From Psychrobacillus sp. FSL K6-2836 (GTDB lineage: Bacteria; Bacillota; Bacilli; Bacillales_A; Planococcaceae): a stretch of 64,000 bases of DNA. Both the position numbers and the translations under genes were made by a program. The stretch is from the NCBI RefSeq assembly GCF_038003085.1, contig NZ_JBBOOM010000001.1:3348001-3412000 (forward strand). Reading direction: 5' to 3'. Of the stretch, positions 1 through 64,000 are shown in pieces. Below the pieces are notes generated by a model. That model ran no database searches and was not told the DNA's origin. It was given only the letters and a program-made list of their open reading frames with translations. Within the stretch, counting starts at the first letter, position 1; each line of letters begins with the position of its first letter.

Positions 1-97
1 GAATTTTTGTATGCACAGCTTTCTGTTTACTTTCATCAAATTGCATATCTTGGAATGTATGCTTTTGCATCGCCTGCTTTAAAGTCTTTAAATCCAC
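1..97 (-). CDS. Start of probable anti-sigma factor (partial)
   Basis: Reading leftwards, a GTG codon at 97 opens a frame that runs off the window edge after 32 codons. A clear GGAGGTGA ribosome binding site lies 5 nt upstream, inside the end of the sigma factor gene, and the two frames overlap by 10 nt. Translationally coupled downstream partners of ECF sigma genes are usually their anti-sigma factors, so that is the inferred role. The visible N-terminus is short, charged and soluble, and no domain can be identified. Confidence 0.6.
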   Translation of the reverse strand, partial: MDLKTLKQAMQKHTFQDMQFDESKQKAVHTKI

Positions 98-618
98 TCG
101 TTCACCTCCAACTGCTCTTTTAAAAATTGCTTTGCTTTACGGAGTCTTGTTTTGACCGTATTTTCATTAATCGATAACATAACTGCTATTTCCTTACTCG
201 TATAGTCTTCAAAGTAAAATAAATAAATTACTTCCCGGTACTTGATGGGCAGTTGCATCACCGTTTTTGCAAGCCTTTCCTGCTCGTCTTGCTGAATAAC
301 CTGTTGTTCCACATTACTGCTCGCCTGCACGTCGACTCCAGCATTCACAGCCACTTGAATATTCTGGTTATACCAGCTCTTTAAGTAATCTTTACAGTGA
401 TTAATAGCAATTCGCCACATCCATGTTTTTAATGTGGATTTCCCTTTATATGTTGGATATGCCTCGTAACATTTCACAAAGATCTCCTGCGTTAAATCCT
501 GTGCGAGTGCCTTGTCCTTTACGTATGTATACACAAGCTGCAATAAGTCTTGACCATAGAGCATCATGTCATCGATTGGGATATGTATAGATTCTATAGG
601 TAGTGATACATCATTCAC
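88..618 (-). CDS. ECF-type sigma-70 family RNA polymerase sigma factor
   Basis: 176 aa, normal ECF length. Region 2 is visible around residues 25-80 (DLTQEIFVKCYE, then KTWMWRIAINHCKDYLK), and region 4 around 115-168 (LPIKYREVIYLFYFEDYT, then a helix-turn-helix with ENTVKTRLRKAK). The poorly conserved middle linker (residues about 85-110) is typical. It should direct RNA polymerase to a small regulon, probably including itself. The ATG at 618 follows a GGAGGG ribosome binding site. The downstream overlapping frame is probably its anti-sigma factor. Its specific B. subtilis counterpart (SigM, V, X, W) cannot be assigned by eye. Confidence 0.9.
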   Translation of the reverse strand: MNDVSLPIESIHIPIDDMMLYGQDLLQLVYTYVKDKALAQDLTQEIFVKCYEAYPTYKGKSTLKTWMWRIAINHCKDYLKSWYNQNIQVAVNAGVDVQASSNVEQQVIQQDEQERLAKTVMQLPIKYREVIYLFYFEDYTSKEIAVMLSINENTVKTRLRKAKQFLKEQLEVNEWI

Positions 619-643
619 ACATTTCCCTCCTTTACAATGATTA

Positions 644-671
644 GACGATTATCAAATAAAAATAGTTTGCA
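644..671 (-). promoter_or_regulatory. Candidate ECF-type promoter for the sigma factor gene
   Basis: On the minus strand the sequence reads TGCAAAC (671-665), then 17 bp, then CGTC (647-644). This resembles the ECF promoter pattern (AAC-containing -35, CGTC-type -10). It sits about 25 nt upstream of the start codon, so the leader would be short. Autoregulation is inferred from position only. Confidence 0.35.
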
Positions 672-742
672 AATAGAAGGAAAAAGATTTCGGATGTCGA
701 AATAAATAGGGAGAGAAGATTTAAACAGAAGGGGACTTTTAA

Positions 743-2719
743 ATGACTAAAAGAAAACTAGAAGCAACTGATTTATTTGCAATACAATCGATCACAAATC
801 CTGTGATTTCACCAAACGGAAATGAGGCAGTTTTCATCCGAACGGAGATGCATAAGGAGGATAATAAATACTATGCTTATTTATATCATGTAGATATCAA
901 AACGAATGAAATCACTCAATGGACTCATTCGAAAGAAAAAGTCTCATCGCCTAAATGGGCGGCGGATGGGAAACAATTAGCATTTTTATCGAATCGTGAC
1001 GATAAAAACCAAATCTATATAATGTCGGCAAAAGGTGGAGAAGCAAAACAACTGACAAAATTAGAAAAAGGTGTTTCTAGCTTTATCTGGTCTCCTTGTG
1101 GTAAAAAGATTTGGTTCTCCGCTTCACTAACGGAAGAAAAAAGCTGGACAGACGAAGCGGAAAAAGAAGATAAGAAACTACCTGAAGCATATGTTGTAGA
1201 AAAAATGAAGTATCACGGTGATGGTGTTGGGTTATTACCAAAAGATACATATCGACAAATTGGATCTATTAACATAGCAACTGATGAAATTACAGCCTTT
1301 ACTGAAGGTGCATTTAATCATAGTCTTCAAGCTATTTCTCATGATGGAAAAAAACTAGTGATCGGTGTGAATAGAGATGAAAATCAAGACTTTTCATTCC
1401 GTGAACCTATGTTGTTAATCGATGTGGAGACAAAAAAAGAATCGATAATTATGGAAGAAAACGGATATTTTGGAGGAGCAACATTCTCAAATGATGATCA
1501 ATACATCGCTTTTGGTGGAATGCTCCACACATTTAAAAATGCCACGCATGCAGAGGTGTATGTATATGAAGTGAGTACTGGAAAACTTCAAATTCTGACT
1601 GAAGGCATTGACGCTCCAGTCGGGGATTATGCAGGAGCAGATATCCAACAAGGAGCAAATGCACCGGATGTTGTTTGGACAGACCATAATCATCTCTATT
1701 TTCAGTTATCCACAATGGGAGACGTTCGTTTGTATTTTGCATCTCTTGAAGGGGAAATTTACCCAGCAACTCCAGAAAACGAGCATGTATATGGATACGA
1801 TATTGCTAGCAACGGAACCTATGCTCTTGCGACAATAAGTAATGCAATATTTCCCGGGGAATTATTTAAACTAAATTTGGCGACTGGTGAAAGAATTGCC
1901 CTCACTAAATTTAACGAAGTGTTGTTAAATGAAGTGGAGCTTGTCGAACCAGAAGCCATTGTGTATAAAGGTCTTAACGATTGGGATGTACATGGTTGGC
2001 TGATAAAACCAGCAGGCTATCAAGATGGAGAAAAGTATCCACTTATTGTAGAGATTCATGGTGGACCTCATACGATGTATGCAAATACCTTTTTCCATGA
2101 GCTCCAACTATTAGCGGCTAAGGGGTACGGAGTATTATATGTAAATCCACGAGGAAGTCATTCATATAGTCAACAATTTGTCGACGCTGTTCGTAATGAC
2201 TACGGTGGTGGCGACTATGAAGATATTATGGCTGGAGTAGATTATGTATTGAAGGAAAATAGCTGGATTGATGAGAATCGTTTAGGGGTTACCGGTGGGA
2301 GTTATGGTGGGTTCATGACTAACTGGATTGTCGGCCATACGAATCGCTTTAAAGCAGCGGTTACGCAACGTTCAATCTCCAACTGGATTAGCTTTTATGG
2401 AGTTTCTGATATTGGATATTACTTCACACCATGGCAAATTGGTACCGATATGACAGATATCGATAAACTATGGGATGCATCTCCGCTCAAATATGCAGCT
2501 AATGTAGAAACTCCTTTATTAATATTGCATAGCGAAAATGACTATCGCTGTCCAATTGAACAAGGACAACAGCTTTACATTACATTAAAAGCTATGGGGA
2601 AAGAGGCAAGCTTCGTCCGCTTCCCGCAATCTGACCACAATTTATCTCGAGTTGGATTACCAAATTTAAGACAAACAAGATTAGAACAAATTACTAGCTG
2701 GTTCGCAAAATATCTTTAA
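743..2719 (+). CDS. yuxL: S9 family (prolyl oligopeptidase-type) peptidase, YuxL-like
   Basis: 658 aa, matching the usual length of Bacillus YuxL. The N-terminal half has beta-propeller repeats of the WD40/TolB type (for example SPNGNEAVFIR, SPKWAADGKQLAF, SSFIWSPCGKKIWF). The C-terminal half, from about residue 395, is an alpha/beta hydrolase with a full catalytic triad: Ser520 in GGSYGG, Asp600 in SENDYRCP and His632 in SDHN. It is expected to cleave short peptides or acyl-peptides in the cytoplasm; no signal peptide is visible. The ATG is preceded by AGAAGGGGA. A strong terminator follows directly, so the gene is probably monocistronic. Confidence 0.93.
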   Translation: MTKRKLEATDLFAIQSITNPVISPNGNEAVFIRTEMHKEDNKYYAYLYHVDIKTNEITQWTHSKEKVSSPKWAADGKQLAFLSNRDDKNQIYIMSAKGGEAKQLTKLEKGVSSFIWSPCGKKIWFSASLTEEKSWTDEAEKEDKKLPEAYVVEKMKYHGDGVGLLPKDTYRQIGSINIATDEITAFTEGAFNHSLQAISHDGKKLVIGVNRDENQDFSFREPMLLIDVETKKESIIMEENGYFGGATFSNDDQYIAFGGMLHTFKNATHAEVYVYEVSTGKLQILTEGIDAPVGDYAGADIQQGANAPDVVWTDHNHLYFQLSTMGDVRLYFASLEGEIYPATPENEHVYGYDIASNGTYALATISNAIFPGELFKLNLATGERIALTKFNEVLLNEVELVEPEAIVYKGLNDWDVHGWLIKPAGYQDGEKYPLIVEIHGGPHTMYANTFFHELQLLAAKGYGVLYVNPRGSHSYSQQFVDAVRNDYGGGDYEDIMAGVDYVLKENSWIDENRLGVTGGSYGGFMTNWIVGHTNRFKAAVTQRSISNWISFYGVSDIGYYFTPWQIGTDMTDIDKLWDASPLKYAANVETPLLILHSENDYRCPIEQGQQLYITLKAMGKEASFVRFPQSDHNLSRVGLPNLRQTRLEQITSWFAKYL

Positions 2720-2726
2720 GACAGAG

Positions 2727-2766
2727 AAAACCCCTTTCATTTCGATTGTGAAATGAAAGGGGTTTT
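2727..2766. terminator. Bidirectional intrinsic terminator
   Basis: A 17-bp perfect stem (AAAACCCCTTTCATTTC and its complement) with a 6-nt loop, flanked by A-tract and T-tract. It lies between the convergent peptidase and permease genes and can serve both. Confidence 0.92.
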
Positions 2767-2795
2767 GTTGAATCGGTCGAATCTAACAAATATTA

Positions 2796-4151
2796 TTATC
2801 TTTTATGAAATCCTTTTTTATAATATACAAACACTAATCCGATTATCCATATGGGTCCAACTATTAGCGCTATACGAGTATCGGGGAAATAAGCCATGAG
2901 GCCAAGTACTAATACTAAAAAAGCTAGTGCTAAATAGGATCCTACTGGATAGAACAAAGCTTTATAGGAAAGCCTTGATACTTCTCCTTTTGTTAGTGTT
3001 TTACGGAATTTTAATTGAGATAATAATATAATTCCCCATGTCCAAACGGCTCCGAATGTCGAAATACTTGTTACCCAGATGAATACTTTTTCAGGTACTA
3101 AGTAATTTAATACAACACCAACTAAAAGTAAAAAGGCAGAAAAAATAATTGCTTTGGAAGGTACTCCCGATCTGCTTATTCTAGCGAATGAGTTAGGAGC
3201 CTGTTTCTGCTGTGCCAGATTAAATAACATACGCCCTGTACTAAAAATACCACTATTACAACTAGATAATGCAGCTGTAAGGACAACAAAGTTAATAATA
3301 CCTGCAGCTGGACCAATCCCAATTTTCTCAAACATTAAAACGAATGGACTTCCATTAGCTCCAATCTCGTTCCATGGATAAATGGACATTATAACGAACA
3401 AAGCCCCAACATAGAACAGTAAAATACGCCAAAATACAGTATCTATCGCTCGTGGTATTACCGTTTTAGGATTTTTCGCTTCTCCTGCAGTTACTCCAAT
3501 CATCTCAACACCCAAATAAGCAAACATGACCATTTGTAGGGACATGAATATGCCAGTAACGCCATTTGGTGCAAATCCGCCGTTCGACCATAAATTACTT
3601 ATGCCGACTGCAATCCCATCATTGCCAAGACCAAAAAGAATAACACCTAGCCCTACAAAAATCATTGCTAAGATAGCAAGTATTTTAATAAGTGCAAACC
3701 AAAATTCAAACTCCCCATATGCTTTTACGGCTATTAAGTTAACGAGTGTCATGATAACTAATGCTGCTAATGCCCATATCCAAGGGGCTGTGTCCGGATA
3801 CCACATTTGCATGTATACACCTACAGCAGTAATCTCTGCCATACACGTAACTACCCATAAAAACCAATAATTCCATCCTGTTATGTATCCTGCAAGCGGA
3901 CCTAAGTAATCCTTTGCATACCGACTAAATGAACCCGAAACTGGATTATGTACCGCCATTTCACCAAGTGCTCGCATAATGATAAAAATGGCCATTCCTC
4001 CGACAATATAGGAAATCAGTATAGCTGGTCCCGCAAGTTGTATTGCGGTTGCTGACCCTAAAAATAGACCGACTCCGATTGCTGCTCCTAATGACATCAA
4101 GGTGATATGTCGCTGTTCTAAACCTCGCTGTAGTTGCTGATTTCCACCCAT
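2796..4151 (-). CDS. Amino acid permease (APC/AAT family)
   Basis: 451 aa with about 12 hydrophobic segments. The N-terminus carries the family signature (RHITLMSLGAAIGVGLFLGSA), with the GxGLF substrate-binding loop in the first helix, followed by ALGEMAVHNPVSGSFSRYA. It is a proton-coupled amino acid importer of the plasma membrane. The sequence resembles Bacillus YtnA/AlaP/proline permease relatives, but substrate cannot be decided by eye. Ribosome binding site AAGGAGTG lies upstream of the ATG. It is a single gene, convergent with the peptidase and divergent from the acetyltransferase. Confidence 0.92.
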   Translation of the reverse strand: MGGNQQLQRGLEQRHITLMSLGAAIGVGLFLGSATAIQLAGPAILISYIVGGMAIFIIMRALGEMAVHNPVSGSFSRYAKDYLGPLAGYITGWNYWFLWVVTCMAEITAVGVYMQMWYPDTAPWIWALAALVIMTLVNLIAVKAYGEFEFWFALIKILAILAMIFVGLGVILFGLGNDGIAVGISNLWSNGGFAPNGVTGIFMSLQMVMFAYLGVEMIGVTAGEAKNPKTVIPRAIDTVFWRILLFYVGALFVIMSIYPWNEIGANGSPFVLMFEKIGIGPAAGIINFVVLTAALSSCNSGIFSTGRMLFNLAQQKQAPNSFARISRSGVPSKAIIFSAFLLLVGVVLNYLVPEKVFIWVTSISTFGAVWTWGIILLSQLKFRKTLTKGEVSRLSYKALFYPVGSYLALAFLVLVLGLMAYFPDTRIALIVGPIWIIGLVFVYYKKGFHKR

Positions 4152-4225
4152 CTTATGTCACTCCTTAATAATTTAATGCTTTACTGGATTAAACTTTATC
4201 ACAAGAATATGTATATTGGGAACAG

Positions 4226-4274
4226 TCTATCATACTGATATTGTGGTAAAATTATGAATACAAAGCATGATAGA
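4226..4274. promoter_or_regulatory. Spaced inverted repeat upstream of the GNAT-fetAB operon
   Basis: TCTATCAT (4226-4233) and ATGATAGA (4267-4274) form an 8-bp inverted repeat 33 nt apart, bracketing a possible -10 (TAAAAT, 4247-4252). The second arm touches the ribosome binding site region of the GNAT gene. It could be a repressor site or an mRNA structure; function is unproven. Confidence 0.3.
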
Positions 4275-4284
4275 TTGGAGTTAA

Positions 4285-4815
4285 ATGATGAAAGATGTAA
4301 CGATTCGTCCTATTATCGAAGAGGAGCTTGTTCGACTTTGGGAATTAAGTGCAAAAGAAGATGCACCAGAATGGAAAAAATGGGACGCACCCTATTATCC
4401 CCATATACCTACAACTTTAGAACATTTTTTAGAAAAGAAAGATCAATTGATCCATCAAGAAGATATGTGGGGTATTTATGTAAATGGAAAATTAGTTGGT
4501 TCGCTCTGTTACTACTGGGAGCATGAGGAGTCACTCTGGTTAGAAATAGGTATCGTCATTTATGAAGCGCATTTCTGGAGCGGTGGAATAGGTACAGAGG
4601 CTCTTCGAATGTGGATTACTCATCTATTTAAAGAATTGCCACTTGTGCGTGTTGGCTATACAACCTGGTCTGGGAATGAACGCATGATTAAAGTCGGTGA
4701 AAAATTAGGAATGACGATGGAAGCAAGACTACGAAAATGTCGATTCTATAATGGAATTTATTATGATTCTATTCGAATGGGTATATTAAGAGAAGAATGG
4801 GAAGAACATATATGA
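4285..4815 (+). CDS. GNAT family N-acetyltransferase
   Basis: 176 aa, RimJ/RimL-like layout. The acetyl-CoA-binding region is visible as WSGGIGTEALRMW (around residues 98-110), followed by RVGYTTWSGNERMIKVGEKLGM. It transfers an acetyl group to an unknown amine. The ATG at 4285 lies 7 nt after TTGGAG. It overlaps the FetA-like gene through an ATGA junction, so the three genes are probably one operon, but no functional link to metal export can be read from the sequence. Confidence 0.87.
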   Translation: MMKDVTIRPIIEEELVRLWELSAKEDAPEWKKWDAPYYPHIPTTLEHFLEKKDQLIHQEDMWGIYVNGKLVGSLCYYWEHEESLWLEIGIVIYEAHFWSGGIGTEALRMWITHLFKELPLVRVGYTTWSGNERMIKVGEKLGMTMEARLRKCRFYNGIYYDSIRMGILREEWEEHI

Positions 4816-5531
4816 TTCCATTATTTGAAGTAAAGCAGCTGACGAAAAAACATTGGGATGCACAGGTAAAAAGAGAATTATTTTCTGATATAAATACCAC
4901 TATCGATCGACCAGAGCGTATTGCTTTACTTGGTAAATCTGGTCAAGGCAAAAGTACGCTCTTACGTATTCTAGCTAAATTAGATTCTGTTGATAGCGGA
5001 GAGGTATACTTTAACGGTCAATTAATGAATGACGTAGATAGTAGAACATGGCGTATGAATATATGTTATGTAGCACAACAAGCTATAATGCTTCCTGGAA
5101 CTATAAAAGATAATTTAATGACTAGCAGTAAAATACATAATCGACCTTTTGAGGAAGACTTCGCAAGACAGTTGATAAAAGAAGTAGGATTAGATGAATT
5201 AGACTGGGAGAAACAAGCAGGGGATCTATCTGGTGGGGAAAAACAGCGCATCGCTTTGGTTCGCTCTTTATTGTTACAACCGAAAATATTACTTCTTGAC
5301 GAGATTACAGCTTCTCTTGACCAACAGAGCAAGGAGGTAGTAGAACAGCTATTAATCAAGCTTCACCAAAAAGAGGAAATCGCTTTTATATGGGTAACGC
5401 ATGATACGGAGCAGGCAAAAAATATTAGTGAGCGTATTTGGTATATGGAAGATGGTAAACTTGCTAGTGATTTAAAGACTTCTGAGTTTTTTGGCGACCA
5501 GGCTAGCTTCCCGACACAGGTGATACTATGA
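4812..5531 (+). CDS. fetA: ABC transporter ATP-binding protein, FetA/YbbL-like
   Basis: 239 aa when started at the ATG at 4812, which overlaps the upstream stop as ATGA; an earlier in-frame ATG at 4797 is less likely. Walker A GKSGQGKST is at residues 41-49, the signature LSGGEKQR near 138, and Walker B ILLLDEIT just after, followed by the H-loop WVTHD. It energises the membrane partner encoded next (GTG/ATG overlap at 5528). The pair matches the FetAB iron-export family that protects against oxidative stress. Family assignment comes from the combination of both subunits. Confidence 0.87.
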   Translation: MIPLFEVKQLTKKHWDAQVKRELFSDINTTIDRPERIALLGKSGQGKSTLLRILAKLDSVDSGEVYFNGQLMNDVDSRTWRMNICYVAQQAIMLPGTIKDNLMTSSKIHNRPFEEDFARQLIKEVGLDELDWEKQAGDLSGGEKQRIALVRSLLLQPKILLLDEITASLDQQSKEVVEQLLIKLHQKEEIAFIWVTHDTEQAKNISERIWYMEDGKLASDLKTSEFFGDQASFPTQVIL

Positions 5532-6286
5532 GTTTACTAGCATTAAGTTTCACTTTACTATTTGTCATTATTACGATGCTTGTATCAGTCTGGCGAAAGC
5601 TTGACTTAGAGAAGGATATTGCAATTGGTACGGTTAGAGCAGCGATTCAGTTACTTGCTGTCGGATATGTTTTACAATTTATATTTCAGTCCGAAAATGT
5701 TTTATTTATTATCCTAATTGTTTGCGTCATGATTATTGTTGCAGCATTTAATGCAGCAAAACGGGCAAAAGGCATGGCGGGAGTTGTATGGAGAATTATT
5801 CTCTCCATTGCTATGATGGAAATTCTCATGATGGGATTATTACTAAGCTTGCAAATCATTGAAGCAACGCCACAGTACATTATCCCGCTTAGTGGAATGA
5901 CAATCGGAAACGCAATGGTTGCGTGCGGGTTATTTTTAACCCAATTAAAGCGAGAAACGGAAAGCTCTAAAGGGGAAATTGAAACCTTACTTTCACTCGG
6001 TGCAACGAGTCGTCAAGCAATTCAGGATGTGTTAAAACGTTCTGTCAAATTCAGTATGATTCCGACAATTGATGCGATGAAAACAGTAGGACTTGTCCAA
6101 CTACCGGGTATGATGACAGGAATGATTATTGCTGGAGCAGATCCAGTAGAAGCGGTTCGCTATCAAATATTAATCATTTTTGTATTTACTAGCTCCTCTG
6201 CCATTACGAGTATGATGCTTAGTGTACTTTGTTATAAAAAACTATTTACGAAGGATCTACAATTGAAGGATTGGAGATCCAACTGA
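5528..6286 (+). CDS. fetB: ABC transporter permease, FetB/YbbM family (UPF0014)
   Basis: 252 aa with about six or seven membrane segments. Conserved family blocks are visible: GTVRAAIQLLAVGYVLQ near the N-terminus, PLSGMTIGNAMVACGLFL in the middle, and LSLGATSRQAI followed by TVGLVQLPGMMTGMIIAGADPVEAVRYQI. These are hallmarks of the UPF0014 permease that pairs with FetA for iron efflux. The ATG overlaps the stop of the ATPase gene by 4 nt. No terminator is obvious directly after it. Confidence 0.9.
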   Translation: MSLLALSFTLLFVIITMLVSVWRKLDLEKDIAIGTVRAAIQLLAVGYVLQFIFQSENVLFIILIVCVMIIVAAFNAAKRAKGMAGVVWRIILSIAMMEILMMGLLLSLQIIEATPQYIIPLSGMTIGNAMVACGLFLTQLKRETESSKGEIETLLSLGATSRQAIQDVLKRSVKFSMIPTIDAMKTVGLVQLPGMMTGMIIAGADPVEAVRYQILIIFVFTSSSAITSMMLSVLCYKKLFTKDLQLKDWRSN

Positions 6287-6325
6287 GCAACAGTTTCGCA
6301 AGATAAATCATGACCAATCAGAACA

Positions 6326-6583
6326 CTAGGAATGCCAAGACCTCCCATTATTTATTTGTTTTTTTAGTAATTTCACTTCATTGGTTAAATAATCAATCTG
6401 TTTTTGCATATTTTTATTATTATTTTGTTCTTGTTTTTCTTCTTTCAAAGATTGAACTGCTGCGATAGCAGATATTGCATCTCCCAGCGTAGCTAATAAT
6501 GCACCCCATACAGCAAGCTCTAGCGTACTTATTCCATTGGAATCTTGATCTTTTTGATCATTGTTGTTTTCATTATTTGTCAT
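6326..6583 (-). CDS. Small hypothetical protein with predicted coiled coil
   Basis: 85 aa, unrecognised. The N-terminus is rich in Asn/Asp. A hydrophobic stretch (LELAVWGALLATLGDAISAIAAVQ, about residues 21-45) is followed by a charged heptad-like region (QKQIDYLTNEVKLLKKQI) likely to form a coiled coil. A GGAGGT ribosome binding site 7 nt before the ATG supports translation. It is convergent with fetB and divergent from the hydrolase gene. It could be a small membrane-associated protein; no function is proposed. Confidence 0.65.
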   Translation of the reverse strand: MTNNENNNDQKDQDSNGISTLELAVWGALLATLGDAISAIAAVQSLKEEKQEQNNNKNMQKQIDYLTNEVKLLKKQINNGRSWHS

Positions 6584-6746
6584 TCAGATTACCTCCAATA
6601 CTAAAAAGTACATATTGAGTAGAAAGATTCTGGAAATCTTCCATTAAATACACACTCCTTTGGCTATGCCTTATTGTATGAACAGAATAATGTGCTCTAG
6701 AACAAAGCTTAAGGTGACTTCAAAGGAAAATAGAAGTGACTGACAA

Positions 6747-6767
6747 TATGGAATAATTTATTCCATA
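6747..6767. promoter_or_regulatory. Perfect 21-bp palindrome upstream of the hydrolase gene
   Basis: TATGGAATAA, one central T, then TTATTCCATA: each 10-bp arm is perfectly complementary. It lies about 95 bp before the hydrolase start in a 279-bp gap and has no T-tract, so it looks more like a dimeric repressor or activator site than a terminator. Confidence 0.4.
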
Positions 6768-6862
6768 GGAAAAATTATTCAAATTAAGTTTGGGTTTTCT
6801 ACAGAAGATGTAAGTGGATAGTTGAATAAGAAATAGTTAGGTTTACAAAGGAGGAAGTTACT

Positions 6863-7699
6863 ATGTCAAAATGGAACAGAGAGATGATTGAGACTTCTCG
6901 TGGACGCTTTGAGGTTTTTGTAAAAGGGGAGGGTGAACCTATTTGTATAACTCATCACTATTCGGAGTTTAATGAGTCTGGGGACTACTTTGCCGAAACA
7001 TTTACAGACATTGGTAAAGTTTTTTTAGTTAACTTAAAGGATTCGGGAAGTTCAGATAAAGCAGAGCATGGCTATGAATTAAGTATGATTGACGCAGTGC
7101 TTGACCTTGAAGAAATCCGAAAAGTGAAGGGTTTTCCATCATGGACATTTGCAGGACATTCTACAGGTGGAATGATTGGGGTGCTATATGGTATTCATTT
7201 TTCATCCTTTTTAAAATCTCTTTTTCTTGTTGGTTCTTCTGCAAGAGAATATAGCTCATCATCAAGTAAGTGTATATATAATGAGGGACATCCGAATTTT
7301 AAAAGGATGCAAGAATTGCTGGAACTTTTAAAACTTCCAAGCCTAGAAGAAGATGAGCGGAATAGGTTGGCTAAAGAAAGAACTCAATTATCTTTATTCA
7401 AACCTGAAAATTATGACTTATATTTTTCAGATAATATTATGAAAAAAGTGTCTGCCAATAGACTAAATTTTTTTAGTAGGGAGCAACTAATTTTTGATGT
7501 TACTCGCCAACTATCATCGGTTAAAACAAGAACTATCATTCTATGCGGCAGGCATGATGCTCAATGTCCTGTGGATTTTTCAATAGAAATGAATGAGTTA
7601 ATTTCGGATGCATCACTACATATTTTTGAACAAAGTAATCATTATCCATTCTTAGAAGAAGAGTTCGAATTTAAGCGAGTTTTAAAAAGCGTATATTAA
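6863..7699 (+). CDS. Alpha/beta fold hydrolase
   Basis: 278 aa. The catalytic triad is visible: nucleophile Ser100 in GHSTGG, Asp232 in CGRHDAQCP and His260 in SNHYPF. The oxyanion region is not the classical HGxP but THHYSEF near residue 31. It should hydrolyse an ester, amide or similar small molecule; substrate unknown. No signal peptide. A strong AAAGGAGG site lies 8 nt before the ATG. It is alone, bracketed by a palindrome upstream and a terminator downstream, next to IS debris, which fits a mobile or variable locus. Confidence 0.88.
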   Translation: MSKWNREMIETSRGRFEVFVKGEGEPICITHHYSEFNESGDYFAETFTDIGKVFLVNLKDSGSSDKAEHGYELSMIDAVLDLEEIRKVKGFPSWTFAGHSTGGMIGVLYGIHFSSFLKSLFLVGSSAREYSSSSSKCIYNEGHPNFKRMQELLELLKLPSLEEDERNRLAKERTQLSLFKPENYDLYFSDNIMKKVSANRLNFFSREQLIFDVTRQLSSVKTRTIILCGRHDAQCPVDFSIEMNELISDASLHIFEQSNHYPFLEEEFEFKRVLKSVY

Positions 7700-7700
7700 A

Positions 7701-7776
7701 AGCAAAACGATTTTTCGTTTTGCTTCAGACTGTAGACAAACTCGAGAAATTTAGAGTTTATCTACAGTCTTTTTTC
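7701..7776 (+). terminator. Terminator region of the hydrolase gene (two hairpins)
   Basis: A 10-bp hairpin AAGCAAAACG/CGTTTTGCTT (7701-7726) begins just past the stop codon. A second stem, AGACTGTAGA/TCTACAGTCT (7728-7770), is followed directly by TTTTTT, making it the intrinsic terminator. Confidence 0.8.
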
Positions 7777-7810
7777 TTTTAAAATAGAATTAGTATTTTT
7801 CGAATTAGGG

Positions 7811-7939
7811 TTAGTTGATTTTCGTTTCGGCGGACGCTTTCCGCGGGCCCGGCTCAAGCCTCCTCGTCGCAAGCTCCTGCGGGGTCTCGAGACTCGGGCT
7901 GTTCCCGCAGGAGTCGCCGCCTACACTACAACCAACTAC
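7811..7939 (+). repeat. GC-rich MITE-like repeat, copy A1 (IS1182-end type)
   Basis: About 130 bp, far richer in GC than its surroundings. Ends are imperfectly inverted (TTAGTTGATT at the left, AACCAACT at the right), with inner arms GGCGGACGC and GAGTCGCCGCC. It directly precedes the transposase fragment. A related copy is at 37251-37440, with fragments near 21057 and 29190. From memory such elements accompany IS1182-family transposases in Bacillales; here this is inferred from adjacency. Confidence 0.7.
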
Positions 7940-7962
7940 TTTCTAAATAAACATTGAGGTGA

Positions 7963-8340
7963 ATGGATATGATGACTAAAAATCAAAACGTTGAACGCGA
8001 TCAAATAGAGATGATTACGATTGATGAACTTGTACCACAAGATCATCTTGTACGAAAGCTTGAAGCTACCATAGATTTTTCATTCATATATCCATTAGTC
8101 GAACCTCTGTATTCTACCTTCGGTAGACCAAGTATTGACCCGGTTGTTCTATTTAAAATGACTTTTGTTCAGTACGTATTAGGAATTCGTTCAATGCGTC
8201 AAACCATAAAGGAAATTGAGACGAATGTGGCATATCGTTGGTTTTTAGGGTTCCATACAGAAGTACCACACTTTTTAACTTTCGGTAAAAACTATGTTCG
8301 CCGTTTCCAAGGCCTTTGCAGGATGGAGGAAAATAATTGA
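7963..8340 (+). pseudogene. IS1182-family transposase, N-terminal fragment
   Basis: 125 aa of an enzyme that is normally about 450 aa or more. The N-terminal block is characteristic (RDQIEMITIDELVPQDHLVRK, then FGRPSIDPVVLFKM, GIRSMRQTIKEIETN, VPHFLTFGKNYVRRF). Homology stops at about nucleotide 8312, after RRFQG; the last eight codons belong to the DNA in front of the next gene. The catalytic DDE core is missing, so it is inactive. WFLGFHTEV also seems to lack two residues usually present. The stop overlaps the TTG start of the TPR gene, so the truncated element abuts that gene. Confidence 0.88.
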
Positions 8341-9251
8341 ATACTAATCAAAAGGCTCTTGAACTATTTGAACAAAATGAATATGAAAAGGCATTAGAAC
8401 TTTTTCGACATGCAGCAAAGGAATCAAGAAATATTCAATCATTAAATAATCTAGCTTGGATGTATAGTTACGAGGTAGAAGATGATAACAAAGCTCTTGT
8501 ACTAGTTAAAGAAGTAATACAAATGCAACCTTTGTCTTATTTTCCGTATAGCTTATTAGGGGAAATTTACCTTAGACAAAAAAAGTGGAAACTTTCATCG
8601 GATGCACTTTCAAAGTCTATTTCCATTCAACCATCCAAGGAAGCTTATCAAAATTTAGCAGTCGCAAAATATTATTTAGAAGAATTAGAGGAGGCATCTG
8701 TTAATTTCTTGCGTGCTGCAGGAAATTCGGATGTTGTTATGTTCTATCATGTTAAATGTTTAATTGAGCTTGAAAAGAAATCGGAAGCAAAAGAAAAACT
8801 AGATGCTTTTTATGAAGAAGCAGATGACTTCATAGGAGAGGTTGCGGTTGCTGATCTGTATGTTGAATTGGGTTGCTTTAACGAAGCGATTCAATGGTTT
8901 GAAAAAGGGTGGAAAGAATACTGGAAAACCCCTGATTGGATTAGCAGATTTGTCTACGCTCTATTTCAAACAGAAGATATTACCCGCATCAATGAAGTAA
9001 TAGAAGAATCTATTCTACAAAAAGATGAAGAGATCAAATCTGCTCATGAAGAAGAATGTGATGAAAATTGGACAGAAAGCGATAAAGAAGAACATATTAA
9101 TCAATTACTTGAAGAAAAGAACGAATATGAGTATATGGTTGACCGAATTTCTTCTGGACATATCCCCTTAATAGAGTTTGAGCCTGAAATTACTGGAGCA
9201 TGTTATCTATTTGGATGTAAGCGACATAACCATCCAGATTATCAAGAATAA
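8337..9251 (+). CDS. TPR repeat protein
   Basis: 304 aa starting at a TTG (8337), with ATGGAGGAA as the ribosome binding site 7 nt upstream. TPR-like helical pairs run through residues 1-200 (ALELFEQNEYEKALELFRHA; SYFPYSLLGEIYLRQKKW; NEAIQWFEKGWKEYW). The C-terminal part (about 220-265) is highly acidic and probably helical, ending in ITGACYLFGCKRHNHPDYQE with two Cys and two His that could bind metal. It likely acts as a protein-interaction scaffold; partner unknown. The upstream DNA is a transposase fragment, so its native promoter may have been lost or replaced. Confidence 0.8.
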   Translation: MNTNQKALELFEQNEYEKALELFRHAAKESRNIQSLNNLAWMYSYEVEDDNKALVLVKEVIQMQPLSYFPYSLLGEIYLRQKKWKLSSDALSKSISIQPSKEAYQNLAVAKYYLEELEEASVNFLRAAGNSDVVMFYHVKCLIELEKKSEAKEKLDAFYEEADDFIGEVAVADLYVELGCFNEAIQWFEKGWKEYWKTPDWISRFVYALFQTEDITRINEVIEESILQKDEEIKSAHEEECDENWTESDKEEHINQLLEEKNEYEYMVDRISSGHIPLIEFEPEITGACYLFGCKRHNHPDYQE

Positions 9252-9291
9252 GTATAGGTTAGTTCAATTCTGTCGATAAACCAAAGAATAA

Positions 9292-9307
9292 AGTGATGCT
9301 TATCACT
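9292..9307. promoter_or_regulatory. Candidate Crp/Fnr-family operator
   Basis: AGTGAT-GCTT-ATCACT is a perfect dyad and matches TGTGA-N6-TCACA at eight of ten defined positions. If TATTAA (9326-9331) is the -10, its centre lies near -40, an activator position. Candidate control of the zinc-binding protein gene by an oxygen- or NO-responsive regulator; inference only. Confidence 0.4.
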
Positions 9308-9349
9308 GCTGATAAAAAATACTTGTATTAAACTAAGGAGTATAAAATT

Positions 9350-9380
9350 TAGTCGAGTAAGATTGGACTATTCTCGACTA
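9350..9380 (+). promoter_or_regulatory. Leader inverted repeat next to the ribosome binding site
   Basis: TAGTCGAG (9350-9357) and CTCGACTA (9373-9380) form a perfect 8-bp inverted repeat with a 15-nt loop, ending 3 nt before the GAGGAGA ribosome binding site. It could be an operator or an mRNA hairpin affecting initiation. Confidence 0.4.
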
Positions 9381-9399
9381 GGTGAGGAGAAGTGTGCAG

Positions 9400-9756
9400 A
9401 TGAAAAAATCGAATTTACCTATTGTTTATTCTTGTTCTGGATGTTCCTCAGCAGCTCAGACAGCTAACTTAATCGCTCTAAAGATGGATCGCGAGAATAT
9501 CGCAGAAATGTCTTGTATTGCTGGTGTTGGTGGAGATGTTAAACCGCTTGTTCGGACTGCAAAATCAGGAAGAGAAATTATTGCTATAGATGGCTGTCCA
9601 CTAGCTTGTTGCAAGCATTCTCTTGCTAGACATGATGTTCAGCCAAGTCATCATTTTTTGCTGTCCGACTTTAATGTTCCTAAAAAGTTAGGAGTAGATC
9701 CAGATCCAAACCTGTTTTTAAATGCTTACGATAAAATCTTAGAGCTTTCTAACTAA
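9400..9756 (+). CDS. DGC-domain putative zinc-binding protein
   Basis: 118 aa from the ATG at 9400, 9 nt after GAGGAGA; an upstream in-frame GTG at 9382 overlaps the ribosome binding site and is unlikely. Cysteine motifs are visible: CSGCSS at the N-terminus, a lone Cys in AEMSCIAGVGG, and DGCPLACC, which contains the DGC triad that names the family. Family members are predicted zinc binders of unknown role. It precedes an SLC13-type transporter on the same strand by 139 bp; a functional link is possible but not shown. Confidence 0.85.
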   Translation: MKKSNLPIVYSCSGCSSAAQTANLIALKMDRENIAEMSCIAGVGGDVKPLVRTAKSGREIIAIDGCPLACCKHSLARHDVQPSHHFLLSDFNVPKKLGVDPDPNLFLNAYDKILELSN

Positions 9757-9895
9757 TGATTACCTGGTTTCTTTTTATCTATGACTCTTTTTATATCTTC
9801 ATGTTGATTTTTTTAGTCGTGCTTGCGGTTGGGAACTTTGCACATACTTCTTATATAATGAGGGGAGAATTATGTAAGAAAGGATTTACTCTATT

Positions 9896-11740
9896 ATGCA
9901 ATTAACTATAACATTTGTCGTTTTGGGGATAAGTATTGTTTTATTTATTAGTAACCGGGTGCGTGCGGATCTTGTAGCGATACTTGCGTTACTGGCTTTT
10001 GTTATTTCAGGTGTGTTAGAGCCGACAGAGGCACTCGTTGGTTTTTCTAATTCGGTCGTCATTATGATTGCAGGACTATTTGTTGTAGGTGCGGGGATTG
10101 TTCGAACAGGTCTTGCACAGTCTGCAGGGAATTTATTGTTAAAATGGTCAGGGAAAAGCGAGAAAAAATTATTTGTTTTGTTACTTATCATTACAGGTAG
10201 TGTTGGCTCATTTATGAGTAATACAGGGGTAGTTGCTTTAATGCTACCAATTGTGATTAGCATTGCCATCAGTATTAATAGTAGCCCGTCTAAATATTTG
10301 ATACCCCTATCTTATATTAGTAGCTTATCGGGTCTGATGACGCTAATTGCAACTCCGGCCAATCTTATTGTTAGCCAGGTCCTTGTAGATAATGGTTTTG
10401 AGAAACTTAGTTTTTTTGAAATTACTCCACTTGGAATCATTGGAATAACTACAGGTATTTTATATTTTCTATTTGTTAGAAAATATGTACTGCCAGATGA
10501 TAAAAGAAAAAACAATGCTGGTGAAGGGCATAAGTTATCCCCGAAACAACTGGCAGCAGATTATGAGTTAGGTGGTAACTTGCATCGCATTCGTGTAGTA
10601 GAAGAATCCTCAATTATTGGAAAACAGCTTGCAGAGTTAAAGCTCCCTGCAAAATATCATTTAGCAATTTTAAAAATTGACCGTAAATCGATGGAAGGGA
10701 TGAATATTCTACCTATTCGATATCAGGAAATGGCTGGTCCGACGAGTATGATTGAGGCGAAGGATCTTCTATATGTGCAAGGTCCACTTGAGAATACCTT
10801 GCAGTTTGTGAAAGATTTTCACTTAGAGGTAGATGATGGGGAATCGAATGCAGAGGAGCTTGTTTCAAAACAATTAGGTATTGCAGAAGTATTATTAACT
10901 CCGCATTCCAATCTGATAAATGAAACGGTTGGGAGCATTAGTTTCCGAGAAAAATATAATTTAAATATACTAGGTATTAATCGCAAAGGAGAATACGTAT
11001 TAACTGAAATGGCTGATGTACGATTGAGATTTGGAGATGCACTGTTGGTCCAAGGTGCCTGGGAAGAGATTGAGCTTTTATCCAGGGCAGTAAAAGATGT
11101 TGTGATTATAGGGCAGCCAAAAGAGCATGCCAGTATGGCTGCTGCCAGTGGAAAAGCACCAGTTGCTGGAGCTATTATGTTATTTATGATTGGGTTAATG
11201 GTTTTTGAAGTGTTCCCAGCAGTCATTTCTGTTCTATTAGCCGCTACTTTAATGGTGATGACTGGTTGTCTTCGTAATATGGATGATGCATATGGCAAGA
11301 TGAACTGGGAGAGTATTATTTTAATCGCTGCCATGCTTCCAATGGCAACTGCCCTTGAAAAAACGGGTGGTATGGTTATCTTATCCGAGGGAATTGTTAG
11401 TCTCCTTGGTGGGTTTGGAGCAATGGGTGTGTTGGCTGGTATTTACTTCGTTACGATGGTATTCGGTCAATTCATTAGCAACACGGCGACAGCAGTTTTA
11501 TTTGCACCTATAGCGATGACCGCTGCCATTAGTCTAGATGCAAATCCGTATACGTTTTTAATCGCAATTGCTGTTTCATCGAGCATGGCATTTGCAACTC
11601 CTGTAGCATCTCCAACCAATGCGTTAGTAATGACCGCAGGTGGGTATAAATTCTTTGATTTTATCAAGGCGGGAATTCCCTTACAAATAGTTATGTTCAT
11701 CATTATGATGATTGCAATTCCAATTTTTTTCCCATTGTAA
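9896..11740 (+). CDS. SLC13 family permease with two TrkA-C (RCK_C) domains
   Basis: 614 aa. About five or six membrane helices at the N-terminus contain the motif SNTGVVALMLPIVI (around residue 100) and the hairpin LIATPANLIVS (around 155). Two soluble TrkA-C-like domains occupy about residues 220-400. A second half-transporter repeats the pattern with FISNTATAVLFAPIAM and FATPVASPTNALVMTAGGY. This architecture belongs to SLC13-type anion (sulfate/dicarboxylate) transporters with regulatory RCK_C domains; substrate unknown. It probably has its own -10 (TATAAT, 9854-9859). A short remnant of a second copy lies at 17566-17631. Confidence 0.9.
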   Translation: MQLTITFVVLGISIVLFISNRVRADLVAILALLAFVISGVLEPTEALVGFSNSVVIMIAGLFVVGAGIVRTGLAQSAGNLLLKWSGKSEKKLFVLLLIITGSVGSFMSNTGVVALMLPIVISIAISINSSPSKYLIPLSYISSLSGLMTLIATPANLIVSQVLVDNGFEKLSFFEITPLGIIGITTGILYFLFVRKYVLPDDKRKNNAGEGHKLSPKQLAADYELGGNLHRIRVVEESSIIGKQLAELKLPAKYHLAILKIDRKSMEGMNILPIRYQEMAGPTSMIEAKDLLYVQGPLENTLQFVKDFHLEVDDGESNAEELVSKQLGIAEVLLTPHSNLINETVGSISFREKYNLNILGINRKGEYVLTEMADVRLRFGDALLVQGAWEEIELLSRAVKDVVIIGQPKEHASMAAASGKAPVAGAIMLFMIGLMVFEVFPAVISVLLAATLMVMTGCLRNMDDAYGKMNWESIILIAAMLPMATALEKTGGMVILSEGIVSLLGGFGAMGVLAGIYFVTMVFGQFISNTATAVLFAPIAMTAAISLDANPYTFLIAIAVSSSMAFATPVASPTNALVMTAGGYKFFDFIKAGIPLQIVMFIIMMIAIPIFFPL

Positions 11741-11751
11741 TTCTAATTCGA

Positions 11752-11783
11752 AAGGAGTTTCTCTTTAAGAGAGGCTCTTTTTA
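11752..11783 (+). terminator. Intrinsic terminator after the SLC13 permease gene
   Basis: AAGGAGTTTCTCT/AGAGAGGCTCTT stem with two G-U pairs, followed by TTTTT. A near-identical hairpin follows the remnant permease copy at 17638. Confidence 0.8.
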
Positions 11784-11877
11784 ATCAATAAAGACATCTT
11801 GAGTATTTGTGTATAACATTAGGTACAATATTCATCAAACTGACTACACATGCTGGAAGTTTGTTATTCAATAATGT

Positions 11878-11909
11878 AAGGAGTTGCTGCGGCAATTCCT
11901 TTTTTTTAT
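11878..11909 (+). terminator. Second intrinsic terminator
   Basis: AAGGAGTTGC (11878-11887) pairs with GCAATTCCTT (11892-11901), followed by TTTTTTTT. The roughly 95-nt stretch between this and the previous terminator has no open frame. It may be simple read-through protection or the end of a short transcript. Confidence 0.75.
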
Positions 11910-11957
11910 TTTCAAGAAAAACACATCCTGTAAATTATATTGTTTCTTAATTAACAT

Positions 11958-11979
11958 TTAATACTTTCTTAAGACTTTG
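11958..11979 (+). promoter_or_regulatory. Tandem 11-bp direct repeat, candidate OmpR-type response regulator box
   Basis: TTAATACTTTC followed directly by TTAAGACTTTG (9 of 11 identical), with a weaker third unit TTAATTAACAT just upstream. Direct repeats at 11-bp period are typical binding sites for OmpR-family regulators. A -10 hexamer TATAAT sits at 12011-12016, so the repeats lie just upstream of the -35 of the lipoprotein gene. Confidence 0.4.
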
Positions 11980-12062
11980 TTTTCAGGGAGTTAAGTATTA
12001 AAGGATACACTATAATTACGTCGACGAATAATAAATGTAAATTGATAACAGGAGGAATTAAG

Positions 12063-13037
12063 ATGAAAAAGCTACTAATATTACTTATTGCAAGTATAGG
12101 CCTACTTGGAGCCTGTCAATCAAAAACAAACGAAAATGAAAATGCTATAAAAGAGGGAGAAACGCAAAGTAATGAAATCAAAACTGCAGAAGAGGAGAAC
12201 AAGTCTGAAAATAAGGTAACAAATGGGCAAGAAATGGCTAGTATTCTTAGTGACACAAATTGGCAAGGAACAAAAGTGTATGATAAAAATAATAATGACT
12301 TAACAAAAGAAAACGCAAACTTCATCGGTCTTGCTAAATACGATGTAAAAACAGGAAGATATGAATTTTTTGATGCTATGACAAGTGAAAGTCGTGGTGA
12401 TAATGGGACTTTCTTTATCACTAATGATGGGACGAAGAGAATATTAATATCAGAGTCGATGAATTACCAGGCAGTTGTTGATATAACAGAGTTAAATGAA
12501 GATGTTTTTACTTATAAAAGAATGGGAAAAGATGCTAACGGCAGTGACGTAGAGATATTCGTTGAACATGTTCCTTATAAAGAGAAAGAACTTTCTTTTA
12601 CTGATCCTGACAAGCAGTTGAACACTACTACTGGTGATATTGTTAAAGACGTTGATGGTGATAAAGTTTTAGGTAGTACACTTTGGAATGGAACAAAGGT
12701 ATTAGATGAAGAGGGCAATGATGTAACAGAATATAATTTGATGTTTATAAGTCTGGGAAAATTTGATGACAAAACAAATAAATATGAGTTTTTCAACATT
12801 GAAACAGGCAAAAGTCGTGGAGATTATGGCTACTTCGATATTGTACACGAAAATAAAGTTAGAGCCCATGTTTCAGTTGGAGATAATAAGTATGGTGCCA
12901 CTCTCGAAATTACCGAACTAAATAATAATAAGTTTACGTATAAAAGAATTGGTAAAGACAAAGATGGCAAGGATATAACTGTATTCGTTGAGCATGAATC
13001 TTATAAAGGTGAACTTAAACCAACATTTACTATATAG
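12063..13037 (+). CDS. Lipoprotein with tandem DUF4822 domains
   Basis: 324 aa from the ATG at 12063, 7 nt after AGGAGGA. A lipoprotein signal peptide ends in LLGAC (Cys20), followed by a charged linker rich in Glu/Lys/Asn. Two homologous domains follow, about residues 65-175 and 205-320. Each has the pattern SxxWxGTKVxDxxxND, then KYEFF, SRGDxG, and ends ITELNxxxFTYKRxGKDxxG. This fits DUF4822, known from secreted lipoproteins of Firmicutes, function unknown. It lies directly before a sensor kinase/response regulator pair and may be its target or an accessory sensor. Confidence 0.85.
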   Translation: MKKLLILLIASIGLLGACQSKTNENENAIKEGETQSNEIKTAEEENKSENKVTNGQEMASILSDTNWQGTKVYDKNNNDLTKENANFIGLAKYDVKTGRYEFFDAMTSESRGDNGTFFITNDGTKRILISESMNYQAVVDITELNEDVFTYKRMGKDANGSDVEIFVEHVPYKEKELSFTDPDKQLNTTTGDIVKDVDGDKVLGSTLWNGTKVLDEEGNDVTEYNLMFISLGKFDDKTNKYEFFNIETGKSRGDYGYFDIVHENKVRAHVSVGDNKYGATLEITELNNNKFTYKRIGKDKDGKDITVFVEHESYKGELKPTFTI

Positions 13038-13044
13038 TTAAAGT

Positions 13045-13070
13045 GGAACGGTGATTTCCGTTCCCTTTTT
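13045..13070 (+). terminator. Intrinsic terminator after the DUF4822 lipoprotein gene
   Basis: GGAACGG (13045-13051) pairs with CCGTTCC (13058-13064), followed by CTTTTT. It partly separates the lipoprotein from the kinase gene. Confidence 0.8.
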
Positions 13071-13141
13071 AGGTTGGCTCGGATAGTTGTCACAAAACTT
13101 GAATAATAATACGAATATTTTTACTCTTTAGGAGGGATTGC

Positions 13142-14638
13142 ATGTCAATCCGTATGAGAATGTTATTATCCTATACAGCCATGTTAGTTGTAACAATGGG
13201 GCTTTTTATAATTAGTGGATTGTTGATGATTTTAGCGATTACAGGGGATATAGGTAGTGTAAAACACTTATTTGCAAATCATTACACGCATAAGCCGATA
13301 ACAGCACAAGAAGAAAATGTGTTTTTGGACTTAAAATATCTAGCGAAAAAACAACCAAATCAATTATTAAATGAAGGTCCTTTAAAGTTATATGATGAGA
13401 TGTTAAAAGATGTACCAGCTGGTCTTATAATCCTTAAAGGTGATGAAATGATTTATAAGACAGATAGGCTAATCTCGATAACAAGTGCAAATGACCTTCC
13501 TTCCTTTGAGCCTTCCAATATAAATGTTAGAGATACGATTAGTTTAGGAAAATATTATTTTTCTTATGTTAAATTTGACTTTTATTATCAGGATAAAGAA
13601 GAAGGTAGCATATTTGTCATAAAGAAAGTTAGCCCATATGCCGCGTTATCAAAGAATCTATTTCCTATATTAGCTGGTGTTTTACTCCTTTTATTAATTG
13701 TAACTAACGGAATACTTAATTACTTGGTTACTAGAAGTATTGTAAAACCTTTGGATTCATTGAAATTTGCGACAGAAGAAATAAGTGAAGGAAATTTAAA
13801 CTTTAAAATGACTGCAATTACAAAGGATGAAATTGGACAGCTTAGTATGGCTTTTGAAGAAATGCGTCAAAAATTAAAAGAATCAGTAGACTTGCAGTTA
13901 AAATACGAAGAAAACCGTAAGGAACTTATTTCAAATATTTCTCATGATTTGAGAACTCCAATTACGGCCATAAAAGGATATGTAGAGGGGATTAAAGATG
14001 GAGTTGCTGATACTCCCCAAAAAATGGACAAATATCTTTCAACAATTTACAGAAGGGCGTCTGATATGGATTCCCTAATTGATGATTTATTTCTTTTTTC
14101 AAAGCTCGATCTAAGAAAGATCCAATTTAACTTTGAAGAAATTAATATTGTTCGTTATATCGAGCACTTTATTGAAGAACTAAGCTGGGATCTTGAAGAA
14201 CAAGGTATCCAAGTACAATTTAATGTTCATATGGATAATTTTCAAGAGTTAGTGATAGCTGATAGGGAAAAATTAAGGCGTGTATTAGCCAATATTATTC
14301 AAAATTCCATAAAACATATGAAAAATGAAGAAAGAATTTTACGAATTTCTGTAACCCATAAAGGTGAAAATATGGAGATTAAAATTAGTGACAACGGCAA
14401 TGGGATTGAACCTACAGCTCTTCCGTATATTTTTGATCGATTTTATCGCGAGGATAGTGCGCGAAATGTTACAACAGGTGGAAGTGGTCTTGGTTTAGCC
14501 ATTGCAAAACAAATTATTTGTGAGCACGGTGGAGAAATTTGGGCAACGAGTGAATTAGGTAAAGGAACGGACATTTACTTCACACTTAAATATGTCAGAA
14601 AAAGAGGTGAACGGATTGAAAAAAATTTTAATTATTGA
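13142..14638 (+). CDS. Sensor histidine kinase (HAMP-HisKA-HATPase)
   Basis: 498 aa. A membrane helix at about residues 8-32 and a second at about 175-197 enclose an extracellular sensing region of roughly 140 residues. A HAMP domain follows (RSIVKPLDSLKFATEEISEG), then HisKA with the phospho-acceptor His268 in SHDLRTP. The ATPase domain has N-box IIQNSIKHMK, G1 DNGNGI and G2 GGSGLGLAI. It autophosphorylates and passes phosphate to the overlapping response regulator. AGGAGG lies 6 nt before the ATG. The extracytoplasmic signal is unknown; the flanking lipoproteins suggest an envelope stimulus. Confidence 0.94.
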   Translation: MSIRMRMLLSYTAMLVVTMGLFIISGLLMILAITGDIGSVKHLFANHYTHKPITAQEENVFLDLKYLAKKQPNQLLNEGPLKLYDEMLKDVPAGLIILKGDEMIYKTDRLISITSANDLPSFEPSNINVRDTISLGKYYFSYVKFDFYYQDKEEGSIFVIKKVSPYAALSKNLFPILAGVLLLLLIVTNGILNYLVTRSIVKPLDSLKFATEEISEGNLNFKMTAITKDEIGQLSMAFEEMRQKLKESVDLQLKYEENRKELISNISHDLRTPITAIKGYVEGIKDGVADTPQKMDKYLSTIYRRASDMDSLIDDLFLFSKLDLRKIQFNFEEINIVRYIEHFIEELSWDLEEQGIQVQFNVHMDNFQELVIADREKLRRVLANIIQNSIKHMKNEERILRISVTHKGENMEIKISDNGNGIEPTALPYIFDRFYREDSARNVTTGGSGLGLAIAKQIICEHGGEIWATSELGKGTDIYFTLKYVRKRGERIEKNFNY

Positions 14639-15305
14639 GGATGACCCTAGCATTGGAGAATTACAAAGAGATTATCTTGTCATTAATGATTATGAGGTTA
14701 ACCTAGTTGACTCAGGAAAGGTTGGTCTCGAACAAGCGCTTACCGTTGAATATGATTTGATAATTATTGATCTTATGTTACCCCATGTAGATGGTTTTGA
14801 AATTTGTAGACAAGTACGGGAAGTAAAGGATATACCGATTTTAATCGTTTCAGCTAAAAAAGAAGATATCGATAAAATTAGAGGTCTCGGTCTTGGGGCA
14901 GATGATTATGTGATTAAACCGTTCAGTCCAAGTGAGCTTGTTGCTAGAGTAAAGGCACACTTGGCCCGCTATGACCGTTTAAGTGGTAATAAGCAACAAG
15001 ATAAAAAAGAAATATGTATCAGAGGATTAAGAATTGATGAGACATCACGTAGAGTTTATGTAAATAATAGTGAAGTCAATTTAACCGGTAAAGAATTTGA
15101 TCTACTAGCATTTCTTGCGAAGCGTCCAAATCGTGTTTTTAGTAAGGAAGAACTTTTTGAGTTAATATGGGGACTTGAATTAACGGGAGATACTACGACT
15201 GTGACTGTCCATATCCGAAAAATACGAGGAAAAATTGAAATTGACCCTGCAAATCCTCAGTTTATTGAAACTGTATGGGGTGCAGGTTATCGATTTTCTG
15301 TATAA
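14616..15305 (+). CDS. OmpR-family response regulator
   Basis: 229 aa from the TTG at 14616, which sits 5 nt after GAGGTGA; an earlier ATG at 14592 has no good site. The receiver domain shows the acidic pair (EDD), phospho-acceptor Asp52 in IIIDLMLP, and Lys in VIKPF. The C-terminal winged helix (about residues 130-229) has TGKEFDLLAFLAKRPNRVFS and TVTVHIRKIRGKIE. It overlaps the kinase gene by 23 nt, so the two are translationally coupled. It probably binds the direct repeats ahead of the DUF4822 lipoprotein gene. Confidence 0.93.
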   Translation: MKKILIIEDDPSIGELQRDYLVINDYEVNLVDSGKVGLEQALTVEYDLIIIDLMLPHVDGFEICRQVREVKDIPILIVSAKKEDIDKIRGLGLGADDYVIKPFSPSELVARVKAHLARYDRLSGNKQQDKKEICIRGLRIDETSRRVYVNNSEVNLTGKEFDLLAFLAKRPNRVFSKEELFELIWGLELTGDTTTVTVHIRKIRGKIEIDPANPQFIETVWGAGYRFSV

Positions 15306-15340
15306 ATATGAAAAAATACCTTGTAGGAAGAGGAGAAAAG

Positions 15341-16048
15341 GTGATTTTAAAAAAAGTATTATTTCTATTCATAATTCCATTGTTTTTAATAGGGTGTCAA
15401 AACACGAAAGAATCGAATGAAATTGACAATACTCCAGAGGTAAATGGGGACAAAATGAATGAACAATTTTTTCAAGCAGTAGAACATGGAAATATATCTA
15501 AGATTAAGAGTCTATCGGAGTCAGGGTTAGATATAAATATTATAGACAATAAGGGTAGAACTGCAGTCATGATTGCTACTTATGCCAACGATCCAGAAAC
15601 AGTAAAGGTCTTAATCGATTATGGTGCAGATTTAGACATTCAAGATGATATGAAAAACAATCCTTTTTTATATGCAGGAGCAGAGGGCTTTTTAGAAATT
15701 TTAAGGATGACAATTGACGCGGGTGCTAATCCAAACCTTTTAAATAGATACGGTGGCACAGCACTTATTCCTGCTTCAGAACATGGCTATGTGGAAGTAG
15801 TAAAGGAACTTCTAGAGAACACCGATATCGATGTGAATCATGTTAATAATTTAGGTTGGACTGCAATGATGGAAGCGATTGTTCTAAGCGAAGGGGGCAA
15901 AATACACCAGGAAACAATTAAATTATTAATTGAACATGGAGCAGATGTGAACATATCCGACTCAAAAGGAGTCACTCCGCTTCAACATGCGAAAGATAGA
16001 GGTTTTGAAGAAATCGAAAAAATACTTCTTCATGCTGGAGCGGAGTGA
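15341..16048 (+). CDS. Ankyrin-repeat lipoprotein
   Basis: 235 aa from the GTG at 15341, 6 nt after GAGGAG. This start gives a clean lipoprotein signal peptide (LKKVLFLFIIPLFLIGC), whereas the longer frame from 15275 does not. About five ankyrin repeats span residues 50-235 (NKGRTAVMIATYANDPETVK; NNPFLYAGAEGFLEIL; GGTALIPASEHGYVEVV; LGWTAMMEAI; KGVTPLQHAKDRGFEE). It should be anchored outside the cell membrane and bind a protein partner. It is the last gene of the kinase-regulator cluster, so a sensory accessory or output role is plausible but unproven. Confidence 0.85.
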   Translation: MILKKVLFLFIIPLFLIGCQNTKESNEIDNTPEVNGDKMNEQFFQAVEHGNISKIKSLSESGLDINIIDNKGRTAVMIATYANDPETVKVLIDYGADLDIQDDMKNNPFLYAGAEGFLEILRMTIDAGANPNLLNRYGGTALIPASEHGYVEVVKELLENTDIDVNHVNNLGWTAMMEAIVLSEGGKIHQETIKLLIEHGADVNISDSKGVTPLQHAKDRGFEEIEKILLHAGAE

Positions 16049-16187
16049 TGGAGTTTTAGCACCTTTTTATATTAAATAGGTCTTTAACTGTTTCAAATAT
16101 GGTTTTTGTAGAAGCAGGCTGCTCCGGAGAAGTTGTTACAATTTTTGGGTACTTTTATTACAAATGCTTAATAGATAGGAGAAGAAT

Positions 16188-17405
16188 ATGGAAAAATATT
16201 GGATAAAAAACGTTCGACTAGAAAAAGGTTATAAATATGAAGATGGTGTAATTTCATGCACTTTAACAGAGATCTGTCATATTCGAGTGGAAGATGGCAA
16301 GATTACGAATATAGTTCCTTTCGACACGATTATAAATGACGATCTAATAAAATATGATTCAAACCAAATGCTAATGTTACCAACTTTTAAGGAAATGCAC
16401 ATACATATCGATAAAACTTATTACGGTGGTCCATGGAAGGCAATACAACCAGCAACAAGTATTTTTGATAAATTCGATGAAGAAAAAGACCTACTGCCAA
16501 AACTTTTACCAACTGCCCAGTACAGAGCGGAAAAAATATTGGAGACTTTACTTAGTTTCGGTTCGACACATGTACGTACTCACTGTAACATAGACCCGGT
16601 TATTGGATTGTCAAATCTAGAAGCAACAATGCAAGCACTAGAGAATTTTTCAGGAAAGCTTTCCCATGAAATTGTGGCTTTTCCCCAACATGGACTTTTA
16701 CGTTCTAATTCTGTTGCCAAAGTTAGACAAGCTTTAAAGCAAGGTGCAACAATAGTTGGTGGTGTTGATCCAGGTAGTGTTGATGATAATATCGAAAAAT
16801 CATTACAAATAATCATGGATATTGCAGTAGAAGCAAATGCAGGTATAGATATCCACCTCCATGACAGGGACACGTTAGGAATGTTAGCTATGAACCGTCT
16901 TGCAGATCTCACAGAAGAGGCGAAATGGCATGGAAAAGTAACCGTAAGTCATGCCTTTGGATTTGCTGGACAGTCAAGTGATGGTTCTGCAGAACTTGCT
17001 GAACGCTTTGCTAAGCTAGGTATATCAATTACCTCATCAGTACCTATAGGTAATCTTATTATGCCAATTCCAATGCTTCGAGAAAAATGTGTGAAAGTTG
17101 AACTAGGAACAGATAGCCTCACAGATCACTGGTCTCCATTTGGCAATGGGGATAATTTAGAGAAGGCTGGACGTTTAGCTGAACTTTACCACCATGTTGA
17201 CGAATTATCTCTTTCTCAATCGTTAGGCTATATCACGGGAGGTATAACTCCTTTAGATAAGGAAGGAAATCAAGTTTGGCCACAAGTCGGCGATAAGGCA
17301 AGCGTTGTATTTGTTGATGCCAGCTGTTCAGCAGAAGCTGTCGCTAGAAGGTCGAAAAAACGAGTTGTTCTTTTCAATGGGAATATTGTTTCAGGATCAT
17401 TTTAA
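16188..17405 (+). CDS. Amidohydrolase, cytosine deaminase-like
   Basis: 405 aa. Metal-ligand motifs of the amidohydrolase superfamily are in order: HIHIDK (about residues 72-77), THCNIDP, DIHLHDRD, VSHAF and the catalytic Asp in GTDSLTDHWSPFGNG. The flanking small beta domain is formed by both ends. The arrangement resembles cytosine deaminase and related aminohydrolases, so hydrolytic deamination of a nucleobase-like compound is likely; the substrate is not certain. AGGAGAAGA lies before the ATG. It stands alone between the two-component cluster and a degenerate region. Confidence 0.85.
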   Translation: MEKYWIKNVRLEKGYKYEDGVISCTLTEICHIRVEDGKITNIVPFDTIINDDLIKYDSNQMLMLPTFKEMHIHIDKTYYGGPWKAIQPATSIFDKFDEEKDLLPKLLPTAQYRAEKILETLLSFGSTHVRTHCNIDPVIGLSNLEATMQALENFSGKLSHEIVAFPQHGLLRSNSVAKVRQALKQGATIVGGVDPGSVDDNIEKSLQIIMDIAVEANAGIDIHLHDRDTLGMLAMNRLADLTEEAKWHGKVTVSHAFGFAGQSSDGSAELAERFAKLGISITSSVPIGNLIMPIPMLREKCVKVELGTDSLTDHWSPFGNGDNLEKAGRLAELYHHVDELSLSQSLGYITGGITPLDKEGNQVWPQVGDKASVVFVDASCSAEAVARRSKKRVVLFNGNIVSGSF

Positions 17406-17565
17406 AAACCCTCTTTAACCAAACTAGAATAAGTGGTTCATGTAAAAGAAATTTTCCCTATTGGTCTTATGTGCAATCCATAGATTTTTAATCACTGAAC
17501 AAACTTTACTCCCACTGCAAGCTCAGTGGGAATATCCCTTCAAAATGACTTGCAGTTGGACAAGG

Positions 17566-17631
17566 ACTCCTTGGCAAGTAATTATAGTCATTACCATGAT
17601 GATTGCAATTCCTATTTTTATCCCAGTGTAA
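17566..17631 (+). pseudogene. 3' remnant of an SLC13 permease gene
   Basis: In one frame the bases encode TPWQVIIVITMMIAIPIFIPV and a stop, clearly matching the C-terminus of the permease at 9896-11740 (IPLQIVMFIIMMIAIPIFFPL). The terminator that follows is also alike. Homology stops at about 17565. The rest of the gene is missing. Confidence 0.75.
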
Positions 17632-17636
17632 TAATA

Positions 17637-17669
17637 AGAGTTTCTCTATATTAGAGAAGCTTTTTTTAT
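17637..17669 (+). terminator. Terminator retained with the permease remnant
   Basis: AGAGTTTCTCTA/TAGAGAAGCTTT stem followed by a T-run. It is nearly the same as the hairpin at 11752-11783. Confidence 0.75.
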
Positions 17670-17697
17670 TTGACATTTTGTTGGAATATGTTATAAC
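17670..17697 (+). promoter_or_regulatory. Sigma-A promoter of the yrrT-luxS-mccAB operon
   Basis: TTGACA (17670-17675), 16-bp spacer, TATAAC (17692-17697). About 25 bp further down is the AT-rich sequence TAAAACAAAGTATAC followed by AAGTAGGAATA, which might hold a CymR site as in B. subtilis, but the match is weak. Confidence 0.7.
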
Positions 17698-17763
17698 TAT
17701 TAATATTAAGCCTAAAACAAAGTATACAAGTAGGAATAATATGTTTCAAAAAGGGGTTTTAAA

Positions 17764-18402
17764 ATGGGAAGAGAATTTGTCGATATTTTTGATGGTTGGG
17801 CAGACTCTTACGATGCGTCCGTTTCTGGAAAAGATCCAGAGTATAGAGATGTATTTGAAGGCTATGAAACTATTTTAAATGAGGTAGCTAAACGTGTTTC
17901 TGGTATTATTATTGAATTTGGAACAGGCACTGGAAATTTAACGGCAAAGCTATTAGAAGCAGGTAATACCGTTATCGGTATAGAACCTAATACTAAGATG
18001 CTGGAAGTAACCGCTGAACGTTTTCCTTCTATTAAATTAATTGATGGGGATTTACTCGAATTTAATGTAGAAAATGACCATATAGATGCAATTGTAAGCA
18101 CGTATGTGTTCCATCATTTGACAGATGAAGAAAAGGGGATAGCACTAAAAAAATATGCTAGCCTACTTCCGGAGAATGGAAAGCTCGTTTTTGCAGATAC
18201 TGTTTTTCTTACTAAGGAAGCCAAACAAGCACAGATTTCTAAGGAAAAAAAACGTGGCTTTTTAAATGTAGTAGAAGACCTAGAAAGAGAATACTATACG
18301 ACTATACCTATATTAGAAGAATTATTCACGGAAGCAGGATTTCAAGTAGGTTTCGTGAAAATGAATGATTATGTTTGGTTAATGGATGCAACGAAAAAAT
18401 AA
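17764..18402 (+). CDS. yrrT: SAM-dependent methyltransferase YrrT
   Basis: 212 aa, class I Rossmann methyltransferase. Motif I is [11 protein letters not shown] (about residues 56-66), followed by [11 protein letters not shown] and the motif II/III region [12 protein letters not shown]. It heads an operon with luxS, mccA and mccB; in B. subtilis the same gene leads yrrT-mtnN-mccA-mccB. The substrate is unknown; its placement suggests a link to recycling of S-adenosylhomocysteine. The ATG follows AAAAAGGGG. Confidence 0.88.
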
Positions 18403-18415
18403 GGAGCGATTAATC

Positions 18416-18885
18416 ATGAAAAAAATGAATGTAGAAAGCTTTAACTTAGATCACACAAAAGTAGCAGCACCATTCGTACGCCTTGCAGGAACGAAAGTAG
18501 GAAACAATGGCGATGAAATATTAAAATACGATATCCGTTTTAAACAGCCAAATAAAGAACATATGGAAATGCCTGGTCTACACTCTTTAGAGCATCTAAT
18601 GGCAGAAAATATTCGGAATCATACAGATCAGGTAGTGGATATTAGTCCAATGGGCTGCCAAACTGGTTTTTATTTATCTGTCATCAATCACGATAACTTT
18701 GATGAAATTCTTGAAATTCTTGAAAAAACATTACAGGATGTTCTAAATGCAACTGAGGTTCCAGCCTGCAATGAAGTGCAATGTGGTTGGGCAGCAAGCC
18801 ACAGCTTAGAAGGTGCACAAGAAATCGCTTCTGAAATGCTAGCTAAAAAAGATGAATGGCGTCAAATATACATCGAGGAAGCATA

Positions 18886-18886
<1 letters not shown>
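18416..18886 (+). CDS. luxS: S-ribosylhomocysteine lyase LuxS
   Basis: 156 aa from the ATG at 18416 (AAGGAG 8 nt upstream). Zinc ligands His56 and His60 in HSLEH and Cys123 in VQCGW are visible, as is the catalytic Cys81 in MGCQTG. It converts S-ribosylhomocysteine to homocysteine and the precursor of autoinducer 2. It lies 13 nt after yrrT, and its stop codon shares one base with the mccA start. In B. subtilis luxS lies elsewhere and this slot holds mtnN. Confidence 0.96.
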
Positions 18887-20951
<2,065 letters not shown>

Positions 20952-21340
20952 TTTTAAACGTAGAGAGGCTGCAACCTATCTTTACTAAAGATAAGAAGTA
21001 TATAAAATGTACCATGTATACTGGATTCATTAGACTTAAAAGAATGATTAATACAGTTGATTTCCGTTTCAGGTGGAGAACAAAGGCTAAGAGCGCCACG
21101 AGGAGTAGTAAGTGTTTGCCTATAAAGAAGCGAAATAGCGAACGAAATTGCATCTTCGGGACCCGCACGATGCGGGTCAGGCAGTCGTTGCGAAATATTT
21201 CTAGCTTTGCGCAGGAGCACCTCGATGTCGCGCACTTAGACTGTCATCATCTCTTTGAATAGGTAAGTATTTTTTCTCTAGTTATCCAAAAAGTACTTAC
21301 CTGTTTCTAAGAGTTGTAGGAGGACGAGGGATAAACAAAC

Positions 21341-21436
21341 GCCATAAGATTACCGAAAAAAAGGATGCTAGTTTGGTTGTGACAAACGACACAACCAAAC
21401 TAGCATCCTAAAAAAATCATTCGGTAATCTTATAGC
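21341..21436. repeat. Nested inverted repeats in copy B1
   Basis: Outer arms GCCATAAGATTACCGA (21341-21356) and TCGGTAATCTTATAGC (21421-21436) pair with one mismatch. Inside them lies a perfect 20-bp stem (21362-21381 with 21390-21409) with an 8-nt loop. Confidence 0.85.
21354..21409 (-). terminator. Likely terminator of the 83-aa gene
   Basis: Read on the minus strand, the 20-bp inner stem is followed by seven T residues, making a strong intrinsic terminator about 115 nt beyond the stop of the gene at 21525-21776. Confidence 0.65.
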
Positions 21437-21524
21437 AAACATGTCTGTCCAAAGTTCTTCGAAAACGATAGAAACAGGTTTTGACCTTAAAGAACGGGCA
21501 TGTCTTTTGTCCGTTTATTCTTAT

Positions 21525-21776
21525 TTACCAGAAAAATGCGGAAGCTAGTGCGATACCGGTAATTGCACCAAGTGCAATACCGAAGCCAAAGCCAAATCCT
21601 CCAAAGCCGAAAAATCCTAGCCCATAACCACCAAGCTCCTCATCAGGTCGAATCCAGACCATATTTCTATTTACTCTTGTAACTTCGCCAAGATGTACTC
21701 GACCTTCTCTATCTGTAATTCTTACCCTTTTTCCATGATATCTACAACAGAGATTATATAATTCATTTTGATTCAT
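21525..21776 (-). CDS. Small Gly/Phe-rich protein
   Basis: 83 aa. The N-terminal 48 residues look like a small SH3-like beta barrel (GKRVRITDREGRVHLGEVTRV, then VWIRP). The C-terminus is glycine- and phenylalanine-rich and then hydrophobic (GLGFFGFGGFGFGFGIALGA and on), possibly a membrane-inserted hairpin. A GGAGGA ribosome binding site precedes the ATG. Similar short proteins occur in Bacillales but no function is known to me. Confidence 0.7.
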   Translation of the reverse strand: MNQNELYNLCCRYHGKRVRITDREGRVHLGEVTRVNRNMVWIRPDEELGGYGLGFFGFGGFGFGFGIALGAITGIALASAFFW

Positions 21777-21923
21777 CTTTAGTCCTCCTCTCTATAAAAC
21801 TACATACAGGTATGTTCTATTAGTTTATGTTTGCAATGAGGACTTGCTAGAGACAGTTGTCTATGCCTCTGTGGCTAAAAAAAAATAGAAACATATGCTA
21901 TAAGACGAAAAAGGAGAGGATCT

Positions 21924-22763
21924 ATGTCGGTCAAAGAAACGAGAAATATGCTATTTACATTTGTGGAAAGATGCGAAGAACAAGATGGCAGAGGGGTGGA
22001 GACTTTACAACGAGAGATTATATGCGATCCAGTTATGAAGTTTTTCCCAGATATAAATTCAGAGGTCATACAATATGAACTTTTAAAAAACGGTTTATTT
22101 GAACCAACTGAATGGAAATCTATAAAGAAAATCCTGCGAGAATTAGAAGTCAAAAATATTTGGGATATCGTGAAACAAGAATATAAATATTTGCGAGAAT
22201 TATGGGATGGTCCAAAGGTTTCCATTTATATTTTCCCGATAAAAAAAGAGAGCAAGCAGAGAAGCAAGGACTTCCCACGTAAAAATGGTATCGCTTATAA
22301 AAAAGTGCTTTTTCTTTTCGTATCCCCAGATTTAACAAAAGAAGAGGTTAAAGCATTAGTAGCACATGAGTATAACCACGTATGTAGATTAAAATTTATA
22401 GATTTTCCACCAGCAGCTATTTCTCTAAATGAATCGATTATTGTCGAAGGGCTTGGAGAGTTTGCGGTTAAGCAATTGTACGGAAAAAAGTGGTTAGCAC
22501 CATGGGCAAGTATGTATGATTTAGAAGAGGTAAGTAAAATATGGAAAAGGCATTTTGTTCACGCCTTACAGATAAAGGGGATTAAAAATCATCAGCTCTT
22601 CCTATTTGGTCAAACTAACACACCGTTTCCGAAATGGATTGGGTATCATATTGGATATCAAATTGTGCATACGTACAACAAAAATCGTGGTCCTTTTGTT
22701 ATGAAAGAATTGCTCCTTAAATCCTCCGATGAAATCATAGCAGGCTCTGATTTTGCTATATAA
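21924..22763 (+). CDS. yjaZ: DUF2268 putative zinc-dependent protease, YjaZ-like
   Basis: 279 aa. The HExxH motif is His148-Glu-Tyr-Asn-His152 in VAHEYNH, with a likely third ligand Glu in EGLGEFAV about 30 residues later. This is the DUF2268 (YjaZ) pattern of predicted gluzincin-type proteases. No signal peptide, so it is probably cytoplasmic. GGAGAGGA lies before the ATG. Divergent from the 83-aa gene. Confidence 0.85.
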   Translation: MSVKETRNMLFTFVERCEEQDGRGVETLQREIICDPVMKFFPDINSEVIQYELLKNGLFEPTEWKSIKKILRELEVKNIWDIVKQEYKYLRELWDGPKVSIYIFPIKKESKQRSKDFPRKNGIAYKKVLFLFVSPDLTKEEVKALVAHEYNHVCRLKFIDFPPAAISLNESIIVEGLGEFAVKQLYGKKWLAPWASMYDLEEVSKIWKRHFVHALQIKGIKNHQLFLFGQTNTPFPKWIGYHIGYQIVHTYNKNRGPFVMKELLLKSSDEIIAGSDFAI

Positions 22764-22767
22764 GCAA

Positions 22768-22801
22768 AAGCGTCATCTCTAGATTTTAGTAGATGACGCT
22801 T
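22768..22801. terminator. Bidirectional terminator between yjaZ and the LysR gene
   Basis: AAGCGTCATCT pairs with AGATGACGCTT (11 bp). The minus-strand side has a TTTT run, and the plus side a weaker AT-rich tail. The genes on each side converge on it. Confidence 0.75.
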
Positions 22802-22842
22802 AATTTTAGTTTGGGCTTTTCGTTTGTCATCCTCTCATTATT

Positions 22843-23721
22843 CTAAAATGATAATAGTTCAGAGGTTTCTCCTTTACTCAATTCAATAGTTTCGATAAAT
22901 TTTTCGACCGTCGTTGTTAAATAAGTGTTTGACCGTCTAATAAATACTGTTTTAATTTCACTATATTTGGTCGGTATTAAATGACATTGAATAAGTCCAC
23001 GCGCTTCTAAGTGTGAAACTGCTGATTTGGGGATTAGGGTGATGCCCAAACCTGCGACAACGCTGCTTAAAATCGTTTCTAATGTTCCGAACTCCATTAC
23101 TTTTTTAGGAACTATATTTTCATCCTTATACCAAGCTTCTAATCTTGCTCTATATCCACATCCTTTGTTAAAACATAAAAAGGGTTCATTTTTCAGTTGT
23201 TCCAAGGATGTTGTATTCTTATTGGATATTAAAACAAGCTCCTCTTGAAAGACATTATGGGAGACAAGCTCAGGGTGTGGAGTGGTTTCTGTGACAAAAG
23301 CTCCGTCTAATCGATGATTTAATACTTTCTCCTGTAGCTTCTCTGTGACACCTGAGAAAAGAGAGAGATCTACTTCCTTATACTTTTTAGTAAAGGTAGA
23401 TAAAATGGTTGGCAGTTTTATGACAGTTTCGATTGTCCCAATTTCTAACTTACCAGACGGTTGGTCTTTATTTTGTACCACTTTTTTCATTTCTTTGGTT
23501 AGCGATAAGATTTGTTCGCAATATACTAATAGCTTCTTTCCTTCAGGAGTTAAGCTCATTCCTCTATTATGTCGATTAAATAATGGTGTGTTTAACTCTG
23601 TTTCAAGTTTTTTTATACGGGCAGTAATATTTGACTGAACATAACTAAGTTCTTTCGCAACCTCTGTGACGGTTCCTTTTTGAGCAACAAGTTGAAATAT
23701 TTCTAAGTCTCTTAGCTCCAT
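22843..23721 (-). CDS. LysR-family transcriptional regulator
   Basis: 292 aa. The N-terminal winged HTH is MELRDLEIFQLVAQKGTVTEVA-KELSYVQSNITARIKKLE, and the C-terminal co-inducer domain runs from about residue 90. It resembles the CzcR/YofA/YwqM group. AGGAGGAG precedes the ATG. It is transcribed away from the EamA transporter gene, the usual arrangement for a LysR regulator and its target. Confidence 0.92.
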   Translation of the reverse strand: MELRDLEIFQLVAQKGTVTEVAKELSYVQSNITARIKKLETELNTPLFNRHNRGMSLTPEGKKLLVYCEQILSLTKEMKKVVQNKDQPSGKLEIGTIETVIKLPTILSTFTKKYKEVDLSLFSGVTEKLQEKVLNHRLDGAFVTETTPHPELVSHNVFQEELVLISNKNTTSLEQLKNEPFLCFNKGCGYRARLEAWYKDENIVPKKVMEFGTLETILSSVVAGLGITLIPKSAVSHLEARGLIQCHLIPTKYSEIKTVFIRRSNTYLTTTVEKFIETIELSKGETSELLSF

Positions 23722-23751
23722 CTTGTAACTCCTCCTTTGTATATTTTATGG

Positions 23752-23769
23752 TATCACTAAAAGTGATAT
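23752..23769. promoter_or_regulatory. Candidate LysR operator
   Basis: TATCACT-AAAA-AGTGATA, a perfect 7-bp dyad with a 4-bp centre, lies 31 bp upstream of the regulator's ATG and within the 132-bp divergent region. It is the only strong dyad there, so it is the natural operator candidate. Confidence 0.5.
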
Positions 23770-23853
23770 ATAACATCAAAAATAATCATTTTACATGATA
23801 GGTACTTTTGACGTTTAATAGGTAAGGGAATACGAGAAGGAGATTACTTATTT

Positions 23854-24822
23854 ATGAAAAACAATATTTTTTTAGGAGCTTTTCTATGTTTTATCGCAAG
23901 TGTATCGTGGGGAGCAATGTTTCCAGTTGCACATCATGCTTTTACATATATTGATCCGTTTTACTTTACTATTTTCCGGTATGGAGCAGTTTCCATTATT
24001 TTAGTCGTTCTTTTATTATGGAAGGAAGGACCAAAGGCGTTTCGAATGGAGGGGAAAGGGACGCTATTATGGTTTTTCGGCACAATGGCATTTACCGTTT
24101 ATAATTTACTTATTTTCTGGGGTGAGGATTTACTAGGAGAGCCAGGTGTAATGGTTGCGTCTATTATGGAATCATTGATGCCGATGATTTCTATTATTAT
24201 CGTTTGGTTATTTTATAGACGCCGTCCTTATTCATTTACATTATTATGTGTTGTGGTTTCTTTCGTTGGAGCGATACTTGTTATTACGAAAGGAAATATA
24301 GGTTCCTTTCTTACTGCAACTAATAATATTATTCCATCCTTATTTATATTAATCGCAGTAGTAGGATGGGTTGTGTATACGATGGGTGGAGACAAATTTA
24401 GAGGTTGGTCTGTCCTTCGTTACTCGACATTAAGCTGTTTGCTAGGTACGCTTTCTGCAGTAATCATTGTAGGAATTGCGACAATGATAGGATACGTCTC
24501 CATACCGACAGTTGATACGGTTCAAGCAGTTACTCCTCATCTACTATTCATGATTATCTTTCCAGGAGTTATTGCCTTAGTAGGTTGGAATGTTGGAGTT
24601 AGTATTCTATCACCTTTAAATGCTTTGTTGTTTATTAATTTTGTTCCTGTAACGACGCTTGTTATTTCGAGTATTCAAGGAAACCATATATCTGCCTTTG
24701 AAATTATAGGAGTAGGATTTATCATACTGTCCCTTCTTGCTAATAATATTTTTGTACGGTTAATTCAAAAGAAAGAGACATTGCAAAGTGTAAAACAAAG
24801 TTTACAAGAAAGTATTTCCTAA
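23854..24822 (+). CDS. EamA/DMT-family transporter
   Basis: 322 aa with ten predicted membrane helices and the two EamA repeats (about residues 8-140 and 155-300). Typical motifs are ASVSWGAMFPV near the N-terminus and LSPLNALLFINFVPVTTLVIS near the end of the second repeat. It probably exports an amino acid or metabolite. Divergent from the LysR regulator, which likely controls it. AGAAGGAG precedes the ATG; a terminator follows. Confidence 0.9.
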   Translation: MKNNIFLGAFLCFIASVSWGAMFPVAHHAFTYIDPFYFTIFRYGAVSIILVVLLLWKEGPKAFRMEGKGTLLWFFGTMAFTVYNLLIFWGEDLLGEPGVMVASIMESLMPMISIIIVWLFYRRRPYSFTLLCVVVSFVGAILVITKGNIGSFLTATNNIIPSLFILIAVVGWVVYTMGGDKFRGWSVLRYSTLSCLLGTLSAVIIVGIATMIGYVSIPTVDTVQAVTPHLLFMIIFPGVIALVGWNVGVSILSPLNALLFINFVPVTTLVISSIQGNHISAFEIIGVGFIILSLLANNIFVRLIQKKETLQSVKQSLQESIS

Positions 24823-24828
24823 TTAACT

Positions 24829-24880
24829 AAGCGACTTCCACTACAATAGAAATTTTGTAGAAGAAGGCGCTTTTTTTTGA
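24829..24880 (+). terminator. Intrinsic terminator after the first EamA gene
   Basis: An imperfect 17-bp stem (AAGCG-CTTC-CTACAA with TTGTAG-GAAGG-CGCTT) is followed by a T-run of eight. Confidence 0.8.
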
Positions 24881-24926
24881 ATTTTTGCGATATACTAGTT
24901 TTAGTGAAAAAAGGTTGGTGGAAATA

Positions 24927-25808
24927 ATGTTTAAATACATCGGAGAAATATTGCTAGTTCTTACGGCGATTATTTGGGGTAGTGGGTTTGTGGCCAGTGC
25001 GGTGGCTTTGGAACACTATACGCCGTATCAGATTTTAGCAGGTAGGTTTTTAATCGGAGCGGTTATATTAAGTCTTATATTTTTCAAGAAGCTAAATAAA
25101 CTAAAGAAAAGCACGCTGATTAAAGGAGCAGTGTTAGGGATATTTTTATATATAGCTTTTGCTCTTCAAACAGTGGGTTTGCAATTCACAACACCATCAA
25201 AAAATGCATTTTTAACGGCTGTGAACGTGGTTATCGTCCCTTTTATAGGATTTCTTCTATATAAAAGAAAAATTGATATGTACGAACTAACTGGTGCAAT
25301 TCTCGCTATTGTTGGTATTGCTGTACTATCGTTAAAATTATCATCTAACGTGAATGTTGGGGATTTATTGACCTTAGGCTGTGCGGTAGGTTTTGCTTTT
25401 CATATTTTTTATACTGCTAAGTTTGTTAAGACGGAAGATCCTGTTGTGCTAACTATTGTACAAATGGTTACGGCGGCAGTAATTGGTTGTATAGTCGTGT
25501 TATTTAGAGGAGAGACAAGCTTTTCTATGGAAACTGAGGGTATGATGAATCTGTTGTACTTAGGAATTTTCTCCACAACCATTGCTTTTCTAATGCAAAC
25601 AGTGGCTCAAAAATACATAACTGAAACAAAGGCGGCAATTATTTTAGCTACTGAATCTTTTTGGGGAATGGTTTTTTCCGTTATCATCCTGAGTGAGATC
25701 ATGACGAGCAGAATGGTTATCGGTGCATTGCTTATCCTTTTAGCTATTCTTATTTCTGAAACGAAAATGGAATTTATGAAAAAGGATAAAATGAAAACAG
25801 TCGCCTAA
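24927..25808 (+). CDS. EamA/DMT-family transporter (second)
   Basis: 293 aa from the ATG at 24927; the longer frame from 24885 is promoter DNA. Ten predicted helices; motifs LTAIIWGSGFVASAVAL at the start, LGIFSTTIAFLMQTVAQK and ESFWGMVFSVIILSE in the second repeat. It belongs to a different DMT subgroup from the preceding gene, so it is not a fresh duplicate. Substrate unknown. GGTGG lies before the ATG. Confidence 0.9.
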   Translation: MFKYIGEILLVLTAIIWGSGFVASAVALEHYTPYQILAGRFLIGAVILSLIFFKKLNKLKKSTLIKGAVLGIFLYIAFALQTVGLQFTTPSKNAFLTAVNVVIVPFIGFLLYKRKIDMYELTGAILAIVGIAVLSLKLSSNVNVGDLLTLGCAVGFAFHIFYTAKFVKTEDPVVLTIVQMVTAAVIGCIVVLFRGETSFSMETEGMMNLLYLGIFSTTIAFLMQTVAQKYITETKAAIILATESFWGMVFSVIILSEIMTSRMVIGALLILLAILISETKMEFMKKDKMKTVA

Positions 25809-25964
25809 TTTTGCAGTTCTTCTAGGACAAAATAATAATGGAATTTCTCTTCATGTATGATTCGTTACTTATGGTAAAAGATAAGAGCGAATCTTAGTTG
25901 TTTACGATATGTTATCCCATATCGTCGCTATCATTCATACAACTAATGAAGGAGGAGTTAATCA

Positions 25965-26285
25965 ATGGGATTTATACATCGGCTTGCTTTAGCCCTCGTT
26001 ATAATTGGTGCAATTAACTGGGGATTGATCGGCTTTTTCGAATTCGATTTAGTTGCTTCTATTTTCGGCGGGCAGACTGCACTTTTTTCTAAAGTGATCT
26101 ATGCATTGGTTGGCATAAGTGGCTTAATCTGCATTCCGCTTTTATTTAGAACTGAGGGTGAAGAAGAGTTTGGCACCAGCAGGCAAAGTTCTCGAAATCT
26201 TCAATATGGAACTGAATTCGGTGAAGAACCTGATTTCAAAGATATAAACGAAGTCACTTCGAAAGAGAATGAGCTGAAAAAATAA
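25965..26285 (+). CDS. DUF378 small membrane protein
   Basis: 106 aa. Two membrane helices (about residues 5-28 and 40-62) carry the DUF378 pattern, with VIIGAINWGLIGFFEFDLV and a second helix VIYALVGISGLICIPLL. An acidic, probably unstructured tail of about 40 residues follows, longer than in many members. Function unknown. GGAGGAG lies before the ATG. Confidence 0.87.
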   Translation: MGFIHRLALALVIIGAINWGLIGFFEFDLVASIFGGQTALFSKVIYALVGISGLICIPLLFRTEGEEEFGTSRQSSRNLQYGTEFGEEPDFKDINEVTSKENELKK

Positions 26286-26287
26286 CT

Positions 26288-26340
26288 AAAAAAGGATGGA
26301 TAACTGCGAATTTGTTGCAGTTTATCTATCCTTTTTTATA
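26288..26340 (+). terminator. Intrinsic terminator after the DUF378 gene
   Basis: AAAAAAGGATGGATAA pairs with TTATCTATCCTTTTTT (one G-U), followed by T-run. Confidence 0.85.
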
Positions 26341-26431
26341 AGAATGTATTTAAAGGATAAGCTAGCTGATAATGGTGGATTTTAATTACTAATATGTCTG
26401 TTAATTCTGATGTTATAGAACGTGTGTGTGG

Positions 26432-26437
26432 TATAAT
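26432..26437 (+). promoter_or_regulatory. Extended -10 promoter of the type I toxin mRNA
   Basis: TGG-TATAAT fits an extended -10. No good -35 is visible. Predicted start of transcription is near 26444, giving a leader of about 80 nt before the toxin start. Confidence 0.55.
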
Positions 26438-26485
26438 AGAGGAAATAGATTGATAAACTCATGGGTGGTTGGCACTTGTTTTATT

Positions 26486-26514
26486 CTTTCTGTCACTGAA
26501 TTATAGACAGAAAG
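26486..26514 (+). promoter_or_regulatory. 5' leader hairpin abutting the toxin ribosome binding site
   Basis: CTTTCTGTC pairs with GACAGAAAG (9 bp). The right arm ends at the start of AGGGGGTG, the ribosome binding site. In Fst-type toxins such a leader helix limits ribosome access; the same is inferred here. Confidence 0.55.
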
Positions 26515-26526
26515 GGGGTGTTGCTT

Positions 26527-26622
26527 TTGACTGTTTTCGAATCGCTTGTAATAATGATTAGTTTTTCTTCGCTACTAGTAGCTCTTATTACGCTTAGCTT
26601 TTCAATGACACGGAAAAAGTAA
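26527..26622 (+). CDS. Putative holin-like type I toxin (Fst/TxpA-like)
   Basis: 31-aa peptide starting at TTG, 7 nt after AGGGGGTG. The sequence reads MTVFESLVIMISFSS, then LLVALITLSFSMT, then RKK: a short N-terminal polar part, one membrane helix and a basic tail. This is the pattern of the small Gram-positive holin-like toxins (Hol_Tox), which damage the membrane when overproduced. It was missed by length-based gene calling. The convergent antisense RNA gene, leader hairpin and overlapping terminators support a type I toxin-antitoxin locus. Confidence 0.8.
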   Translation: MTVFESLVIMISFSSLLVALITLSFSMTRKK

Positions 26623-26751
26623 TCCACCTATGAGTTAGCGCTCGGTTGGATTACTTTTGTCTGTCGTGCCATTCCCCTTGCAGGGAATCATTCTATTTTG
26701 CCGCTTAGATGGTTGCACATCTAAGCGGTTTTTATATTGTATCTATTTTAT
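26613..26751 (-). ncRNA. Candidate antisense RNA antitoxin
   Basis: A minus-strand promoter at 26786-26758 would start an RNA near 26751. It would end at the hairpin 26614-26658 (AAAGTAATCCAACC with GGTGGATTACTTTTT), which has a T-run on the minus strand. The RNA of about 135-140 nt would be complementary to the 3' half of the toxin mRNA including its stop codon, as for RatA/TxpA and SR4/BsrG. An inner hairpin ATTCCCCTTGCAGGGAAT (26675-26692 area) may give a loop for initial pairing. Confidence 0.65.
26701..26735 (+). terminator. Terminator of the toxin mRNA
   Basis: CCGCTTAGATG (26701-26711) pairs with CATCTAAGCGG (26718-26728), followed by TTTTT. Confidence 0.85.
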
Positions 26752-26757
26752 GCCTTC

Positions 26758-26786
26758 AGTATACCAAGTTTTAGTCCGAGTATCAA
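26758..26786 (-). promoter_or_regulatory. Sigma-A promoter of the antisense RNA
   Basis: On the minus strand: TTGATA (26786-26781), exactly 17 bp, TATACT (26763-26758). Stronger than the toxin promoter, as expected for an antitoxin RNA. Confidence 0.7.
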
Positions 26787-26943
26787 AGAAATCAAAAAAA
26801 TCTTAACCTACCTTTGCAAATTATTGACACCAACTTATCTGGTTCTCTGACCATGAATCTCAGTGTTCATAATACTTCAAAGTACTAACTGATAAAATTG
26901 ATTTCTTTAGTAGTGTGTTGCTGCTAATTATTCTTGGATAAAT

Positions 26944-27720
26944 TTAATTTCCTTTAAAAACAGGCTTTCTTTTTTCTCCAAAGGCCTGTAGTGCTTCTAA
27001 TCGATCCTCTGTAGGTATAGTGACTTCATAGGCTTTTCTTTCAATACTTAGACCAGTTTGTAGATCTACATTCATCCCGTGCTTCACCGCAAACTTAGCT
27101 TGTTGTAATGCAATCGGTCCATTTGCAAGCATCAGTGCTGCAAATGCTTCTGTTTCTTCCAACAGCGTTTCCCTTGTTGTTACCTTTGTTACTAGTCCAT
27201 AGGATATTGCTTCTTCGGCTTTTAGTCTTTTAGCAGTTAAAATTAGTTCTAATGCTTTCGATTCTCCGATAAGTCTTGGGAGACGTTGTGTTCCACCGGC
27301 ACCTGGAATTATTGCCAAACTTGTCTCAGTTAAACCAAGTTGAATATCATCTGAGGCAATTCTAAAATCACAGGCAAGTGCTAATTCTGTTCCGCCCCCA
27401 AAAGCATAGCCATTTAGCATAGCTATTGTTGGTTGTGGAAGGTTTTCAATTGCAGTAAATACTTCACCAATTTTATATATATTACGTTTCACTTGTTGAT
27501 CAGTTAATGTTTTTCGTTCCTTTAAGTCTGCGCCAACACTAAATGATTTTTCTCCTGCGCCTGTGAAAATAACTACACGGATATCTGGATTAATGCGGAT
27601 AGATTCTACAATATCTCCAAGTTTACGAAGCATCTCATAGTTAAATGCATTTAATGCTTCTGGTCTATTTAGAGTGACATATGCTAAATTACCCTGTTGT
27701 ATATAACGGATGGATTCCAT
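26944..27720 (-). CDS. Enoyl-CoA hydratase/isomerase family protein
   Basis: 258 aa from the ATG at 27720 (GGGGAG 8 nt upstream); the longer frame to 27789 has no support. Crotonase-fold motifs are visible: oxyanion-hole FSVGADLKE (about residue 63) and NGYAFGGGTELALACDFRIAS (about 103), and the catalytic Glu region PGAGGTQRLPRLIG. It probably hydrates 2-enoyl-CoA in fatty acid or branched-chain breakdown. No other beta-oxidation gene is adjacent, so the substrate is open. Confidence 0.9.
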   Translation of the reverse strand: MESIRYIQQGNLAYVTLNRPEALNAFNYEMLRKLGDIVESIRINPDIRVVIFTGAGEKSFSVGADLKERKTLTDQQVKRNIYKIGEVFTAIENLPQPTIAMLNGYAFGGGTELALACDFRIASDDIQLGLTETSLAIIPGAGGTQRLPRLIGESKALELILTAKRLKAEEAISYGLVTKVTTRETLLEETEAFAALMLANGPIALQQAKFAVKHGMNVDLQTGLSIERKAYEVTIPTEDRLEALQAFGEKRKPVFKGN

Positions 27721-27879
27721 TAATATTTCTCCCCTTTCAACTATTCTCTCCCCATTATCAAACATATCATGTTCTAAGTTATCTGTCATCCATAGGAAAT
27801 TAATAGAAAATATATCGATATTCTTGGAAAGATTTGCTACAATAGATCTATTGAATATTTATGGATTTGAGGAGTTTGG

Positions 27880-29109
27880 ATGGATATTTTCGTGGCGAGA
27901 CAGCCTATCTTTACAAAAAATGAGCATATTTTTGCCTTCGAATTATTATATCGTGATAGTGACACTAATGCATTTCCGGTTGTAGATGGGGATTTAGCGA
28001 CTTTAGAGGTATTAACTCATTCATTTTTGACTATAGGCATAAATAACCTCGTGGGAGAAAAATTGTGTTTTATTAATTTTACTGAAAATTTATTAGACAA
28101 TACAGTATTTGATAAGATTCCTCCTAAACGCATAGTTGTGGAAGTTTTAGAGGATATTCCAATAACACCATCTTTAATTCAGAAGCTTAAATATATTAAA
28201 AAGTTAGGTTTTTTACTTGCTTTAGATGATTTTATTTTACATAAAAATATAAAGTTGTATGATGAGTTATTTAGTTTAGTTAATTTTATCAAGGTTGATT
28301 TTATTTTGAGCAAACCTTCTGAGAGACAAGTTATTGAAAAAATTGTGAAGAAAAATTATCCTCATATTGTACTTTTAGCTGAAAAAGTAGAGACTCGAGA
28401 AGAATTTTATGATGCAAAAGAGGCTGGATACGGATTATTTCAGGGATACTTTTTTGCCAAACCTGAAATTATTAAAGGGACTGACATCCCTGCTAATATG
28501 GCACAATATTTTCGAATTATTAGCTTGCTGAGTAACCGATTTTCTTCTATTGAACAAATAGCTGAGGAAATCGAGCGCGATGTGTCACTCTCCTTCAAAG
28601 TTTTGAAAATTATTAACTCACCAGCCGCTAGAAAAAAATCTAAAATTCGTTCCATTAAACAAGCGGTAGTGATGTTGGGATTAGAAGAATTGAAACATTG
28701 GTTATATGTATTAATGTTAAGAGAGTCGAAAACAAATTCTAATGGAGATGGAATGGCTCTTATTGAAGCATCCTTATTCCGGGCAAAGCTTTGTGAGTTA
28801 TTGGCTAAAAAACGATTTTTGCGTAACTCCTCTGAATATTTTTTAGTAGGAATGTTTTCTTTAATCGACACATTGCTGCATCAGAAGATGAATCATTTAC
28901 TTCAAGAACTTCCACTTTCGGATGAAATAGTAGACACGCTTTCGGGGAAACGTACCGATATGACTCCTTATCTAGACCTTTCCGTAGCTTGTGATGAAGT
29001 GAGGTGGGATGACATAATTGCGGGGGCAGAGGCTATTGGTATCGATCACGCTACGTTAAATAAATGTTATTTAGAAGCCCGTAGTTGGGCTATGGATATA
29101 GTAAGTTAA
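27880..29109 (+). CDS. yuxH: EAL-HDOD domain protein, YuxH-like
   Basis: 409 aa, the same length as B. subtilis YuxH. The N-terminal EAL-type domain (about residues 1-200) starts DIFVARQPIFTKNEHIFAFELLYR and includes LLALDDF and LLAEKVET; several catalytic metal ligands of active c-di-GMP phosphodiesterases look altered (ELL for EAL). The C-terminal HDOD domain (about 205-380) has SFKVLKIINSPA and QAVVMLGLEELKHWL. It is probably a signalling scaffold rather than an active enzyme. GAGGAG precedes the ATG. Confidence 0.88.
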   Translation: MDIFVARQPIFTKNEHIFAFELLYRDSDTNAFPVVDGDLATLEVLTHSFLTIGINNLVGEKLCFINFTENLLDNTVFDKIPPKRIVVEVLEDIPITPSLIQKLKYIKKLGFLLALDDFILHKNIKLYDELFSLVNFIKVDFILSKPSERQVIEKIVKKNYPHIVLLAEKVETREEFYDAKEAGYGLFQGYFFAKPEIIKGTDIPANMAQYFRIISLLSNRFSSIEQIAEEIERDVSLSFKVLKIINSPAARKKSKIRSIKQAVVMLGLEELKHWLYVLMLRESKTNSNGDGMALIEASLFRAKLCELLAKKRFLRNSSEYFLVGMFSLIDTLLHQKMNHLLQELPLSDEIVDTLSGKRTDMTPYLDLSVACDEVRWDDIIAGAEAIGIDHATLNKCYLEARSWAMDIVS

Positions 29110-29153
29110 GAACGACTGCCATTTTTTTAGAATGGCAGTTGTTCTTTTTTTTA
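29108..29153 (+). terminator. Intrinsic terminator after yuxH
   Basis: AAGAAC-ACTGCCATT pairs with AATGGCAGT-GTTCTT, followed by TTTTTTTT. It begins at the stop codon. Confidence 0.88.
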
Positions 29154-29189
29154 AGAAAGTATAAAATTTTGTGCTTGAACTCAGTGAAC

Positions 29190-29330
29190 CAGATAACTTG
29201 AAGCCGTTTCAGATGGATGCTTTTGAGCGGGTGAGATGAGCCATCACCGAAAGCTCACGCGTTAGCTGTGACGACTTATCTGCGTCATTCATTTCACTCG
29301 CCGCCCTACACTTCCATCATTAAGTAAATA
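29190..29330 (+). repeat. Diverged hairpin element similar to repeat A
   Basis: GC-richer than its flanks, starting GCCGTTTCAGATGGATGC and ending CTCGCCGCCCTACACTT, which parallels the ends of copy A1 (TTTCGGCGGACGC and GTCGCCGCCTACACT). Inner arms GCGGGTGAGATGA and TCATTTCACTCGC are inverted. The middle does not match A1. Confidence 0.5.
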
Positions 29331-29362
29331 TCTTCTGGCGCTTCCTCTTTAATCAATCGGTA

Positions 29363-29475
29363 ATAAGTCTGTCCAAAGCCTGTCCAAAGCCTGTCCAAAG
29401 CCTTCTGAAAATGGTAGAAACAGGTTTGAATTTAAAGGAATGGGCATCTGTTTTTCCTGGTTTCTTAAGACTAAA
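29363..29475 (+). repeat. Dispersed repeat family B, partial copy B3
   Basis: Only the right third of family B is present (GTCCAAAGCC-TTCTGAAAATGGTAGAAACAGGTTTG and on to TTCCTGGTTTCTTAAG). It contains an 11-bp tandem repeat. It fills the gap between yuxH and the next gene. Confidence 0.7.
29369..29401 (+). repeat. Three tandem copies of an 11-bp unit
   Basis: CTGTCCAAAGC occurs three times head to tail with no mismatch. The unit occurs once in copies B1 and B2. Confidence 0.9.
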
Positions 29476-29617
29476 AGCTGGTATTTCATACTTCAACAAA
29501 GCTTACTTTTGTCAGTCTAGTCAATTCCTCTATTTTCCAAAGCCTCGATTATTGCATTTCCCGATAAAAGTAGTACAATAAAAATAGAACAGGCGTTCTA
29601 TAAAAGGAGGAGTAGTT

Positions 29618-29983
29618 ATGCCATTAATACCGGAAGAGGCAATCCCATATTTTGAAAACATGATCTATCTTCCAATGGTCTTGACTATTTTAGAAAAAGA
29701 TCGAACTATTTTTGAAAAGGCTCCATTTAAACTGAAGCGTCCGTATATCGTTTTAGTGGAAGAAGCAGGAAAGCAAGTTCAGAAAGAATTAAAACAGACG
29801 CATATGTATATGAAGCGTCACAGTATGAAAGTTCTTCGTGGAGAAGGAGATGATATGTTCACAGAGTATGTATTTTTTCATGGAGGTTATGAAGAACATC
29901 GTCGTTATCTAAACGTTCGTCTCCGCAATAGAGTTGAAGAACTACTCTCTATATATTTGGCGGTAATAGAAAAACTTCATTAG
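29618..29983 (+). CDS. Conserved hypothetical protein, YhjD-like
   Basis: 121 aa, soluble and mostly helical, with KLKRPYIVLVEEA, MKRHSMKVLRGEGDDMFTEYVFF and YLNVRLRNRVEELLSIYL. From memory it resembles Bacillus YhjD, a small protein of unknown function. AAAGGAGGAG precedes the ATG. Its TAG stop overlaps the TAA stop of convergent comK by two bases. Confidence 0.75.
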   Translation: MPLIPEEAIPYFENMIYLPMVLTILEKDRTIFEKAPFKLKRPYIVLVEEAGKQVQKELKQTHMYMKRHSMKVLRGEGDDMFTEYVFFHGGYEEHRRYLNVRLRNRVEELLSIYLAVIEKLH

Positions 29984-30519
29984 TACTGTGAATCTTTTTG
30001 AAATTGTGGAATTCTAGTAATGTAACCAGTATTCATCAGATAACTCATCCGTTTTAGCAAATGCATATTTAGGATATTAGCAAATCCAACCTGTCGACTT
30101 ATTGTCTGAGGAGATGAAGGCACGGTTATTTTTTGACCATTTGTTAAAACGACCACACAACCATCTTCGGAAGGATAAAATGATTCTATTGCCCTAAAAG
30201 AGAACCACACATTCAAATCTGATTTAGGAGAGAGTATTGGTATCAATATACACGGATTTCCGAAGTCATGAGCTATAAGAATCGGTAGCTTCAAATAATT
30301 TCCAATCGCATCCCTCGATAATCGAACAGTGTGCTGGAAAGAAGAGCCATAGAAAGAACAAGAGTGACGAACAATATCAAAAGGCTTTTTACCTATTATA
30401 TTTGACTCACCTGAAAAGTTAGTCACTTTTGTAAATATCGTATTATTCACTACAATAGGTTGAAGTACAGCGGTTTCAAATGAAATAAAAAAAGATTGTT
30501 CTTCTACTTTATTCGACAT
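29980..30519 (-). CDS. comK: Competence transcription factor ComK
   Basis: 179 aa from the ATG at 30519 (AAGGAG 9 nt upstream). Family landmarks: VRHSCSFYGSSFQHTV (about residue 60), KLPILIAHDFGNPCILIPILSPKSDLNVWFSF (about 80-110) and the C-terminal SRQVGFANILNMH. It activates DNA-uptake genes by binding paired AT-boxes. Its own promoter region has AAAA-N8-TTTT (30598-30613), not the AAAA-N5-TTTT expected of a standard K-box half-site. It diverges from a small IDEAL-domain gene. Confidence 0.88.
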   Translation of the reverse strand: MSNKVEEQSFFISFETAVLQPIVVNNTIFTKVTNFSGESNIIGKKPFDIVRHSCSFYGSSFQHTVRLSRDAIGNYLKLPILIAHDFGNPCILIPILSPKSDLNVWFSFRAIESFYPSEDGCVVVLTNGQKITVPSSPQTISRQVGFANILNMHLLKRMSYLMNTGYITRIPQFQKDSQY

Positions 30520-30642
30520 AAAAATCCACTCCTTTGTATTATGCACCTCAATTATAGTTAATTTTGGAAAAAAATCAAGTATATATAATGAATCTTTAAA
30601 ATATTCACATTTTACTATGTAGTTGTAATTTTCTTAAAATGA

Positions 30643-30671
30643 TTGCAAGTATCTCTTTGCTTTTATATAAT
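30643..30671 (+). promoter_or_regulatory. Sigma-A promoter of the IDEAL-domain gene
   Basis: TTGCAA (30643-30648), 17-bp spacer, TATAAT (30666-30671). Confidence 0.75.
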
Positions 30672-30697
30672 AGAAAAAAGACATCGGGGTGATGGAG

Positions 30698-30934
30698 ATG
30701 GACAAACAATATTCATATGCAGATTTCTTGAAAGCAATGGGTCAAACGGGGAAAGAAAGTTCTGCCGAAAATTTGTTAAACGAAATATATCTTGATATGT
30801 TTTTGAACATTATCCACCGGGAACAAAGTAGTAAACGTCTCTTAGTATTGATAGACGAGGCACTAGATCAGAAAGATATGGCGGCATTTATGGAGTATAC
30901 AAATGCACTTCATCAACTAAACTGTCCAAAATAA
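30698..30934 (+). CDS. IDEAL-domain small protein
   Basis: 78 aa from the ATG at 30698, just after GGGGTGAT; ATG 30692 and GTG 30689 are alternative starts. The C-terminal half contains LLVLIDEALDQKDMAAFMEYTNAL, the IDEAL motif (Leu-Ile-Asp-Glu-Ala-Leu-Asp) found alone or after UPF0302 in Bacillales. It is helical and soluble; role unknown. Its position next to comK may be chance. Confidence 0.85.
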   Translation: MDKQYSYADFLKAMGQTGKESSAENLLNEIYLDMFLNIIHREQSSKRLLVLIDEALDQKDMAAFMEYTNALHQLNCPK

Positions 30935-30947
30935 CCAACCAATGATT

Positions 30948-30981
30948 AAAAAAATCACTTCTAAATGGAGTGATTTTTTTA
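30948..30981 (+). terminator. Intrinsic terminator after the IDEAL gene
   Basis: AAAAAATCACT pairs with AGTGATTTTTT (loop about 9 nt), followed by more T. Confidence 0.85.
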
Positions 30982-31030
30982 TGTGGATAATTCAAAGTCA
31001 CTGGTATCAGTGGCTTTTTGTACTATATAA

Positions 31031-31044
31031 AAAACGTATGTTCG
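31031..31044. promoter_or_regulatory. LexA (DinR) box of uvrB
   Basis: AAAACGTATGTTCG matches CGAACATATGTTCG at 11 of 14 positions, with the right half-site perfect. It lies 66 bp before the uvrB start, as expected for SOS control. Confidence 0.75.
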
Positions 31045-31109
31045 TTTTAGTAGGAATCAAAAAAAGAGTGTGTTAAACTGAAATTATTCAAAAAATGGGA
31101 GGCTTTTGT

Positions 31110-33092
31110 ATGGAACAAATTTTTGATTTACAAGCTCCGTATGAGCCAGCGGGAGATCAAATAGAAGCAATAAAAGAACTAGTAGAAGGCGTTAATGAAG
31201 GAAAAAGATATCAAACCTTACTTGGTGCAACAGGTACAGGTAAAACATATACGATTTCAAACGTGATTCAGCAAACAAACAAACCGACGCTAGTAATGGC
31301 ACATAACAAAACACTTGCTGGACAATTATATAGCGAGTTTAAAGAATTCTTCCCAAATAATGCTGTGGAGTATTTCGTTAGTTATTATGATTATTTTCAA
31401 CCGGAAGCATACGTTCCACAAACCGATACATTTATAGAAAAGGATTCAAGTATCAACGAGGAAATAGACAAGTTACGACATTCTGCTACATCCTCTTTAT
31501 TCGAAAGAAAAGACGTCATTATTATCGCTTCAGTATCCTGTATCTATGGGTTAGGGAATCCAGAAGAATACAAAGAGATGGTCGTATCACTAAGAACGGG
31601 AATGGAAATTGAACGGAATCAGCTATTAAGAAAACTCGTTGACATTCAATATGAACGAAACGATTTGAACTTCGTACGTGGAAAGTTCCGTGTTCGTGGT
31701 GATGTAGTAGAAATTTTTCCTGCTTCACGTGATGAAAAATGTCTGCGAGTAGAATTTTTCGGAGATGAAATTGATCGTATTCGTGAGGTTAATGCACTTA
31801 CTGGAGAAATTTTAGGTGAACGTGATCATGTCGCTATATTTCCAGCTTCCCACTTCGTTACTCGTGAGGAAAAGTTGAAAATAGCCTTAGCAAATATTGA
31901 AAAAGAATTAGAAGAGCAGCTTGCCTATTTAAGAAGTGAGGATAAATTATTAGAAGCTCAACGTTTGGAGCAACGTACGAGATATGATTTAGAAATGATG
32001 GAAGAGATGGGCTTTTGTTCAGGGATCGAAAACTACTCTCGTCATTTAACATTAAGAGAAGCTGGAGCAGTCCCTTATACATTACTGGATTATTTTCCGG
32101 AGGACTTTTTACTCGTAGTGGATGAAAGTCACGTTTCATTACCTCAAGTAAGAGGGATGTATAATGGTGACCAAGCTAGAAAATCAGTGCTTGTAAATTA
32201 TGGTTTCCGATTGCCCTCAGCACTAGATAATCGCCCTCTAACATTCAATGAGTATGAAAAACATATAAACCAAGCTATATTTGTTTCAGCAACACCTGGT
32301 CCTTATGAGCTAGAGCATACACCTGAAATGGTGGAGCAAATTATTCGTCCAACTGGTCTATTGGATCCAGTCATTACAGTGAAACCAATTGAAGGACAAA
32401 TAGATGATTTGATCAATGAAATACATGAAAGATCTTTCAAAAATGAACGGGTTTTAATTACGACACTAACGAAAAAAATGTCGGAGGATTTAACGGATTA
32501 CTTAAAAGAAATCGGTATAAAGGTACAGTATTTACATTCAGAAGTAAAAACCTTGGAACGTACTGAAATTATTCGTGAGCTCCGTTTAGGTACCTACGAT
32601 GTATTAATAGGAATTAACTTATTACGAGAGGGTATAGATATACCAGAGGTTTCTCTAGTAGCTATTTTAGATGCTGATAAAGAAGGATTTTTACGTTCTG
32701 AGCGTTCTTTGATTCAGACTATTGGTCGTGCTGCTCGTAACTCTAATGGAGAAGTTATTATGTATGCGGATAAGATGACAGACTCCATGAGAAAAGCTAT
32801 AGATGAAACGAAGCGTCGTCGGTCAATTCAAATGGAATACAACGAGAAACATGGTATAACACCAAAAACAATTCAAAAGAAAATAAGAGAAGTTATACGT
32901 GCTTCACAGGTTGCGGAAGAGGAAGAAACGTATGCACAACGTTTAATAAGTGGAAAACCATTAACGAAACAAGAAAAAGCAACACTTCTAGAAAATTTAG
33001 AAAAAGAAATGAAAGATGCAGCCAAAGCGCTTAATTTTGAACGAGCTGCAGAATTACGCGACGCAATTTTGGAACTGAAGCTGGAAGGGTGA
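31110..33092 (+). CDS. uvrB: Excinuclease ABC subunit B
   Basis: 660 aa from the ATG at 31110 (GGGAGG 7 nt upstream; the ATG at 31095 overlaps that site). Helicase motifs: Walker [11 protein letters not shown], the beta-hairpin region [12 protein letters not shown], motif II DESH, and QTIGRAARN. The UVR motif near the C-terminus ([22 protein letters not shown]) binds UvrC. UvrB verifies damage loaded by UvrA in nucleotide excision repair. Cotranscribed with uvrA. Confidence 0.98.
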
Positions 33093-33098
33093 TAGGTG

Positions 33099-35993
33099 TT
33101 GAAAAATCAAGAAATCGTGATTCAAGGTGCACGTGCACATAATTTAAAAAATGTAAGCTTGAAAATACCAAGAGATAAGCTAGTGGTCATGACTGGACTT
33201 TCTGGATCAGGTAAGTCTTCTTTAGCCTTTGACACAATTTACGCTGAAGGACAACGAAGATATGTAGAGTCATTATCAGCCTATGCACGACAATTTTTAG
33301 GGCAAATGGATAAGCCAGATGTCGATGTCATTGAGGGACTATCACCAGCTATTTCCATTGATCAAAAAACGACTAGTAAAAACCCACGATCTACAGTAGC
33401 GACTGTGACCGAAATTTATGACTATATGCGACTTTTGTATGCGAGAGTCGGAAAACCGATCTGTCCAAACCATGGTATTGAAATTTCATCTCAAACAATT
33501 GAACAAATGGTAGATCGCTTAAGTGAATACCCAGAAAAAACAAAGATGCAAGTGCTAGCACCTATTGTTTCAGGACGTAAAGGAACCCATGTAAAGCTTT
33601 TAGAAGAGATGAAAAAAGAGGGCTTCGTTCGTGTGCGCATCGATGGAGAGTTAATAGACTTAGATGATGATATCAATCTAGATAAAAATAAAAAACATAA
33701 TATTGAGGTTGTAATCGACCGAATTATAATGAAAGAAGGAGTTGCTGCAAGGCTTAGTGATTCTATAGAGTCTGCTCTAAGACTTGCAGATGGTAGAGTT
33801 TTAATAGATGTGATGGAACATGAAGAAGTTCTATTTAGTGAGCATCATGCATGTCCAATATGTGGATTTTCAATCGGAGAATTAGAGCCACGAATGTTTT
33901 CTTTCAATAGTCCATTTGGTGCTTGTACAGATTGTGATGGACTTGGCACGAAGTTAGAGGTCGATCCCGACTTAGTTGTTCCCGACAAAAGTGTCACACT
34001 CGCAGACGGAGCTATTGTCGCATGGCAACCAACAAGCTCCCAGTATTATCCAAAGCTTTTAGAGGCAGTATGTAAGCATTACAAAATAAAAATGAATGTT
34101 CCAGTTGAGAAATTACCGATTGATCAGTGGAACAAAATTATGTATGGCTCAGGAAATGATAAACTTCGTTTCCGCTATGAAAATGAATTTGGACAAGTTC
34201 GAGATAGCCTAATTTCATTTGAAGGTGTTCTTGCTAATATTGAGCGTAGATATAAAGATACTTCCTCTGATTATATTCGTGAGCAAATGGAAAAGTATAT
34301 GGAGCAGCATGATTGTCCTACATGTAATGGCTATCGTCTAAAAGAAGAAACACTTGCAGTGAAGATAAACTCCCTTCATATTGGGGAAATTACAAAGTAT
34401 TCCATTGAAGAAGCATATAAGTTTTTCAACGAATTGACCTTATCTGAAAAAGATATGCAAATAGCCCGGCTTGTACTGAGAGAGATCAATGAACGTCTAG
34501 GGTTTCTGGAGAATGTTGGTTTAGATTATTTAACATTAAACCGTGCGTCAGGAACGTTATCAGGTGGGGAAGCGCAACGTATTCGCTTGGCAACCCAAAT
34601 TGGATCAAGATTGACAGGTGTGTTATACATTTTGGATGAACCGTCTATCGGTTTACATCAGCGAGATAATGATCGACTAATCGAAACATTAAAAAACATG
34701 CGAGATATTGGAAACACCTTAATAGTTGTAGAGCATGATGAGGACACAATGATGGCAGCGGATTATTTAATAGACGTGGGTCCTGGTGCAGGGGTGCATG
34801 GCGGAGAGATAATCGCTGCAGGAACTCCTGAGCAAGTGATGAAAAACAAAAAGTCTTTAACTGGTCAATATTTAAGTGGTCAGAAGTTTATTCCTCTTCC
34901 AGTAGAAAGAAGAAAGCCAGATGGACGCTTTATCAAAATAAAGGGAGCTTCAGAAAACAACTTGAAAAATGTAAATGTAGATGTTCCGTTAGGAGTATTT
35001 ACAGCTGTTACAGGAGTTTCGGGATCTGGTAAAAGTACATTAGTAAATGAAATACTATATAAATCTCTAGCACAAAAACTAAATCGTTCCAAAGTGAAGC
35101 CCGGGGCACATAAAAGCATGGAAGGTATCGACATGCTGGAAAAAGTCATTGATATAGACCAGTCTCCAATTGGCCGTACGCCAAGGTCCAACCCAGCTAC
35201 TTATACGGGAGTTTTTGATGATATGCGTGATCTTTTTGCATCAACGAATGAAGCGAAGGTAAGAGGATATAAAAAAGGAAGATTTAGCTTTAATGTTAAA
35301 GGCGGTCGTTGTGAGGCTTGTCGTGGAGATGGCATTATAAAAATTGAAATGCATTTCCTTCCAGATGTATATGTTCCATGTGAAATCTGTCATGGCAAAC
35401 GTTACAACCGTGAAACGTTAGAAGTGCAATACAAAGGTAAAAATATTGCTGATATACTTAAAATGACTGCAGAGGATGGGCTTGCCTTTTTCGAAAATCA
35501 TCCGAAAATCAGCCGTAAACTACAAACAATTGTAGATGTAGGACTTGGATATATGGAATTAGGACAACCAGCAACTACCCTCTCTGGTGGGGAAGCACAG
35601 CGTGTAAAGCTGGCTTCTGAATTACACAAGCGTTCTAATGGGAAGTCATTTTATATTTTGGATGAACCGACTACAGGTCTACATGTAGACGATATCGCAA
35701 GATTGCTAGTAGTCCTTCAGCGTTTAGTAGATAACGGAGATAGCGTATTAGTAATTGAGCATAATTTAGATGTCATTAAAACAGCGGATTACATGATTGA
35801 TCTGGGGCTAGAAGGTGGAGACAAAGGTGGAACAATTCTTGCGGTAGGTACACCTGAGAAAATTGCTGCATCGAAAGACTCGTATACAGGGAAGTACTTG
35901 AAAAATATTTTAGAAAGAGATCGACAACGCATGGATGAAGTTGTAACGAAAGCGTCTAAAAAGAAAAAAAGTCCTGTATCGACTTCGTCATGA
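33099..35993 (+). CDS. uvrA: Excinuclease ABC subunit A
   Basis: 964 aa from the TTG at 33099, 5 nt after AGGGTGAT; a GTG at 33096 is the other option. Two ABC ATPase modules: Walker [10 protein letters not shown] (about residue 31) and GVSGSGKST (about 640), each with LSGGEAQR. Zinc-finger Cys pairs are visible ([25 protein letters not shown]). It recognises distorted DNA and loads UvrB. It begins 6 nt after the uvrB stop. Confidence 0.98.
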
Positions 35994-36072
35994 AACTTTT
36001 TGATTTTTCATTCGTATAAAGTAGTGTAAGTAAAATGATTTATATTCTAAATTCATGAGGAGGCCTTTCACT

Positions 36073-37176
36073 ATGCAAGAGGAACGAAAACGTATTTTAG
36101 ATATGGTTGAAAATGGCACGATTACTGCACAAGAAGCATTGGCATTACTTGAAGAACTTGGAAAACAAACAACACCTGCCACACCGTTTATCCCTGAGGA
36201 GAAAGAATATACAAAGTCACAAAACAAAAATACCGATTTTGTGGAAGATTTGAAGCGCGATTTCACCGTAATGGGTGAACGATTTATGCAGTTTATGCAA
36301 GGAACTGTGGACAAAATGAAGGATTTCGATATGCCATTTGGAGATCCAGTTGTTTTTGAAGAACAATTCGTCAAAGAGGATGCAAATTTTACAGATATCT
36401 CTATTAATATTGCGAATGGTAAAGTTGAAATTCAACCCACGGAAGAACAGCATGCACGTGCTACTGTTAAAGTGAAATCCTTTAAAAATTCAACAGAAGA
36501 GGAAGCGAAGAAACGTTTCCATGAAGAGTTTATTTTCACAACAGAAGGAAACAAATTACGTGTGTATAGCGATATGAAAACTACTTCTGTTCAAGTAACG
36601 TTATATGTACCAAACAAAGAATATAATAATATTTCTGCACGTTTGTTCAATGGTGAGTTCTCAGCTAAAAATGTAGAGGCAAACTCATTTAAAATCAAAA
36701 CAACTAATGGAAAAGTAGAATTAGATGAATTGAAGTTTGAAAGAGCTGATATAGAAACGGTTAATGGATCGGTTCAAGTTCAGCGTGTTGAAGGAGAAAC
36801 GATTGAAGTAGAAACGATGAATGGTCGTATTTATGTAGATGGTAAGCTCAAAGAAATAGAAGGTTCATCGGTGAGTGGACATGTTATTTTAACAACAAAA
36901 GATAAAAACGCTCGTAAAATAGAAGGCACAGCGGTGGCTGGAACGGTTGAACTGTATATTCCAAAGGATGTATCGATAAAAGGGGAGGCTACTTCCCAAA
37001 TTGGTAAAATAGATGTTCAATTGGCTGATGTTACTCACCTAAACCAATCTGAGCAACTGCTAAACAAAAAAGTAGGGTTCACGAAAATAGTGGATTCAGA
37101 AGCTGCACCTTTACGTGTACACGGTGATGCAAAAACAGGATCTGTTGTTGTCCGTTATACAGTAGAAGGAGAATAA
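36073..37176 (+). CDS. yvlB: DUF4097 family protein, YvlB-like
   Basis: 367 aa from the ATG at 36073 (GAGGAGG 8 nt upstream). The N-terminal helical pair RKRILDMVENGTITAQEALALLEEL is followed, after a linker, by a long beta-helix-like region (from about residue 105) with repeated NGKVE/NGSV/NGRI turns, typical of DUF4097. No membrane segment. In B. subtilis yvlB is part of an envelope-stress operon near hprK; here it stands alone between uvrA and repeats, without yvlA, yvlC or yvlD. Confidence 0.87.
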   Translation: MQEERKRILDMVENGTITAQEALALLEELGKQTTPATPFIPEEKEYTKSQNKNTDFVEDLKRDFTVMGERFMQFMQGTVDKMKDFDMPFGDPVVFEEQFVKEDANFTDISINIANGKVEIQPTEEQHARATVKVKSFKNSTEEEAKKRFHEEFIFTTEGNKLRVYSDMKTTSVQVTLYVPNKEYNNISARLFNGEFSAKNVEANSFKIKTTNGKVELDELKFERADIETVNGSVQVQRVEGETIEVETMNGRIYVDGKLKEIEGSSVSGHVILTTKDKNARKIEGTAVAGTVELYIPKDVSIKGEATSQIGKIDVQLADVTHLNQSEQLLNKKVGFTKIVDSEAAPLRVHGDAKTGSVVVRYTVEGE

Positions 37177-37180
37177 ATAA

Positions 37181-37218
37181 AGAATGGAGCGGGATATTAT
37201 TCCCCTCCATTTTTTTAT
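37181..37218 (+). terminator. Intrinsic terminator after yvlB
   Basis: AATGGAG-CGGG pairs with CCC-CTCCATT, followed by TTTTTTT. Confidence 0.85.
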
Positions 37219-37250
37219 TTTGAAGAATAAGTTATATAAAAAATCGATAC

Positions 37251-37440
37251 TACTGATTTCCGTTTCAGGTGGACGCGTTCCGCGGGCACGACTTCAATCT
37301 CCTCGTCACTACGAAAACATATGCTCCTGCGGTTACTCGTCGCAAAGACATCGGTCAAACAAAGTTTGGCCAATGTCTTTCCTGCGGGGCTTTCAGCACG
37401 TGCTATTTCCACTGGAGTCGCCACCGTTCACTCCAATCAA
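37251..37440 (+). repeat. GC-rich MITE-like repeat, copy A2
   Basis: Begins TGATTTCCGTTTCAGGTGGAC and GTTCCGCGGGCACG, ends GGAGTCGCCACCGTTCACTCC. It matches copy A1 at both ends. The middle holds extra bases, including a hairpin AAAGACAT-GG-CAAAC/GTTTG-CC-ATGTCTTT (37349-37383). No transposase is adjacent, so it looks like a non-autonomous copy. Confidence 0.7.
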
Positions 37441-37610
37441 TATAATGTGTAGCATTCAACTATAAGATATAGCATAGCCTATCGCTTAGATGATAAAAGT
37501 TGTCAAAGTTAATATAGTTATAAAACGGTCTGTTAAATATGGGCACTATTCTGTAAATAAGGATGAAGGAAGTAGATTTTCTTTTATACTAGTGGAAGTA
37601 TAGAGAAATA
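37441..37610. other. Intergenic DNA between repeats A2 and B2
   Basis: AT-rich, no reading frame with a ribosome binding site and no recognised motif. Confidence 0.5.
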
Positions 37611-37893
37611 GTAGTGTTTACCAAATAAAGAAGCGAAATAGCGAACGAAATTGTATCTTCGAGAGCTTGCTCATTGAATAGGATATTATCTTTTCTCTAG
37701 TTATCCAAAAAATGCACTAACCTGTTTCTAATAGTAGTAGGAGGGCGACGGACAGATAAATGCCATAAGATTACCGAAAAAAGTGAGTATTGGTAATCTT
37801 ATGGCAAAACGTTTGTCCAAAGCCCTTCGAAAACGATAGAAATAGGTTTGGGTCTTAAAAGGACTAGACATCTTTTTCCGGGTTTTCTTAGCA
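37611..37893 (+). repeat. Dispersed repeat family B, copy B2
   Basis: The compact copy, about 283 bp. It holds a perfect 14-bp hairpin, GCCATAAGATTACC (37762-37775) with GGTAATCTTATGGC (37792-37805). It ends against the stop of the amidase gene. Blocks match B1 over most of the length. Confidence 0.8.
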
Positions 37894-37896
37894 AGT

Positions 37897-38448
37897 TTAA
37901 CGCTTCTGGTCTATCCAACATAGAATTGCAAAGGCGATGGCTTTTGCGCAGCGCATTCTGTACTCTGTTGATTGCAATAAAATTGCTTCATATTTGTTCG
38001 TCATAAATCCACATTCCACTAGCACAGCTGGCATCCTAGTGTCTCTAACAACTGCAAAATCAGCTTTCTTCACTCCTCGACTCGATCTTCCTGTAATAGA
38101 GCATAGAGAGTTTTGGATAAGTGTTGCGAGAATAATTGATAGATCGGAAGGTTTTGTATAAGTAAAAGTTTCGATTCCGCTAGCACTATTCCACGTTGTA
38201 CCAAAAGCATTGGCATGGATAGAGATAAGTGCGTCAACTCCCATTTTGTTAGCTAAAGTTGTTCTTTCTTTAAGAGGAACATCCCTCTCTCTGTCATGAC
38301 TATTCATAACGATTACTCCAAAAGCAGTCAGTTCCTTTTTTACAAATTGCGCGACCGCCTCATTAAATTCAAATTCTTTCATTTTCCCATCTGGTGTTCT
38401 TTTACCACTAGTATTAGGTCCATGGCCTGCATCAAGCATAATTTTCAT
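37897..38448 (-). CDS. N-acetylmuramoyl-L-alanine amidase (Amidase_3)
   Basis: 183 aa from the ATG at 38448 (AAAGGAGG 9 nt upstream). The zinc-binding motifs of Amidase_3 are in order: DAGHG near residue 6, Glu in KEFEFNEAVA, and SIHANA; the catalytic Glu is in LVECGFMTN. It cuts the amide between MurNAc and the stem peptide. No signal peptide or binding domain is visible, so it may act in the mother cell or be released without one, as in some germination/sporulation amidases. Confidence 0.9.
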   Translation of the reverse strand: MKIMLDAGHGPNTSGKRTPDGKMKEFEFNEAVAQFVKKELTAFGVIVMNSHDRERDVPLKERTTLANKMGVDALISIHANAFGTTWNSASGIETFTYTKPSDLSIILATLIQNSLCSITGRSSRGVKKADFAVVRDTRMPAVLVECGFMTNKYEAILLQSTEYRMRCAKAIAFAILCWIDQKR

Positions 38449-38571
38449 CGGAAAAACCTCCTTTCTTCTTTTAAATAGAAGAAGAAAAGATAAATGGATA
38501 CAATTTAAGTAGACAATCATGATAATATAAGTACTAGGTTTACAAATGTAGGACGAAGGGAGTTTAGGGGT

Positions 38572-39507
38572 ATGTCACATGTCACGACGAAGGACATAAA
38601 AGAACATTTGAATCTTACACTAGTAAGTGGGGAAGAAGGCATTGGGCGTCATATTTCCGTGAGTGATATTTCTAGACCAGGAATTGAAATCGCAGGATAT
38701 TTTACACATTATCCTTCAAACCGGATACAGCTTTTAGGTAAGACGGAAATTTCTTTTTTTGATTTATTACAGCCGAAAGAAAAAAGTGAACGTATGAGAA
38801 AGCTTTGTGCACAGGATACACCTGTCATAATTGTTTCACACGGAATGGAAGTACCGAAAGAATTAATCACTGCCTCCAATGAAAACTCAGTTCCTGTATT
38901 AACGACTAGCTTGCCTACTACCAGATTTTCAAGTATGCTTACAAACTTTTTAGAAAGTAGGCTAGCACCCTCTACTGCTGTACATGGCGTACTTGTAGAT
39001 ATTTATGGGGTTGGTGTGCTGATCACTGGGAAAAGCGGAGTCGGGAAAAGTGAGACTGCATTAGAGCTAGTGAAACGAGGTCATCGTTTAGTAGCGGATG
39101 ATTGTGTAGAAATTAGGCAAGAGGGCGAGGATACGTTGGTAGGTAGTGCGCCACAGCTAATCGAGCATCTCTTAGAAATTCGTGGGTTAGGTATTATCGA
39201 TATAATGACACTGTTTGGGGCAAGTGCCATTCGAAGCTATAAACGTATAACGCTTGTAATCGAATTAGAGATTTGGGATGAGAAAAAGACTTATGACCGT
39301 CTAGGTCTCGAAGAAGAGAAAATGGAAATTATTAATACAGCAATTACGAAACTGACTGTTCCGGTTCGACCAGGTCGAAATATAGCGGTAATTATTGAAG
39401 TGGCTGCAATGAATCATCGATTAAAAAAAATGGGTGTAAATGCTGCGGAAGATTTCGCTAAACGTTTAAATGATGTTATAGAACAAAATACAGAAGTAGA
39501 TTATTAA
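38572..39507 (+). CDS. hprK: HPr kinase/phosphorylase
   Basis: 311 aa. Walker A GKSGVGKS at residues 153-160; the HPrK signature [15 protein letters not shown] lies around 202-216. It phosphorylates HPr and Crh on Ser46 in response to glycolytic metabolites and so drives CcpA-dependent carbon catabolite repression. The ATG follows AAGGGAG. First gene of hprK-lgt-yvoD-ppaX-yvoF, as in B. subtilis. Its substrate Crh is encoded about 15 kb downstream. Confidence 0.98.
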
Positions 39508-39530
39508 TAGATGTCTGAAGGGAGTTACAT

Positions 39531-40340
39531 ATGAGTTTATTACAAATTATTGATCCGGTAGCATTTTCTCTAGGACCGTTAGAGGTACGTTGGTATGGAG
39601 TAATAATTGCCCTCGGAATAGTATTAGCATTTTTCGTTGCGCAAAAAGAAATGGTGAAGCGAGGATTTCATCCAGATTATTTGACGGATTTACTTATTTG
39701 GGCAGTTCCGATCGCTATTATTAGTGCTCGTATTTACTATGTTATTTTTAAATGGGATTTTTATAGTCAAAACCCAGGCAAAATTATTGAAATTTGGAAT
39801 GGCGGAATAGCAATTCATGGGGCATTGATTGGGTCGTTTATAACGGCTTATATTTTCACTAAAAAACGTGGCTCCTCTTTCTGGAAAGTTGCTGATATAG
39901 TAGCACCGAGTATTTTAATAGGACAGACTATTGGGCGATGGGGAAATTTCATCAACCAAGAAGCGCATGGTGGAGAAGTAGCTAGATCTTTCTTAGAAAA
40001 TTTGATGCTTCCAAATTGGATTATCGAACAAATGTATATAGATGGAAAGTATTATCACCCAACATTTTTATATGAATCTGTTTGGAACCTAATGGGAGTT
40101 GTTATATTAATACTCCTTCGCAAAGTGAATTTACGTCGAGGGGAAATGGTGTTATTTTACGCGGCATGGTATTCTATTGGACGATTTTTCATCGAAGGAA
40201 TGCGTACAGACAGCCTCTATTTAATAGGTGAATTGAGAACTGCACAAGTCGTATCGATTGTGACAGTTATAGTTGCAATTATTTTATTTGTATATAGAAG
40301 AAAGACAGTAAAACCTGTCGTTCACTATCAGGATAAGTAA
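39531..40340 (+). CDS. lgt: Prolipoprotein diacylglyceryl transferase
   Basis: 269 aa, about seven membrane helices. Family signature [13 protein letters not shown] (about residues 138-150) plus the N-terminal [12 protein letters not shown] and HPTFLYES. It attaches diacylglycerol to the lipobox Cys of prolipoproteins such as the two encoded at 12.1 and 15.3 kb. AAGGGAG precedes the ATG. Confidence 0.97.
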
Positions 40341-40355
40341 GAAAGCTGGGATAAG

Positions 40356-41294
40356 ATGGGAACGTTGAAAAATGGGCTGCTTGCTGGTCTTAAAACAACA
40401 TGGACATTAAGTAAAGTAATTTTCCCAATTACATTAATCGTAGTAATTTTGCAGCATACGCCTGTTTTGCCTTGGATTATTGACCTCATATCACCGTTTA
40501 TGGGGCTATTAGGTCTTCGCGGGGAGGCGGCAATTCCTTTAGTGTTGGGAAATGCATTAAATTTATATGCAGGGATAGCAGGAATACTATCTTTGGAATT
40601 GACTGTGAAGGAAGTCTTTATATTAGCGACGATGCTATCCTTTTCACATAATATTTTCATTGAAACTGGAGTGGCCCTTCGAGTTGGTGTGAAATTGTGG
40701 ATTGTATTGGTTGTTCGCTTTGGTTTGGCTATTCTGTCCGCGGTCGTTATTAACCTAGTGTGGCAAGGCGGCGGAGAGATAGCGAAATATGGTGCACTAC
40801 AAGTAAGTCAACAAGTCCCAGATGGATGGGGAGAAATTATATTGTTTGGCTTACAAAAGGCGACGTTTGGCGTTGGACAATTAGCGCTAATCGTCATACC
40901 ATTGATGGTTATTATCCAGTTTTTAAAGGATCGGAATTATTTACAAAAGTTTTCAGAAAAGCTAGCTCCCTTTACGAGAGTTATTGGAATACAACCAAAT
41001 GCTTCCCTAACTCTTGTGGCTGGGCTTGTGATTGGACTTGCATATGGAGCAGGGGTAATGATTCAAGCGGTGCAAGAGGATGGAGTAAGTAAAAAGGATG
41101 CGACGCTAGCCTTTATATTCTTAGTGGCATGTCATGCAGTAGTCGAAGATACATTAATCTTTATACCATTAGGAATCCCAATCTGGCCATTATTATTAAT
41201 CCGATTGCTAACTGCTTTCGTATTAACGATAGTAGTTGCTTATGTTTGGAGGAAAGCAGAGCAAAGTAAACATAAGGAAGTGGTAATCCCGTGA
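40356..41294 (+). CDS. yvoD: Nucleoside-recognition (Gate) domain membrane protein, YvoD
   Basis: 312 aa, about eight membrane helices in two related halves, each with a Gate-type helix (GNALNLYAGIAGILSL; LVAGLVIGLAYGAGVMIQAV). The family resembles SpmA/SpmB/FeoB gate domains; transported substrate is unknown. The order lgt-yvoD-ppaX is as in B. subtilis. Its stop overlaps the GTG start of ppaX by 4 nt. Confidence 0.88.
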   Translation: MGTLKNGLLAGLKTTWTLSKVIFPITLIVVILQHTPVLPWIIDLISPFMGLLGLRGEAAIPLVLGNALNLYAGIAGILSLELTVKEVFILATMLSFSHNIFIETGVALRVGVKLWIVLVVRFGLAILSAVVINLVWQGGGEIAKYGALQVSQQVPDGWGEIILFGLQKATFGVGQLALIVIPLMVIIQFLKDRNYLQKFSEKLAPFTRVIGIQPNASLTLVAGLVIGLAYGAGVMIQAVQEDGVSKKDATLAFIFLVACHAVVEDTLIFIPLGIPIWPLLLIRLLTAFVLTIVVAYVWRKAEQSKHKEVVIP

Positions 41295-41941
41295 AAAACT
41301 ATAAAGCATTACTCTTTGATCTAGATGGAACATTATTAGATACGAACGAACTAATTATTGAATCTTTTTTACATGTGTTAGGCGAAACATTTCCGGGGAA
41401 ATATAGTCGGGAGACTGTCTTACCGTTTTTAGGACCACCATTATTTGAAACATTTGATGCGATAGACCCAACTTTAACAGAGACTTTAATTGCTACCTAT
41501 CATAAATGGAATCTGGAACGACATGACCAAATGGTAGCTCCATTTGATGGAGTCGTAGAAACATTACGACAACTAAAAAAAGAAGGCTATAAACTGGCGA
41601 TTGTTTCTACTAAAAGGCGGGAAATGATCGATAGAGGTCTACAAATAATGGAATGTGAAACGTTATTTGATACAATTGTTGGTTTTGACGATGTTACATA
41701 TACAAAGCCTAATCCTGAGCCTATTCAAATAGCATTACAAAGAATTGGGGCTAATAAGGAAGAGGCGCTTATGATTGGCGACAATTTTCATGATATCGTA
41801 GGTGGGCAAAGAGCTGGAGTTGATACAGCTGCTGTAGCGTGGTCCATCAAAGGAGAAGCATTTTTAGCGACTTATAATCCTACTTATATGCTACATCAAA
41901 TGAGTGACTTACTTGATATAGCAAAAGAGCAGCGTGTATGA
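41291..41941 (+). CDS. ppaX: Pyrophosphatase PpaX (HAD family)
   Basis: 216 aa, GTG start in a GTGA overlap with yvoD. HAD motifs: DLDGTLLD (motif I, Asp10 and Asp12), Ser in IVSTKRR (motif II), Lys in YTKPNPEP and GDNFHDI (motifs III/IV). It hydrolyses pyrophosphate released by HprK when it dephosphorylates HPr(Ser-P), which explains its place in the hprK operon. Confidence 0.95.
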   Translation: MKNYKALLFDLDGTLLDTNELIIESFLHVLGETFPGKYSRETVLPFLGPPLFETFDAIDPTLTETLIATYHKWNLERHDQMVAPFDGVVETLRQLKKEGYKLAIVSTKRREMIDRGLQIMECETLFDTIVGFDDVTYTKPNPEPIQIALQRIGANKEEALMIGDNFHDIVGGQRAGVDTAAVAWSIKGEAFLATYNPTYMLHQMSDLLDIAKEQRV

Positions 41942-42447
41942 GGAGAACAGAACGATATCCTGTAAAAGGGGCAAACTCGCTTTGGCATGTGTATGATACT
42001 GTTCCATTTTGGAAAGTTATGAAGAACTTTATCTTTATTCAAGCCGCTAGATATTCCCCTTTTTTAAGCTGGAAGAACTTTTTCTATCGTGTCTTTCTGA
42101 AAATGGAAGTTGGAAAAGAAACGTCTTTTGCCTTAATGGTAATGGTTGATGTTATGTTCCCAGAGCGCATTAAAGTTGGCGATAATTCCATTATTGGATA
42201 CAACACGACGATTCTTGCGCATGAATATTTGATCGATGAATATAGAATTGGTGATGTGATTATTGGCAATCGAGTATTGATCGGAGCAAATACGACTATC
42301 TTGCCAGGTATTACGATTGGTGATGACGCCATTGTTTCTGCGGCAACACTCGTCAATGCAGACGTTCCCGAAGGATGCTTCGTTGGCGGAAACCCAATGC
42401 GCATTATTTATACGAAGGAACAAATGCTAGAACGAAATAAAAACTAA
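41938..42447 (+). CDS. yvoF: Acyltransferase with left-handed beta-helix, YvoF
   Basis: 169 aa, ATGA overlap with ppaX. Hexapeptide repeats run from about residue 75 (IKVGDNSIIGYNTTILAHEYL; IGNRVLIGANTTILPGITIGDDAIV), ending in the FVGGNPMRII element typical of LbH acetyltransferases. An N-terminal extension of about 65 residues precedes the helix. Substrate unknown. Confidence 0.92.
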   Translation: MRRTERYPVKGANSLWHVYDTVPFWKVMKNFIFIQAARYSPFLSWKNFFYRVFLKMEVGKETSFALMVMVDVMFPERIKVGDNSIIGYNTTILAHEYLIDEYRIGDVIIGNRVLIGANTTILPGITIGDDAIVSAATLVNADVPEGCFVGGNPMRIIYTKEQMLERNKN

Positions 42448-42450
42448 TGA

Positions 42451-42494
42451 AAAGCTATTCTACTTAGTGTTGAACTAAGAAGGATAGCTTTTTT
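42451..42494 (+). terminator. Terminator of the hprK operon
   Basis: AAAAGCTAT-CT-CTTAG pairs with CTAAG-AG-ATAGCTTTT, followed by TTTT. It begins 4 nt after the yvoF stop. Confidence 0.85.
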
Positions 42495-42548
42495 GATGAA
42501 TTAATGATTATAGAAATCGTCCAACTGAAACGCGATCAATAGTCGACC

Positions 42549-42801
42549 TTGCGATAGCACAATTCATATTGCGATTAGTAAAGCTGAACTTGTGATTTGG
42601 GGCGACTAACTTGCGATTCGTAAAAATTCGGTAGTGATCTTGCGATTTACACGATTTATCTTGCATTTGAGGCATCGACCTTGCGATTCGGGGAGACTAT
42701 CTTGCGATTCAGCAAATCCCAGTAGTGACCTTGCGATTTACACGATTTATATTGCGATTAGTGAAGTTGACCTTGCGATTTGGGGCGACTAACTTGCGAT
42801 T
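42549..42801 (+). repeat. TTGCGATT array with 21-bp spacing and 91-bp higher-order period
   Basis: Twelve copies of TTGCGATT or close variants start at 42549, 42569, 42590, 42611, 42640, 42661, 42681, 42702, 42731, 42752, 42773 and 42794. Steps are 20-21 bp within groups of four and 29 bp between groups, giving three 91-bp super-units. Linkers match between super-units (for example TTTACACGATTTAT after 42640 and 42731). It is noncoding and sits between yvoF and the his promoter. Confidence 0.92.
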
Positions 42802-42832
42802 CGGAAAAATCTTATAGGAACTGAAAGATAAG

Positions 42833-42861
42833 TTGACGAAAAGGATAAAATAGTATAAAAT
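42833..42861 (+). promoter_or_regulatory. Sigma-A promoter of the histidine operon
   Basis: TTGACG (42833-42838), 17-bp spacer, TAAAAT (42856-42861). The leader of about 50 nt is too short for a T-box. Confidence 0.75.
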
Positions 42862-42919
42862 TCTATTAATTCATCTTATTAGTTCTCTAGTGTGTTAAAG
42901 TAATGTGAGGGGTGTTCAA

Positions 42920-44098
42920 ATGAGCAAAATTCAGATGTTCGAAAAGCCTCTAGGAATGAGAGACTCTTTTCCAGAAGTAAACGAACAAAAAGAATATATA
43001 CGATCGACAGCAAGAGACTTTATACGAAGAAAAGGGTACGACTTTATAAAAACACCTTCCGTGGAGTATTTTGAAACAATCGGAAAGGCTTCTGCTATTG
43101 ATGAGTCTTCGTTGTTTAAACTAGTAGACAATCAAGGTGAAATGCTTGTTTTACGTCCTGATATGACGACACCGATTGCTAGAATAGCAGCTTCCAAGCT
43201 ATTAAAGGAAAAAAATCCATTACGTTTAGCGTACTATGCAGATGTATTTCGTGCACAACAGCGAGAGGGAGGAAGACCAGCAGAGTTTGAGCAGCTAGGA
43301 CTGGAACTTGTTGGAGATTTTAGTCCATATGCAGACAGTGAAATAATCTATACTGCGATAGAACTACTGAAGGCTTTAGGGGTAGAAAACTTCCGAATTA
43401 CTATAGGACATGCCGAAATCTTAACTGCTTTTTTAGGAAACTACACAAATAGCACAGATCAAGTTGAAATGCTGAGACAACTATTAGTAGAGAAAAATTT
43501 AGTAGGTTTCTCACAAAAGTTAGAAAGCATGAATTTACTCAAAGAACAAAAAGAAAATCTTATGAAAATAATAGATTATACAATAGACTCCAATGTATTT
43601 ACGGATTTCCGTCAGTTTCTTAATGACGATCAGCAATATTTGATCGATCAGGTTGAGGAACTTCAAGAATTACTAGAATTCCAATTGAATGACTTTTCAA
43701 TTGTATCGTTTGATTTTTCTTTAGCGAGTCATATGAGCTATTACACAGGCATGCTATTTGAAATTCACGCCGCTGGAAGTGGTTTCTCCATTGGAAATGG
43801 TGGCCGATATGATGAGTTGTTCAAACAGTTCGATGAAAAGGTTGGAGCTACAGGATTTGGTATCCGTGTAGATCGCCTGCTGGAGGTTTTACCGAAGCGA
43901 ATAATGAAAGAGAAGCATACACTTCTTTTATTTGATAAAGGGTCTTTTTCTAAAGCAAATGTATTAGCGGAAGCTAGAAGAAATGCATCCGAATATGTGA
44001 CGCTACAATACGCGGAGAGTGTAAATGATATTGAAGCGTTTAAACAAATTTTCGATGAAGTGATTATCGTGTCCGAAGGTGGTTTTTTCCGTGAATGA
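42920..44098 (+). CDS. hisZ: ATP phosphoribosyltransferase regulatory subunit HisZ
   Basis: 392 aa from the ATG at 42920 (GAGGGGTG 6 nt upstream). A class II tRNA-synthetase-like fold without the anticodon-binding domain: motif 2 [20 protein letters not shown] and the histidine loop [11 protein letters not shown] and [10 protein letters not shown]. It forms the complex with short HisG and confers histidine feedback. First gene of the his operon. Confidence 0.95.
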
Positions 44099-44720
44099 GT
44101 TAACAATTGCAATGCCAAAAGGGCGGATATTTGAAGAAGCATATAAACTATTTGTAGAAGCAGGATTTAACTTGCCTAAAGAGATTAGTGATTCGAGAAA
44201 GTTAATCGTCGAAGCTCCTGATGAACGCATACAATTCATATTGGCGAAACCGATGGATGTACCTGTATATGTTGAACATGGCGTAGCAGACATCGGTATT
44301 GCGGGGAAGGATGTTTTATTGGAGCAGCAGCGAGATGTCCATGAGCTATTGGATTTACATATTAGTAATTGTTATATAGCAACTGCCGGTCTTCCGAACA
44401 CGACGATGAATGAGATTGCTCCCCGTGTCGCAACAAAGTATCCGAGAATTGCAACAAACTTCTATAAGGAAAAAGGAGAGCAAGTAGAAATCATTGAGTT
44501 GAATGGTTCAATTGAGCTAGCACCAATGATTGGTCTTGCTGATCGCATTGTCGATATTGTTTCCACTGGACAGACGCTTAAGGAAAATGGCTTAGTTGAA
44601 TTTGAAAAAATCGTTTCTATCTCCTCTCGATTGATCGTCAATCCTGTAAGCTATCGAGTGAAAAGTGAACGGATCAATGTTTTTGTTGCCCAATTAAAAA
44701 ATGAATTGAACAAAAGGTAG
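44091..44720 (+). CDS. hisG: ATP phosphoribosyltransferase (short form)
   Basis: 209 aa, GTG start at 44091, 8 nt overlap with hisZ, AAGGTGG upstream. The length is that of the short, HisZ-dependent form with no C-terminal regulatory domain. PRPP-binding element: [10 protein letters not shown]-like [16 protein letters not shown] (about residue 155). It catalyses the first step, ATP plus PRPP to phosphoribosyl-ATP. Confidence 0.95.
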
Positions 44721-44728
44721 GGAATCCT

Positions 44729-46012
44729 ATGAGAATAGAAAAGCTTACAGATACAATTTCATTAATGCGTTCAGTTGAACAAGCAAATGCAGATTATTTA
44801 ACGACTGTACGTGAGGTAATAGATGATGTACGGCAGAACGGCGATCAAGCCATTTTTCGTTATACAGAAAAATGGGATGGTGCAAAACTTGCTTCACTCA
44901 AAGTATCCAAAGAAGAAATGGATGAAGCATACGCTAATTTTGATAGACAATTGGTAGATGACTTGGAAGAGGCGGCAGCTAATATTCGAGCGTTTCATAC
45001 GGCGCAAGTTCGCGGTCAAATCGACTTTCCATTAGCTAAAAACTCTTATATTCAATATAAAATTTCACCCTTAGATGCAGTAGGCTTATACGTTCCAGGT
45101 GGAACTGCAGCTTATCCTTCTTCGGTGTTAATGAATGCAATACCTGCAATAGTAGCTGGAGTAGAGAGAGTGGTCATCGTATCACCTCCATCTGTGGATG
45201 GAAAGCTACCTGATTCTGTATTAGTAGCAGCACGAATAGCCGGTGTTACGGAAATATATAAGGTTGGTGGAGCTCAAGCTATAGCGGCTCTTGCTTACGG
45301 TACTGAAACGATCAAGGCGGTAGATAAGATTACTGGTCCGGGGAATAGTTTTGTAGCACTAGCTAAAAGAGAGGTGTTTGGTAAGGTCGCTATCGATATG
45401 ATTGCTGGTCCTAGTGAAATAGCAATTATTGCAGATGATACTGCCTATGCTGATGAAGTAGCAGCAGATCTTTTAGCTCAAGCAGAGCATGACCGATTTG
45501 CAAGTTCTGTGTTAATCACAACAAGCACATCCCTTGCCGAACAAGTGTCAATAGAAGTAGAAAAACAATTAAAGCTTCTTCCTAGAGAAGAAATTGCTCG
45601 CGCTTCTATTGAGAACTTTGGATGTATTTACATAGCTGAATCTATGGAACAAGCAGTAGCAGCAGTGAATGAGCTAGCACCGGAACATTTGGAAATTATT
45701 ACGGAGCAGCCAGATGAGTTGAGTAAAAAGATAAAGCATGCAGGAGCTATTTTCTTAGGGAGATTCAGTAGTGAACCAATAGGCGATTATTTTGCTGGTA
45801 CGAATCATGTGCTGCCGACAAATAGTACAGCAAGATTCTCAAGTGGATTATGTATTGACGATTTCGTGAAGAAAACAAGCGTTGTATTCTATTCAGAAGA
45901 AATGTGGGAGGAGCAATATCCTAAAATTGCCCGCTTAGCTAGATTAGAGAAATTAGAAGGACATGCTAGATCTGTGGAGTCAAGAAGCTGGAATAAGGAG
46001 GATTCAAAATGA
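44729..46012 (+). CDS. hisD: Histidinol dehydrogenase
   Basis: 427 aa. Family signature [14 protein letters not shown] and [32 protein letters not shown] precedes it. The zinc ligands and catalytic Glu/His pair are in the ELAPEHLEI block. It oxidises histidinol to histidine in two NAD steps (last steps of the pathway). ATGA overlap with hisB. Confidence 0.97.
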
Positions 46013-46605
46013 TAAGTAAAAGAGTGGCGAAAATAGAAAGAATGACGAACGAAACAAAGGTATGGGTTGAAATTGATTTAGATGGAGAAGGAAAAGCGGA
46101 AATAGATACAGGTGTCCCATTTATGGATCATATGCTCGATCTATTTACAAAGCATGGTTTATTTGATGCTTCTATTAAAGCTAAAGGAGATACATATATC
46201 GATGATCATCATACGACAGAGGATATCGGTATCGTCCTTGGGCAGGCTGTGAAAGAAGCATTGGGAGACAAGAAAGGTATTAAGCGCTACGGAAATGCAT
46301 TTGTTCCAATGGATGATGCATTAGCACAAGTAGTCATTGATATTTCCAATCGTCCGCATTTAGAATTTCGTGCACAGTTTCCGACCCAAAAAGTCGGTAA
46401 TTTTGATACAGAGCTTGTACATGAGTTTCTATGGAAATTCGCATTGGAGGCACGTATGAATGTCCACGTAATCGTTCATTATGGCGCAAATACACATCAT
46501 ATGATTGAAGCGATTTTCAAAGCGCTAGCTCGTGCAATTGATGATGCTATTACAAAAGACGATCGCGTGAAGGGTGTTCCTTCTACAAAAGGTCTACTTA
46601 CATAA
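46009..46605 (+). CDS. hisB: Imidazoleglycerol-phosphate dehydratase
   Basis: 198 aa, monofunctional. Metal-binding motifs MDHMLDLFTKHG, DDHHTTEDIGI and GANTHHMIEAIFKA. It dehydrates imidazole-glycerol phosphate, the product of HisF/HisH, which are not encoded in this operon. The next gene starts 15 nt on. Confidence 0.97.
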   Translation: MISKRVAKIERMTNETKVWVEIDLDGEGKAEIDTGVPFMDHMLDLFTKHGLFDASIKAKGDTYIDDHHTTEDIGIVLGQAVKEALGDKKGIKRYGNAFVPMDDALAQVVIDISNRPHLEFRAQFPTQKVGNFDTELVHEFLWKFALEARMNVHVIVHYGANTHHMIEAIFKALARAIDDAITKDDRVKGVPSTKGLLT

Positions 46606-46620
46606 CAAGGAGAGAATAAT

Positions 46621-47361
46621 ATGACTTCGATTCAAGTTTACCCTGCAATTGATATGAAAAGCGGGAAATGTGTACGCCTATATCAAGGGGATTATGAGCA
46701 AGAAACCGTTTATGGGGATTCTCCCTTCGCTATGGCAAAAAAATTTGCAGATGAAGGCGCGAACTGGATTCATCTAGTAGATTTAGATGGGGCAAAAGAT
46801 GGCGAGAAAATTCATGCAGATGAAGTTATACGAATTTCAAAAGAGCTTCCGGTTAGTGTGCAAATTGGTGGGGGAATTCGAACAAAGGATGACGTTCAAT
46901 ATTATCTAAATAACGGTGTAAATCGTGTAATTATAGGAAGTCTTGCTATTTCACAACCTGACTTAGTAGTAGAGTTATTGGAAGAATTCGGCGGTGATAG
47001 AATTGTCATCGGACTAGATGCAAAGGATGGAATGGTGGCTACACATGGCTGGATAGAAACCTCCACGCAATCTGCTGTTGAAGTAGGACAATATTTTGCT
47101 TCTAAAGGCGCTAAGCACATTATCTTTACGGATATTGCAACAGATGGAACGCTTCAAGGACCAAATTTAGTGGCAAATAAAGAACTTGCAGAAAAAACTG
47201 GACTATCGATTATTGTATCAGGTGGAATTAGTTCCCTAGAAGATATTGCAGCAGTAGCAAAATTAGCACAAACTACGTCAGTTGCTGGCGTTATTACAGG
47301 TAAAGCATTGTACAATGAACGGTTTACACTAACTGAAGCGCTACAAGAAGCGGCAAAATAA
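46621..47361 (+). CDS. hisA: ProFAR isomerase HisA
   Basis: 246 aa TIM barrel. Catalytic Asp in YPAIDMKSGKCVRL (Asp11); second catalytic Asp in FTDIATDGT; phosphate sites GGGIRT and VSGGIS. It isomerises ProFAR to PRFAR. It is clearly HisA, not HisF: HisF would begin with a KRIIPCLDV-type motif. It follows hisB directly, where hisH would normally intervene. Confidence 0.95.
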   Translation: MTSIQVYPAIDMKSGKCVRLYQGDYEQETVYGDSPFAMAKKFADEGANWIHLVDLDGAKDGEKIHADEVIRISKELPVSVQIGGGIRTKDDVQYYLNNGVNRVIIGSLAISQPDLVVELLEEFGGDRIVIGLDAKDGMVATHGWIETSTQSAVEVGQYFASKGAKHIIFTDIATDGTLQGPNLVANKELAEKTGLSIIVSGGISSLEDIAAVAKLAQTTSVAGVITGKALYNERFTLTEALQEAAK

Positions 47362-47408
47362 GTAAACAAACATTCGGTTATATAGAATGAAAAAGGAGTG
47401 GAACTATC

Positions 47409-48035
47409 ATGTCTAATTTAACATATGATGAAAAAGGCTTAATACCTGTAATCGTACAACATGCAATTACAAGAGAAGTGTTAACACTTGCATACATGAA
47501 CGAGGAAGCTTATGCAAAAACAGTAGAAACAGAAGAAACTTGGTTTTTTAGTCGTAGCAGACAGGAACTTTGGCATAAGGGAGAAACTTCAGGGAATACT
47601 CAAAAAGTAGTTTCTATTAAGGCAGACTGCGATTCGGATGCATTAGTAGTAGAAGTACTACCAAATGGACCGGCATGCCACACGGGAGAAGATACATGCT
47701 TCCATAATACATTAGAAAAAATGGATGATACGGTAGGCTACAATACGATTACCTCTCTTATCAATGTTATTGAAGAAAGACAACAATCTATGCCTGAAGG
47801 TGCGTATACGACGTATTTATTTGAAAAAGGTGTCGATAAAATTTGTAAAAAAGTAGGAGAAGAAGCATCCGAAGTTATTATCGCTTCCAAAAACAATGAT
47901 GGGGAAGAGCTGAAATGGGAAGCAGCAGATCTTCTATATCATTTGTTAGTTCTTCTGCAAAACCAACAGGTTAGTTTCTATGACTTACTACAAGTATTAC
48001 AGAAAAGACATGAAGCCAAAGCAGATAAAAATTAA
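47409..48035 (+). CDS. hisI: Bifunctional PRA-CH/PRA-PH (HisIE)
   Basis: 208 aa with two domains. The N-terminal cyclohydrolase (about residues 1-115) has [18 protein letters not shown] and zinc Cys in DCDSDAL and ACHTGEDTC. The C-terminal pyrophosphohydrolase has [11 protein letters not shown] and [12 protein letters not shown]. It carries out steps 2 and 3. It begins 47 bp after hisA, where hisF would be expected. Confidence 0.95.
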
Positions 48036-48063
48036 ATATATGTGATATACTGAAGGATATACT

Positions 48064-48101
48064 AATAAGGGACGTTTATTTAACGTTCCTTATTATTTTT
48101 C
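48064..48101 (+). terminator. Terminator of the his operon
   Basis: AATAAGG-ACGTT pairs with AACGT-CCTTATT, followed by ATTTTT, 28 nt after hisI and just before the yvcD ribosome binding site. Confidence 0.8.
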
Positions 48102-48109
48102 GGAGGATT

Positions 48110-49639
48110 ATGTTGAATAAAAAAAGTAAAAAAGTTCTAAGAGAAAATATCATTTCGTTTTTACCTACGGGTGAATACTACTATAAAAAAGCATTAGATG
48201 AACTACAAAAAGATCAATATGAAAAAGCACATAAATATTTAAAACGAGCAGCAGAACTAAGTCCCAATGATCCCATGATATTACTACAATATGCGATATT
48301 ACAAATGGAGATAGATAATTTTGAACTAGCCCATGAGCTTTTGAGAAGTGCCCATGCAATTGACCAAAACGAATCAGAAATTGTTTTCTTTTTGGCGGAG
48401 GTAAATGCCCATCTTGGTAACTTTGTAGAGGCCAATAAATTCGCTCAGATGTATTTGGAAATGGATATTCAAGGGGAATACACGGAAGAGGCAATGGAGA
48501 TTGTAGACTTCACGGAGCAAGAGGATGTAGTGTCACTTCAGGTAGATACGCCATCTGGTGAAGCGCTCTTTTTACAAGAAAAATCGAGACGTTTGATGGA
48601 GCAAGGTAAGTTTGCAGAGGCAGTAGAGTTATTAGAATCCATCGTGGTGGATCATCCAGATTTTTGGGCAGCATTTAATAATCTGGCGCTTGCTTATTTT
48701 TATATTGGCGAAGAGGAACAAGCAAAGGCGTTACTACATGATGTACTCAATGAAAATAGAGGTAATATCCACGCGCTATGTAATTTAGCTGTGATTCATT
48801 ATTATGAAAAAAATGAAGAAGAGCTGGAAGAAATCGTAGAATTACTAGCTAAGATAAACCCTTACTTTGTAGAACATCGCTATAAGTTAGGTGCGACATT
48901 TGCGTTAATAGGCAAATATGAACAAGCATTTAAGTGGCTAAGAAGTTTACAGCGAAAAGGTTTTGAAGGAGATCCAGGATTTTATTTCTGGCTGTCACAT
49001 TCAGCTTATTTTTCTGGACATGAAGAGGTTGCCAAAAATGCTTGGAAGGCATTATTGAAACTGGATCCTGAAAAAGCTGGATTTGAACCTTGGTTACCTG
49101 TAAAAAGCGAAAATGATGATGCCGCATCTAAAATTCAAAAGGAATATATTTTGGAAAAGCTAGAGCATAAGCATGTGAGTGAACGTATTTATGGGTTTTA
49201 TTTGTTAGGAAAATCTAAGCATCGTCAAGAAATAATCTCACATCCAAAATGGATAGTAGTGGACGATTTAACAACGATGGAGAAATTATTCCTAGCTAAT
49301 TCTTTAGGTCATGATTTTGATGAGAAATCTCCCGCTGAGAAAGCTTTTTTACGTGCAATTGCAGCGACAGATCTATTATATGATAAGTATAAGCCGTTAG
49401 AGCATGAAGATACGTTTCTATTTCAAATGTGGTTTGTATTAGTGGAACGCGCATTAGAGAAAGCCTATGGTTTCAAAAATCCACGTGCCTTAGCAGCAGC
49501 AACGGAGTATATGTATGAATCGTCCCGTTCTAAAAATGTAACAAAAAAATATTATGCTGAGCAATATGGCATTACAACGAATACATTGACTAAGTATATA
49601 AACGAACTTATGCAATTTTTGCCTCTTTTCGATGCCTAG
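48110..49639 (+). CDS. yvcD: TPR-repeat protein, YvcD-like
   Basis: 509 aa. Several TPR units: YYKKALDELQKDQYEKAHKYLK near residue 20, AAELSPNDPMILLQYAILQ, and WAAFNNLALAYFYIGEEEQAKALL near 185. The C-terminal half has a less repetitive helical region ending KNVTKKYYAEQYGITTNTLTKYINEL, a possible helix-turn-helix. ATG 48110 or TTG 48113 could be the start (GGAGG just upstream). The position between hisI and trxB matches B. subtilis yvcD. Confidence 0.85.
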   Translation: MLNKKSKKVLRENIISFLPTGEYYYKKALDELQKDQYEKAHKYLKRAAELSPNDPMILLQYAILQMEIDNFELAHELLRSAHAIDQNESEIVFFLAEVNAHLGNFVEANKFAQMYLEMDIQGEYTEEAMEIVDFTEQEDVVSLQVDTPSGEALFLQEKSRRLMEQGKFAEAVELLESIVVDHPDFWAAFNNLALAYFYIGEEEQAKALLHDVLNENRGNIHALCNLAVIHYYEKNEEELEEIVELLAKINPYFVEHRYKLGATFALIGKYEQAFKWLRSLQRKGFEGDPGFYFWLSHSAYFSGHEEVAKNAWKALLKLDPEKAGFEPWLPVKSENDDAASKIQKEYILEKLEHKHVSERIYGFYLLGKSKHRQEIISHPKWIVVDDLTTMEKLFLANSLGHDFDEKSPAEKAFLRAIAATDLLYDKYKPLEHEDTFLFQMWFVLVERALEKAYGFKNPRALAAATEYMYESSRSKNVTKKYYAEQYGITTNTLTKYINELMQFLPLFDA

Positions 49640-49696
49640 GCAAAAAAGTTGAAGCGTTTCAAAAAATCCTATAGATTGAGGATAGTAGCAACGTAG

Positions 49697-50659
<963 letters not shown>

Positions 50660-50756
50660 TTTAATTTTATCTTAATCGGATTGTAATAGTCTTGAAATAA
50701 ATAAAGTGTATAGTAAAGAATATAAATTGACCCCCTTTTTATATAAGAAACATTTG

Positions 50757-50800
50757 GACAGGCTGTTTCGCGATTTTAATCGTGGAGCAGCCTCTTTTTG
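50757..50800 (+). terminator. Terminator after trxB
   Basis: AGGCTGTTTCGCGA pairs (with G-U pairs) with TCGTGGAGCAGCCT, followed by CTTTTT. Confidence 0.8.
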
Positions 50801-50857
50801 TGAAAATTAATGTATAATATAGTTTATTAACACATGATAGATGTGGAGTGAAGATTT

Positions 50858-51328
50858 GTGCAAAGAATAGCAAACCTACTCGTATGTAAAGACGACAAAG
50901 TACTACTATTAAAAAAGCCAAGAAGAAATTGGTATGTGGCACCAGGCGGTAAAATGGAGATAGGCGAATCTATTTTAGTTTCTGCAGTAAGAGAATTTAC
51001 AGAAGAAACGAATTCAGTTCCTATACAACCACATTTAAAAGGGATCTATACAATGGTCATTGAGGAAGATGGTGAGCGTATAGATGAATGGATGTTATTC
51101 ACCTTTGTCGCTAAAGACATAGAAGGAATACCTTACGAGGAAACAACGGAAGGTATATTAGAATGGCATTCAGTTGAGGCCTTACATCATCTCCCTATGG
51201 CAGAAGGTGACCGAACAAATCTGTTATTTGCAGTTCAAGAAAAAGGAATGCAATATGGAACATTTGTATATACACCTGATTTTTCACTTATAAAGGAAAC
51301 GATTCAACAATCAACGGAGGGAGAATGA
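50858..51328 (+). CDS. yvcI: NUDIX hydrolase, YvcI
   Basis: 156 aa with a GTG start. NUDIX box GGKMEIGESILVSAVREFTEET (about residues 29-50), complete with the REx2EE core. It hydrolyses a nucleoside-diphosphate-linked substrate, not identified here. First of yvcI-rapZ-yvcK-whiA-crh, in the B. subtilis order. Confidence 0.93.
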   Translation: MQRIANLLVCKDDKVLLLKKPRRNWYVAPGGKMEIGESILVSAVREFTEETNSVPIQPHLKGIYTMVIEEDGERIDEWMLFTFVAKDIEGIPYEETTEGILEWHSVEALHHLPMAEGDRTNLLFAVQEKGMQYGTFVYTPDFSLIKETIQQSTEGE

Positions 51329-51331
51329 GCA

Positions 51332-52216
51332 ATGGATAGTCTTCAAAAGCACGAAACGGAAGTTGTAATTATTACAGGAATGTCGGGTGCTGGAAAGACT
51401 GTGGCTATCCAAAGTTTTGAGGACCTTGGCTATTATTGCATTGATAATCTACCGCCAGAGCTACTCAGTACGTTCATCAAACTAATGATAGATTCGAATA
51501 AACAACCTCGAAATATTGCGGTTGTGATGGATTTACGCGGTGGGGAAATGTTCAACTGCTTAGCGGATTCAGTTAATGACTTAGAAGCGGCAACTACTGT
51601 TACGCCAAAATTACTATTTTTGGATGCTGGCGACGAGGTATTAGTAAGACGGTACAAGGAAACACGTCGTTCCCATCCACTCGCTAACTCTGGTTTGCCT
51701 CTCGAAGGTATAAAAAAAGAAAGACAAATGCTTTCTGATTTAAAGGGGAGAGCACAATATATTTATAATACTTCTAAGATGAAACCTCGAGAGCTAAGAG
51801 AGAAAATACAAGAAGAGTTTTCTTCTAAAGGCAGTCAAGTATTTACTGTAAACGTCATGTCCTTCGGATTTAAACATGGTATACCGATAGATGCTGATTT
51901 AGTATTTGATGTGCGCTTTCTTCCTAATCCATATTATATAGAAGAGCTACGTTTGAAATCAGGGCTAAACGAAGAGGTATCCAGCTATGTTTTAAAATGG
52001 GGAGACACTAAAACATTAATCGAGAAGCTAACGGATTTGTTCCATTTCATGATTCCTCAATATAAAAGAGAAGGCAAAACCCAACTAGTAATTGCATTTG
52101 GATGTACCGGAGGGCAGCATCGCTCTGTTACGTTAGCAGAATACTTTGGGAAGTCATTGAAAGCAGACGACAAAACCATTATTACGCATCGCGATGTTGT
52201 CATTAGAAAGGAATGA
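51332..52216 (+). CDS. rapZ: RNase adapter/nucleotide-binding protein RapZ (YvcJ)
   Basis: 294 aa. Walker A GMSGAGKT at residues 16-23; Walker B-like [11 protein letters not shown] region; C-terminal domain with [15 protein letters not shown]. It binds GTP/ATP. In enterobacteria it guides RNase E to GlmZ; in Bacillus it affects competence. It begins 3 nt after yvcI. Confidence 0.95.
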
Positions 52217-52220
52217 AGGA

Positions 52221-53192
52221 ATGGAACCTACAAAACACCGTAAAAAACTAGTTATACTCGGTGGAGGTACGGGTCTGTCTACGTTACTTCGTGGCTTAAA
52301 GAAGTTTCCACTAGATATTACGGCAATCGTAACAGTCGCAGATGACGGAGGAAGCTCAGGAAGACTACGTGACGAATATGACATACCACCTCCAGGAGAT
52401 GTGCGAAATGTGCTAGCGGCCCTTTCAGAAGTAGAGCCCTTAGTGGAGGAAATGTTTCAGTATAGATTTTCTCAATCAGCTGAATTGGAAGGGCATTCAT
52501 TAGGTAATTTGATGTTAGCCGCATTAACATCCATAACAGGTGATTTTGCGCATGCTATAACTGAAATGAGTCGAGTATTGAATATTCGGGGGAAAGTGTT
52601 ACCTGCAGCCAATCAAATAGTAACATTACACGCAATATTTGAAGATCAAACAACCATTAAGGGAGAATCTAAAATCCCGTGCTATGGCAAAAAAATCGAA
52701 AAAGTGTTTATTACTCCTCCAGACGTAAAACCGTTGCCAGAAGCTATTAATGTCATTCGACAGGCTGATGTTATCGTTATTGGTCCAGGAAGTTTATATA
52801 CGAGTATTTTGCCAAATCTATTAGTGCAAGATATACAAAAAGCAATTAGACAATCCAAAGCGAAGAAAGTATATATTTGTAATTTAATGACACAGGCCGG
52901 TGAGACAGGGAATTATTCTGCATATGATCATGTAAATGCATTAATCGATCATGTTGGAGAGAACTTCTTGGATGCCGTGTTAATAAGTAAGGAAGAAATT
53001 CCTGAAAATGTGAGATATTTATATAAACAAGAGCAGGCATCCCCTGTTAAAATAGATATTGACCAATTAGAAAAATTGAATATCGACATAGTAAAAAAAG
53101 ACATTTCAGTCGTTCATGACGGTGCTGTTCGTCATGATGCCACAGAAGTAGCGAAATGGCTTGTAGAATACGCAGACGGGTTAAAAGTTTAA
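52221..53192 (+). CDS. yvcK: Gluconeogenesis factor YvcK (CofD-like)
   Basis: 323 aa from the ATG at 52221, preceded by AAGGAATGAAGGA; the longer frame at 52194 overlaps rapZ. Family motifs: [17 protein letters not shown] near residue 10, [12 protein letters not shown] and [17 protein letters not shown], and [14 protein letters not shown]. It binds UDP-sugars and is needed for normal cell shape on gluconeogenic carbon sources. Confidence 0.95.
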
Positions 53193-53220
53193 CCGTCGAG
53201 GAGAAAGGGGGAAACGGAAT

Positions 53221-54162
53221 ATGTCGTTTGCTTCTGAAACAAAAAAAGAGATGACTCAGGAAGAGTCGGAACCTTGTTGTGCCCGTGCAGAGCTTTCTGC
53301 ACTTATACGCATGAATGGTTCACTTTCATTTAGCAACAAAATGTTAAGCTTAGACGTTCAAACAGAGAATGCGGCTATTGCTAGAAGACTATATACGTTG
53401 ATAAAATCATTATATCCATATCAAGTTGAATTACTTGTTCGAAAGAAAATGAGATTGAAAAAGAATAATATTTATATTTGTCGTATTCGAGAAGGGGCAA
53501 AAAACCTGTTAGAGGATCTTCAAATTTTAAAGGATGGCTTTCAATTTGAATATTCCATTTCCAAAGAGCTTGTTCAAAAAAGTTGCTGTAAACGTGCTTA
53601 TTTAAGAGGAGCCTTTTTAGCAGGAGGATCGGTTAATAATCCGGAAACCTCGTCTTATCACTTAGAAATCTATTCTTCTTATAAAACACATAGTGATGCA
53701 CTAGTAGACTTGATGAATGAATATGAACTAAATGCGAAAACAATTGAACGAAAAAAAGGGTTTGTGGCATATTTGAAAGAAGCAGAAAAGATTTCCGACT
53801 TTTTAAGTATTGCAGGAGCACATAGAGCTTTACTGAAATTTGAAGATGTTCGAATCATACGAGATATGCGAAATAGCGTAAACCGCCTTGTCAATTGTGA
53901 AACGGCCAACCTGAATAAAACAATCAGTGCAGCCATTCGTCAAGTGGATAATATTCGGTTTATCGAGAATTCTATCGGCTTAGACCAGTTACCAGAAAAA
54001 CTTCGTGAAATAGCTAGGTTACGAGTAGAGTATCAAGATGTTACACTAAAAGAACTAGGCGAAATGGTTTCTACAGGCAATGTGAGTAAATCAGGTGTTA
54101 ATCACCGATTACGAAAAATAGATGAAATAGCAGATGCGCTTCGCAATGGAGAGACAATTTAA
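53221..54162 (+). CDS. whiA: Sporulation/division regulator WhiA
   Basis: 313 aa. The N-terminal LAGLIDADG-like domain includes [20 protein letters not shown]; the C-terminal HTH is [33 protein letters not shown]. It is a DNA-binding protein with conserved roles in cell division. Strong GAGAAAGGGGG upstream. Confidence 0.96.
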
Positions 54163-54180
54163 AGAAATGGGGAGTAGACA

Positions 54181-54438
54181 ATGGCAGAACAGCAGGTGGA
54201 AGTAAAATTATCTTCGGGACTTCAAGCAAGACAGGCTGCACTTTTTGTACAAGAAGCAAATCGTTATATTGCAGACGTCTATTTAGAAAAAGATACTAAA
54301 AAAGTAAATGCAAAGAGCATTATGGGAATTATGAGCTTGGCAATAGGCAGAGGAACAACTGTAAGTTTAAGTGCGGATGGTTCCGATGCGGAGGAAGCAG
54401 TAGAAGCTTTAGGAAATTTCATCTCAAGCGAATCATAA
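54181..54438 (+). CDS. crh: HPr-like catabolite repression protein Crh
   Basis: 85 aa. Gln15 stands where HPr has the phospho-accepting His15 (SGLQARQ), so it cannot take part in PTS sugar transport. The regulatory Ser46 (NAKSIMG) is kept. It is phosphorylated by HprK (encoded at 38572) and serves as a second co-repressor of CcpA. GGGAG precedes the ATG. The T-run after it has only a weak stem. Confidence 0.96.
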   Translation: MAEQQVEVKLSSGLQARQAALFVQEANRYIADVYLEKDTKKVNAKSIMGIMSLAIGRGTTVSLSADGSDAEEAVEALGNFISSES

Positions 54439-54575
54439 AAATGAACGGCCTCACTAGTCACTTTAGACGAAAGGGCGGTTTTTTTTTTTGAATAAAACTA
54501 TTAGACACAGTAAATAAAATCTAATTATTACCGCTGATTTCCGATACAAGCGGAAGCTCTCAAGAATTATAAAAG

Positions 54576-54603
54576 AATCCCAAAGGAATATACCTTTGGG
54601 ATT
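54576..54603 (-). terminator. Terminator of clpP
   Basis: AATCCCAAAGG pairs perfectly with CCTTTGGGATT (11 bp, 6-nt loop); the minus strand continues with a TTCTTTT tail. Confidence 0.85.
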
Positions 54604-54616
54604 ATAAAGCAGTTTA

Positions 54617-55213
54617 TTATGATTTTTTCATTTCGCTACGATCGATAATGTGATCGATTAAGCCGTATTCTTTTGCACGTTCAGCAGTCATGAAGTTATC
54701 ACGATCTGTGTCTCTTGCAATTACCTCGATTGGTTGACCAGTGCGTTCAGAAATAATGTGGTTTAACTTATCGCGTAAATGTAAAATACGTTTTGCAGCA
54801 ATTTCGATTTCAGTTGCTTGCCCTTGGGCTCCACCAAGTGGTTGGTGAATCATTACTTCAGCATTAGGAAGCGCATAACGTTTACCTTTTGTTCCAGCAG
54901 TAAGTAAGAATGCACCCATAGAAGCAGCCATACCGATACAAATTGTTTGTACATCAGGTTTGATGAACTGCATTGTATCATAAATTGCCATACCAGCTGT
55001 GATACTTCCGCCTGGGCTATTAATGTAAATAGAGATATCTTTTTCTGGATCTTCAGCTTCTAGGAATAATAATTGAGCAACGATAGAGTTTGAAACGTTG
55101 TCGTCAATACCACTTCCAAGCATAATAATACGGTCTTTTAATAATCGAGAATAGATGTCATATGCACGTTCTCCACGATTAGTTTGTTCAATAACTGTAG
55201 GAATTAAATTCAT
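54617..55213 (-). CDS. clpP: ATP-dependent Clp protease proteolytic subunit
   Basis: 198 aa from the ATG at 55213 (AAGGAGG 7 nt upstream); the longer frame to 55300 is promoter DNA. Catalytic triad Ser98 (GMAASMGA), His123 (MIHQPLGG) and Asp172. It forms the chamber degraded-protein complex with ClpC/ClpX. It carries a CtsR operator. Confidence 0.98.
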
Positions 55214-55281
55214 CCTGATTGCCTCCTTCAAAGGTGGTTTAGTATAGGTTACTGAGAAAGTCTTCCTCAGTTGTAACTTTA

Positions 55282-55311
55282 TCATACACATTATGGTCAA
55301 GGAAGGTCAAA
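55282..55311 (-). promoter_or_regulatory. clpP promoter
   Basis: Minus strand: TTGACC (55311-55306), 18 bp, TATGAT (55287-55282). The -35 is part of the CtsR operator. Confidence 0.7.
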
Positions 55312-55312
55312 T
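55296..55312. promoter_or_regulatory. CtsR operator of clpP
   Basis: GGTCAAG-GAA-GGTCAAA is the CtsR heptad direct repeat (GGTCAAA-N3-GGTCAAA) with one mismatch. It overlaps the -35, consistent with heat-shock derepression. Confidence 0.87.
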
Positions 55313-55333
55313 ATTAAGCTTCAAAATGTTTGC

Positions 55334-55362
55334 TTGAATTATATTCTTTCTATTTGTATAAT
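55334..55362 (+). promoter_or_regulatory. Promoter of tRNA-Arg
   Basis: TTGAAT (55334-55339), 17 bp, TATAAT (55357-55362), ending 13 bp before the tRNA. Confidence 0.75.
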
Positions 55363-55375
55363 AGATAAGTCGCTT

Positions 55376-55447
55376 GCCCTTGTAGTGTAATGGATAACAC
55401 ACAAGCCTCCGAAGCTTGGAATGTGAGTTCGATCCTCGCCGAGGGCA
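55376..55447 (+). tRNA. tRNA-Arg (anticodon CCG)
   Basis: 72 nt cloverleaf: acceptor GCCCTTG/CGAGGGC (one T-G pair) with discriminator A, D stem GTGT/ACAC, anticodon stem CAAGC/GCTTG with loop CTCCGAA, T stem GTGAG/CTCGC with TTCGATC loop. Anticodon CCG reads CGG. CCA is not encoded. Confidence 0.93.
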
Positions 55448-55450
55448 TAA

Positions 55451-55488
55451 AGTAAAACACCCTTTCTGTTTAGGGTGTTTTTTTGTTT
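55451..55488. terminator. Bidirectional terminator (tRNA and catalase)
   Basis: AAACACCCT pairs with AGGGTGTTT; T-run on the plus strand and A-run before the stem. Confidence 0.85.
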
Positions 55489-56408
55489 TCTTTATTTCTT
55501 CTATCATAGGAGACTGCATATGTCTCATGTCTAAAATGGAGAATAGGATCATTTGATAATTCGATGCCTTTGCCAACGATAGTAGGGTCGAACAATATGC
55601 TTTCTGTTGGAAATATTTTTTTGTTTATTGTTAAGAGACCTACTAAAATTTTTTGCCTATCAGTTGGCCAAATGACGGTAGGATCATCTGTAGGGTCTGT
55701 GTCCTCTGCTAAACGAATATATAGCGCGAACGATACAGTTCCCTTTTCGAGTCGTTTTTCCAAATCTTCGCTCAAATAATTGGTGGAAAAATTAATACTT
55801 TCGAGGATGGAAGGTGACTTTTCTTCCTTCAATGGATGCCACTCGTATTTTATGGCTTGCCGCTTGCCTTCAGCATTAACTAAATAGAAGGCATGTATAG
55901 GGTAGTAATTTAGAGCCGCGTAACTAATTGGTGGTTGCTTTAGTTGTTCTTTAAGTGCGAGTAATGTGTTTTTATGTTCAGGGAAGGTAGTGAGAAGTTG
56001 TGCAATTCCTAGTCCGAGATCAATTGAATGTATACCAGTTTTATGAGAACCTAAAATTTTTAGCATTTCAATAAAGGTTTTTGGATCCTTTGTTATGAAC
56101 ATTGGGATGGTGGTACATACTTGGTGACTAGTTGAACCATCTGGTTGATGAAAATGGATAGACATTCCTTTTGCTGGAGATAGGAAATCTGCTGCAGTAG
56201 GATCAGGTGGACTATTAGAAAAACGGACTGTAGCGGGTACTGGTTCATGTTGCAGATGTCCTGCTGTCGTAAATGGAATCGCATTTCCATTAGGAGTAAA
56301 AATTGCTTCATAAAATTCCCCTTTTGCATGAGCACGACGATAACCAGGAAATTTCCCTTGAATTTGTTCTAATGTATGTACAGCATCTTGTGGTAGTGAA
56401 TTATTCAT
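55470..56408 (-). CDS. Catalase-family peroxidase (SrpA/YdbD-type small catalase)
   Basis: 312 aa, shorter than typical catalases (about 480 aa or more) and lacking the flavodoxin domain. The distal His27 is in RRAHAKG. A catalase-like core follows (VPATVRFSNSPPDPTAAD; GMSIHFHQPDG). The likely proximal heme Tyr297 is in RHETYAVSYDRR near the C-terminus. It should use heme to remove peroxides or oxidise small organics. The GAGGTGA ribosome binding site supports the ATG at 56408. Confidence 0.85.
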   Translation of the reverse strand: MNNSLPQDAVHTLEQIQGKFPGYRRAHAKGEFYEAIFTPNGNAIPFTTAGHLQHEPVPATVRFSNSPPDPTAADFLSPAKGMSIHFHQPDGSTSHQVCTTIPMFITKDPKTFIEMLKILGSHKTGIHSIDLGLGIAQLLTTFPEHKNTLLALKEQLKQPPISYAALNYYPIHAFYLVNAEGKRQAIKYEWHPLKEEKSPSILESINFSTNYLSEDLEKRLEKGTVSFALYIRLAEDTDPTDDPTVIWPTDRQKILVGLLTINKKIFPTESILFDPTIVGKGIELSNDPILHFRHETYAVSYDRRNKENKKTP

Positions 56409-56739
56409 CAAAATCACCTCAGTTTTTAGAATGTAACGATAGATTTCATTTATTAATCATTACCACTGAATAAATTACTTAAACAATGAAGTTTATAAAA
56501 ATATGCATTGGTACTACAAAGTGTTCATCATGGAAAATTTCAATCCTTCCTTTTTAATGTTCTATAGAGCATTTACTTGCGGTAGATGGTGGTTTTACTT
56601 GATAAGTGGAAAATTAATCCATTAATAAGGTCATCAAGGTATATGAAACTAAAATTACCTTATTCCGTAAATAAGAATAGGTTTTGTATTTTCGATTTAA
56701 AGGTACAATAATACTATAATTACTAAAGAGGTGAACACG
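56409..56739. other. Divergent promoter region, catalase/lemA
   Basis: 331 bp, AT-rich. A -10-like TATAAT is at about 56715, upstream of lemA. No clear PerR box, other operator or ORF is visible. Confidence 0.5.
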
Positions 56740-57318
56740 ATGAAAAAATTACTAGTGCCAATTATTATTGTCATTGTAATTATTGCTGTTATTGCAGGTA
56801 TATTTATGGCAAGCTATAACGGATTTGTAGACAAAGAAGAAAATGTAAACAATGCGTATGCACAAGTAGAAAACCAGCTGCAACGAAGAATGGACTTAAT
56901 ACCGAACTTAGTTAATACAGTTAAAGGCTTTGCAGCACACGAAGAAGAGGTGCTTGGGAATATCGCAGATGCCAGAACTAAATTGGCGGGAGCTGGGACA
57001 CCTGAAGAACAATCAGCGGCGAATGATGAATTATCAGGAGCTTTGAGTCGATTATTAGTAGTAGTGGAAAATTATCCAAATCTTAAGGCAGATGCTAACT
57101 TTAGACAATTGATGGATGAGCTTGCTGGTACAGAAAATAGACTTTCTGTAGCAAGACAAGATTATAATACAGTTGTTTCGGATTACAATAAAAAAGTAAA
57201 ACGTATGCCTGGGAGTATAGTAGCGTCTATGTTTGGCTTTGATGAGAAGGAATACTTCCAATCAGCCGAGGGAGTAGAAGAAGCACCAGTAGTCGATTTT
57301 GAAGGAGATGGCGAGTGA
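56740..57318 (+). CDS. LemA family protein
   Basis: 192 aa from the ATG at 56740 (AGAGGTGA 6 nt upstream). One N-terminal membrane helix (about residues 5-25), then a helical bundle with the LemA pattern NNAYAQVENQLQRRMDLIPNLVNTVKGFA and ENRLSVARQDYNTVVSDYNK, and PGSIVASMFGF near the end. Function unknown. It overlaps the TPM gene. Confidence 0.93.
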   Translation: MKKLLVPIIIVIVIIAVIAGIFMASYNGFVDKEENVNNAYAQVENQLQRRMDLIPNLVNTVKGFAAHEEEVLGNIADARTKLAGAGTPEEQSAANDELSGALSRLLVVVENYPNLKADANFRQLMDELAGTENRLSVARQDYNTVVSDYNKKVKRMPGSIVASMFGFDEKEYFQSAEGVEEAPVVDFEGDGE

Positions 57319-58127
57319 TGAAGAAGAGTGCACGTGTCATTTCACTTGCGCTTCTCCTAACTTTATTGTTCCCGTTAATAACGCTTGCTGTATCTGATTA
57401 TCCAGAAGCTATACCAGGAGAACTATATGTCCAGGATTTCTATGATGTTCTATCGGAAGAACAGGAGCAGGAAATTGAAATGCTTGGACAAAACTTAGAG
57501 AATGCTACTAGTTCTCAAATTGTCGTAATGACAGTCGAGTCTTTAGAAGGACAGGATGTTGCGACATATGCGGTAGATGTGATGCGTGCCTATGGTATTG
57601 GTGATGAAGAGAAGGATAATGGAGTTCTTTTTATTCTGGAAATGGATCCTAATAAAGTCGGTAACCGGGATGTTTACATTGGTGTGGGCTACGGTTTAGA
57701 GGGTGCTTTACCTGATGGAAAAGTTGGGAGAATATTAGAAGAGTATACATACCCTTTTTTAGAGCAAGGTGATGCGCCGGGGGCTATACTTTCCACTTAT
57801 CAGCTTTTATATAACCAGGTTGCTACAGAGTATGGATGGGACGGTGAGTTGGCAACACCACAGGAGCCTTCTCCACTTGCTGGCTCTACAGGCGGTGGAT
57901 TTTCCTTTTCTACAATCATTGTAATAGTAGTTGTTATTTACTTAATTATTACTATGATGAGAGGAGGCGGGGGTGGTACCGGTTCAGGTAGAAGACGTAA
58001 TAGCACTGGAATGTTCGGCCCCGGTGGCTTCGGAGGTTTCGGAGGAGGCGGAAGAAGTTCTGGTGGCGGCTTTGGAGGTTTTGGCGGCGGTAGCTCCGGC
58101 GGTGGAGGAGCGGGTCGCAAGTGGTAA
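57318..58127 (+). CDS. TPM-domain membrane protein (YgcG family)
   Basis: 269 aa; TGATG junction with lemA. Signal peptide (about residues 1-25), TPM domain (about 35-165; VQDFYDVLSEEQEQEIEML and GVLFILEMDPNKVGNRDVYIGVGYGLEGALPDG), one membrane helix (about 195-213), and a glycine-rich tail of about 50 residues ending GGGGAGRKW. LemA-TPM pairs are widespread in bacteria; role unclear, possibly in envelope maintenance. The low-complexity tail is normal for the family. Confidence 0.9.
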   Translation: MKKSARVISLALLLTLLFPLITLAVSDYPEAIPGELYVQDFYDVLSEEQEQEIEMLGQNLENATSSQIVVMTVESLEGQDVATYAVDVMRAYGIGDEEKDNGVLFILEMDPNKVGNRDVYIGVGYGLEGALPDGKVGRILEEYTYPFLEQGDAPGAILSTYQLLYNQVATEYGWDGELATPQEPSPLAGSTGGGFSFSTIIVIVVVIYLIITMMRGGGGGTGSGRRRNSTGMFGPGGFGGFGGGGRSSGGGFGGFGGGSSGGGGAGRKW

Positions 58128-58137
58128 ATTATAAATG

Positions 58138-58170
58138 GAAGAAGCCCTTTATGGGGCTTTTTTTCATTTG
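58138..58170 (+). terminator. Terminator after the LemA-TPM operon
   Basis: AGAAGCCC pairs with GGGGCTTT, followed by TTTTTT. Confidence 0.8.
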
Positions 58171-58241
58171 AAATTCCTATTATGTGATTGTTTTAATTAT
58201 TGTGATAAAATAATGTAGAAGTAATATATGGGGGATTTACA

Positions 58242-58688
58242 ATGAAACTAGTAGAGATTACGAAGGATAACTGGTTACAAACGGTTCTTTTGACCACTAA
58301 TGAAGACGGGAAGGCAACCATAGTAGAAAAATTTGTAGCATCCAATGCGCTATCTATCGTGCAATCAATTTACGAAACTGGATGGATTGTTAGAGGCGTT
58401 GAGGAAGATGACAAGATTATTGGCTTCACTATGTATGGATTAGATGAAGATACTAAAAATTACTGGATATGTCGATTAATGATTGAACACACCTATCAGG
58501 GGAAAGGCTATGGCAGAAAGGTTGTTCAGATGATATTGGATGAAATGAAACAGATAGATGATTGTGCAACGATTTATCTATCAACGGAGCCAGACAATGA
58601 AGTAGCCATAAGACTATACGAAAGCTTAGGATTCCAAAAAACGGGTAATATCAATGACGGAGAAGCAGAGTTTGTATTGAAATTATGA
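58242..58688 (+). CDS. GNAT N-acetyltransferase, BltD/PaiA-like
   Basis: 148 aa. Acetyl-CoA motif A is MIEHTYQGKGYGRKVVQMIL (about residues 86-105), then STEPDNEVAIRLYESLGFQ. The N-terminal VEITKDNWLQTVLL matches the spermine/spermidine acetyltransferase subgroup, so a polyamine substrate is plausible. GGGGG lies before the ATG. Confidence 0.87.
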   Translation: MKLVEITKDNWLQTVLLTTNEDGKATIVEKFVASNALSIVQSIYETGWIVRGVEEDDKIIGFTMYGLDEDTKNYWICRLMIEHTYQGKGYGRKVVQMILDEMKQIDDCATIYLSTEPDNEVAIRLYESLGFQKTGNINDGEAEFVLKL

Positions 58689-58735
58689 GCGGGGGAGAGT
58701 AAATTGTCCTTTAGTAATTTTAAGTACCGACAAGA

Positions 58736-58767
58736 TAAAAAAACCAACAAACAGTTGGTTTTTTTGT
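58736..58767. terminator. Bidirectional terminator
   Basis: AAAAAAACCAAC and GTTGGTTTTTTTG around a small loop, between the convergent GNAT and membrane-protein genes. Confidence 0.85.
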
Positions 58768-58771
58768 TTGA

Positions 58772-59929
58772 TCAATTTTCAGCAAATTCATTTAGCCTCA
58801 GCTTGACCTCTTCAAATATCGGTGTATGTCGATCAGTAGTGATATCACCACTAATACCTAAATCAGAACCCGGAGAGTACATCAGCACTCCATCCTTATA
58901 CAAAGTAATAGTATACAATGTAGTTCCTATATCTACTGCGTTTGTTAGGTATATTTGATAATTATCCATTTGAGGAAGAGCCTCAGCCCTCTCTTGGCTT
59001 TCTTGCTCTGTTACTTCTTTTATAAAAGGATAGTCAATCATTGTCATGATGGGATTTATTTCATTTTTATCGGATGTGCATCCCGATTCAAATTTTACTT
59101 TTTCTTGCTGGTCAACCATGCGACCATTGAAGCAAAGCGTATCGAAGGATATATCAATTGATGGAGTTCTTACTTCTTCGTTATTTTCAACATATGCGTT
59201 AAAGTTCTCTATTTTCTCTCGAAGTTCTAAGCCTCCACCATCTTTAACTCCATTATAGCTGCCTATTTTTCCAGGCTCTGACGTAGAAAAGATAAATTCT
59301 TCTTTTAATGTATGAAAAATTTTCTGACCTTGGCTATTGGTGAGGGATACCTCTATATTGGGGCGATAGATATTGGGATGATCTTTTTCTTGTACAATTT
59401 TGACGTTTTCTAGGTGCATTTCTATGTCATTATCTATTAAATAATGATTATATTTAAACACCAAATTTGAACTGATCGCATTTGTTAGCATGTTCTCCGT
59501 GAAGTATTCACCAAAAGTGGTTTCATAATAATTCATAAAATCTTTGTATTCCTTTGATTGTAGAAGTTGATCGTACTCTTCTTGGGTCTCTGTTTTCGTT
59601 GAACTTTGGAGGTCCCACCAATCGTTCAATAAGCGTGAAATTTCCATATCTGGTCCATTGTATTCTCTTTCTTGTACTGCTTTTATAACCTCTTCATTGG
59701 AAAGAGGCTGAGCTGATTGTTCAATTTCTGAGGGATTAGTAAAAGTTATGAATAGAAAGGAGGCAATCGCTACTATTGCTAATGAAATAAATGCCGGGAA
59801 TATGTTGCGTTTTCTTTTTGTTTCTATTCTACCTTTTAAGGCTAGCCACGTATTTTGCTTTGCTTCATCTGAACGCTCTACGTTTTTCATTTCCTCAAAA
59901 AGCTCATCGAATTTTTTTGATGGTTTCAT
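58772..59929 (-). CDS. Membrane protein, probable anti-sigma factor of the adjacent ECF sigma
   Basis: 385 aa from the ATG at 59929 (AAGGAGG 8 nt upstream). A short cytoplasmic N-terminus (about 40 residues), one membrane helix (about 44-63) and a large extracytoplasmic domain of about 320 residues. The topology and 26-nt overlap with the sigma gene suggest an anti-sigma factor/sensor. No zinc-binding HxxxCxxC motif is visible, so it is not a ZAS-type anti-sigma. The domain itself is not recognised. Confidence 0.7.
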   Translation of the reverse strand: MKPSKKFDELFEEMKNVERSDEAKQNTWLALKGRIETKRKRNIFPAFISLAIVAIASFLFITFTNPSEIEQSAQPLSNEEVIKAVQEREYNGPDMEISRLLNDWWDLQSSTKTETQEEYDQLLQSKEYKDFMNYYETTFGEYFTENMLTNAISSNLVFKYNHYLIDNDIEMHLENVKIVQEKDHPNIYRPNIEVSLTNSQGQKIFHTLKEEFIFSTSEPGKIGSYNGVKDGGGLELREKIENFNAYVENNEEVRTPSIDISFDTLCFNGRMVDQQEKVKFESGCTSDKNEINPIMTMIDYPFIKEVTEQESQERAEALPQMDNYQIYLTNAVDIGTTLYTITLYKDGVLMYSPGSDLGISGDITTDRHTPIFEEVKLRLNEFAEN

Positions 59930-60428
59930 TTGCATAACCTCCTTCCTGATGATATTTCTTTTTAAGTGCCTCAAGTGCTCGAGTCATTTTCATCTTTACT
60001 TTTGCCTCAGTCCAGCCAAGTATATAGGCTGTTTCTTGGATGGAACACTCTTGTATTTTGCGTAGGAGCAAGACTTCTTGATAATCTTTTTTTAGTTTAT
60101 ATAAGGAGTCGTACATCTTAGCAAGCTGTTCCTTTCGTTCATATCGACTTTCTGGTGATAGTGCATTTGTTTCTAAATCATGTTCTTTATCAAAGGTGAA
60201 AAATTGTATTACCCTTTTCCTTCGAAAATAGTCATAGGTCAAATTTCTTGCTATTTTTAATAGCCAAGTGGCAGTTGAAGCTTGCTTGTTAAAGCCGTCT
60301 AGCCCTTTATATGCTTTATAAAATGTTTCTTGTGTGAGATCCTCGGCACATTCTTTTTGACGGACAAGATAGTATATATAGCTATAAACTCTATCGCTAT
60401 GCTCTTTGTATAGCTGTTCCATTTCCAT
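59904..60428 (-). CDS. ECF-type sigma factor (second)
   Basis: 174 aa. Region 2: DRVYSYIYYLVRQKECAEDLTQETFYKAY and WLLKIARNLTYDYFRRKR. Region 4: LKKDYQEVLLLRKIQECSIQETAYILGWTEAKVKMKMTRALE. GGGAGGT precedes the ATG. It resembles the SigX/YlaC type but has not been matched to one. It differs clearly from the first sigma factor. Confidence 0.9.
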   Translation of the reverse strand: MEMEQLYKEHSDRVYSYIYYLVRQKECAEDLTQETFYKAYKGLDGFNKQASTATWLLKIARNLTYDYFRRKRVIQFFTFDKEHDLETNALSPESRYERKEQLAKMYDSLYKLKKDYQEVLLLRKIQECSIQETAYILGWTEAKVKMKMTRALEALKKKYHQEGGYANETIKKIR

Positions 60429-60565
60429 CTTCTGACCTCCCCTTATTGCAATAGACGAACGGATAAATAAAAAGTATCGCTTTTATTTTACCTTATGAGG
60501 GAATAACAATTTCAAAAAGACTATAATAAACATAAATCAAATGAGTTTTGGAAGGATGGTATAAA

Positions 60566-60796
60566 ATGATTGTCCATTTTTACACAAGGCCAGGCTGTCA
60601 TTTATGTGATGATGCAAGGCTTATGTTGAAGCTTGTAAGAGAAGATGTCGTGTTTGACATAAATGAAGTAAATATCGAAGAAGATGATGCACTACATGAA
60701 AAATATATGCTGATGATTCCTGTCATCGTATTGGAAGATGAAATTATTCAATATGGGCAAGTAGATTACGCGACTATTTTGGAAGCATTACTTTGA
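60566..60796 (+). CDS. Glutaredoxin-family protein
   Basis: 76 aa from the ATG at 60566 (GGAAGGATGG upstream). The active site is Cys11-His-Leu-Cys14 in TRPGCHLCDDARLML, with the cis-Pro in IPVIVLEDE. It is a small thiol-disulfide protein (DUF836-like). A gene of this kind often sits just before cggR in Bacillales. Confidence 0.88.
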   Translation: MIVHFYTRPGCHLCDDARLMLKLVREDVVFDINEVNIEEDDALHEKYMLMIPVIVLEDEIIQYGQVDYATILEALL

Positions 60797-60809
60797 TGAT
60801 TCTACAGGT

Positions 60810-60922
60810 AATCGCAAGTTAATGGGGCCAAATCGCAAGATCCACGTCCCAAACCGCAATATAGGATCAGATAATCGCAAGATCCAATCCCCAAACCGCA
60901 ATATAGATAGGTAGAATCGCAA
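60810..60922 (+). repeat. AATCGCAA array, six units at exactly 21 bp
   Basis: AATCGCAA or AACCGCAA starts at 60810, 60831, 60852, 60873, 60894 and 60915, every step exactly 21 bp. Linkers alternate between GATCCA-CCCCA and TATAG types. This is the reverse complement of the motif in the 42.5-kb array. Noncoding, between the glutaredoxin gene and the cggR promoter. Confidence 0.93.
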
Positions 60923-60972
60923 TATAAGTATTTATGTGACGCATTTCTGGATTAAATTTGTTCACAATTCTG

Positions 60973-61001
60973 TTTCAAATTCTTGCTATTGGGAATATAC
61001 T
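60973..61001 (+). promoter_or_regulatory. Promoter of cggR-gapA
   Basis: TTTCAA (60973-60978), 17 bp, TATACT (60996-61001). The CggR operator lies downstream, so repression would act on the elongating or initiating polymerase. Confidence 0.6.
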
Positions 61002-61042
61002 AATGTATCCTTAATTTAGAAATAAATTTTTTTTAAGCACAT

Positions 61043-61077
61043 GGGACAAAAAAAGTAGTGGTGGGACAAAAATGTCG
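61043..61077 (+). promoter_or_regulatory. CggR operator
   Basis: TGGGACAAAAA occurs at 61043 and 61063, a direct repeat at 20-bp spacing, with TGTC at 61074. It resembles the B. subtilis CggR operator (GGGAC-N6-TGTC twice). Confidence 0.75.
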
Positions 61078-61098
61078 CAGTCAGTTGGGATGTGAAAA

Positions 61099-62136
61099 AT
61101 GGATTCGTTACTACAGGCTCAGTTAAAGCTAATGCCTGAGATGAACATCTTGTTACAAAAAAGGTATCGAATACTCCAAACGATTCAATTGTCTCCAGGG
61201 TACGGCCGAAGAGTGATCGGTGACCTTTTAGGATTGTCGGAAAGAGAAACTAGAAAAGAATTAGACTTTTTGCGCAATCAGGGATTTATAGAAATATCGA
61301 GAGATGGAGCTAGTATAACTTCTAGTGGAAATGATTTATTGATAGAGCTTAAAGAAGTTGTACGAGAATGGTCTGGTAGATTGCAGCTCGAACAATCACT
61401 TGTAAGTTATTTAAATATAAAAGAAGTGATAATTGTACCGGGAGATGTAGATACTAATACGAATACTGCAATGCTTCAGTCACAAGAAGCAGCAAAATAT
61501 TTGGAAAGTATTTTATCGGATGAGTCCATCATAGCTGTAACTGGCGGAACAACGATTGCTTCCATTTCGAATTATGTTCATCAAACTGACAAGTGGAAGC
61601 GACTATTATTTATAGCTGCAAGAGGTGGAGTTGGTAAGGATGTTCGGCTTCAAGCCAATACAATAGCCTCTCTATTTGCCAATAAAATGAATGGTTCTTA
61701 TCGAACGTTATACATGCCGGATAGCCTGAGTGAGGAAGCTTACTCTACGATGAAAAATGAACCATTTATAAAAGAAATGATGGATTTATACGAACGAACT
61801 AATATCATCATTCATGGTATTGGGGATGCACTTGAAATGGCTCGCCGTAGAAATTCAAGTTTAGAAGAAATGCAACGCTTGAAGGAAATCGGTGCAGTTA
61901 GTGAAGCCTTTGGGTATTACTTTAATAACCAAGGGGAAGCAGTACACAGAATTCGCACAATTGGAGTTCAACTAAAACAATTAGGAAATATGGAGCATCT
62001 TCTAGCAGTAGCTGGAGGCACTAAAAAAGCAAATGCTCTATTATCATATTTTAAACAAGCACCAGCTCAAACGGTTTTAGTTACCGATGAAGGTGCAGCA
62101 CAAGAAATGATTCAAATAATTGAACAAAACAACTAG
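61099..62136 (+). CDS. cggR: Central glycolytic genes regulator CggR (SorC family)
   Basis: 345 aa. The N-terminal winged HTH (about residues 20-80; QKRYRILQTIQLSPGYGRRVIGDLLGLSERETRKELD) is followed by a sugar-phosphate-binding SorC domain (TGGTTIASIS, AARGGVGKDV, TDEGAA). It represses the gapA operon unless bound by fructose-1,6-bisphosphate. It precedes gapA by 12 nt. Confidence 0.96.
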   Translation: MDSLLQAQLKLMPEMNILLQKRYRILQTIQLSPGYGRRVIGDLLGLSERETRKELDFLRNQGFIEISRDGASITSSGNDLLIELKEVVREWSGRLQLEQSLVSYLNIKEVIIVPGDVDTNTNTAMLQSQEAAKYLESILSDESIIAVTGGTTIASISNYVHQTDKWKRLLFIAARGGVGKDVRLQANTIASLFANKMNGSYRTLYMPDSLSEEAYSTMKNEPFIKEMMDLYERTNIIIHGIGDALEMARRRNSSLEEMQRLKEIGAVSEAFGYYFNNQGEAVHRIRTIGVQLKQLGNMEHLLAVAGGTKKANALLSYFKQAPAQTVLVTDEGAAQEMIQIIEQNN

Positions 62137-62148
62137 GAGGAATTTAAA

Positions 62149-63156
62149 ATGACAGTAAAATTAGCGATTAATGGTTTTGGACGTATTGGACGTAAAGTAT
62201 TCAGAGAAGCTTTAGAACAAACAGAGATTGAAGTAGTAGCGATCAATGATTTAACGGATGCTGCAATGCTTGCTCATTTATTGAAATATGATTCAGTTCA
62301 CGGAATCTTCAACGCAGAAGTTTCTTCTGAAGGAGATTACCTTGTAGTAAATGGTAAAAACATTCGCGTATTCGCTGAAAAAGATCCTGCAGCATTACCG
62401 TGGAAAGAACAACAAGTAGATATCGTTATTGAGTGTACAGGTATTTTCAGTACAACTGATAAAGCTAGCAAGCATATTGAAGCTGGAGCTAAAAAAGTAA
62501 TTTTATCACAACCTGCTAAAGACGATATGCCTACATTCGTTATGGGTGTAAATGCTGATCAATACAACCCAGCAACTGATCATGTAATTTCAAACGCTTC
62601 TTGTACTACTAACTGTTTATCACCAATTGCAAAAGTTTTACAAGATCAATTTGGTATCAAACGTGGAATGATGACAACAATCCATTCATATACAAATGAC
62701 CAACGTATTTTAGACTTACCGCATAGCGATTACCGTCGTGCTCGTGCAGCAGCAGAATCTATGATTCCTACAACAACAGGAGCAGCAGCAGCAGTAGCTA
62801 AAGTACTTCCTGAGTTGAAAGGGAAATTAGATGGTATGGCAGTTCGTGTACCAACTCCAAACGTATCAATCGTAGACTTTGTTGCTGAATTAGATAAAAA
62901 CGTTACAGTAGAAGAATTGAATGCAGCTTTAAAACAAGCTTCTGACAATGAGTTAAAAGGAATCTTGGATTATAATGAACTTCCATTAGTTTCTAGAGAC
63001 TATAACGGAAATACAGCTTCATCTACAGTTGATGGGCTTTCTACTATGGTACTTGAAGATAATTTAGTAAAAGTATTAGCATGGTATGATAACGAATCAG
63101 GATATTCTGCGCGTTGTATCGACCTAGCACTACTTATGGCTAATAAAGGACTATAA
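62149..63156 (+). CDS. gapA: Glyceraldehyde-3-phosphate dehydrogenase (glycolytic, NAD)
   Basis: 335 aa. GFGRIGR at residues 7-13; catalytic Cys152 in SNASCTTNCLSP; His in IHSYTNDQ. AGGAGGA lies before the ATG. Codon use looks more biased (GTA, TTA, GCT) than neighbours, as in highly expressed genes. Confidence 0.98.
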   Translation: MTVKLAINGFGRIGRKVFREALEQTEIEVVAINDLTDAAMLAHLLKYDSVHGIFNAEVSSEGDYLVVNGKNIRVFAEKDPAALPWKEQQVDIVIECTGIFSTTDKASKHIEAGAKKVILSQPAKDDMPTFVMGVNADQYNPATDHVISNASCTTNCLSPIAKVLQDQFGIKRGMMTTIHSYTNDQRILDLPHSDYRRARAAAESMIPTTTGAAAAVAKVLPELKGKLDGMAVRVPTPNVSIVDFVAELDKNVTVEELNAALKQASDNELKGILDYNELPLVSRDYNGNTASSTVDGLSTMVLEDNLVKVLAWYDNESGYSARCIDLALLMANKGL

Positions 63157-63244
63157 GATTTTCGTATTTGACTAGGAAAGACACATAAGATGAATGTGAT
63201 TTTACGTGGCGAATCGATAGAATTACCTCTATAATAAAAGAGGG

Positions 63245-63281
63245 TAAAGGAGCCAGGGATTACCCCTAGCTCCTTTTTTTA
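63245..63281 (+). terminator. Terminator between gapA and pgk
   Basis: AAAGGAGC-AGGG pairs with CCCCT-GCTCCTTT, followed by TTTT. It would let gapA be expressed more than pgk. Confidence 0.85.
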
Positions 63282-63290
63282 ACAGCATGT

Positions 63291-63408
63291 GTCTAGCTCC
63301 TGCGCCTAGCACCTCGAGTCGTTTCAGAATGTCGGATAAAGGCAAAAGACGCCTTTACCGCCATTCTTCCAACGCTTTTCGGTGCTTGAGTAGGCGCTTG
63401 CGCTTTTC
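63291..63408 (+). repeat. Hairpin repeat (GCGCCTAG...TAGGCGC type)
   Basis: About 118 bp with outer arms AGCTCCTGCGCCTA and TAGGCGCTTGCGCTT, and an inner hairpin GAATG-GG-AAAGGC/GCCTTT-CC-CATTC. Elements like this, with GCGCCTAGC and GGCGCTTGCGCTTTTC, are common between genes in Bacillales. Confidence 0.7.
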
Positions 63409-63430
63409 AAAATATAAGGAGGCTTATCTC

Positions 63431-64000
63431 ATGAAGGTAAAACAAACAATGAGCGATGTAGCTTTACAAGGAAAACGTGTATTTTGTCGTGTAGACTTCA
63501 ACGTACCAATGGAAGATGGAGCAATCACAGATGATACGAGAATTCGTGCAGCACTACCAACGATTAATAATTTAATCGAACAGGGTGCGAAAGTAATCCT
63601 TGCTAGCCATATGGGACGACCTAAAGGTGAAGTGAAGGAAGATTTACGTTTGACTAAAGTTGGAGAGCATTTAGCAAAACTTTTGGATAAGCCAGTAAAA
63701 AAACTAGATGAATCTATTGGAGAAACTGTAGAGAATGCAGTTTCAGCTATGAATGATGGAGAAATCGTATTATTAGAAAATGTTCGCTTTCATGCAGGTG
63801 AAGAGAAGAATGATGCGGAGCTAGCAAAGTCCTTTGCAAAGCTTGCTGATGTTTACGTAAATGATGCATTTGGTGCTGCACATCGTGCACATGCTACGAC
63901 AGAAGGTATCGCAAAATTACTTCCTGCGGTTTCAGGGCTATTGATGCAAAAAGAGTTAGATGTATTAGGCAAAGCTTTAGCAGAGCCTGAACGTCCATTT
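63431..64000 (+). CDS. pgk: Phosphoglycerate kinase (N-terminal part)
   Basis: 190 codons, cut by the window end. The N-domain has [25 protein letters not shown] and [16 protein letters not shown], then [16 protein letters not shown], all substrate-binding elements. AAGGAGG precedes the ATG. It transfers phosphate from 1,3-bisphosphoglycerate to ADP. It follows gapA as in B. subtilis. Confidence 0.97.

Follow-up and report, generated by a model that had tools for sequence, protein, structure and literature searches.

An array of TTGCG cores at 21-bp steps upstream of hisZ belongs to a dispersed, mainly intergenic element of Psychrobacillus

The array upstream of hisZ in the 64-kb window, as we call the whole stretch of DNA that was analyzed, is one copy of a dispersed noncoding element. 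The element is mainly intergenic and consists of TTGCG cores that follow each other in one orientation at a distance of two helical turns (21 bp). Spacing, core, and dispersal were observed across genomes, and at fixed sites both linkers and copy number were seen to turn over. The first-pass annotation had allowed for a local accident, with no array in relatives and no other copy in the genome. The hisZ array is not such an accident: arrays were present in all 19 Psychrobacillus genomes, and 17 sites were studied in the genome that contains the window (4.54 Mb; labeled G000, with other G numbers denoting other genomes). The explanation that we favor, with a probability of about one half, is that the cores are phased sites for a candidate DNA-wrapping or polymerizing protein.

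Arrays in the window

The array proposed in the first-pass annotation is real, comprising 12 TTGCGATT-type cores at 42549 to 42801, all in a single orientation (+) and 9 of them exact. Throughout the window, TTGCGATT was observed 15 times, where 3.5 occurrences were expected; none of 100 shuffles reached this count. Tandem Repeats Finder reported a period of 91 bp (2.9 copies, score of 312, 42540 to 42809), which agrees with the three 91-bp super-units that had been described. Their supposedly uniform steps of 21, 21, 21, and 29 bp were not recovered, however, as two steps of 20 bp are present (Table 1). The super-unit length of 91 bp results from the single 20-bp step that super-units 1 and 2 each contain. 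The core at 42661, TTGCATTT, has lost one base, and the second 20-bp step comes directly after it. Because the 20-bp steps sit at different places, ungapped identity was low between blocks 1 and 3 (32/91) and blocks 2 and 3 (44/91); blocks 1 and 2 shared 54 of 91 positions. Linkers are 12 to 13 bp long, or 21 bp in the joints.

Table 1. Features of the hisZ array, the second array, and their surroundings in the window
Feature	Coordinates	Strand	Details
Hexapeptide-repeat acyltransferase gene	41938..42447	+	Last of the gene run starting with hprK and lgt
Hairpin	42450..42492	+	19-nt arms, 89% complementary (computed); T-run at end (from the sequence)
Cores (start positions)	42549, 42569, 42590, 42611, 42640, 42661, 42681, 42702, 42731, 42752, 42773, 42794	+	
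Super-unit 1	42549..42639	+	Cores at 42549 (TTGCGATA), 42569, 42590 (TTGTGATT), and 42611; steps 20, 21, 21, joint 29
29-bp joint unit	42611..42639	+	A-tract; linker CGTAAAAATTCGGTAGTGATC
Super-unit 2	42640..42730	+	Cores at 42640, 42661 (TTGCATTT), 42681, and 42702; steps 21, 20, 21, joint 29
29-bp joint unit	42702..42730	+	Linker CAGCAAATCCCAGTAGTGACC
Super-unit 3	42731..42801	+	Cores at 42731, 42752, 42773, and 42794; steps 21, 21, 21
Promoter-like TTGACG ... TATAAA	42833..42859	+	Upstream of hisZ; putative, recognized by eye
hisZ	42905..44098	+	HisZ-like, histidyl-tRNA synthetase paralogue
Glutaredoxin-like gene	60548..60796		Neighbor of second array
Second array	60810..60922	-	6 cores TTGCGATT/TTGCGGTT, all steps 21; upstream of cggR
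cggR	61099..62136		Neighbor of second array

Pfam searches with six window genes identified hprK, lgt, HisZ, and CggR. The hisZ array was correctly placed by the earlier annotation between the terminator-like hairpin of the hprK run, which is likely to be the terminator of the upstream operon, and the promoter-like sequence. Text similar to the latter was seen by eye in the five related genomes compared at hisZ. Transposons and MITEs are bounded by terminal inverted repeats and target duplications. A perfect 11-nt inverted repeat (42495 to 42505 and 42865 to 42875) surrounds the array, but by eye its left arm is not retained in G007. The second array is indeed oriented oppositely, with its 6 cores on the other strand and all steps at 21 bp. 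The claim that the two arrays share linker text comes down to weak similarity, given that the best pair matched at 17 of 26 and the best triple at 22 of 39 positions, compared with null 95% values of 18 and 24.

Dispersal, spacing, and distribution

Exact TTGCGATT pairs at any distance of 10 to 40 bp numbered 43 in the window's own genome, with 38 at 21 bp, 4 at 29 bp, and 1 at 39 bp; the backward control for these pairs gave 0. TTGCG triples with two free gaps of 5 to 35 bp occurred 166 times in this genome versus 4 times in the backward control, and among approximately 100 triples listed, all but five were located at array sites. The 17 sites studied do not include L211, which was left out as a chance pair within an open frame. 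Just two TTGCGATT-type cores each were found at L197 and L206, and some sites harbored other 21-bp cores, namely, GTTGCGNNAAC, ACTTGCGNT, and ATTCTANCGATT. At L198 (about 3250 to 4150; about 977.3 to 978.3 kb of the genome), the GTTGCGNNAAC cores form 102-bp super-units with steps of 21, 21, 21, 21, and 18 bp, adjacent to three TTGCGATT units. Ureibacillus acetophenoni (L067, L078, L114, and L155) has this step pattern with a different core. Two more arrays of GTTGCG type (C1 990859 to 991329 and 1602347 to 1602721) each lie less than 1 kb from a TTGCGATT array. The genome also contains a separate dispersed repeat, TTGCGAAATGTTTYTTTATTTTGCGACRAGCTTTGCG, in four near-identical copies (C1 166495, 705557, 2337857, and 2675839).

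Around the arrays of Psychrobacillus, 418 of 559 steps measured 21 bp, a share that is inflated because many loci were found via 21-bp patterns, the informative feature being the scarcity of neighboring values. The remainder included 42 bp in 32 cases (one core lost), 18 bp in 24, 29 bp in 20, and, more rarely, 20 bp in 10, 28 bp in 4, 22 bp in 3, and 40 bp in 3, with none at 19, 23 to 27, 30 to 32, or 34 to 37 bp. In Ureibacillus (206 steps), 21 bp accounted for 149, 18 bp for 34, and 19 and 22 bp for 2 each; 82 of 90 steps in other genera were 21 bp. Steps of 20 and 22 bp combined amounted to 13 in Psychrobacillus, 3 in Ureibacillus, and 2 in the other genera.

Phased blocks were connected by joints of 18 bp in 13 sequences at 9 loci (in Ureibacillus, 20 at 5), of 29 bp in 13 sequences at 7 loci, and of 40 bp in 2 at 2, where locus counts are inflated by loci fetched twice and joints are partly copies of each other. 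Joints of 39, 42, 50, 60, and 61 bp equal sums of 18, 29, or 40 with 21. Others were 20 bp in 7 sequences and 17, 22, 38, 56, 59, and 62 bp in 1 to 4 sequences each. The 18-bp joint was seen with differing cores, the 29- and 40-bp joints chiefly with TTGCGATT. The three main joints are 11 bp apart, or one helical turn, and we infer from this ladder a rule on helix rotation.

In the TTGCGATT units of G000 (53 linkers), conservation starts four bases ahead of the core and ends one base behind it, and the middle eight linker positions contained 0.01 to 0.26 bit. The linker center (positions 10 to 16) in Psychrobacillus showed a GC content of 53 to 55%, compared with 35% in nearby intergenic DNA, a reference taken from Psychrobacillus alone. 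Linker middles were at 51 to 56% GC in the four larger groups, compared with 38% in a mixed group with only 16 units. Of the four larger groups, Ureibacillus showed partial conservation of single bases in the center, and the other three showed hardly any. Four of five groups had their largest GC harmonic at 10.5 bp; column permutations gave values of 0.27, 0.17, 0.04, 0.03, and 0.08, however, and the wave is therefore just a hint of wrapping.

Ten of the 17 array sites, compared with 12 of 72 background gaps, were located between convergent genes (P = 0.0001); array gaps were classed by hand (open frames of at least 80 amino acids) and background gaps by script (at least 100 amino acids), and the count for L200 depends on a doubtful left open frame. 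At 4 of the 17 sites (L197, L200, L201, and L206), an unannotated open frame of at least 80 amino acids overlaps the array. Read by eye, the neighbors of these sites were metabolic, transport, tRNA-synthetase, and regulator genes, with no common function or pathway among the genes flanking the 17 sites; the strands of the sites appear mixed. Comparing L199 with L201, one linker matched at 12 of 13 positions and a pair at 19 of 26 (null 95% of 11 and 18), and the best triple, 24, equaled its null 95%. By eye, one linker is identical between contigs C24 and C78 of G006, of which C24 could be an assembly fragment. At L207, upstream of a proS-like gene, the text GGACGTC...CGTGGTACCACC lies between array and gene and resembles a T-box leader.

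Of 261 genomes of the order, 61, from 10 of 19 genera, contained four TTGCG cores in exact 21-bp phase. Such runs were present in 19 of 19 Psychrobacillus genomes and 42 of the other 242, leaving 200 with none. G244, G246, and G259 each had more than 100 four-unit matches, and genus g14 had none in its 32 genomes. The backward control matched in 17 genomes (hand count), none of them Psychrobacillus, and some of the 42 represent plain tandem repeats with near-identical units (e.g., L330 and L348). TTGCGRTT three times in phase, with up to two mismatches, was detected in 16 of 19 Psychrobacillus genomes, 0 of 18 genomes from other genera of the family, and 0 of 24 genomes of the class. In a class-wide draw, 10 of 39 genomes from the family matched. 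Outside the family, 5 of 359 did so, the matches listed for them being heptamer runs or near-identical tandem copies.

Among at least 119 stretches listed in the wider scan, arrays of at least four TTGCG cores with diverged linkers occurred in Ureibacillus, Fictibacillus, and Planococcus beigongshangi. Gottfriedia and Bacillus sp. B1-b2 had three cores and did not reach four, and many other matches were plain tandem repeats of unrelated bacteria. In the matches listed, the text after TTGCG varied by species, with ATT in G000, CAAAC in part of G006, AATAAA in G002, and TTAT in G010; it was GGGATA, GGTTAAA, or GGAAT in genus g7 and ACAAT in g11. Several extended-core types occur side by side within single genomes. 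Three 21-bp arrays with the core TTRGCGYTACTC (L185, L186, and L191) were found through the backward control pattern in G022, which belongs to a different genus of the family.

Turnover at shared sites

Five of 19 congeners had phased TTGCGATT-type cores (up to one mismatch) at hisZ, and no array of this type was present in the other 14. The counts were 11 in G000 (12 including a degenerate core), 4 in G007, and 31 in G008, with 5 and 2 in the remaining two. By eye, G007, G000, and G008 follow the same super-unit scheme, which supports the duplication of blocks suggested in the first-pass annotation; the one super-unit of G007 has linkers like those of super-unit 3 in G000. In G014, the site holds a four-copy 21-bp array with another core, AAAATTCCAACTA (L217), which occurs as a single copy at hisZ in G006 and G004 (L216 and L218). 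Relative to the aligned hisZ start, the 5 cores of G009 extend from -303 to -219 and the array of G000 extends from -356 to -111. GC-rich, repeat-like intergenic stretches containing GAAGACCCCGCAGGAACG / CAGGGTCTTCAGC text were noticed at L217, upstream of hisZ in G014, and at L197 in the window's own genome; we take them to resemble dispersed hairpin repeats of Bacillales.

The cggR site carries TTGCGATT-type phased cores in 13 of 19 congeners, invariably on the minus strand. At L203, which adjoins a conserved hairpin, G000 has 3 units, G008 and G006 have 5 each, and G004 has 6, with largely different linkers; G007 and G014 have one core-like word there. The array at L205 is present in G000, G008, and G006 and absent from G007. 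Strand was constant at shared sites with one exception, L197 in G007. Across species, a shared site thus retains TTGCG, its 21-bp steps, and, with rare exceptions, its strand; what varies is the number of copies, the linkers, and in some cases the extended core.

Between G000 and G007, differences at seven sites amounted to 11/208 in cores (0.05), 233/2,317 in flanks (0.10), and 68/242 in linkers (0.28), where core conservation is overstated because cores were recognized by matching and linker divergence may take in nonequivalent units. Third codon positions of the same pair differed at 0.152 in hisZ and 0.099 in cggR. The order core < flank < linker applied to 15 of 15 genome pairs in this comparison, which left out intergenic stretches of at least 1,000 bp and the hisZ codons versus G004 (contig end). 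Compared with G000, third positions of hisZ and cggR differed at 0.22 and 0.18 in G006 (linkers, 0.39) and at 0.28 and 0.21 in G014 (linkers, 0.42). In G008, third positions differed at 0.25 in hisZ and 0.17 in cggR and linkers at 0.24, so the excess of linker change over synonymous change is not general. In a simple gapped pairwise alignment, gap lengths were mostly not multiples of 21 and gave no support for unit-sized indels; these lengths were not used further because the alignment splits gaps inside repeats.

Candidate explanations and known repeat systems

If the cores are phased protein sites, every core would lie on the same face of the helix, occupied by many protein copies side by side or by one protein that wraps the DNA. 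Joints of 18, 29, or 40 bp would give a near-constant rotational offset between blocks, and blocks would grow and shrink through slippage or unequal recombination. With nothing but the core and the length being recognized, linkers would be free to drift. That so many sites are convergent suggests a role in local DNA architecture, such as wrapping DNA, handling supercoils, or keeping transcription units apart, more than in the control of single genes. The first-pass annotation had offered a binding platform or a selfish repeat. The platform, to be bound by a putative protein, fits the exact 21-bp spacing, the 11-bp joint ladder, and the free linkers. Our confidence in protein sites is slightly lowered because linkers did not change faster than third positions in every pair. 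Young arrays, or arrays continually remade by duplication, could likewise keep an exact spacing. Only tentatively do we go further, to a dedicated family system. Here, one or a few putative proteins would read TTGCG at two-turn phase and polymerize on or wrap DNA at some 20 sites per genome. Their extended specificity (TTGCGATT, TTGCGCAAAC, TTGCGAATAAA, TTGCGTTAT, TTGCGGGATA, TTGCGGTTAAA, and others) would shift together with the arrays between sister species at constant 21-bp geometry. Given several core types per genome, one protein may not read all of them. If a protein does read the arrays, they would amount to a chromosome-wide, helix-phased binding system of changing specificity in a common bacterial family; if none does, a repeat that keeps its geometry for a mutational reason would also be unusual. 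With fixed spacing and drifting linkers, the arrays allow constraint on geometry to be measured apart from constraint on sequence.

The main rival to protein sites is a selfish or neutral tandem repeat, unread by any host protein, that changes by slippage and unequal recombination and is occasionally copied to new sites; convergent gaps would tolerate it because nothing else is there. Such a repeat would account for the wide range of 0, 4, 11, and 31 phased cores at hisZ, for presence or absence of the array at L205 among close relatives, and for location where insertions are best tolerated. This half of the earlier reading also gains from the two G000 sites L199 and L201, whose single and paired linkers match slightly above chance, and from the identical linker of C24 and C78 in G006. 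What a selfish repeat does not readily explain is a fixed length and TTGCG despite unrecognizable linkers, joints that are 11 bp apart, and a 21-bp TTGCG scheme with differing extended cores in several genera; we regard it as rather unlikely. The convergent location and the alternation of GC and AT within the 21-bp unit in several groups would also suit sites at which a general enzyme, for instance DNA gyrase, prefers to wrap DNA and clears supercoils between convergent genes, as has been proposed for enterobacterial BIMEs. The 10.5-bp wave is statistically weak, however, the extended core varies among congeners, which is unexpected for a conserved enzyme, and presence within the family is patchy, all of which makes a gyrase site improbable.

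Regulation of the adjoining operon, such as his or the gapA operon, by an array of operators is very unlikely. The hisZ array does end just upstream of the promoter-like sequence in G000, G007, and G008, but 10 of 17 sites are convergent and have no promoter side, the distance to hisZ is not fixed (G009 versus G000), the flanking genes share no pathway by eye, and 14 of 19 congeners are without a TTGCGATT-type array at hisZ. Least probable, to the point of being negligible, is a protein-coding heptad repeat or a structured RNA. Both 21 and 18 are divisible by 3, some frame was open across 29 of 37 Psychrobacillus arrays versus 17.3 with shuffled linkers, two open frames cross the second array of the window, and a 259-amino-acid open frame covers that of L198. 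Non-ATT units of Psychrobacillus were short of stops in three phases (z of -4.5, -2.7, and -2.1, values inflated because units are related), but in two other groups, stops were in excess in the phase with -4.5 (+3.1 and +4.0). The hisZ array has 2 to 10 stops in each of six frames, stops were not clearly depleted in TTGCGATT units when columns were kept (largest deviation, z of -2.0), the variable columns of the L198 super-unit had no codon-position bias (12, 7, and 10 of 34), and steps of 29, 20, and 40 bp break the frame. The excess of open frames in Psychrobacillus perhaps derives from position-specific base preferences; short arrays (4 to 6 units) of other genera had an open frame in 25 of 25 cases versus 23.1 expected. 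An RNA element was rejected, as folding was not better than that of shuffles on the two strands (z of +0.45 and +2.01), and no Rfam match was obtained for window positions 41000 to 44000 at E values up to 1.

CRISPR arrays combine a 23- to 47-bp repeat with unique spacers and cas genes, whereas here the core has 8 bp and super-units have linkers in common. Iterons and plasmid centromeres consist of direct repeats, short and spaced by about two turns of the helix, along which a protein lines up. The arrays resemble them in having direct repeats at about this spacing but are dispersed over the chromosome, with no replication or partition gene recognized by eye beside the G000 sites and no match to plasmid records. 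REP/BIME elements are short, intergenic, dispersed repeats, often at the 3' ends of genes, and are palindromic and linked to RAYT transposases. The arrays are likewise short, intergenic, and dispersed, but no palindrome was found in them, the sole close inverted repeat reported being the upstream terminator-like hairpin, and the presence of Y1_Tnp across genomes does not follow that of arrays. We rejected a REP/RAYT origin because PF01797 was found in 43 of 61 genomes with arrays versus 131 of 200 others (hand count, 261 genomes), without association. Array-rich G002 had no match to PF01797, and G246 was not among the matches listed.

The nearest known kind is the STAR elements of Staphylococcus, whose definition does not cover the present arrays. 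As described in the available portion of the source (PMC3532100), STAR elements are interspersed intergenic direct repeats with a conserved 14-bp core, T(G/A/T)TGTTG(G/T)GGCCC(C/A), and variable, locus-specific spacers of at least 40 bp, and their sites expand and contract. To the extent of that text, intergenic dispersal, a conserved core, variable spacers, and copy number that varies at fixed loci are common to both (PMC3532100). The portion available also reports that two of three sequenced STAR loci are upstream of gapR (cggR) and of hprK (PMC3532100); of the window arrays, one precedes cggR and the other follows the hprK gene run, an apparent parallel. The differences are the core TTGCG(ATT), the exact 21-bp phase, linkers of 12 to 13 bp (21 bp in joints) in place of spacers of at least 40 bp, and sites shared across species, whereas the same portion states that no STAR site is common to different staphylococcal species (PMC3532100). 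The STAR core TNTGTTGNGGCCC, with up to two mismatches, occurred 8 times in the window versus 7.8 expected, with none inside the two arrays. Whether or not a protein reads the arrays, the outcome bears on STAR elements, for which that text gives the function as not known (PMC3532100). No description of TTGCG arrays at 21 bp was found in the literature searched, a body outside which most subscription journals fall.

Plasmid and phage records gave no match to the arrays, although the viral arrays described next make a phage source conceivable. In viral contigs, two pattern scans returned 5 stretches and at least 120 stretches (at least 117 loci), respectively. Twelve viral loci had a stop-free run of less than 300 over the array, and among them the units of L357, L361, L396, and L413 differ on average at 7 or more of 21 positions. 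These four viral 21-bp TTGCG arrays consist of four to five units, and L357 and L361 are the same text.
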